From NCBI GenBank assembly GCA_947474705.1, contig CANJJS010000055.1, positions 1 through 33,775 of the forward strand: a stretch of 33,775 bases of DNA. The letters are read 5' to 3'. The notes beneath the pieces are model-generated. The model saw nothing but the letters and a program-made list of their open reading frames with translations. It did no database searches and was not told where the DNA came from. Below are positions 1 through 33,775 of the stretch, piece by piece. This DNA comes from Acetobacteraceae bacterium. GTDB taxonomy: Bacteria > Pseudomonadota > Alphaproteobacteria > Acetobacterales > Acetobacteraceae. The stretch's first letter is position 1; every line of letters begins with the position of its first letter. A program made the position numbers and the translations under genes.

Positions 1-738
1 GTCGCGGCGATCCGGCGGGCGCTGCTGGACCACCTGGCGATCTTCTTTCGGGATCAGAGCCTCTCGCCGGCCCGCTTCCGCGCCTTCGCGGCGCGGCTGG
101 GCGTGCCGATCGAATACCCGTTCATGCCGGGCATCGAAGGCTTTCCGGACATCACCCCGGTGATCAAGCTGCCGGAACACAAGGTCGCGTTTGGTGGCAA
201 CTGGCACGCCGACACAACCTATTTCGCCGAACCGCCGGCGATCACGATGCTGCTGGCGCGGGAATTGCCCGCCTATGGCGGCGACACGATGTTCGCCAAT
301 CAGTACCTCGCTTACGAAACCTTGTCGGACGGCATGAAAGCGCTGCTGTCGGGGTTGCGCGGCGTCTCCCGGTCGGACAAAGCGGAGGCGAGCCGCACGC
401 GCGAGGACCGGGTGGGGCCCGCCAACGCCAACCGCGTGATCATGACCGCGGATCATCCGGCGGTGCGGACGCATCCCGAGACGGGCAGGAAGGCGCTTTA
501 CGTCAACCTCGCGCATACCGCGAACTTCGACGGGATGACGGCGGAGGAGAGCCTGCCGATTTTACGCCATCTCTGGCGGCATCAGGTGCGGCCGGAGTTT
601 ACCTGCCGTTTTACCTGGTCGCCGGGGGCCCTGGCGATCTGGGACAATCGCTGCGTGCAGCACCATGCGATCAACGATTACCAAGGGCAAAAACGGTTGA
701 TGCACCGCATCGCGCTGGCGGGCGATATTCCGCGCTGA
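1..738 (+). CDS. TauD/TfdA-family Fe(II)/2-oxoglutarate dioxygenase, 5' end missing
   Basis: Open from the first base of the window, so the N-terminus lies outside it. A GTG at 103 could be read as a start, but the 34 codons before it are family-like (FFRDQSLSP is the usual early strand), so this is a truncation by the window edge. The enzyme would couple 2-oxoglutarate decarboxylation to hydroxylation of a small substrate in the cytoplasm. Visible motifs are the iron-binding WHADTTY (HxD) followed by a GGDTMFAN stretch, and the distal histidine region IWDNRCVQHHA near the C-terminus with a following arginine in RLMHRIAL. It is a paralogue of the gene at 14132, sharing VRTHP-TG and WDNRC. The substrate (taurine, sulfonate, aryloxyacetate or other) cannot be told. 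It converges on the methyltransferase gene with a 26-nt gap. Confidence 0.9.
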   Translation, partial: VAAIRRALLDHLAIFFRDQSLSPARFRAFAARLGVPIEYPFMPGIEGFPDITPVIKLPEHKVAFGGNWHADTTYFAEPPAITMLLARELPAYGGDTMFANQYLAYETLSDGMKALLSGLRGVSRSDKAEASRTREDRVGPANANRVIMTADHPAVRTHPETGRKALYVNLAHTANFDGMTAEESLPILRHLWRHQVRPEFTCRFTWSPGALAIWDNRCVQHHAINDYQGQKRLMHRIALAGDIPR

Positions 739-764
739 CCGGAGGCGGGATGCGCCGGGCGCGA

Positions 765-1949
765 TCAGACCCGGCGCGCGAGGACGATGCGGTTGGAGTT
801 GGTACCGGCGGTGTTATTGCCGACGCCCCAGCAGTTCGCGGTTTTGGTGAATTCCTGTTGGTTGACCATGATGCCCACGATCGCGAAGGGCAGGTTCTCG
901 AGGGCGGCGGCGACGTGGCGTTCCAGCAGGATTTTGCCGCCGCGCACCTCGCCAACCTCGAAGGCGACGGCGCCGCCGGGACGGACGACGCGGGCGAGTT
1001 CGTGGAAGACGCCACGCACGAAAGCTTCCCATTTCGCCGGATTGCCGTGGCGGGCGATGTTCACCGTCGCGGGGTCGATGCCGGCGAACCAGCAGCGCAG
1101 CCAGTTATCGCCCTCGTAATCCACGATATCCAGAAAGGGCGGCGAGGTGACGACGAGATCGACCGAGGCGTCCGCGATGGCCTGGGTGTCGGCGGCGGGA
1201 CCCGTGGTCAGGAGCGCCGCGGGGTGGTCCGGCGGGAAGCCGTCGGCGAGCAAAATTCGAGATTTTTTCAGAATAAGCGCGTCCACGTCACGGAACGGCG
1301 GGACCTGGCCACGCTTTTCGTTAATTTTCCGTTGCGAAACCAGAGAAGCGGCCTGGTTTGGCGGCAAGGTGTAGACGGAGAAAAATCCCGGGGAATGGCC
1401 GGTGAGGCGGTTCAGCGCGGCCATGCGGACCCAGCGGCCGGCGGCATCGAGCGTGCCGGTGGCGGCGCGGTCCAGCAACCAGGTCCGAATCGCGTTCAGG
1501 CGGCTGAGTGTGTCCGGGTGATAAAAGACCAAAAGTTCGTCGTTGGGATCGGTGGGCGGTCCGGCGGGGATCTCCGCCAGGCCGCGGGCGATGGCGTGGA
1601 GCGAGACCGGCGTCAAACGGGGCCGGACCAGCATTTCGGACAACGGGTTCGCGTCGTTGCCCACGGGACGGCAGCCACCCAGGGCGGCCTGGAGGACAGT
1701 GGTGCCGCGGCCGGAAAACGGGTCGTACACCGTATCGCCGGGACGGGTCAGACGGTCGATGAAAAAACCCGGCAGTTGCGGTTTAAAGCAGGCGCGGTAG
1801 CTGATTTCATGCAATTTGTGCGACTGGCGTTGGGCGGATGTCCAGAATTCGTTGACGAAATAGCGCAGGCCGCCATCCTCGGCTTCCAGTGTCGGCGCGC
1901 CGTTATAGGTGAATTCCCGTAACAGGCCCGGGAAAGTGGAAATATCCAT
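765..1949 (-). CDS. DNA methyltransferase (N6-adenine/N4-cytosine type), orphan
   Basis: A 394-residue SAM-dependent methyltransferase. Motif I is DPFSGRGTT (about residues 76-84), followed by the acidic NDANPLS stretch. The catalytic motif IV, TSPPF, is at about 268-272 and is followed by LDIVDYEGDNW. The SAM motif therefore precedes the catalytic motif, the reverse of the classic beta-class order; several orphan methylases share this layout. The C-terminal NCWGVGNNT...NRIVL looks like a conserved tail. No restriction endonuclease or specificity subunit lies beside it, so a solitary or regulatory methylase is the best reading. It starts 6 nt after the CreA stop and is last in the transporter operon, probably translationally coupled. 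The target base and recognition site are not deducible, and methylation of another nucleic acid is not excluded. Confidence 0.8.
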   Translation of the reverse strand: MDISTFPGLLREFTYNGAPTLEAEDGGLRYFVNEFWTSAQRQSHKLHEISYRACFKPQLPGFFIDRLTRPGDTVYDPFSGRGTTVLQAALGGCRPVGNDANPLSEMLVRPRLTPVSLHAIARGLAEIPAGPPTDPNDELLVFYHPDTLSRLNAIRTWLLDRAATGTLDAAGRWVRMAALNRLTGHSPGFFSVYTLPPNQAASLVSQRKINEKRGQVPPFRDVDALILKKSRILLADGFPPDHPAALLTTGPAADTQAIADASVDLVVTSPPFLDIVDYEGDNWLRCWFAGIDPATVNIARHGNPAKWEAFVRGVFHELARVVRPGGAVAFEVGEVRGGKILLERHVAAALENLPFAIVGIMVNQQEFTKTANCWGVGNNTAGTNSNRIVLARRV

Positions 1950-1955
1950 CGGCGG

Positions 1956-2411
1956 TCAGTGCGCGTTCACCGGCACGACGCTGATGCTGTTGAAAGGCGA
2001 CCCATTGATCAGTTTGGTGCTGACGACGGTATAAACCAGGACGTTTTTCTCCTGGTCGAAGGAGCGGTGGATCTGGAAACTCTTGAAGAAAATGGAGGCC
2101 TGCGCGAAGCCAATTGTCTCGCGTTTCGGCAGGCCGGCGGGCACTGTCACCGGGCCCGTGGAGCGGCAGGCGACGGAGAAACGGCTCGGGTCCTCGGCGA
2201 GGCCGAGACCGCCTTTGACACCGCCGGTTTCCGCGCGGGAAAGGTAGCAGGAGACATTGGCGACCCGGGGATCGTCGTAACGATCGACGACGATTTTGTC
2301 GTTCGGGCCGAGCCAGCGGAACGCAACACTGATTTCGTCGATACGGGATTGCGCCTGTCCCGGCGTGGGAAGCAAGGCGGCGGCGGCCAAAGCGAGGATC
2401 GTGAATCGCAT
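1956..2411 (-). CDS. creA: CreA-family secreted protein
   Basis: A 151-residue protein starting at the ATG at 2411, with GGAG about 6 nt upstream. The in-frame extension to 2558 runs into the ATPase gene and has no signal peptide, so it is rejected. The N-terminus MRFTILALAAAALLPTPGQA is a Sec signal peptide with an AQA-type cleavage site. The mature part carries CreA signatures: VSCYLSRAETGG, KGGLGLAEDPS and VACRSTGPV. CreA proteins are small periplasmic or secreted proteins of unknown biochemical role. It sits 31 nt downstream of the ABC ATPase and 6 nt upstream of the methyltransferase, so it is co-transcribed with the importer. Nothing shows that it works with the transporter. Confidence 0.88.
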   Translation of the reverse strand: MRFTILALAAAALLPTPGQAQSRIDEISVAFRWLGPNDKIVVDRYDDPRVANVSCYLSRAETGGVKGGLGLAEDPSRFSVACRSTGPVTVPAGLPKRETIGFAQASIFFKSFQIHRSFDQEKNVLVYTVVSTKLINGSPFNSISVVPVNAH

Positions 2412-2442
2412 GGGATGTTCTCCGGTTCGGGCGCGGGACGGG

Positions 2443-3552
2443 TCAGCCGACCACGACCGCCGCGTCGCGGGGGAAAGTAAGGCGGACGGCGGCGCCGATG
2501 GCGATCGCGATCTCGGAGGGCACGGAAACCCGCAGCAAACGGCCACCTGTGACAACATCGTAACGGGCGGAACCGCCCAAAAAACTCTCCGCCGTCACAG
2601 TGCCTTCCAGGCTGTTCAGCCCTGGGCCTGGCCGGTCGGAGACCGGCGAGAGGGCGACGCTTTCGGGCCGGAGGGACAGGGTCACCTCCTGTCCGGCGGT
2701 CGCGGCGCGCGCGAACAGACAGGTGACGATGACGCCGTTGTCGAGGTGAACGCTGCCCGACGCGCCGGCGGCGGCGGGCGCGAGGGCGGTGCCACGCAAC
2801 AGGTTGGCGGCACCGATGAAACTGGCCACGAACTCGCTGGCGGGCCGGAAATAGATCGTGCGCGGATCGCCCATTTGCGCGACCCGGCCGAGTTCCATGA
2901 CCGCGATCTGGTCGGACATGGCCAGCGCTTCGGACTGGTCGTGAGTGACGTAAACCGTGGTGAGGCCGATTTGTTGCTGAAGGCGGCGGAGTTCGATGCG
3001 CATTTCCTCGCGCAGCGCGGCATCGAGATTCGACAACGGCTCGTCGAGCAGCAGAAGGCGGGGTTTGTGCACGATGGCGCGGGCCAGGGCCACACGCTGT
3101 TGCTGGCCGCCGGAAAGGCGGGTCGCCGGACGGTCGCCATACCCCGCGAGCCCGACGGTTTGCAGCGCGTCGGCGACCATACGGGAAATGTCCTCCCGGG
3201 CGTAACGGTGATCCTTGGAGACGCGCAGGGGAAAGGCGATATTTTCGAACACGGTCATGTGCGGCCAAATGGCGTAGGACTGGAAGACCATGCCGATGCC
3301 GCGGCGATTGAGGGGAACGGAGTGTCCGGCGATGGAATCGTGGAGCACGGTGTCGCCGATGGCGATGTGGCCGGTATCCGGGCGTTCCAGGCCGGCGATG
3401 CAGCGCAAGGTCGTGGTTTTGCCGCAGCCGCTGGGGCCAAGCAGGGTGAAGAAGGTGCCGGGCGGGAGTTCGAAAGAAAATTCGCGCACACCGCCGGCGG
3501 CGGTGTCGGTCCGATCGCCATAAATCTTGGAGAGGCCGCGTACGGTCAGCAT
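2443..3552 (-). CDS. ABC transporter ATP-binding protein (Fbp/Pot type)
   Basis: A 369-residue ATPase of the ferric iron/polyamine/phosphonate importer class. Walker A is GPSGCGKTT (about 39-47), the Q-loop is FQSYAIWPH, the signature is LSGGQQQR (about 147-154), Walker B is LLLLDEP (166-172), the D-loop is SNLDA, and the switch histidine is in YVTHDQSEA (about 204). The C-terminal 120 residues form a TOBE-like beta domain (SLRPESVALSP) as in FbpC and PotA, which often binds a ligand or regulates transport. Its start lies 3 nt after the permease stop, so it is tightly coupled. The ATPase acts on the cytoplasmic face of the permease. The substrate is not determined by this subunit. Confidence 0.93.
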   Translation of the reverse strand: MLTVRGLSKIYGDRTDTAAGGVREFSFELPPGTFFTLLGPSGCGKTTTLRCIAGLERPDTGHIAIGDTVLHDSIAGHSVPLNRRGIGMVFQSYAIWPHMTVFENIAFPLRVSKDHRYAREDISRMVADALQTVGLAGYGDRPATRLSGGQQQRVALARAIVHKPRLLLLDEPLSNLDAALREEMRIELRRLQQQIGLTTVYVTHDQSEALAMSDQIAVMELGRVAQMGDPRTIYFRPASEFVASFIGAANLLRGTALAPAAAGASGSVHLDNGVIVTCLFARAATAGQEVTLSLRPESVALSPVSDRPGPGLNSLEGTVTAESFLGGSARYDVVTGGRLLRVSVPSEIAIAIGAAVRLTFPRDAAVVVG

Positions 3553-3555
3553 GAT

Positions 3556-5256
3556 TCAGTTTCCATGAACATCGACTCCGCCGCGGCGCGTGGCCGCGAA
3601 AAACAAGGTGGCGATCGCGGTCATCAGCACGGTCCAGAGCAGGCCGAAAGCGGCGAGTTCTCCCCCCTGCCCGTTCACCCATTGGTCGAAAATGGCGACG
3701 GCGATGACCTGGGATTTGGGACTCGCCAGCAGCACGGCGATGGCGAGTTCCTTGTTGGCGATCAGAAAGATGAACAGCCAGCCCGCGACCAAAGCGGGCG
3801 TGAGCAAGGGCGCGACGATGCGGCGCATGATGGTCAGGGTGGAGCCGCCGGCGACGCCCGCCGCTTCTTCCAATTCCTTGTGCAATTGCAGGACGCCGGC
3901 GTAGACGTAACGCATCCCGAACGGCATGAACCGGATGACATAGGCGATGGCGATAATCCAGAGCGTGCCATAGATCGGCAGCGGAATACGCAGCCAGACC
4001 TCCATGACGGCGACGCCAAGGCAGATGCCGGGAAACACCAGCGACAGGGTCGCGAGCTGGTCCAGAATACGCCCGCCCGGACCGTTACGGCCCGCGATCC
4101 AACCGGCCAGCGCGGCGATCGCCATGATGACGGTGGCGGCCGCCGCGGCGACGGTCAGGCTGTTGATGGCGAGATCGACATAGCCATGCGCGGTGAACAC
4201 CGCCTTGTAGTTTTTCGTTGTCAGCGACGCGAACCCGGCCAGGCTGATGGCGCGCAGGAACGGCAGGAACGACATCCAGGCCAGGGTAAGAAGCGGCAAT
4301 AAAAGCACGACGACGAAATTGAACAGAATCAGCCCGCCCGCGATCCAGCGTCCTCGCCCGAGGTCGAAGGGGCGCGGGCGATACCCTTTACCCGTGATGG
4401 AATGGTAACGTTCCGCGTTTTTCGACAGGCGGCCATAGAACGCGAGGAGGATGCCGACGACGATCACCATGACGATCGAGAAAGCGGCCGCGTGCCCCAG
4501 ATCGGGGGGCACGCTGACGGTCGATTCGTAGACATCGGTCGTGAGAACATAAATACGGCCGGGCATGCCGACCAAAGCGGGAACCTCGAACCCGCCGATG
4601 GCGCGGATGAAGACGAACATCGCCAGGGCCAGCAAGGAGGGCATGGCGAGAGGCAAAGTGACGCGGCGGATCGTGTCGAGTACGGAGGCGCCGGACATGC
4701 GCGCGGCTTCCTCCATGTCCGCGTTGGCGGCGCGGAACGTCGAGCCAAGCAACAGAAACACCAGCGGCGACCAGAGGAAGCCCTCGATCAGGATCATGCC
4801 GGTCATGGAATTGACGTTGAACAGAATGCCGGTGGAGCCGGTGATCTGCCGGTAAATATCGTTCAGCGGCCCGACCTTTCCCAGCAGGAACAGCCAGGCG
4901 ATTACGTGCAGGACGTAGGGCGTGCCAAGGGAAATGATGGAGACGACGTATGCGAGGATCTTCAATGGCGCGTTCGTGCGCTCCACCAGCCAGGCGAGGA
5001 CGCCGCCGGTGAGAAGCGACAGGACCGTGCTGCCGGTGGCGAAGACAAGGCTGTTCCACAGGCTGATCGCCGCGCGCTTGTCGGTCAGCAGCTTTCCGAA
5101 GTGCGACGCGGTCCAGCCGGTGATGTCGCCCATGGCGTCGGTCGTGGTCAGGCTGTCCAGGATCAGGATCCACAAAGGCGGAACCATCAGGCCGGTCAGC
5201 AGGACTCCCAGAACGATCGCGATGATGACGCGGGCGTCGATCGCCGAAAAATTCAA
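3556..5256 (-). CDS. ABC transporter permease, two fused permease domains (FbpB/ThiP-like)
   Basis: A 566-residue membrane protein with two tandem binding-protein-dependent permease domains and about 12 hydrophobic segments. An EAA-like loop (EEAARMSGASVLDTIRRVTL) ends the first half and a second (ELEEAAGVAGGSTLTIMRRI) the other, so one polypeptide supplies the whole pore, as in FbpB. The start is TTG at 5256. It overlaps the upstream stop as TTGA, and AAGGA lies about 9 nt before it. No ATG or GTG before the first membrane segment serves better. It is translationally coupled to the binding-protein gene. The architecture is typical of Fe(III), thiamine and 2-aminoethylphosphonate importers. 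Confidence 0.92.
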   Translation of the reverse strand: MNFSAIDARVIIAIVLGVLLTGLMVPPLWILILDSLTTTDAMGDITGWTASHFGKLLTDKRAAISLWNSLVFATGSTVLSLLTGGVLAWLVERTNAPLKILAYVVSIISLGTPYVLHVIAWLFLLGKVGPLNDIYRQITGSTGILFNVNSMTGMILIEGFLWSPLVFLLLGSTFRAANADMEEAARMSGASVLDTIRRVTLPLAMPSLLALAMFVFIRAIGGFEVPALVGMPGRIYVLTTDVYESTVSVPPDLGHAAAFSIVMVIVVGILLAFYGRLSKNAERYHSITGKGYRPRPFDLGRGRWIAGGLILFNFVVVLLLPLLTLAWMSFLPFLRAISLAGFASLTTKNYKAVFTAHGYVDLAINSLTVAAAAATVIMAIAALAGWIAGRNGPGGRILDQLATLSLVFPGICLGVAVMEVWLRIPLPIYGTLWIIAIAYVIRFMPFGMRYVYAGVLQLHKELEEAAGVAGGSTLTIMRRIVAPLLTPALVAGWLFIFLIANKELAIAVLLASPKSQVIAVAIFDQWVNGQGGELAAFGLLWTVLMTAIATLFFAATRRGGVDVHGN

Positions 5257-6269
5257 CGGAACAGGTCCTTATAGATCGCCGTCCATTTCTCGTTATCGTC
5301 CCGCGCCATTTCCGGCGGAACATGGGTGACCCTGAACCCGCCGGTATCCGGTTTCAGGTCGGGGCTGGAGGCGCCAACCTTGGGGTGGGCGGGAATGTAA
5401 TCGTTGGCGGCGAGGATTTTCTGGCCTTCCTCCGACAGCATGAACTCGACCATCAGCTTCGCCGCGTTGGGGTGCGGGCCGTTGGCGGTGATGCTGACGA
5501 GGCTCATGGTGTTAAGCAGCGGCTCCATTTTCAGCCATTTCACGGGCGCGCCGGCCTTGATGGAGATGGCGGCGTGATAATTCAGGATCATCACGCAGAG
5601 CGGGTATTCGCCGGAAATGACGTGATCCAGCACCACGCGTTGCGCGCCGGGAATGGTGACGGGTTCCTGTTTGGCGAAAGCGCGCAAATATTCCATGCCT
5701 TTTTCCTGGCCCATGGTGGCGAGGATGTTGTGCACGAAGCCGGGCGGACCGCCGGGAGTCAGGTCATAGGTCCAGGCGATCTTGCCCTTCCATTTCGGGT
5801 CGAGCAGGTCGGCGTAGGTTTTCGGCGCCTCCGTCGGCTTCACCAGGTTCGTGTTGTAGGCGGCGGTCCAGTAAAACAGGTTCATCCCCGTCCAGGTGCC
5901 GTCTTTGCTTTTCAGTTCGGCGGGCCAGTCCTTCGCCGCCTCGGGCGTATAGGAAGCGACGAGTCGCGGATCGCGCAGCAGGAAGACGGTGTTGGACCCG
6001 TCGAAGAGGTCGGACTGCACGCGGCGGGCGCGGGCCTCGTTGGCGATTTTCAGCGCGACGTCGGAGGACGAGGCGCGGGAATATTCGACCTTGATGCCGG
6101 GATATTTGGCCTCGAACGCCGCGGACATCGGGCGGACGATCTGGTTCACGATCAGCGTGCTGTACCAGACGACGGAGCCTTCCTTGCGGGCGGCGTCGAT
6201 CAGGGCCTGGTCGACGGCATAAGCGCGGCCTGAAATCAGGAGCAGAGCGGCGAAGAGGAGGGCTTTCAC
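5253..6269 (-). CDS. ABC transporter periplasmic substrate-binding protein (family 1, Fe(III)/phosphonate-type)
   Basis: 338 residues from the GTG at 6269, preceded by GAGAGGTA as ribosome-binding site. The longer frame to 6422 adds 51 charged residues before the signal peptide and crosses the divergent promoter region, so it is rejected. The N-terminus KALLFAALLLISGRAYA is a Sec signal peptide. The mature protein has the bacterial extracellular solute-binding fold (DAARKEGSVVWYSTL, FEAKYPGIKVEYSRA, LLDPKWKGKIAW, AKLMVEFMLSEEGQKI). The YY iron-ligand pair of true ferric-binding proteins was not found at a convincing place, so the ligand may be organic (phosphonate, polyamine or thiamine-like). 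It is the first gene of the minus-strand five-gene unit and would capture substrate in the periplasm. Confidence 0.9.
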   Translation of the reverse strand: MKALLFAALLLISGRAYAVDQALIDAARKEGSVVWYSTLIVNQIVRPMSAAFEAKYPGIKVEYSRASSSDVALKIANEARARRVQSDLFDGSNTVFLLRDPRLVASYTPEAAKDWPAELKSKDGTWTGMNLFYWTAAYNTNLVKPTEAPKTYADLLDPKWKGKIAWTYDLTPGGPPGFVHNILATMGQEKGMEYLRAFAKQEPVTIPGAQRVVLDHVISGEYPLCVMILNYHAAISIKAGAPVKWLKMEPLLNTMSLVSITANGPHPNAAKLMVEFMLSEEGQKILAANDYIPAHPKVGASSPDLKPDTGGFRVTHVPPEMARDDNEKWTAIYKDLFR

Positions 6270-6415
6270 GGCAATACCTCTCGGTCGATGAAAAGAAGCG
6301 GCGGCGCGCGCGGCGCGGCGCGGCGCCGTGCCAGGACGATGGCCCGCATGCGTTAGGTCTCCCAGGGTGATCCGGCGCCATTGTGGTCCGGGAGGCGCGG
6401 CGTCACAATCGGAGA
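6270..6415. promoter_or_regulatory. Divergent intergenic region between importer operon and aminotransferase operon
   Basis: 146 nt separate two outward-facing operons and must hold both promoters. The part 6298-6336 is almost pure G/C with short alternating GCGCG runs (GCGGCGCGCGCGGCGCGGCG). No convincing -35/-10 pair could be picked out by eye. No regulator gene sits nearby. Confidence 0.4.
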
Positions 6416-7534
6416 ATGACAAAGCCTGGGCACGCGGTCCGCGCCGAGTGGCGGTTGGACCCGGAATTTCTCACCGTCAATCACGGGTCGTTCGGCGCGG
6501 CGCCAGTGCGCGTGCTGGCGGCCCAGGAGGAATGGCGGCGGCAAATGGAGTCGCAGCCGACCCGATTCATGAGCCGGCTGCCAGAAGCATTGCGCGCGGC
6601 GGCTTCGGTTCTGGGCCAGTTTCTGGGGGCACGCGGCGAGGACATCGCCTTCGTCGACAATGCCACCAGCGGGTGCAACGCGGTGCTGCGGTCGCTGACG
6701 CTTGAGCCGGACGACGAAATTCTGGTGCTGGATCACGGGTACGGCGCGGTGCGGAACACGGTCCGCTATGTCGCGGAGCGCGCGGGCGCGCGGATGACCG
6801 AGGCGCGCGTGCCGTTTCCCGAAGGCGATGTCGTCGAGCGGGTCGCGGCGGCCTTAACCTCGCGGACGCGGCTGGCGGTGCTGGATCATATCACCTCGGC
6901 CAGCGCGATGGTGCTGCCGGTGGCGGAGATCGCGGCGGTGTGCCGGGCGGCTTGCGTGCCGGTGCTGGTGGATGGGGCGCATGGTCCCGGCCAGATCGGA
7001 CTCGATGTTTCGACACTGGGCGTCGACTGGTATACCGGAAATTGTCATAAATGGTTGTGCGCGCCGAAGGGAAGCGCGTTCCTGTGGACGGCGCCCGCGC
7101 GACAGACCGGGCTGCATCCCGTGACGATTTCGCACGGGTTGGGCAAGGGGTATTTGGAGGAATTCGACTGGACAGGGACTCGCGATCCCTCAGCCGTGCT
7201 CTCCGTACCCGCCGCCATCGCGTTTCATCAGGACCTGGGCGGGGCATCGATGCGCGCGCGGAACATCGCGCTGGCGGCGGAGGCGGCGGCGCTGATGGCG
7301 CGCCTGTTGAACACCGAGGCGCCACCGGGGGAAGCGGCGATGCGGCTGGTGCGCCTGCCCGCGCAAGCGGGGACGGAGGCTTTGGCCGTGCGGGCGCGCT
7401 TGCTCGCGGCGGGCACGGATGCGCCGGTCCATGCGATCGACGGCGCGCTCTGGCTGCGGCTGTCGGCCTTCGCTTACAATGAGTTGGAAGACTACGAGCG
7501 TCTCGCGGGGATCGTCAGGGAGCAGTTGGCATGA
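6416..7534 (+). CDS. Class V PLP-dependent aminotransferase (isopenicillin-N-epimerase-like)
   Basis: A 372-residue PLP fold-type I enzyme. The cofactor lysine is K212 in GNCHKWLCAPKGSAFLW, the signature of the isopenicillin N epimerase/CefD-like branch. The PLP phosphate-binding turn is FVDNATSGCNAV, and the Asp that holds the pyridine nitrogen is in VDGAHGPGQIGLD. ATG 6416 was chosen because the protein then begins just before the conserved WRLDPEFLTVNHGSFGA. The GGAG before it is only 1 nt away, so the start is uncertain; a GTG at 6383 is the alternative. The stop overlaps the next start as ATGA. Members act as epimerases, lyases or desulfurases on small amino compounds. The pairing with a flavin monooxygenase suggests catabolism of an amino-containing compound. 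Confidence 0.88.
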   Translation: MTKPGHAVRAEWRLDPEFLTVNHGSFGAAPVRVLAAQEEWRRQMESQPTRFMSRLPEALRAAASVLGQFLGARGEDIAFVDNATSGCNAVLRSLTLEPDDEILVLDHGYGAVRNTVRYVAERAGARMTEARVPFPEGDVVERVAAALTSRTRLAVLDHITSASAMVLPVAEIAAVCRAACVPVLVDGAHGPGQIGLDVSTLGVDWYTGNCHKWLCAPKGSAFLWTAPARQTGLHPVTISHGLGKGYLEEFDWTGTRDPSAVLSVPAAIAFHQDLGGASMRARNIALAAEAAALMARLLNTEAPPGEAAMRLVRLPAQAGTEALAVRARLLAAGTDAPVHAIDGALWLRLSAFAYNELEDYERLAGIVREQLA

Positions 7535-8619
7535 GCGTCGAATTCATTGGCATGATCCATCATCGGCAGGCGTCGGAGATCCATCCGCCGCCACCGATGG
7601 TTCTGGACCGCGGATATATCCGGGATTTCGCCCAGGCGGCGGAGGCGGGCGGGTTCGACCAGGTGTTGGTCGGGTATTTCGCCGATGGTCCCGATGGGTT
7701 TTTGGTGGCCTCGGCGGCGGCGGCACATACGGAGCGGCTGGGGTTTTTGGTCGCGCATCGTCCCGGCTATGTGGCGCCGACGCTGGCGGCGCGGAAATTC
7801 GCGACTCTGGATCAAATCACCGGCGGGCGGGCGGCGATGCATGTCATCACCGGCGGGGACGACGCGGACCAGTTCCGGGACGGGGATATTACCACCAAGG
7901 AAGAGCGGTACGAGCGGACCGACGAATATGTCGGGATTTTAAAGCGCATCTGGACCGAGCCTGGGCCGACAGTGGATCACGAGGGGCGGTTTTACCGGTT
8001 CAAGGGGGCCTCGACGGCGATACGCTGCGTGCAAGAGCCGCGCATTCCGATTTATTTCGGGGGCGCGTCGGACTCGGCGTTGCGGGTCAGCGCGAAGCAC
8101 GCGGATGTTTACGCGCTGTGGGGGGAGACGCACGCCCAGGTGAAGGAGATTATTGGAAGATTGCGGACAGAGGCGGCGAAGCATGGGAGAACGTTGCGGT
8201 TCAGCCTGTCGTTCCGGCCGATTTTGGCGGCGACCGAGGATGAGGCATGGGCGCGGGCGGAACGCATCAAGCAGCGGATCGCGGAATTGCGGGCGAAGGC
8301 CGGGCTGGTGACGAAGGAAGCGGCGAATGAGGGGTCTCGCCGGTTGATGGCGGCCGCGGCGCTGGGCGAAAGGCTGGATAAAAGGTTGTGGACGGGCGCG
8401 GCGGCTTTGACCGGCGGGCGCGGCAACACGACATCCCTGGTCGGGACGCCGGAGCAGGTGGCGGAGGCTTTGGTCGATTATTACGATCTGGGGGTCACGA
8501 CATTTTTAATCCGCGGGTTCGATCCGTTGGAGGACAATGTCGAATATGGGCGGCATTTGCTGCCGTTGACGAAAAGGCTGATCGCGGAGCGGGAAGCGCG
8601 GCGGACGGCGGCGGAGTGA
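7531..8619 (+). CDS. LLM-class flavin-dependent monooxygenase (SsuD-like)
   Basis: A 362-residue luciferase-like TIM barrel. Family marks are FAQAAEAGGFDQVLVGY, the ARKFATLDQITGGRAAMHV core, the ITGGDDADQFRDGD loop, RYERTDEYVGILKRIWT and the phosphate-binding IPIYFGGASDSAL. It is closest in pattern to alkanesulfonate monooxygenase SsuD and relatives that use FMNH2 and oxygen to cleave C-S or similar bonds in the cytoplasm. The start overlaps the aminotransferase stop (ATGA), with GGGAG about 10 nt upstream inside that gene. A flavin reductase partner such as SsuE was not found in the window. Substrate assignment to sulfonates is inference only. Confidence 0.9.
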   Translation: MSVEFIGMIHHRQASEIHPPPPMVLDRGYIRDFAQAAEAGGFDQVLVGYFADGPDGFLVASAAAAHTERLGFLVAHRPGYVAPTLAARKFATLDQITGGRAAMHVITGGDDADQFRDGDITTKEERYERTDEYVGILKRIWTEPGPTVDHEGRFYRFKGASTAIRCVQEPRIPIYFGGASDSALRVSAKHADVYALWGETHAQVKEIIGRLRTEAAKHGRTLRFSLSFRPILAATEDEAWARAERIKQRIAELRAKAGLVTKEAANEGSRRLMAAAALGERLDKRLWTGAAALTGGRGNTTSLVGTPEQVAEALVDYYDLGVTTFLIRGFDPLEDNVEYGRHLLPLTKRLIAEREARRTAAE

Positions 8620-8626
8620 GGCGTCT

Positions 8627-8652
8627 CCGCCGATTCGGAGCTTTATCGGCGG
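8627..8652. terminator. Hairpin between convergent genes, possible bidirectional terminator
   Basis: CCGCCGAT at 8627-8634 pairs perfectly with ATCGGCGG at 8645-8652 around a 10-nt loop. It lies just after the monooxygenase stop and before the converging lactonase stop. There is no clear U-tract on either strand, so classical intrinsic termination is uncertain. Confidence 0.45.
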
Positions 8653-8664
8653 CGCCGTGCCGCG

Positions 8665-8694
8665 CCCGGTGGCCCGGTCGAGCCGGGCCACGAC
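8665..8694 (+). repeat. REP-like palindrome, copy 1
   Basis: CCCGGTGGCCCGGTCGAGCC followed by GGGCCACGACG. The stem is TGGCCCGG (8670-8677) with CCGGGCCA (8683-8690). It matches the copies at 26854 and, reversed, 26757. Such short dispersed palindromes are often misread as proteins starting MARLDRAT. Confidence 0.75.
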
Positions 8695-8716
8695 GAAAGC
8701 GGAGCGCAGGCCGCTT

Positions 8717-9880
8717 TTACGGCAGCGTCACCATGCCCATCCACCACATGAACTTGCCGCCGGTCTCCATATCGTAACTTCGGACAAAAGCCAGCTTGCC
8801 GTCGTCGCCGATGCGGAACAGGCTGAGTCGGGTCGGCACCTCGGTGCCATCGGGCATCGGCAGGCCCATGATATGGGCGCAAACCATCAACTTTCCCGTG
8901 GGGTCGATATGGAAAGTGCGGCAATGGATGCCGTTGGTATCGGCGTGCTGGATCGGGATGGGCTCGCCGTTCCGTTGGTCGATGGCGAAGACGGCGATGG
9001 AGTTCTCGCCGCCGGCGAAGACTTTCTTGCCGTTTTGCTCGACGGTGTTGTTGGCGCGGTTGGCGACGTAGACGAAGCGGCCGTTGGGATGGACGTGGAC
9101 GGTGCCGACGACCTGATGGCCGATGACGGCGTCGGGTTTTCGCAGTGTGTTGACGCGGAAGGCGGGGGTTTCCGCCAGTTTGCCGGCGTCGTGGACGAAC
9201 AGATCGACGGCGTTCTGGCGTTCCAGCGCGATGTAAATCCAGGGTTTCGTGGGGTGGAAGTCCAAATGCCGCGGGCCGAAGCCAAAGCCGCCATTGGGCG
9301 CGATCGACACCTCGTCGCGCAGAGTGCCGCTGTCGTTGCGAAAGATTTTGAGGGAGCCCGGTTCCTCGGGTTTGCCTTTGGCGGCATCGTGGCCGCGGGC
9401 GATCAGGATGACATGGCCGTTGTCCGGCATGGCGAGAATTTGGTGCGGAAAAATGCCGGGATCGGTGCCTTCGGGCAGCGGGACCTCGGCGCCCAACGTG
9501 GCGTCGGCGGCGATCTTGTAAACGCGGACATCCGGGGGGTTGTTGAAGGCGACGAGAACATTTTCCGACGAGATGTCGGTCGCCATGTGGATCGGACGGT
9601 ACGGCAGCGGAATGGGCGCGCCATGCGTGGTCAAAGCGCCGGTGGCGTCGATCGCGAGCGCGCTGACATGGTGCGTGGTCCCGGCGGGCCCCATGCCAGA
9701 GGCGCTGTCGCTGGTCGCGGCATATAAAAATTTCCGGTTCGCGTGCGGCCAGACATATTGCACGTTGGCCGGCAGGGTGACGGAGCCTCGACGGGTCAAA
9801 GTGGCGGCTTCGGCGTCCATGTCGAACTGGATCAGTTCGGCGCCGATACTGGCGTAAAGCACGGTGGTTTTCTCGGACAT
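8717..9880 (-). CDS. Lactonase-family seven-bladed beta-propeller (6-phosphogluconolactonase-like)
   Basis: A 387-residue protein without a signal peptide, so probably cytoplasmic. Repeating blade motifs are visible: NRKFLYAATSD, ENVLVAFNNPPDVRVYKI, RHLDFHPTKPWIYIALE, VHVHPNGRFVYVANRANNTVE and RTFHIDPTGKLMVCAH. These fit the YbhE/lactonase family, which opens sugar lactones. The ATG at 9880 has GAGGGAG 8 nt upstream. It starts 12 nt after the thioesterase stop, forming a two-gene minus-strand unit. The exact lactone substrate is unknown, and some family members have other roles. Confidence 0.87.
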   Translation of the reverse strand: MSEKTTVLYASIGAELIQFDMDAEAATLTRRGSVTLPANVQYVWPHANRKFLYAATSDSASGMGPAGTTHHVSALAIDATGALTTHGAPIPLPYRPIHMATDISSENVLVAFNNPPDVRVYKIAADATLGAEVPLPEGTDPGIFPHQILAMPDNGHVILIARGHDAAKGKPEEPGSLKIFRNDSGTLRDEVSIAPNGGFGFGPRHLDFHPTKPWIYIALERQNAVDLFVHDAGKLAETPAFRVNTLRKPDAVIGHQVVGTVHVHPNGRFVYVANRANNTVEQNGKKVFAGGENSIAVFAIDQRNGEPIPIQHADTNGIHCRTFHIDPTGKLMVCAHIMGLPMPDGTEVPTRLSLFRIGDDGKLAFVRSYDMETGGKFMWWMGMVTLP

Positions 9881-9892
9881 TTCGTTTCTCCC

Positions 9893-10315
9893 TCAGGCGG
9901 CGCCGGACAGGGCGTAGGTCCCCGTCGCGTGCGATACGAGTTTCGATGTCGAGGCCTCGACGATCCGGACCTCGGCGGTGAACAGGCGGCGGCCCATGCG
10001 CAAAGGCGTCGCGGTGGCGATCAGCGGCAGAGTCATGGCGGGGCGGAGGAAATTGATGTTCAGATCGACCGTCACCGCCATGGCATCGTGCTTTTCGGCC
10101 AGGATCAGGGCGTAAATCGCGACATCCGCGAGGGCGAACTGCACGGGACCCGCGACGCTGCCGCCGGGACGGGTGACGTGCGGGCCGGGCCCGAGCCGGA
10201 CCGAAGCGGTGTGGGCCGCGGCCTCCAGGACGTCGATATTAAACAGCGGCACCAACGGCAGGCCGGCATCGATATGGGCGCGTATCTGCTCCTGGGTCCA
10301 GGCATCGTCGGTCAC
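9893..10315 (-). CDS. PaaI-family hotdog-fold thioesterase
   Basis: 140 residues from the GTG at 10315. A longer frame from 10399 exists but overlaps the start of the divergent glycosidase gene and adds 28 basic residues of no family character. Hotdog features are the helix region GPVQFALADVAIYALIL, then DLNINFLRPA and the closing strand LVSHATGTYAL. PaaI-like enzymes hydrolyse acyl-CoA thioesters in the cytoplasm. In place of the usual G-x-x-x-x-L-x-D it has GPVQFALAD, so the catalytic Asp is kept. The gene is 12 nt upstream of the lactonase. The start-site ribosome-binding sequence (AAGAGAGAG) is weak. Confidence 0.82.
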   Translation of the reverse strand: MTDDAWTQEQIRAHIDAGLPLVPLFNIDVLEAAAHTASVRLGPGPHVTRPGGSVAGPVQFALADVAIYALILAEKHDAMAVTVDLNINFLRPAMTLPLIATATPLRMGRRLFTAEVRIVEASTSKLVSHATGTYALSGAA

Positions 10316-10388
10316 GGCGGGCTCTCTCTTGCGCCGGACGAGGGTACCGGGCCAGGGTCCACGCCGCAACCGCTGGGACGAAACGGGC

Positions 10389-12509
10389 ATGGCGTTCAAG
10401 GTTCAGGTCGGGCCGCCGCAGATCGCGATCCATCAGGCGATGACGGTGCTGGTGACGGAGCCGGACGGCGGAATCGTCTGGCCATCGGACAAAGGCCTCT
10501 ATCTGCTGGACACGCGGGTGTTGAGCGCGTGGTCGGTGCAGGCCAATGGCACGGACTGGGATCTTCTCAATGGCGGCGCCGTCGATCACGACACGGCGCG
10601 GATTTATCTGACGAACAAAACGTTTCAGACGGAAAACGGCGATGTGCCGCGGCGGACTCTGTCGCTGATCGTGGCGCGGCATCTGGACGGCGGCTTGCAC
10701 GAAGACCTGGATATCGTGAATTACGGACAAACGGCGGTCCGGTTCAATCTGGAGGTCATGATTCGTTCCGATTTCGCCGATGTCTTCGACGTGAAGGACA
10801 AACGAAACATCAGGCGCGGCCGGATCGAATCGCGATGGGAGGGCCGGACGCTGACGACCTCCTACCGCAACCAGGATTTTTTCCGGTCGGTGGCGATCGC
10901 CGTTCAGCCCAACGATATTCAGGCTGTCTACGCGAACGGGCGGATCAGTTTCGACATTTCCCTGCCGCCCGGACAAAGCTGGCACGCGTGTTTGTTATAC
11001 AGTTTCGGCGCGAACGGCCGGGATTTCCCGGCGCCGGACGCGCATGCGAGCGGACATGTGCCCTCCGGCGCCTGGCGCGAGTCAGTGCCCAAACTGCAAA
11101 CCGCGAACGAGGAATTCTACCGAATGTACCGGCAGGCGATCGACGACATGGGCGCGTTGCGGCTGCCCATGGCGGGCTCCGCCGGAGAGGTCGTCGTGCC
11201 CGCGGCCGGTCTGCCCTGGTTCATGGCGCCGTTCGGACGCGACAGCCTGATCGCCTCGCTGCAAACCATTTTCATTCATCCCGCTTTCGCCACGGGCACG
11301 CTGGACGTGCTGGGGGTATGGCAGGCGACGGTCCGGGATGCCTGGCGGGACGCGGAACCCGGCAAGATCATGCACGAATTGCGCTATGGGGAACTCGCGC
11401 ATTTCAAATTGATCCGGCACACGCCGTACTACGGCACCGCCGACGCGACGCCGCTGTATTTGATCGTGCTCCACGCGGCCTGGAAGGCCACCGGCGATCG
11501 CGCCTTGCTGGAACGATATCTGCCGAACGCCGAGGCGGCGTTGCGCTGGATCGACGAGGAAGGCGACCGCGACGGAGACCTGTTTCAGGAATTTCACAAG
11601 CGCGCCGAGGACGGTTACGAAAATCAGAACTGGAAGGATTCCGGGGATTCGATGACCTGGCCGGACGGCTCGCCGGTCGTGGGGCCCAAGGCCTTGTGCG
11701 AATTGCAAGCCTATGTCTACGACGCGTGGCGGCGCATGGCCGAAGTGTTCGACGCGCTGGACCGGCCGGACCGCGCCGCGGCGCTGCGCGCCAAAGCCGC
11801 CGCGCTGTTCGAAAAATTCAACGCGGTGTTCTGGAACGAAGATCTCGGGTTTTATGCGTATCTGCTGGATGGGCAGAAGCGGCCAGTGCCGACCGTGACC
11901 TCCAACGCCGGGCATTTGTTGTGGTTGGGCATCGTTCCGCCGGATCGGGCGGCGCGGGTCGTCGCGCGGCTGATGGCGCCGGACATGAACACGGGCTGGG
12001 GAATCCGGACATTGTCCAGCACGCACGGGGCGTATAATCCGTATTCTTATCAGAACGGATCGGTTTGGCCGCACGATACCTCGATCGCCGCGCTCGGGTT
12101 CAAACGCTACGGTTTTCACGCGGAAGCCGCGCAACTGGCGCGCGGCTTGTCCGATGCCGCCAGCCATTTTCAGCAGAATCAGTTGCCGGAACTTTACGCG
12201 GGGATCGATCGCGCGAGTCCGTTTTTCCCGATTCAGTATCTCGGCGCCAACGTGCCGCAGGCATGGGCCGCCGGTTCGGCGTTTTTCATGACTCAGGCCT
12301 TGCTGGGGTTGGAGCAGGACGCGCCGAACGGATGCCTGTGGGTCGATCCGCACCTGCCCGCATGGTTGCCGGATGTGACGCTGACCGGGATTCCGCTCGG
12401 GGACAAGAAACTCTCGGTGCGGTTCGCGCGTGGGGCCGAGAGCACGTCGGTGGAAGTGCTGGAAGGCGATCCGGCTTCGGTCCGGCGGCGAAAATTCCTC
12501 AGCCGGTAG
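10389..12509 (+). CDS. Amylo-alpha-1,6-glucosidase / glycogen-debranching-like glycosidase
   Basis: 706 residues from the ATG at 10389; the upstream extension to 10173 is antisense to the thioesterase and lacks family character. Residues of about 1-230 match the N-terminal beta domain of bacterial debranching enzymes (GLYLLDTRVLSAW, DIVNYGQTAVRFNLEV, FADVFDVKD). The rest is an alpha/alpha toroid: WFMAPFGRDSLIASLQ (about 277-292), NWKDSGDSMTWPDG (about 414-427), GWGIRTLSS and QNGSVWPHDTSIAALG. These stretches hold the acidic catalytic residues of the family. The protein has no signal peptide, so it would work on cytoplasmic alpha-glucans or glucosides. The 3' end overlaps the convergent MFS gene by 11 nt. 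No glycogen synthesis genes are nearby, so the role may be in compatible-solute or storage-glucan turnover. Confidence 0.88.
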   Translation: MAFKVQVGPPQIAIHQAMTVLVTEPDGGIVWPSDKGLYLLDTRVLSAWSVQANGTDWDLLNGGAVDHDTARIYLTNKTFQTENGDVPRRTLSLIVARHLDGGLHEDLDIVNYGQTAVRFNLEVMIRSDFADVFDVKDKRNIRRGRIESRWEGRTLTTSYRNQDFFRSVAIAVQPNDIQAVYANGRISFDISLPPGQSWHACLLYSFGANGRDFPAPDAHASGHVPSGAWRESVPKLQTANEEFYRMYRQAIDDMGALRLPMAGSAGEVVVPAAGLPWFMAPFGRDSLIASLQTIFIHPAFATGTLDVLGVWQATVRDAWRDAEPGKIMHELRYGELAHFKLIRHTPYYGTADATPLYLIVLHAAWKATGDRALLERYLPNAEAALRWIDEEGDRDGDLFQEFHKRAEDGYENQNWKDSGDSMTWPDGSPVVGPKALCELQAYVYDAWRRMAEVFDALDRPDRAAALRAKAAALFEKFNAVFWNEDLGFYAYLLDGQKRPVPTVTSNAGHLLWLGIVPPDRAARVVARLMAPDMNTGWGIRTLSSTHGAYNPYSYQNGSVWPHDTSIAALGFKRYGFHAEAAQLARGLSDAASHFQQNQLPELYAGIDRASPFFPIQYLGANVPQAWAAGSAFFMTQALLGLEQDAPNGCLWVDPHLPAWLPDVTLTGIPLGDKKLSVRFARGAESTSVEVLEGDPASVRRRKFLSR

Positions 12510-13737
12510 ACGGCTCCTTGAATTCCGGGACTTTCAGCCAGACCCAGATCAGGTTCGCCGCCAACAGCACCGTCGAGAGCACGAAGACGTAACGAATGCC
12601 CAAACCGGCGGCGATCAAACCGCCCATCAGCGGTCCCATGGAATTGCCGAGAAAACTGGCGGACGCCGTCATGCCATAGATGGTGCCACGATTTTCTCGC
12701 GCGACACCGCGCCCGATCAAGGCGTTGGCGGTGGGCAAAATGCCGCCGATGAACAGCCCGACGGCGAAGCGCTCCGCCACGAACACCCAGTAATTGTCGA
12801 CGAAAATCTGCGGCAGGCTGGTCAGCACCGCACCCAGCAGACAGATCAACAAAACCCGGCGGTAACCGATGATGTCCGAACGATTGCCGAGAAACGGCGA
12901 GGCCATCAAATTCGCGAGACCCGTGATGGAAAAAGCCACCCCCGCCAAAGTCGCGATCTGGGGCGGCGAACCGATCAGTTCCTGCACGAAAATCGTCACC
13001 ACCGGCTGCACGGTGCGCACGCTGAACTGCGCCATCAGCAGCACGAAGAACAAAGCCATGAGACTCGCCGAGCCGATCAACAGGCGCAGCCCGGACAACA
13101 TGGAACGGGATTTCGCGCCCTCCTTCGGCGGAACGAAATTCTCCTTCACGGCGAACCACACCAAAACCACTCCGCCACCGGTCAGCGCCGAGGTGATAAA
13201 GAACGGAATCCGATAACTGCCAGTGATGTCGGCGAGAATGCCGCCCAAAACCGGGCCGACCAAAGATCCCACCATCTGACCGGAACTCAACCACCCCAAC
13301 GCATACCCGAGCCGGCGCTCCGGCACCTGGCTGGCGACCAAAGCGATCGCCGAGGTCGAAAATCCCGCGAACATGCCCATCAACGCGCGGGCGCCGAAAA
13401 ACTGCCAGACGTTGGTGGACATGGCCATCACAATGGTAAAGGTCGTGATGGCGAGACTGGACCGCAACAAAGACAACTTCCGCCCATGCTTGTCCGCGAT
13501 CCGGCCCCAGACCGGCGAGGCGAAAGCCGCGACGAACGACGTGGAGCCAGTGATCAACCCACTCCAAATATCGATGCCCTCAACCGTCGTCACCCCCAAA
13601 GACGGCAACATCAACGGCACGATGGGGCTGAGAAAACTAAACGATCCCGTCATGAGGACCTGTATCCCCACCATCACCCAAAGCGTTCGCCGCCACCCGG
13701 ACGTCTCCTGGGCCTGCATGTCCTCGATCTGACTCAT
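12499..13737 (-). CDS. MFS drug/metabolite exporter (12 TM)
   Basis: 412 residues from the ATG at 13737, preceded by a GGGGGG run. The longer frame to 13953 translates through the structured repeat and is rejected. About 12 hydrophobic segments are visible, with MFS motif A GRIADKHGRK (about residues 80-89) between the second and third helices. ALGWLSSGQMVGSLVGPVLG resembles motif C of drug:H+ antiporters, which favours efflux. The C-terminal half repeats the pattern (LIGRGVARENRGTIYG, NSMGPLMGGLIAAGLG). The substrate is unknown. It points away from the TauD operon and shares the divergent region containing structured repeat A. Confidence 0.9.
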   Translation of the reverse strand: MSQIEDMQAQETSGWRRTLWVMVGIQVLMTGSFSFLSPIVPLMLPSLGVTTVEGIDIWSGLITGSTSFVAAFASPVWGRIADKHGRKLSLLRSSLAITTFTIVMAMSTNVWQFFGARALMGMFAGFSTSAIALVASQVPERRLGYALGWLSSGQMVGSLVGPVLGGILADITGSYRIPFFITSALTGGGVVLVWFAVKENFVPPKEGAKSRSMLSGLRLLIGSASLMALFFVLLMAQFSVRTVQPVVTIFVQELIGSPPQIATLAGVAFSITGLANLMASPFLGNRSDIIGYRRVLLICLLGAVLTSLPQIFVDNYWVFVAERFAVGLFIGGILPTANALIGRGVARENRGTIYGMTASASFLGNSMGPLMGGLIAAGLGIRYVFVLSTVLLAANLIWVWLKVPEFKEPSTG

Positions 13738-13813
13738 CCCCCCATCGTAGCGCATCCCACACCGGTGGAAAGGTTCGAAGCCCAGGCTCGACCGGCCCGT
13801 GCATGCGTCAGCG

Positions 13814-14039
13814 CTGGGGCGTTGCCCCAGACCCCACGGGGGGCGCTGCCCCTCGACCCCACCAGGGCGGGAGCCCTGGACCCGATCGATTTGGGGGATG
13901 AATGAGGGAGGGGCATCCGAGACGTTGCAACCTCCGTATAGGCCCTCCCTCATTCATCCCCCAATTAATGGGTTCCAAGGGCTCGCCCTTGGCGGGTTCG
14001 AAGGGCAGCGTCCTCGCGGGGTCCGGGGCAGAGCCCCGG
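13814..14039. repeat. Structured repeat, copy A (hairpin chain with variable 22-bp stem)
   Basis: Seven hairpins in a row. Small ones are at 13814-13830 (CTGGGGC-GTT-GCCCCAG), 13840-13852 and 13862-13879 (CCAGGGC-GGGA-GCCCTGG). The large one has a perfect 22-bp stem, 13891-13912 with 13943-13964, and a 30-nt loop. Then come 13975-13992 (CCAAGGGC-TC-GCCCTTGG), a weaker one near 13999-14016, and 14023-14039 (CCGGGGC-AGA-GCCCCGG). It lies between divergent genes (MFS and TauD), so it is not simply a terminator. The same architecture recurs at 20222-20451. No transposase gene is attached. I do not recognise a named family. It could be a miniature mobile element, a structured RNA or a recombination site. 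Confidence 0.85.
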
Positions 14040-14131
14040 CGTTAACATATGCACAGGCCGATCAAGCCCAGGGTTTGACACCCCTCCCCCGGTTTGGAAG
14101 AGTCGGCGCTTGTGGAAAGGGCGGAGCCGAT

Positions 14132-15019
14132 ATGAGCAATACCTTGGAGCCTATCCCGCTGACGGGGCCTCGGGCGGATGAGACGCTGTCCTTGCCGGAT
14201 TTTGGCGGTATCGAGATCGAGGGGATCGATCTGTCGAAACCGTTGAGTCAGGAGCGGAAGGACTGGATTATCCGCATGTTCCGGACGCATCCGGTGGTGG
14301 TGTTCCGGGGGCAGGATCTGACCAAGGACGCGCAATATGCGTTTACCCTGAATTTTGGCGAAATCGAGGGTCTGCACGTCAATCGGCACATCGACCCCGT
14401 GAAATACTCGCCAGTGCACACGGTTTCCAATCTCGGGACCGATGGCAGGCCGGGCGCGCCGATCCGGGAGCGGGGCAATTATTATTGGCACAGCGACAAA
14501 TCGTATCACGATGTGCCCTCGCTGATGACGATGTTGCACGGGGTGGAGATTCCCTCGCGCGGCGGAGAGACGCAATTCGCGAATTTGGCGAAGGCCTACG
14601 CGGCGCTGGACGAGCCGACGAAGCAGCGGATCGAGGGGTTGCGTGCCGTCCATAGTTGGGAGCGGAGCCGCATCCAGTCGAACAGCCTGCCGGCGACGGA
14701 AGAGCAAATCCGGGAACGGCCGGCGGTGAATCATCCGATCGTGCGGACGCATCCGGACACAGGTCTGAAGTCGCTGTATTTGGGCAACCACGCCTCGCAT
14801 ATTCTGGGCTGGCCAGAAGAAGAAGGGCGGGCGCTGATCCGCTGGCTGGAGGCCTTCGCGACGCAGGCCCGGTTTGTTTATTCGCACAGTTGGCGCAAAG
14901 GCGATCTGACGATCTGGGACAATCGCTGCACCGTGCATCGTGCGTTGCAACACCAGAACATGAACGCGGAGCGGCGGGTGCTGCACCGGACCGTGGTCAA
15001 GGGAACGGTGCCGTACTGA
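14132..15019 (+). CDS. TauD/TfdA-family Fe(II)/2-oxoglutarate dioxygenase
   Basis: 295 residues from the ATG at 14132, with GGAG about 6 nt before it; the upstream extension crosses the structured repeat. The iron triad is H120 and D122 in YYWHSDKSYHD plus H269 in IWDNRCTVHRAL; the 2-oxoglutarate arginine is probably R281 or R282 in AERRVLHRT. RGGETQFAN and NHPIVRTHPDTG are typical of the family. It would hydroxylate or cleave a small acid in the cytoplasm. It is the first gene of a four-gene plus-strand operon, one base before the dehydrogenase start. A TTGACA hexamer at 14075-14080 could be a -35 box, but no good -10 follows. The substrate is unknown. Confidence 0.93.
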   Translation: MSNTLEPIPLTGPRADETLSLPDFGGIEIEGIDLSKPLSQERKDWIIRMFRTHPVVVFRGQDLTKDAQYAFTLNFGEIEGLHVNRHIDPVKYSPVHTVSNLGTDGRPGAPIRERGNYYWHSDKSYHDVPSLMTMLHGVEIPSRGGETQFANLAKAYAALDEPTKQRIEGLRAVHSWERSRIQSNSLPATEEQIRERPAVNHPIVRTHPDTGLKSLYLGNHASHILGWPEEEGRALIRWLEAFATQARFVYSHSWRKGDLTIWDNRCTVHRALQHQNMNAERRVLHRTVVKGTVPY

Positions 15020-15020
15020 C

Positions 15021-15992
15021 ATGAAAATCGTCATTCCCGATGAATATCAGGACGCCATCGAGCGGCTGCCCTGTTACGCCTTGCTCGACGACCACGATGT
15101 CACGCGCTACCGCGAGCCCGCGCGCGATTTCGAGGATTTGGTTCAGCGCCTGTACCCGGCGGAGGCGATCGTCGCCATCCGGGAACGCGTGACCTTCGAT
15201 CGGAAGCTGATCGAGCGGTTGCCAAACCTGAAGTTGATCGCGCTGGTCGGGCGGAACGCGACGACGATCGATTATGCCGCCTGTACCGAGCATGGGGTGA
15301 CGGTGTCCCGCGGGAAGAGCAATTCGCCTCACTCGCCGGCGGAACTGACGGTGGCGCTGATGATGGCGTCGCGGCGGAACATCGTCATCGAAGCGGAACG
15401 GATGCGGCGGGGGGAATGGCCTTATACGCTGTCGCACCGATTGCACGGCTCGACGCTGGGGATTTTCGGGCTGGGGAACATTGGCGCGCTGGTCGCGAAG
15501 GCCGGGGCCGGTCTGGGCATGAACGTCCTGGTCTGGGGCCAGGAAACCTCGGCGAAGCGGGCTTTGGAGGCGGGGTACGCGGTGGCGCCGAACAAGGCGG
15601 CGTTGTTCGAGCAATCCGATGTGTTGTCGTTGCATGTGCGCGTCAAGCCGGACACGGCGGGGATCGTGCGGCCGGAGGATCTGGCGCGGATGAAGCCGAC
15701 GGCGCTGATCGTGAACACCTCACGCGCGGAACTGATCGCGCCGGGCGCGCTGCTGACGGCGCTGCGGGCGGGGCGGCCGGGCTACGCGGCGGTGGATGTG
15801 TACGAAGAAGAACCGGTGATGAACGGCGATCATCCGTTTCTGTCGATGCCGAATGTGATCTGCACGCCGCATCTGGGATGGGCGGAATGGGATAATTTCG
15901 ACCTGTATTACGCGGAGGCGTTCGACCAGATCGATGCCTTCGCGAAAGGTCTGCCGATGCGGCTGGCCAATCCGGAGGTGAAACCGCGCTGA
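15021..15992 (+). CDS. D-2-hydroxyacid dehydrogenase, NAD(P)-dependent
   Basis: 323 residues of the D-isomer-specific 2-hydroxyacid dehydrogenase family (SerA/GyaR-like). The Rossmann turn is GIFGLGNIGALVAKAG (about residues 148-163). The catalytic set is Arg in NTSRAELI (about 235), Glu in DVYEEEP (about 263) and His in CTPHLGWAEW (about 284). The substrate-binding loop is VGRNATTIDYAACTEHGV. It interconverts a 2-hydroxyacid and a 2-oxoacid in the cytoplasm. The single-base gap after the TauD stop and TGATG overlap with the next gene show an operon. A likely role is oxidising or reducing the product of the dioxygenase step. Confidence 0.92.
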   Translation: MKIVIPDEYQDAIERLPCYALLDDHDVTRYREPARDFEDLVQRLYPAEAIVAIRERVTFDRKLIERLPNLKLIALVGRNATTIDYAACTEHGVTVSRGKSNSPHSPAELTVALMMASRRNIVIEAERMRRGEWPYTLSHRLHGSTLGIFGLGNIGALVAKAGAGLGMNVLVWGQETSAKRALEAGYAVAPNKAALFEQSDVLSLHVRVKPDTAGIVRPEDLARMKPTALIVNTSRAELIAPGALLTALRAGRPGYAAVDVYEEEPVMNGDHPFLSMPNVICTPHLGWAEWDNFDLYYAEAFDQIDAFAKGLPMRLANPEVKPR

Positions 15993-16903
15993 TGGACCCG
16001 GACCTGATCGCTTACTCGCCGATCGCGCAAAGACCGGCGTTGCGCTGGCCCAACGGGGCCCGCGTGGCGCTGTGGGTCGTGCCGAATATCGAACATTACG
16101 AGTATCTACCGAAATTCGTGAGGACGCGCGATCCCTGGCCACGCTCGCCGCATCCGGATGTTCTCGGGTATTCGCAGCGGGATTATGGGAACCGGGTGGG
16201 GTTGTGGCGCTTCTTCGACCTGTCGGACGCCTTGGGGCTGCGGTGTACCGTCAGCCTCAGCATGACCGTGATTCAGCATTATCCCGCGATATTGGAAGCG
16301 ATGGAGAAGCGGAAATGGGAGTTGATGTCCCACGGCATTTATAACACCCGTTACCACTGGGATTTTTCCATCGAGGAAGAGCGCGCGGCGATGCTGGAAA
16401 GCCGGGACATCCATCGGAAACTGACGGGTCGCGAACAAAAAGGCTGGTTCAGTCCGGCGATCACCAACACGCTGAACACCTTCGATCTGGCGGCGGAATG
16501 CGGGTTCGAATACACCGCCGATCTGTATCACGACGACCAGCCATTTCCGCTGAAAGTAAAGACGGGCAAACTTCTGTCGGTTCCCTATACGATCGATCTG
16601 AACGACGTCATTGTCCATCGCCGTGGCGAAGAAGCGGACGCCTTCGCCCAACAGATCAAAGATCATTTCGACACGGTCTACGCCGAGGGGGCGGAGCAGG
16701 GCCGCGTCATGTGCGTCGCGCTGCATCCGTTCTGGGTGGGCCAGCCGCACCGTACCAGAGCGATCCGCGAAGCCTTCGAATATATTCTTTCCCATGCCGG
16801 CGTCTGGCAAACCACGGGCGAGGAGATCGCGGGATGGTATAACGCCAATTATTTGCCGTTGATCGAGGCGCATCTGGCCGCGCGGGAGGCCGCGAATGGT
16901 TGA
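15992..16903 (+). CDS. NodB-fold polysaccharide deacetylase-family hydrolase, paralogue 1 (PuuE-like)
   Basis: 303 residues; the start overlaps the previous stop (TGATG), with GGAGGTG about 11 nt upstream. The fold is recognised from RWPNGARVALWVVPNIEHYE, GNRVGLWRFFDLSDALGL, ELMSHGIYNTRYH, GWFSPAITNTLNTFDLAAECGFEYTADLYHDD and VALHPFWVGQPHR. The classic TFDDG metal motif is replaced by PNIEHYE, so a metal-dependent chitin-type deacetylase is unlikely. This resembles the metal-independent PuuE allantoinase/amidohydrolase branch. There is no signal peptide, so it acts in the cytoplasm, probably on an amide bond of a small molecule. It is clearly homologous to the next gene. Confidence 0.85.
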   Translation: MDPDLIAYSPIAQRPALRWPNGARVALWVVPNIEHYEYLPKFVRTRDPWPRSPHPDVLGYSQRDYGNRVGLWRFFDLSDALGLRCTVSLSMTVIQHYPAILEAMEKRKWELMSHGIYNTRYHWDFSIEEERAAMLESRDIHRKLTGREQKGWFSPAITNTLNTFDLAAECGFEYTADLYHDDQPFPLKVKTGKLLSVPYTIDLNDVIVHRRGEEADAFAQQIKDHFDTVYAEGAEQGRVMCVALHPFWVGQPHRTRAIREAFEYILSHAGVWQTTGEEIAGWYNANYLPLIEAHLAAREAANG

Positions 16904-17822
16904 GCACGTGCCCGCCAAAACACCGCCGGTTGGGGAAATTCGTGAAGCGGGGATGGATCACGGGCATTATCCGTTCCGCGCCTTGCCGGACGCGCCGGTG
17001 TTCGCCTGGCCGGGCGGAGCGCGGCTCGCCTTCACCGTCACTTTGGTGCTGGACCATTGGGAACTGGAACCGCCGCCGGGCGAAAGTCCGGACCCGCGGA
17101 TTGTCTCGCCACTGGGAAAATTCCATCCGGACTGGCTGACCTGGAGCCATCGGCTGTATGGCGCGCGCGTCGGAATCTTTCGCGTTTTGGAGGTGCTGGA
17201 CCGGTTCGGGATCCGGCCCAGCGTGGCGTTGGGGACGGAGGCGGCGAAGCGGTATCCGGAACTGGTGGACGCGCTGCTGCGTCGCGACGCGTGTTTCATG
17301 GCGCATGGGGATTTCGCGACGCGGCGCCTGACCAGCCGGACGCCGGACGAGACCGCCCGGATCGTGGCGGCGCGAGACATTTTGGCGGGGATCGTGGGCC
17401 AGGCGCCTTTGGGCTGGTGCGGTCAGGATTTTAACGAGTCGGCCGATACGCCCGCTCTGCTGGCGGAAGCTGGGTTCGAATACACGACAGATTGGGCGAA
17501 CGACGACCGGCCGTTCCTTTTGGGGCCTTATGACGGGCGCCATTTGGTGGCGCTGCCGCCTCAGCCGGAATGGAACGATCTGGAGTGCATGTGGTTACGC
17601 CGGGTCTCGCCGGCGGTATGGGCGGCGAACATCGTGGAGGCGTTCCGGACGCTGCACGCGGAGGGTGGCAATGTGTTCAACCTGACGCTGCATCCCTGGA
17701 TCGCCGGGCAGGCGCATCGCATTCGTTATTTGCGAGAGGCGTTGCATGGGATCATGGGTGTTCCGGGCGTTTGGCACGCGACGACGGACGAGGTGGCGGC
17801 GGCGGCGCGGGCTCGGTTATAA
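16896..17822 (+). CDS. NodB-fold polysaccharide deacetylase-family hydrolase, paralogue 2 (PuuE-like)
   Basis: 308 residues from the ATG at 16896, 8 nt inside the preceding gene, with GGGAGG 7 nt upstream. A second ATG at 16953 aligns better with the start of paralogue 1 and is a fair alternative. Shared with the neighbour: WPGGARLAFT, GARVGIFRVLEVLDRFGI, FMAHGDFATRR, GFEYTTDWANDDRPF and LHPWIAGQAHRIRYLREAL. Motif 1 reads LVLDHWEL instead of TFDDG, again lacking the metal-binding pair. It arose by tandem duplication and then diverged, so the pair may form a heteromer or act on successive substrates. It ends 30 nt before the convergent PhyH gene. Confidence 0.84.
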   Translation: MVEHVPAKTPPVGEIREAGMDHGHYPFRALPDAPVFAWPGGARLAFTVTLVLDHWELEPPPGESPDPRIVSPLGKFHPDWLTWSHRLYGARVGIFRVLEVLDRFGIRPSVALGTEAAKRYPELVDALLRRDACFMAHGDFATRRLTSRTPDETARIVAARDILAGIVGQAPLGWCGQDFNESADTPALLAEAGFEYTTDWANDDRPFLLGPYDGRHLVALPPQPEWNDLECMWLRRVSPAVWAANIVEAFRTLHAEGGNVFNLTLHPWIAGQAHRIRYLREALHGIMGVPGVWHATTDEVAAAARARL

Positions 17823-17852
17823 TCCCGGCCGGCCGCCCCGAACGCCCCCTGC

Positions 17853-18650
17853 TCAGGCCGCCTTCCGCTCCCGTTCCCGCGCCAGCCGCGCCAGCGCGCC
17901 TTCGTCCGTCGGAACAATCGGCGAGAAATCCGTATGCGCGATCCATTCCTTCCGCGTTGGCGTCCGGATGTAATTCGAAACCGCGTTCAACGTGAGATAC
18001 ACGATCTTCCGCGGATAAGGCGTGATATTTCCGGCGGACCCGTGCACCAAATTGCCGTGGAACATCAGCAGCCCGCCCGGCTTCCCGGTCGGCGCCACCA
18101 CGCCGCCTTTGTCGACGAGTTTCGTCACCACGTCCTCGTCCAGCGTCCACAACGGATACGATGTCGTGGTCGTATCGTGTTCCGCTTCCAGCACCCCGAT
18201 CGTATGGCTGCGCGGCACCAGCATCAGCGGTCCGTTGATCGGCATGACCTCGTCGAGGAACACCGCGATGTTCATTGCCTTCGGCTCCGGCATACCATCG
18301 TCGCGAGCCCAGGTGCCGTAGTCCTGGTGCCATTGCCAGACATCGCCGGTGAAGGAGGCTTTGGCGTTGATTTTGAACTGGTGCATGTACACCTGCTCGC
18401 CGAAGATCTGCTCGATCGGATCGATCATCCGCGGATGGCGCGCCAGCAGCCCGAACGCGTCGTTATAAAGATGCGCGGCGAAGGCGGTGCGAGGCGCGCC
18501 GGAGCGTTCCCGCCAGACTTCGGGGCGGTCGTGCCGGTAGATCTCGACGGCTTCCTCGCGCAGGAACGCGCATTCTTCTTCCGTGAAGGTGTCCGGCAGA
18601 AACAGGAAACCTTCCTCGTGGAAGTGACGGATTTGTTCTGGCGTCAACAT
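17853..18650 (-). CDS. Phytanoyl-CoA dioxygenase (PhyH)-family oxygenase
   Basis: 265 residues from the ATG at 18650, with AAGGAG 9 nt upstream inside the end of the FAD gene. The longer frame to 19985 is antisense-frame read-through of that gene and is rejected. It is an Fe(II)/2-oxoglutarate enzyme: H108 and D110 in WQWHQDYGTWA, H203 in GNLVHGSAGN, and R214 in PYPRKIVYLT for 2-oxoglutarate. The N-terminus LTPEQIRHFHEEGFLFLPD is typical of PhyH/EctD-like enzymes. It is a cytoplasmic hydroxylase of unknown substrate. It lies 14 nt downstream of the FAD-linked dehydrogenase and is co-transcribed with it, so the hydroxylated product could be a 2-hydroxyacid that the neighbour oxidises. Confidence 0.92.
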   Translation of the reverse strand: MLTPEQIRHFHEEGFLFLPDTFTEEECAFLREEAVEIYRHDRPEVWRERSGAPRTAFAAHLYNDAFGLLARHPRMIDPIEQIFGEQVYMHQFKINAKASFTGDVWQWHQDYGTWARDDGMPEPKAMNIAVFLDEVMPINGPLMLVPRSHTIGVLEAEHDTTTTSYPLWTLDEDVVTKLVDKGGVVAPTGKPGGLLMFHGNLVHGSAGNITPYPRKIVYLTLNAVSNYIRTPTRKEWIAHTDFSPIVPTDEGALARLARERERKAA

Positions 18651-18664
18651 CGGTGTCGTCTCCT

Positions 18665-20104
18665 TCACGGAAGTACCTTGCCGGGGTTCATCAGTCCCAA
18701 CGGATCGAGCGCGTCCTTGATCCGGCGCATCAGCGCGAGTTCCGCGCCGCCGCGCCAGTCCGGCATCATATAGGGTTTCAGCTTGCCGATCCCATGTTCG
18801 GCGGAGAAGCTGCCATCGTATTTCCGCACGACTTCGTTCACGGTTTCCATGATCGGGTGGTCCTGATCCAGGAACCAGGCGGGATCGGCGCCCACGGGCT
18901 GTTCCAGATTGAAATGAATATTCCCGTCGCCCATGTGCCCGAACGGCACGCAGCGCACGCCCGGGATCAGCTTTTCGCAAGCGGCGGTGGCCTCGTCGAT
19001 GAAAGCCGGCACTTTCGACACGGGCACGGAGACGTCGTTCTTGACGCTCGCGCCCTCGCGCTTCTGCGCTTCCGAGTGTTCCTCGCGCAGCCGCCAGATC
19101 GCGGCCCGCTGCGCCTCGGATTCCGCGATCGCCGCGTCCTGGACGACCCCGTCCGTCAGCGCGCCTTCCAGCACGAACTCCAGCGAGGCCCGCAAGCCCG
19201 CGTTCGGCCGCGGCGTCGCCAGTTCCACCAGCACATAGAATGGCGCGGGCTTTTCCACGGGGAGCGCCGCGTTCGGAATATGCTTCAGCACGAAGGACGT
19301 CCCGAGCCCCGACATCAACTCGAAGGCGCTGATCGCCGCGGCGTCGTGCGCCTGCACCCGCGCGAAGAGTTCCAGCGCGTCCGCCGCCGTCGCGACCGCG
19401 CAGAACGCCACCGCCGTCTCCTTGGGTTGCGGCACCAGTTTCAACACGGCGGCGGTGATGATGCCCAAAGTCCCCTCGGACCCCACGAACAACTGCCGCA
19501 GGCAATAGCCGGTATTGTCCTTCCGCAGCCGCCGCAGCCCGTTCCAGATGGTGCCGTCCGGCAGCACCGCCTCCAGCCCCAGCACCAGATCCCGCGCGTT
19601 GCCGTAACGCACCGTATTGTTGCCGCCCGCGTTCACCGCCAGCACGCCGCCAATCTGCGCGGTGCCCTCGGACGAGATCGACAGCGGCAGCAAACAGCCC
19701 TTCTCCGCCGCGAAATTCTGCGCCGCCTTCAGCGTCACCCCCGCCTCGATCGTCAGCGTCATGTCCACGGGATCGATATCCCGGACCCGGTTCAGCCGCG
19801 CCGTGCTCAGCACCAGCTCCGACCCATCCTCGTTCGGCACGGCCCCGCCGACCATCGACGTATTGCCGCCCTGCGTCACGATCGGCACCCCCGCCGCGAC
19901 ACAGAGTTTCACGACGGCGGCGACTTCGTCCGTATTCCCGGGCCGGATGACCGCGCTGGTCCGGCCCTTGTACAGGCGCCGCCAATCCTCCGACGCCGCC
20001 GCGGTATCGGACGCATCGGTCAGAATCCCGCGATCCCCAACCACGGCGCGAATGGCGTCGAGCAAGCCCGGCGTGATGGCGGAAACAGTCGCGGCGTCAG
20101 GCAT
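18665..20104 (-). CDS. FAD-linked D-2-hydroxyacid dehydrogenase (GlcD/D2HGDH-like)
   Basis: 479 residues from the ATG at 20104, with GGAG 8 nt upstream. The N-terminal PCMH-type FAD domain shows GRTSAVIRPGNTDEVAAVV, VTQGGNTSMVGGAVP (about 73-87), the SSEGTAQIGGVLAVNAGG core and FVGSEGTLGIITA. The C-terminal FAD-oxidase domain shows the metal-binding GHMGDGNIHFN (about 386-396) and SAEHGIGKLK, ending LMNPGKVLP. The family oxidises D-lactate, D-2-hydroxyglutarate or glycolate and passes electrons on to an ETF or quinone. Together with the hydroxyacid dehydrogenase at 15021, the block has two enzymes for 2-hydroxyacids. It is the first gene of a two-gene minus-strand unit; structured repeat B lies just upstream. 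Confidence 0.92.
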   Translation of the reverse strand: MPDAATVSAITPGLLDAIRAVVGDRGILTDASDTAAASEDWRRLYKGRTSAVIRPGNTDEVAAVVKLCVAAGVPIVTQGGNTSMVGGAVPNEDGSELVLSTARLNRVRDIDPVDMTLTIEAGVTLKAAQNFAAEKGCLLPLSISSEGTAQIGGVLAVNAGGNNTVRYGNARDLVLGLEAVLPDGTIWNGLRRLRKDNTGYCLRQLFVGSEGTLGIITAAVLKLVPQPKETAVAFCAVATAADALELFARVQAHDAAAISAFELMSGLGTSFVLKHIPNAALPVEKPAPFYVLVELATPRPNAGLRASLEFVLEGALTDGVVQDAAIAESEAQRAAIWRLREEHSEAQKREGASVKNDVSVPVSKVPAFIDEATAACEKLIPGVRCVPFGHMGDGNIHFNLEQPVGADPAWFLDQDHPIMETVNEVVRKYDGSFSAEHGIGKLKPYMMPDWRGGAELALMRRIKDALDPLGLMNPGKVLP

Positions 20105-20221
20105 GGCGGGCTCCAAAAACCGGGAGGGAAACGAACCAACACAGCTTTAGACCACCACCCCCCCGCCGCGAAATCCCCCGCGGGTGGGTGCCCGAGGTCA
20201 CCGGGGGCGGATGTTCAGGCC

Positions 20222-20451
20222 CTGGGGCGCTGCCCCAGACCCCGCGGGGGGCTCTGCCCCCTCAACCCCCGCCAAGGCAGGGCCTTGGATGCCGTCTCTT
20301 TGGGGTGTTTGAAGCAGGGGGGCCTACGGTGGCTGTGCAACAGCCTCGGATGGACCCCCTGCTTCAAACACCCCAATTAAATGGGTCCAGGGCCCCCGCC
20401 CTGGTGGGGTCGAGGGGCGAAGCCCTCGTGGGGTCCGGGGCGGAGCCCCGG
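20222..20451. repeat. Structured repeat, copy B (hairpin chain with variable 22-bp stem)
   Basis: It has the same plan as 13814-14039. Small hairpins are at 20222-20238 (CTGGGGC-GCT-GCCCCAG), 20247-20261 (GGGGGC-TCT-GCCCCC) and 20272-20288 (CCAAGGC-AGG-GCCTTGG). The large perfect 22-bp stem is 20300-20321 with 20355-20376, with a 33-nt loop that holds its own hairpin GGCTGT-GCA-ACAGCC. Then come 20387-20404 (CCAGGGC-CCCC-GCCCTGG), 20411-20428 (CGAGGG-GCGAAG-CCCTCG) and 20435-20451 (CCGGGGC-GGA-GCCCCGG). Both big stems begin TTGGGG at the base, but the remaining 16 bp differ. It lies upstream of the FAD dehydrogenase and just after the SARP regulator stop; the rest of the 20105-20483 gap is C-rich sequence with no visible gene. 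Confidence 0.85.
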
Positions 20452-20483
20452 GGCTTCAACATCAACCCCCGACGACCTCAGGC

Positions 20484-22466
20484 TCACCCCTCGGCCAGCC
20501 CGCCGCCGCGAAGGCCTTCCGCGTATCGCGCCACATCCTCCGGCCGTGTCAGCGGCGAGCGCCTGATCGCGTCGCGCACGGTAAAGCCCGGCTCCAGCTT
20601 CAGCAGCCGTGCCCGCACATCCGCGGCTTCCCGCTCGCACCCCAGATTCCCCAGCGCCGCCAAATGCGCCTTGAAGGCGGAGGAAAACCACGGATTCAAC
20701 TCAATCGCCGCGCGGCCCGCCGCCGCCGCCGCCTCGAACTCCCCGCGCAACAAATGCGGAGTCACGATCGCCGCCTGAAAGAAAAACAGATGCGGATCCG
20801 ACGGCGACAGCTCGATCGCCTGCCGCATCCGGGCGATCGCCGTATCGTGCGCCCCCAGATAACTGTGGGAGAAACCTGAAAAACACCACGCGATGGCCAG
20901 GTTCGGGTTCAGCGAAATCGCCCGGTCGTGCAACACCGTCGCCTCTGACGGCCGCTTCATCAGGAAGCCGCGGACATGGCCCGCCAAAGTCAAAGCGCGC
21001 GCGTCGTTGGGATCCAGAGAAACCGCGGTATCCGCCAGCGCCGCCGCGCGAGTCGCCGCCCCCTCTGGGTCCGGCGCCCAACCCTGTCCGACCAGGAACA
21101 AATGCCAGTACGCATACCAGGCCATGGCGTCCGTTTGACCCGGATCGGCCTTCAACGCGGCTTCCAACAACGCCCCCGCGCCATGAAACGCCAGCCGGTC
21201 GAGCCGGTAAATCGCGGGCACCGCGCGTAACACCAGTTCGCGGGGGGACGCGGTGCGCGGATTGCCGCTGGCGGCGCGCTCGCCCTCGCGGATCAGCAGT
21301 TCGGGATCGATTTGCGCCACGATCGCGGCGCCGACCTCTTCCTGGATGGTCAGCGTATCGCCGCCGGCGCGGTCGAACCGATTGGCCCAGATCACCTCGC
21401 CACCCAACCGCAGATCCAGCAGCCGGACGATGATGCGCAGCCGGTCGCCGCCGCGCTGAATCGTGCCGTCCAGCACCAGATCCAGATCGATATCCGGCCA
21501 GTTCATCCGCTCTTCGTCGATATCGCCCGCGAGCGCCGCCATCGAACTGACCGAAACGCAGGAAATCCACCGGAACCGCGACAGCGCCGTCGTGATCTCC
21601 TCCGCGAGCCCGGCGGCGAGGTCGTCGTCGCCATGCCCGCCAATGACCCGCATGCGGCGAATGCCCAGCCGCAAACCCGATCGGACGGCCCCGGATTCGG
21701 ACTGTCCCGGCTCGCCCCGTCCGCGTGGGCGGTCCCGGGCGGGCACCTGAACCTTCGCCAGAAAATCCGCCATGTCCGGCGGAGGCGGACGGTCCGTCGC
21801 AAGCCCGGTGGCCTCGCGCCATTGTTCCACCGCGAACAGCGCCGCGGCCCGGTCGCCGGCCTCGTGATGCCCCTGGATCAAAGCGCGCCACGCCGCGTCG
21901 TGCGCCGGATCGATCCGCAACAGCGCCCGCGCGATGGTCATCGTCTCCGGCCCGGCGGGCGCGTCCCGCAGCAGGCTCTCACCCGCCGCGCCGGCATGGG
22001 CGCGCAACCGGAGGCGCTCCGTCCGCGTCCATTCGTCGAAGGCCGGGTCGAGCCCGCCCAGATCCTCCAAAAACCCTTCGCGCATCAGGCTCAACAAGGC
22101 GTCTTTCGGCGCCATCGGCCCGATGGCATCCACCGCGTCGACGGAAATGTCGCGGGGACCGAAGGCCAGATGATGCCGCTCGGCCACCAGCACCTTGGTC
22201 CAGGCCGGGCCGGGCGCGTCCTGAAGTTCGTGGACGGCCTGGCGGAGCGAGGCGCGGGCCTGCTCTCGTTCCCGCTGACTCCACAACAATCCGGTAAGGT
22301 CCATGCGCAGAACGGGTTTGGGCGCGTTCAGCGCCAGCACGGCCACCACCGCCCGGGTCTTCCGCGACCTGGGCAAATAATCCGCGCCACGGGAATCGCG
22401 GATCGACATCCCGCCGAACAAGCGGATTCGCAGCAATGGTTCCCCGTTCGACTCGGCTCGATCCAT
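20484..22466 (-). CDS. SARP/BTAD-type transcriptional regulator with TolB-like and TPR domains
   Basis: 660 residues from the ATG at 22466. Residues of about 10-95 resemble the OmpR/SARP winged helix (LLRIRLFGGMSIRDSRG, SRKTRAVVAVLALN, LLWSQREREQARASLRQAV). Residues 100-235 form a BTAD-like helical repeat (AWRALIQGHHEAGDRAAALF). About 265-375 is a TolB/FlgO-like domain found in CadC- and cyclase-type regulators (AAGLAEEITTALSRF, LVLDGTIQRGGDRLRIIVRL). The C-terminal 250 residues are TPRs (AISLNPNLAIAWCFSG, AIELSPSDPHLFFFQ). There is no membrane segment, so it should be a cytoplasmic DNA-binding activator sensing a protein or ligand through the repeats. It is divergent from the YeiH exporter, which is a plausible target, but this is inferred from position only. 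Confidence 0.85.
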   Translation of the reverse strand: MDRAESNGEPLLRIRLFGGMSIRDSRGADYLPRSRKTRAVVAVLALNAPKPVLRMDLTGLLWSQREREQARASLRQAVHELQDAPGPAWTKVLVAERHHLAFGPRDISVDAVDAIGPMAPKDALLSLMREGFLEDLGGLDPAFDEWTRTERLRLRAHAGAAGESLLRDAPAGPETMTIARALLRIDPAHDAAWRALIQGHHEAGDRAAALFAVEQWREATGLATDRPPPPDMADFLAKVQVPARDRPRGRGEPGQSESGAVRSGLRLGIRRMRVIGGHGDDDLAAGLAEEITTALSRFRWISCVSVSSMAALAGDIDEERMNWPDIDLDLVLDGTIQRGGDRLRIIVRLLDLRLGGEVIWANRFDRAGGDTLTIQEEVGAAIVAQIDPELLIREGERAASGNPRTASPRELVLRAVPAIYRLDRLAFHGAGALLEAALKADPGQTDAMAWYAYWHLFLVGQGWAPDPEGAATRAAALADTAVSLDPNDARALTLAGHVRGFLMKRPSEATVLHDRAISLNPNLAIAWCFSGFSHSYLGAHDTAIARMRQAIELSPSDPHLFFFQAAIVTPHLLRGEFEAAAAAGRAAIELNPWFSSAFKAHLAALGNLGCEREAADVRARLLKLEPGFTVRDAIRRSPLTRPEDVARYAEGLRGGGLAEG

Positions 22467-22804
22467 TTCCCCGCCAGATCTCGCGACCCGGCCGCTCCGT
22501 TCGACGCGGGCACCCGCCGGCCCGGCGTTCGGAACATGCCGTACCGTGTCTTATTGTTTCATTGCGTCAATTTTTCGCGAGGAATTGCGGTGATACCATC
22601 GTTAATTCGCTCGCATACAGGGGTCCGAAGCCGGAAACGCGTGTCCCGGCGCGAGACGCCATCGGCACGGGACAGGCGAGTGCCCTCCAGTGCCCGAGGA
22701 AAAGGGTTTTCTCCAAAACCCGCATCTCCCGCTTGTGCTATCGCGCCGCCATGCTCAAAATCGAAAAACAATCCGGGAAGCCGGCCCGAGGGAGAAAGAC
22801 CAGG
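22467..22804. promoter_or_regulatory. Divergent intergenic region, SARP regulator / YeiH exporter
   Basis: 338 nt with both promoters expected inside. The stretch 22545-22620 is clearly more AT-rich than its surroundings (TCTTATTGTTTCATTGCGTC, then TTAATTCGC) and is the likely promoter zone. On the minus strand a TTGACG box occurs at about 22565-22570, but no good -10 is spaced correctly. No small gene is convincing. Confidence 0.4.
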
Positions 22805-23863
22805 ATGACCGTCCCGCCGACCGCCACAGCCGCCGCGCGTTCTGGCCGCGAACTGCCCGGATGGGCGAAAATGCTGCCCGGTCTCGCGCTGTGCGCCGCG
22901 ATCGCCGGCGTGGCGCTGCTGGCGGGAAGAGCCATGCCGCTGGTCGGCGCGCCCCTGTTCGCGATCGCCATCGGCGTCGTTATCGCGAACACCATGGGCT
23001 CCACCCTGCCGCTGAAGGCCCTGAAAATCGGCGATATCTCCAAACTCGCGCTGAAATGCGGGATCGTCGTGCTGGGCGCCAGCCTGAACCTGGCGGATAT
23101 CGCCTCGACCGGCGGGAACTCGCTGCTCTTTCTCGGTCTGACCGTCCTCCTTGGCCTCGGCACCGCGCTCCTGCTGGGCCGTTCGATGGGTATCGACTGG
23201 CGTATTCGCTGCCTGATCGGCATGGGCACGACCATCTGCGGCGGCTCCGCCATCGCCGCCCTGGCGCCGGTCATCCGCGCCAAGGCCGAGGAAATCGCCT
23301 ACGCCGTCACCGTCGTCTTCTTCTTCAACATGATCGCCGTGTTCCTGTTCCCGCCCTTGGGCCACATGCTGATGCTGTCCGACAACGGCTTCGGCATCTG
23401 GACCGGCACCGCGGTGAACGACACCTCCGCCGTCGTCGCCGCCGGATTCGCCTTCAGCAACGAAGCCGGCACCGTCGCGACGATCGTGAAACTAACCCGC
23501 ACGACCCTGATCATCCCCCTGGTGATCGGCTTCGGCCTGGCCCTCCCCTGGCTCGACCCAGAAGCCGCGTCGAAACCGGACGTCCCCCTGGCGCGCCGGG
23601 TCTACGACGCCTTCCCCGTTTTCATCGTGCTGTTCGTCCTCGCCTCCGCCATCCAGACCCTGGGCCTTCTGGGAAGCCACGCCGCCGACATCCAACTCAT
23701 GGGCCGTTGGGTGATGGTGATCGCCCTGGCCGCGGTGGGCCTGCAAGGACACTGGCGCGCCTTCGTCGGCGCCGGCACCGGCCCGCTGGTTCTGGGCGCC
23801 GCCACCTGGGCCGCCGTCGCCTGCGGCAGTCTGGCGATGCAGGCCGCCACGAAACAGTGGTGA
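22805..23863 (+). CDS. YeiH-family putative sulfate/organic anion exporter
   Basis: 352 residues from the ATG at 22805, with GAGGGAG 11 nt upstream. An ATG at 22751 lacks a ribosome-binding site and would add basic residues. About ten hydrophobic segments are visible. Family signatures are MPLVGAPLFAIAIGVVIANT, KCGIVVLGASLNLADI, RCLIGMGTTICGGSAIAAL (the most conserved stretch), GIWTGTAVNDTSAVVAAGF and KLTRTTLIIPLV. The family is inner-membrane and named for a proposed sulfate exporter role, but evidence for substrate is thin. If sulfonates were degraded by the TauD and SsuD-like enzymes in this window, sulfite or sulfate export would fit; that link is inference. Confidence 0.9.
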   Translation: MTVPPTATAAARSGRELPGWAKMLPGLALCAAIAGVALLAGRAMPLVGAPLFAIAIGVVIANTMGSTLPLKALKIGDISKLALKCGIVVLGASLNLADIASTGGNSLLFLGLTVLLGLGTALLLGRSMGIDWRIRCLIGMGTTICGGSAIAALAPVIRAKAEEIAYAVTVVFFFNMIAVFLFPPLGHMLMLSDNGFGIWTGTAVNDTSAVVAAGFAFSNEAGTVATIVKLTRTTLIIPLVIGFGLALPWLDPEAASKPDVPLARRVYDAFPVFIVLFVLASAIQTLGLLGSHAADIQLMGRWVMVIALAAVGLQGHWRAFVGAGTGPLVLGAATWAAVACGSLAMQAATKQW

Positions 23864-23965
23864 GAAGAGCCGTCAGGCGACGCCCAGGCTGTAACGAAAC
23901 GGTCTGACGGGTTCTTTTGTGTCGCGGTCTGTCTCGTTTCGGCCCGCCCCGCTATCGTGTGCCGA

Positions 23966-23998
23966 GACCGGTCGTCCAACCGAGCCGGGCGATGACAG
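23966..23998 (+). repeat. Degenerate REP-like copy
   Basis: GACCGGTCGTCCAACCGAGC followed by CGGGCGATGACAG resembles the REP consensus at 8665 and 26854 but with a broken stem. It sits in the convergent YeiH/pnp gap. Confidence 0.35.
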
Positions 23999-24041
23999 GG
24001 ACAGAGCGTCCCGATGGGTCAATCTTTCGGGCGGCTGGCAT

Positions 24042-24077
24042 AAAACCAAAAATCCCCGCGGCAACCGCCGCGGGGAT
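24042..24077 (-). terminator. Intrinsic terminator of pnp
   Basis: An 11-bp perfect stem, 24052-24062 with 24067-24077 (core CCCCGCGGC/GCCGCGGGG), has a 4-nt loop. Read on the minus strand it is followed by TTTTTGGTTTT. It lies 25 nt after the pnp stop. This is the clearest rho-independent terminator in the window. Confidence 0.88.
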
Positions 24078-24101
24078 CCAGGCAACGTCCTTAAGAAAAA
24101 G

Positions 24102-26342
24102 TCAGTCGCCGCCGCCAGGCTGCTCCGACCCTTCCTGGTAGGCAGGCCGCTCGCGCCGCGGACGATCGCGATCGAAGCCGCGCTCCGGACGGTCGCTCCG
24201 CTCCGGCCGATCCCCACGCGCCGGACGCTCGCCGACCTCCGCCGTGATGTCCTCGCCCGTCTCCTGGTTCACGACCCGCATCGACAGCTTGATCTTGCCG
24301 CGCTCGTCGAAGCCGATGACCTTGACCTTCACCTGATCGCCGACATTCACCACGTCCGTGGTCTTGGCGACGCGGACCGGCTTCAGTTCGCTGATGTGAA
24401 CCAGCCCGTCGCGCGACCCCATGAAGTTCACGAAGGCGCCGAAATCGGCCGTCTTCACGACCTTCCCGGCGTAGATGACGCCCATCTCCGGCTCCATCGT
24501 CAGCCCGCGGATCCAATCGATCGCCGCCTGCGCCTGGGATTGATCCACCGCCGCGATCTTGATCGTGCCATCGTCGTCGATGTCGATCTTGCACTTGGTC
24601 TGCTCGACGATCTCGCGGATCACCTTGCCGCCCGTGCCAATCACGTCGCGGATTTTTTCCTTCGGCACCTGGATCACGGTGATCCGCGGCGCCGTCGCCG
24701 CGACATCCCCACGAGCCCCCGTCAGCGCCTTCGCCATCTCGCCCAGAATGTGGAGACGTCCCTCACGGGCCTGCCCCAGGGCGATTTGCATGATTTCCGG
24801 CGTGATGGACGTGATCTTGATGTCCATCTGCAACGAGGTGATCCCCGCCTCGGTGCCCGCCACCTTGAAGTCCATGTCCCCAAGATGATCCTCGTCGCCG
24901 AGAATATCGGACAACACCGCGAAGGCATGGTCTTCCTTGATCAGACCCATGGCGATCCCCGCGACGGGACGGATCAGCGGCACACCCGCGTCCATCAGCG
25001 CCAAAGACCCGCCGCACACCGTCGCCATCGACGACGAGCCGTTCGACTCCGTGATCTCCGACACCACCCGCATCGTATAGGGGAATTTGTCTTTCCCCGG
25101 CAGCATCGGATGGATCGCGCGCCACGCCAGCTTCCCGTGCCCGATTTCGCGCCGGCCCGGCGAACCCATCCGGCCCGCCTCACCCACCGAATACGGAGGG
25201 AAATTGTAATGCAGCATGAAGTTGGAGCGGTATTCGCCCTCCAACGCATCGATGATCTGCTCGTCCTGACCCGTCCCCAGCGTCGCCACGCACAGCGCCT
25301 GGGTTTCCCCACGCGTGAACAGCGACGAGCCATGCGCGCGCGGCAACACGCCCACTTCGGCGATGATCTGACGCACGGTCTTGGTGTCGCGGCCGTCAAT
25401 GCGCAGGCCGGTGGCCAGGATCGCGCCGCGAACGACGTCGGATTCGAGGTCCTTGAACGCGCTCTTCGCCTTCTCGGTGTCCAGGCCCTCATCCTTCAAC
25501 GCGGCCATGGCGGCGGCCTTGGCGGCATCCACGGCGTTGTGACGGGCGCCCTTATCGACGATCTTATACGCCTCGGTGACACCGCCGCGGGCCAACTGGT
25601 CCACGCGCGCCTTCAACGCGGCGGCTTCCGGCGGCGGCTCCGGCAACGCCCAAGGCTCCTTGGCGGCGTGCTCGGCGAGCTCGATGATGGCGTTGATGAC
25701 CGGCTGGAACGACGTGTGCCCGAAGGTCACGGCGCCCAACATGATGTCTTCCGGCAGCTCCTGCGCTTCCGATTCGACCATCAGCACACCCTCGGCGGTG
25801 CCGGCCACGACCAACTGCAACTGGCTCGTCTTCGCCTGTGCCATCGTTGGGTTCAGAATATACTGCCCGTCCTGATACCCCACCGTCGCCGCGCCCACCG
25901 GCCCGAAGAACGGAATGCCCGACAACGTCAGCGCGGCCGAGCAACCGATCAGCGCCACGATGTCCGGATCGTTCTCCATGTCGTGCGACAACACCGTCGC
26001 GACGATCTGAACCTCATTCCGGAACCCCTCGGGGAACAGCGGACGAATCGGGCGATCGATGAGGCGGCTTTTCAGCACCTCGGCCTCGCTCGGACGCCCC
26101 TCGCGCTTGAAGAACCCGCCGGGGATCTTGCCAGCCGCGAAAGCCTTTTCCTGGTAGTTCACGGTCAGCGGGAAGAAATCCTGGCCCGGCTTGGCGGATT
26201 TCACGCCAACGGCGGTGCACAGCACGATCGTCTCGCCATAGGAAATCAGCACGGCCCCATCGGCCTGACGGGCGATTTTGCCCGTTTCGAGCACGAGCTT
26301 GCGCCCGCCCCAGTCGAGTTCCTTGCGGAAATAGTTAAACAT
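24102..26342 (-). CDS. pnp: Polyribonucleotide nucleotidyltransferase (PNPase)
   Basis: 746 residues, full length. PNPase degrades RNA 3' to 5' with phosphate and is a degradosome component. Two RNase PH domains are present: the first has [20 protein letters not shown] and [20 protein letters not shown]; the second has RTHGSSLF-type [36 protein letters not shown] and [17 protein letters not shown]. The KH domain holds [15 protein letters not shown] (about 560-580) and the S1 domain [19 protein letters not shown] (about 617-690). The C-terminal tail from about residue 700 is a low-complexity R/P/D/E-rich extension ([20 protein letters not shown]), as in many alphaproteobacteria. ATG 26342 has AAAGGA 7 nt upstream. 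It is separated from rpsO by an unusually long spacer. Confidence 0.99.
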
Positions 26343-26756
26343 TCATCGTCCTTTGGATGCGCGGCATCGGCGGACGGCAAGCCGGACGGGCCGGATCCCG
26401 AGGGGAGGCGGCGTCTCGGGTCACACGGAAGCCGGCCCCGCGTTTCGCGCGGCCTGGGCCATGTAACCGGAAACGCCGTCGCGATTCCCACTGGGTTCGC
26501 CGGATCGGCGGTCTGTCGGTCCACCGCGGTCCGCGGCGTTTCCCGCGCGCCAGGATGGCATGCGGGGGTCGTCGCCCCCCTATATGGGATGAAAGGGGGT
26601 TTCGTCATCTTTTGTTCGGGCAAAAATACAACGCCCGGTGGCAGTGGCCTTTTCCGGCCTCCTTCGACCGCGCCCCGCCAGGCCCGAACCACGGCAAGCC
26701 ATGCCGTAACCACCGGCGGACATGCCCAGGTTGCGGCGTGGCACGCCCCAATTTCG

Positions 26757-26785
26757 TCATGGCCCGGCTTGACAGGGCCACCGGG
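26757..26785 (-). repeat. REP-like palindrome, copy 2 (reverse orientation)
   Basis: TCATGGCCCGGCTTGACAGG followed by GCCACCGGG. Read on the minus strand it matches the copies at 8665 and 26854, with one stem mismatch (ACAGGGCC in place of ACCGGGCC). Confidence 0.7.
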
Positions 26786-26853
26786 ACCGGCACGGACTCG
26801 TGTCACATGGAATGCCGCCACGTCCGCGATCGCCCACCATGCGAAATGCCACA

Positions 26854-26884
26854 CCCGGTGGCCCGGTCAAGCCGGGCCATGACG
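26854..26884 (+). repeat. REP-like palindrome, copy 3
   Basis: CCCGGTGGCCCGGTCAAGCC followed by GGGCCATGACG. The stem is TGGCCCGG (26859-26866) with CCGGGCCA (26872-26879) around TCAAG. It differs from the copy at 8665 at only two positions over about 30 nt. With copy 2 it forms an inverted pair about 70 nt apart. Confidence 0.75.
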
Positions 26885-26895
26885 AGTTGAAAAAC

Positions 26896-26987
26896 CACGC
26901 CACGCCGGACGCGAACACCACGCCACACCGTGCGCGAACACTAGGCCACACCGGGCGCGAACACCAGGCAATGCCGGATGCCAACGC
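26896..26987 (+). repeat. 23-bp tandem repeat, four units
   Basis: Units are at 26896-26918, 26919-26941, 26942-26964 and 26965-26987, each exactly 23 bp. The first three share GCCACRCCG plus GCGAACAC at the same offsets; the fourth is more diverged (CAGGCAATGCCGGATGCCAA), and a fifth starts as CACGAAG. A 23-bp unit is not a multiple of three, so it is not a coding repeat. It lies 33 nt downstream of rpsO on the transcribed minus strand. Confidence 0.85.
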
Positions 26988-27020
26988 CACGAAGCGCTGG
27001 AATCCGTCAACCGGCGGTGT

Positions 27021-27290
27021 TTACCGCCGCAGACCCAGACGGCCGATCAGCGTCTCATAGCGCTGCTGATTCTTCCGCTTGGTGTAGTCCAGCAGCCGGC
27101 GGCGCTGGCCGACCATCATCAGCAAACCGCGGCGCGAGTGAAAGTCCTTCGCATGGGTCTTCAGATGCTCCGTCAGATTGTTGATCCGTTCGGTCAAAAT
27201 CGCGACCTGGACCTCCGGGCTGCCGGTGTCGGTGGGGTTGGTCTTGTACTCGCCAATAAGCGCCGTGCGGCGTTCGGCCGTAATCGACAT
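27021..27290 (-). CDS. rpsO: 30S ribosomal protein S15
   Basis: 89 residues, the normal length. It carries conserved S15 features: [40 protein letters not shown] and [20 protein letters not shown], ending GLRR. It binds 16S rRNA helix 22 and nucleates the platform of the small subunit. The ATG at 27290 has AGGAG about 10 nt upstream. It lies 24 nt after truB, so the two are co-transcribed. S15 commonly represses its own mRNA through the leader, which here is at most the short truB-rpsO gap and the end of truB. Confidence 0.99.
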
Positions 27291-27314
27291 CGAGGATACT
27301 CCTGAAGTGAGAGG

Positions 27315-28241
27315 TCAGAGAACCCGCTCTGGCCGGAGCAGCCCGTCCTCCAGACGGCACAGTCCGATCAGGCGATTCCCCGCCATCGCTCGCGCCAACC
27401 CGCCATCGGGATCGGCCTCGCGCGGAATCCGGCCCATCAACGCCACCAGGCTAAGCGCCTGGCCTTGTTTGAGGCTGGCGGCCTCCGCCTCTGTCAGGGC
27501 CAGCGCCGGGATGTCGGCCAGCGCGGTCGTGACCGGAAGCAAGAGGTCCGGGGAAGCGGGCAGCGTATCGTCCGGTTCGCGGAGCTTGTCCAGGGAAATC
27601 GCGTGGGTTTCGTTGAACGGCCCCACCCGCAGCCGGCGCAACTGGCCAATATGGCCCAGCGATCCGCAGGCCACCGCCAAATCCCTGGCGAGGCTCCGCA
27701 TATACACGCCCTTGCCCGAAGCGACCTCGAAAATGGCCGTATCCGCGTCGGGCCGCTCGATCAGCTCGAACCGGTCGACACGGGCCGGCCGGGCCTCAAG
27801 CACCGGCGCCCGGCCCTCGCGCGCCATGTCGTAGGCGCGTTCGCCCGCGACCTTGATCGCCGAATAGACCGGCGGCACCTGCATGATGTCGCCCCGGAAC
27901 GCCGCCAGCTCCTGGACGATTTTTTCGTCCGTGGGACGGACATCGGAGGTCGCGACGACCTGACCATCCGCGTCGTCGGTGTCGCGGCTTTCCCCGAATT
28001 TCAGGGTGAAGCGGTAAAGCTTGGTGCCGTCCATGACATAGGGAACGGTCTTCGTGGCCGCCCCAAACGCAATCGGCAGAATGCCGGTCGCCAAGGGGTC
28101 GAGCGTGCCGCCGTGACCGGCTTTCTGCGCGTCGAAAATACGTTTGACGCGGTTGACCACGTCCGTGCTGGTCATGCCCGGGGGTTTGTCGACGATCAGC
28201 CAGCCGTCGATTTGACGGCCTTTGGGTTTGCGGCGGGCCAT
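27315..28241 (-). CDS. truB: tRNA pseudouridine(55) synthase
   Basis: 308 residues. It makes pseudouridine 55 in the T-loop of tRNAs. The catalytic aspartate is D48 in GHGGTLDPLATG. Other TruB marks are GWLIVDKPPGMTSTDVVNRV at the N-terminus, KTVPYVMDGTKLYRFTLKFG, QVPPVYSAIKVAGERAYDMAR and GVYMRSLARDLAVACGSLGH. The C-terminus (PALALTEAEAASLKQGQAL) is the TruB second domain. It is the first gene of the truB-rpsO-pnp block. rbfA, usually just upstream, is absent; a divergent hicBA pair lies there instead. Confidence 0.98.
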   Translation of the reverse strand: MARRKPKGRQIDGWLIVDKPPGMTSTDVVNRVKRIFDAQKAGHGGTLDPLATGILPIAFGAATKTVPYVMDGTKLYRFTLKFGESRDTDDADGQVVATSDVRPTDEKIVQELAAFRGDIMQVPPVYSAIKVAGERAYDMAREGRAPVLEARPARVDRFELIERPDADTAIFEVASGKGVYMRSLARDLAVACGSLGHIGQLRRLRVGPFNETHAISLDKLREPDDTLPASPDLLLPVTTALADIPALALTEAEAASLKQGQALSLVALMGRIPREADPDGGLARAMAGNRLIGLCRLEDGLLRPERVL

Positions 28242-28261
28242 TGGGTTCCAGGAAAGCTCCA

Positions 28262-28307
28262 GGGGGGGCGGATAAGGAGGGCGGGGGCGTATGGGGGGAT
28301 GGGGGGG
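28262..28307 (+). other. G-run cluster with G-quadruplex potential
   Basis: G-runs of 7, 3, 5, 6 and 7 lie at 28262-28268, 28279-28281, 28283-28287, 28293-28298 and 28301-28307. The last four have loops of 1, 5 and 2 nt, which fits the standard quadruplex rule. It lies in the truB/hicB divergent gap on the hicB sense strand. Confidence 0.6.
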
Positions 28308-28309
28308 AT

Positions 28310-28326
28310 GTCAATGGCGGGTTGAC
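28310..28326. promoter_or_regulatory. Inverted repeat upstream of hicBA, possible operator
   Basis: GTCAA (28310-28314) and TTGAC (28322-28326) with a 7-nt spacer. The right arm is part of a TTGACG that could be a -35 box of the hicBA promoter, 47 nt before the hicB start. Short, so it may be chance. Confidence 0.35.
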
Positions 28327-28373
28327 GCCGCTTGTGCGATACTCGCCAGCGCGACCCGCGCGAAGGAAGCATC

Positions 28374-28598
28374 ATGGAACGAATTCTGACCTTGCATATC
28401 GAAAAACTCCCCGAAGGGGTCTACCTCGCCACGTCAGATGACGTGCAAGGGTTGGTGGCGCAGGGACGCACCATTCAGGAAACCATCGAAATCGCGCGAG
28501 ATGTCGCGAAGAAGTTGATCGAAATGCGCGAAGACGCCGGTGCGCCGTTCCCCGCCGCGACCGACTCGTTCGATTACCCGTTAATCGTAAACGCCTGA
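28374..28598 (+). CDS. hicB: HicB-like antitoxin (short form)
   Basis: 74 residues from the ATG at 28374, with AAGGAAG 4 nt upstream; an in-frame start at 28332 has no such signal. The sequence is a partial RNase-H-like HicB fold (TLHIEKLPEGVYLATSDDVQ, VAQGRTIQETIEIARDVAKK), close in pattern to the DUF1902/short HicB group. There is no ribbon-helix-helix or HTH tail of the kind that lets longer HicB proteins bind their operator. It should bind and block HicA. The start of hicA overlaps its stop (TGATG), giving tight coupling with antitoxin made first. Confidence 0.87.
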   Translation: MERILTLHIEKLPEGVYLATSDDVQGLVAQGRTIQETIEIARDVAKKLIEMREDAGAPFPAATDSFDYPLIVNA

Positions 28599-28822
28599 TG
28601 GGCCGGCTGGCCGGCTTTCGATATCGCGACATCGTCCGGCGTCTGAAACGCCTGGGTTTCGAATTCGCCCGCCAGGCCGCCGGGTCTCATGAAATCTGGC
28701 AAAATCCAATGACCGGCCGGATCACAACTCTTCCCAACCATCCCGGCGCCATGCCGGAGGGAACACTCCGGGCAATCCTCCGGCAGGCCGGGGTCGAGCC
28801 TGACGAGTTCTTGCGCGAATAG
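28598..28822 (+). CDS. hicA: HicA toxin, mRNA interferase
   Basis: 74 residues with the double-stranded-RNA-binding-like HicA fold. The N-terminus YRDIVRRLKRLGFEFARQAAGSHEIW carries the catalytic histidine H31 in the GSH motif. TTLPNHPGAMPEGTLRAILRQAGVEPDEF is the usual C-terminal half. HicA cleaves mRNA in the cytoplasm until bound by HicB. All key residues are present, so the toxin looks intact. It ends 14 nt from the convergent quinone oxidoreductase stop. Confidence 0.93.
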   Translation: MGRLAGFRYRDIVRRLKRLGFEFARQAAGSHEIWQNPMTGRITTLPNHPGAMPEGTLRAILRQAGVEPDEFLRE

Positions 28823-28836
28823 AACGCCCGGCGCCA

Positions 28837-29853
28837 TTAACCCCCCGCCGCCACCGGCATCCGCAACACCGTCTTCCCCATGGACCGCCGCCCCAGCACA
28901 TTCTCCATCGCATGTCGAAATTCCCGCAGCGGAAACCTGTGCGACGTCACCGGCCTGATCTTCCCTTCCCGGTACAGCGCGAACAACCGCGCCATCACCT
29001 CATGCATTTCCGGCCCATGCGTGCTCCGCTGGGACGTATCCTGCCCCCAGCCGGTGTAAACGCCGAAATTCAACCCCAGGATGGAAACATCCTTCACCAG
29101 CACGATATTCGCGGGGATTTGTTGCACCCGCCCGCCCGCGAACCCGATCACCAAAATTCTTCCACTGTTCGCCACGCAGCGTAACGACAGGTCGAACGCG
29201 TCCCCGCCGATCGGGTCGAACACGACATCCGCGCCTCTGCCCAGCAGCCCTTTCAGCTCCGCCAGCGCCCCCGAAGACGGAAACAGCACCGTCCGATCCG
29301 CCCCATGCGCCCGCGCCAGCGCCAGTTTTTCCTCGGTCGAGGCCGTCGCCACCACGGTCGCGCCCAACGCCTTCCCCAATTCGACCGCGGCAAGTCCGAC
29401 CGCGCCCGCCGCGCCATGCACCAGCAACGTCTCCCCCGCCCGCAACCGCGCCTTCCGTTCCAGCGCCGCGAACGACGTGCCATAGGACTGCGGCAACTGC
29501 GGCGCGACATCGAACGGCAGATCGTCCGGCAGCACGTAAACCGTGGAGGCATCGGTCACCGCGAACTCCGCGTGTCCGCCCCAGTCCATCGACGACACGA
29601 CGCGGTCGCCAGGCTTCACCCGCGTCACCCCCGCCCCCACCTGGTCGACCACGCCCGCGACCTCGGTCCCCGGAGAGAACGGCAAAGGCGGTTTCCGTTG
29701 ATACCGTCCTTCCGTCACCAGGCTCGTCGCGAACGACATGCCGGCGTAATGAACAGCGATCCTGACCTCGCCAGGCCCGGCATCCGGTGCCGGAACGTCT
29801 TCCACCGCGAGGTCGACATACGGCGTCCAGTCGTTGCAGCGAACGGCGAGCAT
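28837..29853 (-). CDS. NADPH:quinone oxidoreductase, zinc-free MDR family
   Basis: 338 residues from the ATG at 29853, with AAGGAG 8 nt upstream. The extension to 29964 is unsupported. GroES-like N-terminal domain: APDAGPGEVRIAVHYAGMSF, PFSPGTEVAGVVDQVGAGV, VKPGDRVVSS. Rossmann domain: TLLVHGAAGAVGLAAVELGK (about 141-160), with GADVVFDPIGGDAFDLSLR and GRILVIGFAGG after it. The zinc ligands of alcohol dehydrogenases are absent, as in QorA-like enzymes. It reduces quinones or enones with NADPH in the cytoplasm. It lies 186 nt downstream of the LtnD-like gene, so it may have its own promoter. Confidence 0.93.
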   Translation of the reverse strand: MLAVRCNDWTPYVDLAVEDVPAPDAGPGEVRIAVHYAGMSFATSLVTEGRYQRKPPLPFSPGTEVAGVVDQVGAGVTRVKPGDRVVSSMDWGGHAEFAVTDASTVYVLPDDLPFDVAPQLPQSYGTSFAALERKARLRAGETLLVHGAAGAVGLAAVELGKALGATVVATASTEEKLALARAHGADRTVLFPSSGALAELKGLLGRGADVVFDPIGGDAFDLSLRCVANSGRILVIGFAGGRVQQIPANIVLVKDVSILGLNFGVYTGWGQDTSQRSTHGPEMHEVMARLFALYREGKIRPVTSHRFPLREFRHAMENVLGRRSMGKTVLRMPVAAGG

Positions 29854-29932
29854 GAGGGGCTCCTTATGGCGATCGTTGGTGAGGTGAGACCGGTGGTTTT
29901 TGCCGGGGTGGTGGCGATGTGCCGCTCCCGGT

Positions 29933-29951
29933 CCCCCGATCGAGTCGGGGG
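29933..29951. terminator. Hairpin downstream of the LtnD-like gene
   Basis: CCCCCGA (29933-29939) pairs with TCGGGGG (29945-29951) around TCGAG. It lies about 90 nt past the dehydrogenase stop on the minus strand. No U-tract follows, so termination is only a possibility. Confidence 0.35.
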
Positions 29952-30039
29952 CAGCGCCCAACATCGAATCTTCATTCCGCGGTTGTACGGCAATCGCAGG
30001 ATCGAGCCGGGCGATCGCGCGGGGTGGGAGGAGGAAAAA

Positions 30040-30927
30040 TTATTTTGGCAGTTCGATCCCGGCCAGCGCCTGCCAGACCCGGATGACAAAGGCATCGTCC
30101 TTCAAGCCCTGCCCATTCGCCGCCGCCGCCAGGAACAATTGGTGCGCCGCCGCCGCCATCGGCAAGGGGAACGTCAACCCTCGCGCCTGATCCAGCACGA
30201 TCCCCAGATCCTTCACGAAAATATTGACCGCCGACAACGGTGTATCGTCCCCCGCCAGAATATGCGGCACCCGGTTTTGCCACATCCAGGAGTTGCCAGC
30301 CGATTCCGAAATCACGTCGAACAGCGTCCGCGGATCGGCGCCCGCGCGGATCCCCAGCGCCAGAGCTTCCGCCGCTGTCGCGATATGCACGCCCGCCAGC
30401 AACTGGTTCACCATCTTCACCGTGCTGCCGACGCCGATCTCCGTCCCCAAACGCCAGACTTTCGTGGAAATCGCCTCCAGCACCGGCCCGGCCTTCTCGA
30501 ACGCCGCGTCGGAGCCCGAGCCCATCACGGTCATCGTCCCGCCATGCGCGCCCGCCTTGCCGCCAGACACCGGCGAGTCAACCATCAGGAAACCCGCCGC
30601 CTCGATCCGCTTGCCCAGGGCACGGGCCGCGTCTGGCGAAATCGTCGCGCAGCACAAAATGACAGTGCCCTTGTTTAACCGGCTCAGGCATCCCCGATCG
30701 CCGAACAACACCTCCTCCGTCTGCGCGGCGTTGATCACGAACACCACAACCGCTTCCAAATCCGCCGGCAGTTCGTCCGCCGACGCCACGGCCGCGGCGC
30801 CCGCGGCGGCGAATTCGGCGCGCGAGGCCTCCCGCGGCTCGCACCCCGTCACCGCATGGCCCTTCCGATGCAGGTTCAACGCGGCGCCCATGCCCATGGT
30901 GCCCAAACCGATCACGCCAACTTTCAT
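30040..30927 (-). CDS. ltnD: 3-hydroxyisobutyrate dehydrogenase-family oxidoreductase, L-threonate dehydrogenase-like
   Basis: 295 residues. The NAD(P) turn is GVIGLGTMGMG (4-14), the substrate loop DSPVSGGKAGAHGGT (117-131) and the catalytic lysine K171 in STVKMVNQLLAG. The long match-like stretches SAGNSWMWQNRVPHIL, DTPLSAVNIFVKDLGIVLDQ and FPLPMAAAAHQLFLAA are characteristic of LtnD (YgbJ) within the family, which oxidises L-threonate. The partner genes of that pathway (a DUF1537 kinase, an aldolase and an isomerase) are not in the window, so the symbol is tentative and another beta-hydroxyacid is possible. It starts 15 nt after the prolyl aminopeptidase stop and is probably co-transcribed. 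Confidence 0.85.
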   Translation of the reverse strand: MKVGVIGLGTMGMGAALNLHRKGHAVTGCEPREASRAEFAAAGAAAVASADELPADLEAVVVFVINAAQTEEVLFGDRGCLSRLNKGTVILCCATISPDAARALGKRIEAAGFLMVDSPVSGGKAGAHGGTMTVMGSGSDAAFEKAGPVLEAISTKVWRLGTEIGVGSTVKMVNQLLAGVHIATAAEALALGIRAGADPRTLFDVISESAGNSWMWQNRVPHILAGDDTPLSAVNIFVKDLGIVLDQARGLTFPLPMAAAAHQLFLAAAANGQGLKDDAFVIRVWQALAGIELPK

Positions 30928-30942
30928 GTGTACCCCCGCGAT

Positions 30943-31920
30943 TTATCGAATGCCGCGGAACCGCTCGACCGCGGCGACCAGCGCGCGGCGGATGCCCGGT
31001 TCCAAAGCGGAATGACCCGCGTCCGGCACAATGGTCAGTCTCGCCCCCGGCCAGGCCTTGTGCAATTCATAGGCCGTCACCGCCGGGCAGATCATGTCGT
31101 AACGGCCCTGAATAATCTCCGCCGGAATCGAACGCAGCCGTTCCATGTGGGCGAGCAACCCGCCTTCCGGCAAAAACAAATCATGGGCGAAATAATGCGC
31201 CTCGATCCGCGCCAGCCCCAACGCCGTCCGGTCCTGCGCGAAACTCCAGATCGTATCCGGACTTGGCAGCAATGTGCTACATGTTCCCTCGAATATCGAC
31301 CAGGCGCGCGCGGCCGGCAGATGGATCGCGGGATCGGGATCGGTCAGACGGCGGAGAAACGATCCCAGCAGATCGCCACGCTCGTTCGCCGGCAGATGAT
31401 TGACGAAGGCGGCATGGGCTTCGGGAAACACGGTCGCGATGCCGTGCATGAACCATTCCACTTCCGAGGGCCGGCCCAGAAAAATCCCGCGGAGCACGCA
31501 GCCCGCGACCCGGTTCGGGTGTGCCTGCGCATAGGCCAGCGCCAGCGTCGAGCCCCAGGACCCGCCGAACAACAGAAAACGTTCCACCCCCAGATGGACC
31601 CGCAAACGCTCGATATCCGCGATCAGATCGGGCGTGGTGTTGGCGTCCAGTTCCCCCAGCGGGCGGGACCGGCCCGCGCCGCGCTGGTCGAAAATAACAA
31701 TCCGCCAATGCGACGGATCGAAAAACCGCCGGTGCACCGCGCCCGCGCCCGCGCCGGGTCCGCCATGCAGGAACAGCACCGGCGCACCGCGCGGGTTCCC
31801 CGATTGCTCCCAGTACATCGCATGGATGGGCGAGACCGGCAGATAGCCGGTCTCGTAGGGTCCAATTTCAGGATAAAGATCGCCGCGTGCCATCCCGGGA
31901 TCGTATCCGCGACCCGCCAC
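30943..31920 (-). CDS. pip: Prolyl aminopeptidase (alpha/beta hydrolase)
   Basis: 325 residues from the GTG at 31920, which has GAGG 8 nt upstream. The ATG at 31893 (316 residues) matches the usual N-terminus better but lacks a ribosome-binding site. The S33 peptidase marks are LFLHGGPGAGAG (oxyanion hole), the nucleophile S121 in FGGSWGSTLALAYAQ, D275 in QGRYDMICP and H303 in PDAGHSALEPG. FDQRGAGRSRP and ARAWSIFEGTCSTLLPS are typical of the proline iminopeptidase subgroup. It releases N-terminal proline from peptides in the cytoplasm. The gene is 24 nt downstream of the glutathione transferase stop. Confidence 0.95.
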   Translation of the reverse strand: MAGRGYDPGMARGDLYPEIGPYETGYLPVSPIHAMYWEQSGNPRGAPVLFLHGGPGAGAGAVHRRFFDPSHWRIVIFDQRGAGRSRPLGELDANTTPDLIADIERLRVHLGVERFLLFGGSWGSTLALAYAQAHPNRVAGCVLRGIFLGRPSEVEWFMHGIATVFPEAHAAFVNHLPANERGDLLGSFLRRLTDPDPAIHLPAARAWSIFEGTCSTLLPSPDTIWSFAQDRTALGLARIEAHYFAHDLFLPEGGLLAHMERLRSIPAEIIQGRYDMICPAVTAYELHKAWPGARLTIVPDAGHSALEPGIRRALVAAVERFRGIR

Positions 31921-31944
31921 CGGCGAAACCTCTAATCGCGCGCC

Positions 31945-32550
31945 TCAGCCCTCGCGCATCGCCCGGACTTTTTTCGCCGCCGGCCGGTCCCAGCATGCCG
32001 CCAGCCATTTTTGAACCGCCGGCCAGGCCGACAGATCCAGAAACAGGGCCCGGTACAACGCCGCCGCGACGTTCAGATCGGCGAGCGAAAACGCCGGCCC
32101 CGCCAGCCACGCCGACTTCGACAACGCCGCGTTCAGCACGTCCATGGAGGCGACGATCTGCGCCCAGGTGGACTCGGCGATGGCTTTGTTGCGGGCTTCC
32201 TCGGGGCCGGTGGTGTTGTTGACGTAATCGGTCAACTGCCGGTCGGTGCGATCCGTCTCCCAAAAACTCCATTGGTGAGTCAGGGCCTCGTTCTTCGGAT
32301 CTGCGGGGTAAAGCGGGCTGTTGTGCTTCTTGGCGAGGTAGAAATTGATCGCCATCGACTCATACAGCACGAACCCATCGTCCTCGATCACAGGCAGGCG
32401 GCCGTTCGGGTTCAGCGCGCGGAATTCCGGCGTTTGCGTGGCGGGCGAGCGCGGCAGGATATCGTTATGTTCGTACGTCAGGCCGAGTTCGTTCGCCATC
32501 CACAGGGTGCGGGTGGCGCGGGAACGGGCGGAGCCGTGAATGCGGAGCAT
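31945..32550 (-). CDS. Glutathione S-transferase family protein
   Basis: 201 residues from the ATG at 32550, preceded by AAGGAAGGAAA. N-terminal thioredoxin-like domain: LRIHGSARSRATRTLWMANE, where the serine/arginine near position 9-12 is the likely glutathione-activating site, the cis-proline in NPNGRLPVIEDDGFVLYESM and the E-S pair that binds the gamma-glutamyl group. The C-terminal helical domain has the usual capping motif FSLADLNVAAALY. It is a cytoplasmic detoxification or isomerase-type enzyme; the exact substrate cannot be told. It is the first gene of the minus-strand set GST-pip-ltnD. Confidence 0.93.
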   Translation of the reverse strand: MLRIHGSARSRATRTLWMANELGLTYEHNDILPRSPATQTPEFRALNPNGRLPVIEDDGFVLYESMAINFYLAKKHNSPLYPADPKNEALTHQWSFWETDRTDRQLTDYVNNTTGPEEARNKAIAESTWAQIVASMDVLNAALSKSAWLAGPAFSLADLNVAAALYRALFLDLSAWPAVQKWLAACWDRPAAKKVRAMREG

Positions 32551-32962
32551 GGGGTGTTTCCTTCCTTTGGGCCGCGGAGTTTGGCGCTTCGGGGCGGGCG
32601 GCTCAATCCCACTTCGGCGCGAAAGCCCGGCGCGCGTAAACAAGGCCCGGCCTGTCGCGCCCTTGGCATGAAACCCAGAGTTCCAGGAAATCGCTTGGAG
32701 GTCCGGGCCGGAATGCCGGAATCTGGCGTTATCAGCGTGTTACGCTAAAGGTTAGCCAATATGGCGGGCATTGTATTTCAATAGGTTAGCGGCGGCTTGG
32801 CAACCCCCGGACTGGCACCTTTACCCCGCTAACGCTGCCCGCATCGGCCCGATGGCGAGTTATTTTCAGTCGTTCGTCGCAATGACGTAGCCAAGCCCAT
32901 CCGCGATCCGTACCATCGATTCAGAAAAGGAAAGTTAACCTCCCTTATAAGGACTCGCTACC
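32551..32962. other. Non-coding gap with inverted repeats
   Basis: 412 nt without a gene. From about 32720 base composition becomes more AT-rich than upstream. Repeated GTTAGC words occur: a small palindrome GCTAA-AGG-TTAGC at 32744-32756, and GTTAGCGG at 32785-32792 facing CCGCTAAC at 32826-32833. This could be a scar, a binding region or an end of an accessory segment. AAGGA 11 nt before 32963 serves the next gene; TTATAA at 32945-32950 could be part of a promoter. Confidence 0.45.
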
Positions 32963-33559
32963 ATGAAACTCCGCCAGTTGATCGCGGTCCACGCGCCGAG
33001 CCTAGGATGGACCCAGAATCAAGCGATCGAGATTGCAAAAATCGTCGGACAAGGGGTCGATGACTTCAAGGCGCCCGGCAGAGGTCCCGGCGGCGGGCCA
33101 GATGCCACACCGTACAACGCTGCGCTCATGGTGCTCGCCGCCCTGGCGTCGCACGGACCGCAGACCCGCATGGCCGGTGTCGTTCAACGGCTCTACGTGA
33201 CTCGGCCGGCCGGTTCGGACTCAGGCGTGGCCGCCATCGTCGGCGACCCCGAAGCCCGGCCAGAGAACCCCTGGGCAGTTTGTCCGGCAACCGGCGCGCC
33301 TTGCTTCGGGGATGCCCTGAAAGCGATCTTGGCGAGTTCGGCGCTGGCGGATCGGGTGGCCTCGATCGACGTCCGCCGCGGCGCGAACGATGCGACAATC
33401 CATATGACGGATGGCACCGTCTCCCGCTTCGTGGACGATTACGAGGCCCGCCAGATTGAGCATATCGACGCGCAGGGCGATATCCGCGCCATCGCGACAA
33501 TCGGCGGACGGCTGCTTGCCGATATCGCCCGCGACCTGGCGCAGGGGGTCGGGGCATGA
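32963..33559 (+). CDS. Unrecognised 198-residue protein, phage-associated pattern
   Basis: I do not recognise a named family. The N-terminal 35 residues (LRQLIAVHAPSLGWTQNQAI, then EIAKIVGQGVDDF) look like a small helix-turn-helix-like bundle. They are followed by a glycine-rich link GRGPGGGPDATP and a hydrophobic helix AALMVLAALASHGP. That order of helix-turn-helix, GRG link and leucine-rich helix resembles short proteins I associate with prophage regions of alphaproteobacteria, from memory only. The second half is mixed alpha/beta (VASIDVRRGANDATIHMTDG) without cysteine clusters, signal peptide or membrane segments. AAGGA lies 11 nt before the ATG. Its stop overlaps another start (ATGA), so a second coupled protein was encoded downstream. 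Confidence 0.7.
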   Translation: MKLRQLIAVHAPSLGWTQNQAIEIAKIVGQGVDDFKAPGRGPGGGPDATPYNAALMVLAALASHGPQTRMAGVVQRLYVTRPAGSDSGVAAIVGDPEARPENPWAVCPATGAPCFGDALKAILASSALADRVASIDVRRGANDATIHMTDGTVSRFVDDYEARQIEHIDAQGDIRAIATIGGRLLADIARDLAQGVGA

Positions 33560-33642
33560 CCGGCTCAATGATCCCATATGGCGAGTTCAACCCACCGCGG
33601 ACTCCGATCGACCCGGCGGAATACCCATATAATACCAACTGA
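33556..33642 (+). pseudogene. Short coupled reading frame, probably truncated by the insertion sequence
   Basis: It starts ATGA-coupled to the preceding gene and reads MTGSMIPYGEFNPPRTPIDP, then AEYPYNTN and stop, 28 residues. The last codons (from about 33628, TATAATACCAACTGA) run into the presumed end of the IS630 element, so the stop is probably supplied by the insertion. A genuine 28-residue protein is possible but less likely. Confidence 0.45.
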
Positions 33643-33643
33643 C

Positions 33644-33775
33644 CTAACCATTGACCGATGCCCATTCACGCGTCCCAATCGACTGAATACGTTCTGGATC
33701 GTCGATCAAAAATTGCCAAGCGGCTCTGCAGGCCTCGACGATCGCATCATAAGTGTCCCAAACGAGGCCGCATAA
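33644..33775 (-). mobile_element. IS630-family transposase, C-terminal 43 residues at window edge
   Basis: On the minus strand the last 132 bases translate to an uninterrupted C-terminus containing WDTYDAIVEACRAAWQFLID and DPERIQSIGTREWASVNG, then a TAG stop at 33644-33646. This Y-x-x-I-V-x-A-C-x-x-A-W...PERI-SI-TREWA pattern is the standard end of IS630-family DDE transposases. The rest of the gene, including the catalytic DDE residues, lies beyond the window, so completeness cannot be judged. The element end is expected near the TA-rich CATATAATACC at about 33626-33636, since IS630 elements insert at TA. Confidence 0.85.

Follow-up and report, generated by a model that had tools for sequence, protein, structure and literature searches.

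Two copies of a palindromic repeat in a 33,775-nucleotide stretch of Acetobacteraceae DNA (the whole of which is here called the window) raise the question of how a long stem can differ in sequence from one copy to the next and yet be perfectly paired in both.

Anatomy of the two window copies

In both copies the central stem is a perfect 22-bp inverted repeat (Table 1), for which an independent-base model gives a chance expectation of ~7e-7 per window of the same length and base composition (loop of 3 to 60 nt). The two stems have TTGGGG in common, and of the 16 positions that follow 11 are different, each of them paired on the opposite arm. Recomputation therefore reproduced what the preliminary description had claimed for these stems, with the qualification that the differences lie between two subfamilies of a diverged family and so are not changes at one site. 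Each copy is built in the order outer stem, hairpins A, B and C, central stem with a loop of ~26-30 nt, hairpins C', B' and A', and outer stem, giving a core of ~226 bp plus the outer stems. The ends first proposed, 13814-14039 and 20222-20451, delimit the inner core, but the element is longer, as local arm alignment places a second, imperfect and copy-specific stem beyond both ends in each copy; own-versus-cross pairing across the family supports a copy-specific outer stem. Six small GC hairpins had also been reported for each copy, and if a perfect core of 6 bp or more is required this holds for copy 2 (six) but not for copy 1 (four), in which both B hairpins fall below the threshold.

Table 1. 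Parts of the two repeat copies in the window, with positions counted from its first letter
Feature	Position	Strand	Basis
Copy 1 outer stem, left arm, copy-specific, imperfect	13757..13813	.	local alignment with right arm; own-versus-cross pairing in the family
Copy 1 hairpin A, 7 bp, loop 3	13814..13830	.	local covariation in 116 copies
Copy 1 hairpin B, short	13837..13855	.	sequence; alignment
Copy 1 hairpin C, arm type X	13862..13879	.	sequence; arm typing
Copy 1 central stem S, left arm, perfect 22 bp	13891..13912	.	
Copy 1 loop, orientation variable across family	13913..13942	.	sequence; loop orientation in relatives
Copy 1 central stem S', right arm	13943..13964	.	
Copy 1 hairpin C', arm type Z	13975..13992	.	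sequence; arm typing
Copy 1 hairpin B', imperfect	13999..14016	.	sequence; alignment
Copy 1 hairpin A'	14023..14039	.	
Copy 1 outer stem, right arm	14040..14097	.	
Copy 2 outer stem, left arm	20178..20221	.	
Copy 2 hairpin A	20222..20238	.	
Copy 2 hairpin B	20247..20261	.	
Copy 2 hairpin C, arm type Y	20272..20288	.	sequence; arm typing
Copy 2 central stem S, left arm, perfect 22 bp	20300..20321	.	
Copy 2 loop with inner 6-bp hairpin 20331-20345	20322..20354	.	
Copy 2 central stem S', right arm	20355..20376	.	
Copy 2 hairpin C', arm type X	20387..20404	.	sequence; arm typing
Copy 2 hairpin B'	20411..20428	.	
Copy 2 hairpin A'	20435..20451	.	
Copy 2 outer stem, right arm	20452..20494	.	

Distribution and genomic context

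A search of the host and related genomes with the conserved ends, as the preliminary description had recommended, revealed a dispersed genome-wide family rather than a pair, with 85 + 78 end-motif matches in the host genome and none in the control. The exact motif is present in 6 of the 33 genus genomes and misses diverged copies, since a DNA search at E 1e-3 finds matches in 20 of the same 33. Among 249 genomes of the bacterial family (102 genera) only the organism's own carries the exact motif, the four other genus members included having none, and a slightly narrower motif occurs in one of 289 class genomes, again its own. Spread via plasmids or viruses found no support: the narrower motif is absent from IMG/VR contigs, no plasmid record matches copy 1, and a phage search gave a single weak match of 53 nt. 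The 120 complete copies extracted for analysis differ among themselves in stem, loop and flanks, and none of 91 copies lies within an ORF. The best reading is a lineage-specific family of non-coding, intergenic palindromic DNA repeats, of which we found no description by title and abstract start among open-licence PMC papers.

The intergenic placement, together with a median distance of 28.5 nt to 3' gene ends and an excess of convergent over divergent contexts in genome G030 (16:6), might be expected of a bidirectional transcription terminator or insulator hairpin. G000 shows the opposite (7:16), the pooled contexts are even (28:27) and window copy 1 sits between divergent genes, so that pooled context gives no support to a terminator, and we consider this role extremely improbable.

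Pairing across the family

The preliminary description would have been contradicted by finding just the two copies, with stems derived from unrelated local palindromes, or other copies with unpaired or fixed stems; instead there are further copies whose stems differ and are mostly paired. Seven of the 120 copies were unplaceable, and among the 113 that were placed the inner 20 bp are without mismatch in 69 and have one mismatch in 28. The 107 stems that could be used comprise 2,140 inner pairs, of which 51 are unpaired, a count biased toward pairing because registers were picked for best pairing and six copies, mostly those with a one-arm indel, were dropped in addition to the seven unplaceable ones. 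Arms taken from different copies mismatch at 18-43% of positions in the three best-sampled species. One-arm indels occur in 7 of the 113 placed copies (L053, L057, L076, L092, L097, L109 and L152), five of them among the 39 G030 copies; L070 is a possible further case and L045 is badly placed. Equality of arm length does not serve as evidence here, since a shifted register gave at least four copies with unequal arms the look of equal ones. The spectra of transitions and transversions are alike for one-arm and two-arm changes and separate models of copying and selection weakly.

All genomes analysed, both the organism's own and those of its relatives, are fragmented drafts of about 60 to 990 contigs, and some contigs start at or within an element, facts that would suit an artefact of short-read assembly in which the assembler equalised arms or flipped loops. 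Such an artefact is highly unlikely, given that stem, loop and flanks differ between copies, that the same pattern recurs in separately assembled species, and that the orthologous copies L081 and L098 keep their flanks and arm types with one stem position changed as a pair. The stems are also far shorter than a sequencing read.

DNA-level versus RNA-level structure

Transcription of every copy into a structured RNA, with pairing kept up by compensatory base changes, would be one of the possibilities raised initially and would account for the strong covariation in the family and for the very stable predicted fold of copy 2 (-199.6 kcal/mol, z -14). On the sense strand, however, G.U (G.T) pairs show no excess over A.C in the central stem (4:4), the outer stem (90:103) or the small hairpins (16:30), the window has no Rfam match at gathering score, and pooled gene-end usage near copies is balanced (5' 112, 3' 114). 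Loop orientation is random relative to the arms (52 copies), and among pairs of orthologous copies two differ by inversion of the loop only and three by inversion of the core. The absence of a G.U excess, the random orientation of the loop and its inversion between orthologs point to structure at the DNA rather than the RNA level, and we regard an RNA as very improbable.

The minimum-energy fold of both window copies is a global long hairpin, which does not appear to be the maintained structure as the bases of the variable pair in hairpin A match under the local fold in 103 and 101 of 116 copies, and under the global fold in just 49 and 41. In all 90 G000 and G030 copies and in all 13 G031 copies the C and C' hairpins differ in type, and hence are never homogenised by copying in these genomes. 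The X/Z combination of copy 1 is found in one of 51 scored host copies (two if Z/X is counted). Ten copies from four other species included five scored as having same-type C arms, using templates not made for those species.

Copying between arms or recognition of a fold

Published work recognises replication template switching by the combination of homogenised arms and inverted spacers (PMC8604942, PMC8794818). Both are seen here, the arms being homogenised save for the seven one-arm indels and the spacer being inverted in ortholog pairs and randomly oriented across the family, which makes arm-templated copying the best supported of the options first listed. We therefore think it probable, if far from certain, that the stems of this lineage-specific family are kept paired by such copying, perhaps with some selection in addition. 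A replication fork would switch template within the hairpin and copy one arm from the other (quasipalindrome correction), so that a mutation in a single arm would be either erased or passed to the opposite arm; the stem sequence would thereby drift while the pairing would change little. The inter-strand form of the same switch would invert the loop.

We infer template switching, in preference to selection on folded DNA, as the agent; a protein recognising a cruciform or single strand, as in a hairpin-type mobile element or attC-like site with unpaired copies being lost or immobile, is a possible though less favoured explanation. It would fit the strand symmetry at DNA level, the local pairing of hairpin A and the strict asymmetry of the C arms. 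It would also fit the inner stem end, whose sequence hardly varies among 30 host copies, a constancy not predicted by neutral copying, although the zero changes there are partly built in, since placement relied on GGCC/GGGC. Close paralogues (95-97% identical, five groups shown) share sequence from A to A' plus about 8-12 nt, with copy-specific outer stems, and sit in unrelated flanks, no within-species flank match exceeding 60 nt, which again would suit a mobile element. Against it, selection alone does not predict loop inversion, and the two enzyme families covered do not track the repeat. Y1 transposase (PF01797) occurs in 5 of 33 genus genomes, including one in the organism's own and none in the element-bearing G030, G031, G004 and G001, and the Y1 loci L113-L115 have no element match; integron integrase (TIGR02249) exceeds the cut-off in 0 of 33, with weak matches like those in all 14 control genomes. 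No common outer end was seen, and a small test of 14 of 18 chosen G030 sites against G031 gave no clean empty site with target duplication, seven being unmatched and the rest occupied, decayed, replaced, rearranged or uncertain. More speculatively, and in our view unlikely, the repeat may belong to a new class of mobile element that travels or replicates as a folded single strand and is read by fold rather than sequence, with the constant small hairpins as handles, the unlike C arms giving polarity, and the stems rewritten by arm copying in each round to leave every copy its own stem and a freely inverting loop.

Comparison with known repeats

BIMEs, like the present repeat, join small hairpins into larger units. 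REP, BIME and REPIN elements (PMC3733652, PMC3116915) resemble it further as dispersed, intergenic, palindromic, high-copy and lineage-specific repeats. REPs are described as 20-40 bp palindromes tagged at one end with GTAG or CGTC, the CGTC repeats being stated to be missing in Acetobacteraceae (PMC3733652). In contrast, the present unit has a ~226-bp core with outer stems and a stem that varies by copy, unlike a constant-stem hairpin of 20-40 bp, and RAYT presence shows no correlation with elements in the 33 genus genomes, in line with the earlier judgement that REP does not fit. The same judgement on integron attC sites stands: these too have a sequence-variable, structure-conserved stem, but our copies are single and dispersed, without cassette arrays or an integrase over the cut-off. 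ERIC-type imperfect palindromes are likewise short, non-coding and intergenic, with a large stem-loop and no gene of their own. Bacterial MITEs (PMC10969869, PMC2229807) share these features, but here constant terminal inverted repeats are lacking in the five paralogue groups shown, the outer stems being copy-specific, and neither a constant outer end, a clean empty site with target duplication nor a tracking transposase (Y1 being the family tested) was found. In process there is a likeness to inverted repeats shaped by template switching, with homogenised arms, inverted spacers or loops and mismatches corrected to pairing, which have been described at individual loci in yeast (PMC8604942), in RNA genes (PMC8794818) and as E. 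coli quasipalindromes (PMC7202029), whereas here one family offers more than 100 parallel copies in several species.

Implications

It is usual to read strong covariation as proving that an RNA is conserved. The present family warns clearly against this, as intense covariation stands in it alongside evidence against RNA; template switching has itself been put forward as an explanation for compensatory evolution in RNA genes (PMC8794818). The parallel copies also constitute a natural experiment in which the rates of stem rewriting and loop flipping by template switching could be measured across several species, and the strictly unlike C arms raise the testable question of whether something moves or binds these elements.

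Structure of the elements

Each copy of the element has the same order: an outer stem, small hairpins A, B and C, a central stem whose arms S and S' enclose a loop of ~26-30 nt, hairpins C', B' and A', and the outer stem again. In both window copies the central 22-bp stem, at 13891-13912/13943-13964 in copy 1 and 20300-20321/20355-20376 in copy 2, is perfect and starts TTGGGG and, as the preliminary description had claimed, 11 of the next 16 stem positions differ between the copies, each difference being matched on the opposite arm. Such a perfect inverted repeat is expected by chance ~7e-7 times per window of the same length and composition. The six small hairpins ascribed to both copies are all present in copy 2 (six flanking, each with 6 bp or more of perfect core); in copy 1 four reach that threshold, both of its B hairpins being shorter or imperfect. 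Consistent with the view of the element as a chain of hairpins, the variable pair of hairpin A pairs locally in 103 and 101 of 116 copies, against 49 and 41 in which it would pair across the whole element. The proposed ends, 13814-14039 (copy 1) and 20222-20451 (copy 2), had to be revised as pairing continues outward into outer stems.

Outer stem arms of the two window copies
Feature	Left arm	Right arm
Copy 1 outer arms	13757-13813	14040-14097
Copy 2 outer arms	20178-20221	20452-20494

In the host genome (G000) and a congeneric relative (G030), the left and right flanks of a copy pair better with each other than with flanks taken from different copies (z in successive 20-nt steps outward of 16.2, 16.0, 7.4, 6.1, 2.2 and -1.7 for G000, and 3.9, 5.0, 4.7, 0.7, 1.9 and 0.4 for G030). 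The closest paralogues listed (five groups) have common sequence only between A and A' and for some 8-12 nt beyond them on either side, indicating that the outer stem is mostly copy-specific. Central loops (for example in loci L066, L010 and L077) contain an inner imperfect palindrome around GACGTT..AACGTC, which is perfect in L066 and gives a 35-bp stem.

Distribution of the family

The two window elements are members of a repeat family. Copy 1 as a DNA query gave 81 matches on both strands of the host genome (best 40 of 188 candidates scored), the near-symmetric element giving two matches per copy, and the end motif was counted 85+78 times there against 0 for the control. This motif was found in 6 of 33 genomes of the genus and, in a sample of 249 family genomes spanning 102 genera, in 1; a slightly narrower motif was found in 1 of 289 sampled from the class; a looser DNA search produced matches in 20 of the 33 genus genomes. 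We extracted 120 complete distinct copies, 52 from the host, 42 from G030, 14 from G031, five each from G004 and G001, and one each from G003 and G022, beyond which the host has five further copies and one central-deletion derivative. A short derivative in the host (L181:289-413, contig C14) retains A-B and B'-A' but is missing C together with the central stem and loop. Some contigs start within or at an element (G030:C254:1-202, G031:C197:1-87 and G031:C201:3-225), as expected if such palindromes break short-read assemblies. An unannotated human faecal phage record (MT838741.1:1485-1537) has a weak 53-nt match to copy 1, probably a chance GC-hairpin match.

Fourteen G030 sites were compared with G031 (84% complete; best 40 of 128 candidates scored), and no clean empty site was seen among them. 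Seven had no G031 match, those of L058 and L053 were occupied, that of L086 held a decayed half, L050 and L085 had a one-sided match followed by divergence, and the comparison for L082 was uncertain. The L087 site carries in G031 (L176:600-980) a different large palindromic repeat of the GTCATTGCGAGC...GCAATCCAG type; intergenic palindromes may replace each other at one site.

Covariation and gene context

Stem placement succeeded in 113 of the 120 copies; the inner 20 pairs are free of mismatches in 69, have one in 28 and more in 16. Six shifted-register copies, most with a one-arm indel, were left out of the pairing count; in the other 107, 51 of 2,140 inner pairs are non-Watson-Crick. Mismatch between a copy's own arms is 1.3% in G000, 4.4% in G030, 2.1% in G031, 1.7% in G001 (3 copies) and 0% in G004 (4 copies), against 38%, 17.6%, 43%, 36% and 36%, respectively, for arms of different copies; the register was picked for best pairing, which slightly favours the own-arm figure, and the cross-copy control used the same frames. 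Permuting within G000, G030 and G031 separately, 10,000 times each, never reached the observed pairing value. An arm tree requires at least 175 paired changes in G000 and 63 in G030, with 13 and 32 one-arm states, counts that are approximate because copies recombine with one another.

If the stem functioned as RNA, sense-strand G.U pairs should outlast A.C. In tandem contexts no G.U excess over A.C was found in the stem (4 vs 4) or outer stem (90 vs 103, p 0.39), and the small hairpins had 16 G.U vs 30 A.C (p 0.054), the direction opposite to the RNA expectation. The genes on either side of copy 1, MFS and TauD, are divergent, and copy 2 is bordered by an FAD-oxidase gene at its 5' end and a TPR-protein gene at its 3' end. 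Using a simple codon-usage gene caller trained on the window's genes, the 113 scored copies are in tandem (58), convergent (28) and divergent (27) contexts and face 112 5' and 114 3' gene ends, a balance of contexts that holds only pooled (tandem/convergent/divergent 27/7/16 in G000 and 18/16/6 in G030). Relative to all neighbouring gene pairs of the first locus set (202 tandem, 51 convergent, 58 divergent), too few elements are found between tandem genes, which would follow if operons have no space for them. None of 91 copies lies within an ORF.

Proposed arm-templated copying and its main rival

Random loop orientation and inversions at orthologous sites point most strongly to arm-templated copying. 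Loop orientation is random with respect to arm orientation (52 copies, G030/G031), and at two pairs of orthologous sites (L051/L101 and L081/L098, flanks 89-93% identical) the loop is inverted with arm orientation unchanged. Loop and arms are inverted together in L090/L121, L083/L052 and L054/L099 (flank identity 86-93%, two of the three matched on one side only). Changes in stem length are a weaker witness: stems of 24 bp and 25 bp with equal arms coexist in G000 (of the 24 copies, out of 51, that align gap-free, 4 have the first length and 10 the second), and one-arm-only indels occur in 7 of 113 copies, five of them in G030. According to published work, template switching yields homogenised arms and inverted spacers (PMC8604942), and compensatory changes and loop inversion are footprints of a single process (PMC8794818). 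Under our own simple neutral model, in which the mismatch fraction is about 2u/r, correction per site would be ~45x (G030) to ~150x (G000) faster than mutation. The left flank of L099 (G031) matches L054 and its right flank L146, two separate G030 elements, suggesting that copies also recombine together, unless this is an assembly join; copies may act as rearrangement points, or L099 may be chimeric.

Two features are not predicted by neutral copying. The inner stem end is nearly fixed in an alignment of 30 host copies (its zero changes in the tree count are partly built in, stems having been placed by their GGCC/GGGC end), and the C arms, sorted into types X, Y and Z, are of unlike type in 90/90 scored G000 and G030 copies and 13/13 in G031; same-type arms were scored in 5 of 10 copies of G001, G003, G004 and G022, using templates from other species. 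It is therefore likely that the DNA element is under some selection or that a mover requires these parts, and this is the main rival reading. No mover was found among the two enzyme families examined: the distribution of Y1 transposase does not follow the elements and integron integrase gave no match above the cut-off.

A description of this family was not found in the literature searched. REP/BIME and MITE-like repeats are alike in habit, but it does not fit the defining features of theirs against which it was compared. The family is of interest mainly as an example of covariation that does not involve RNA and for the record of template switching in its many copies.
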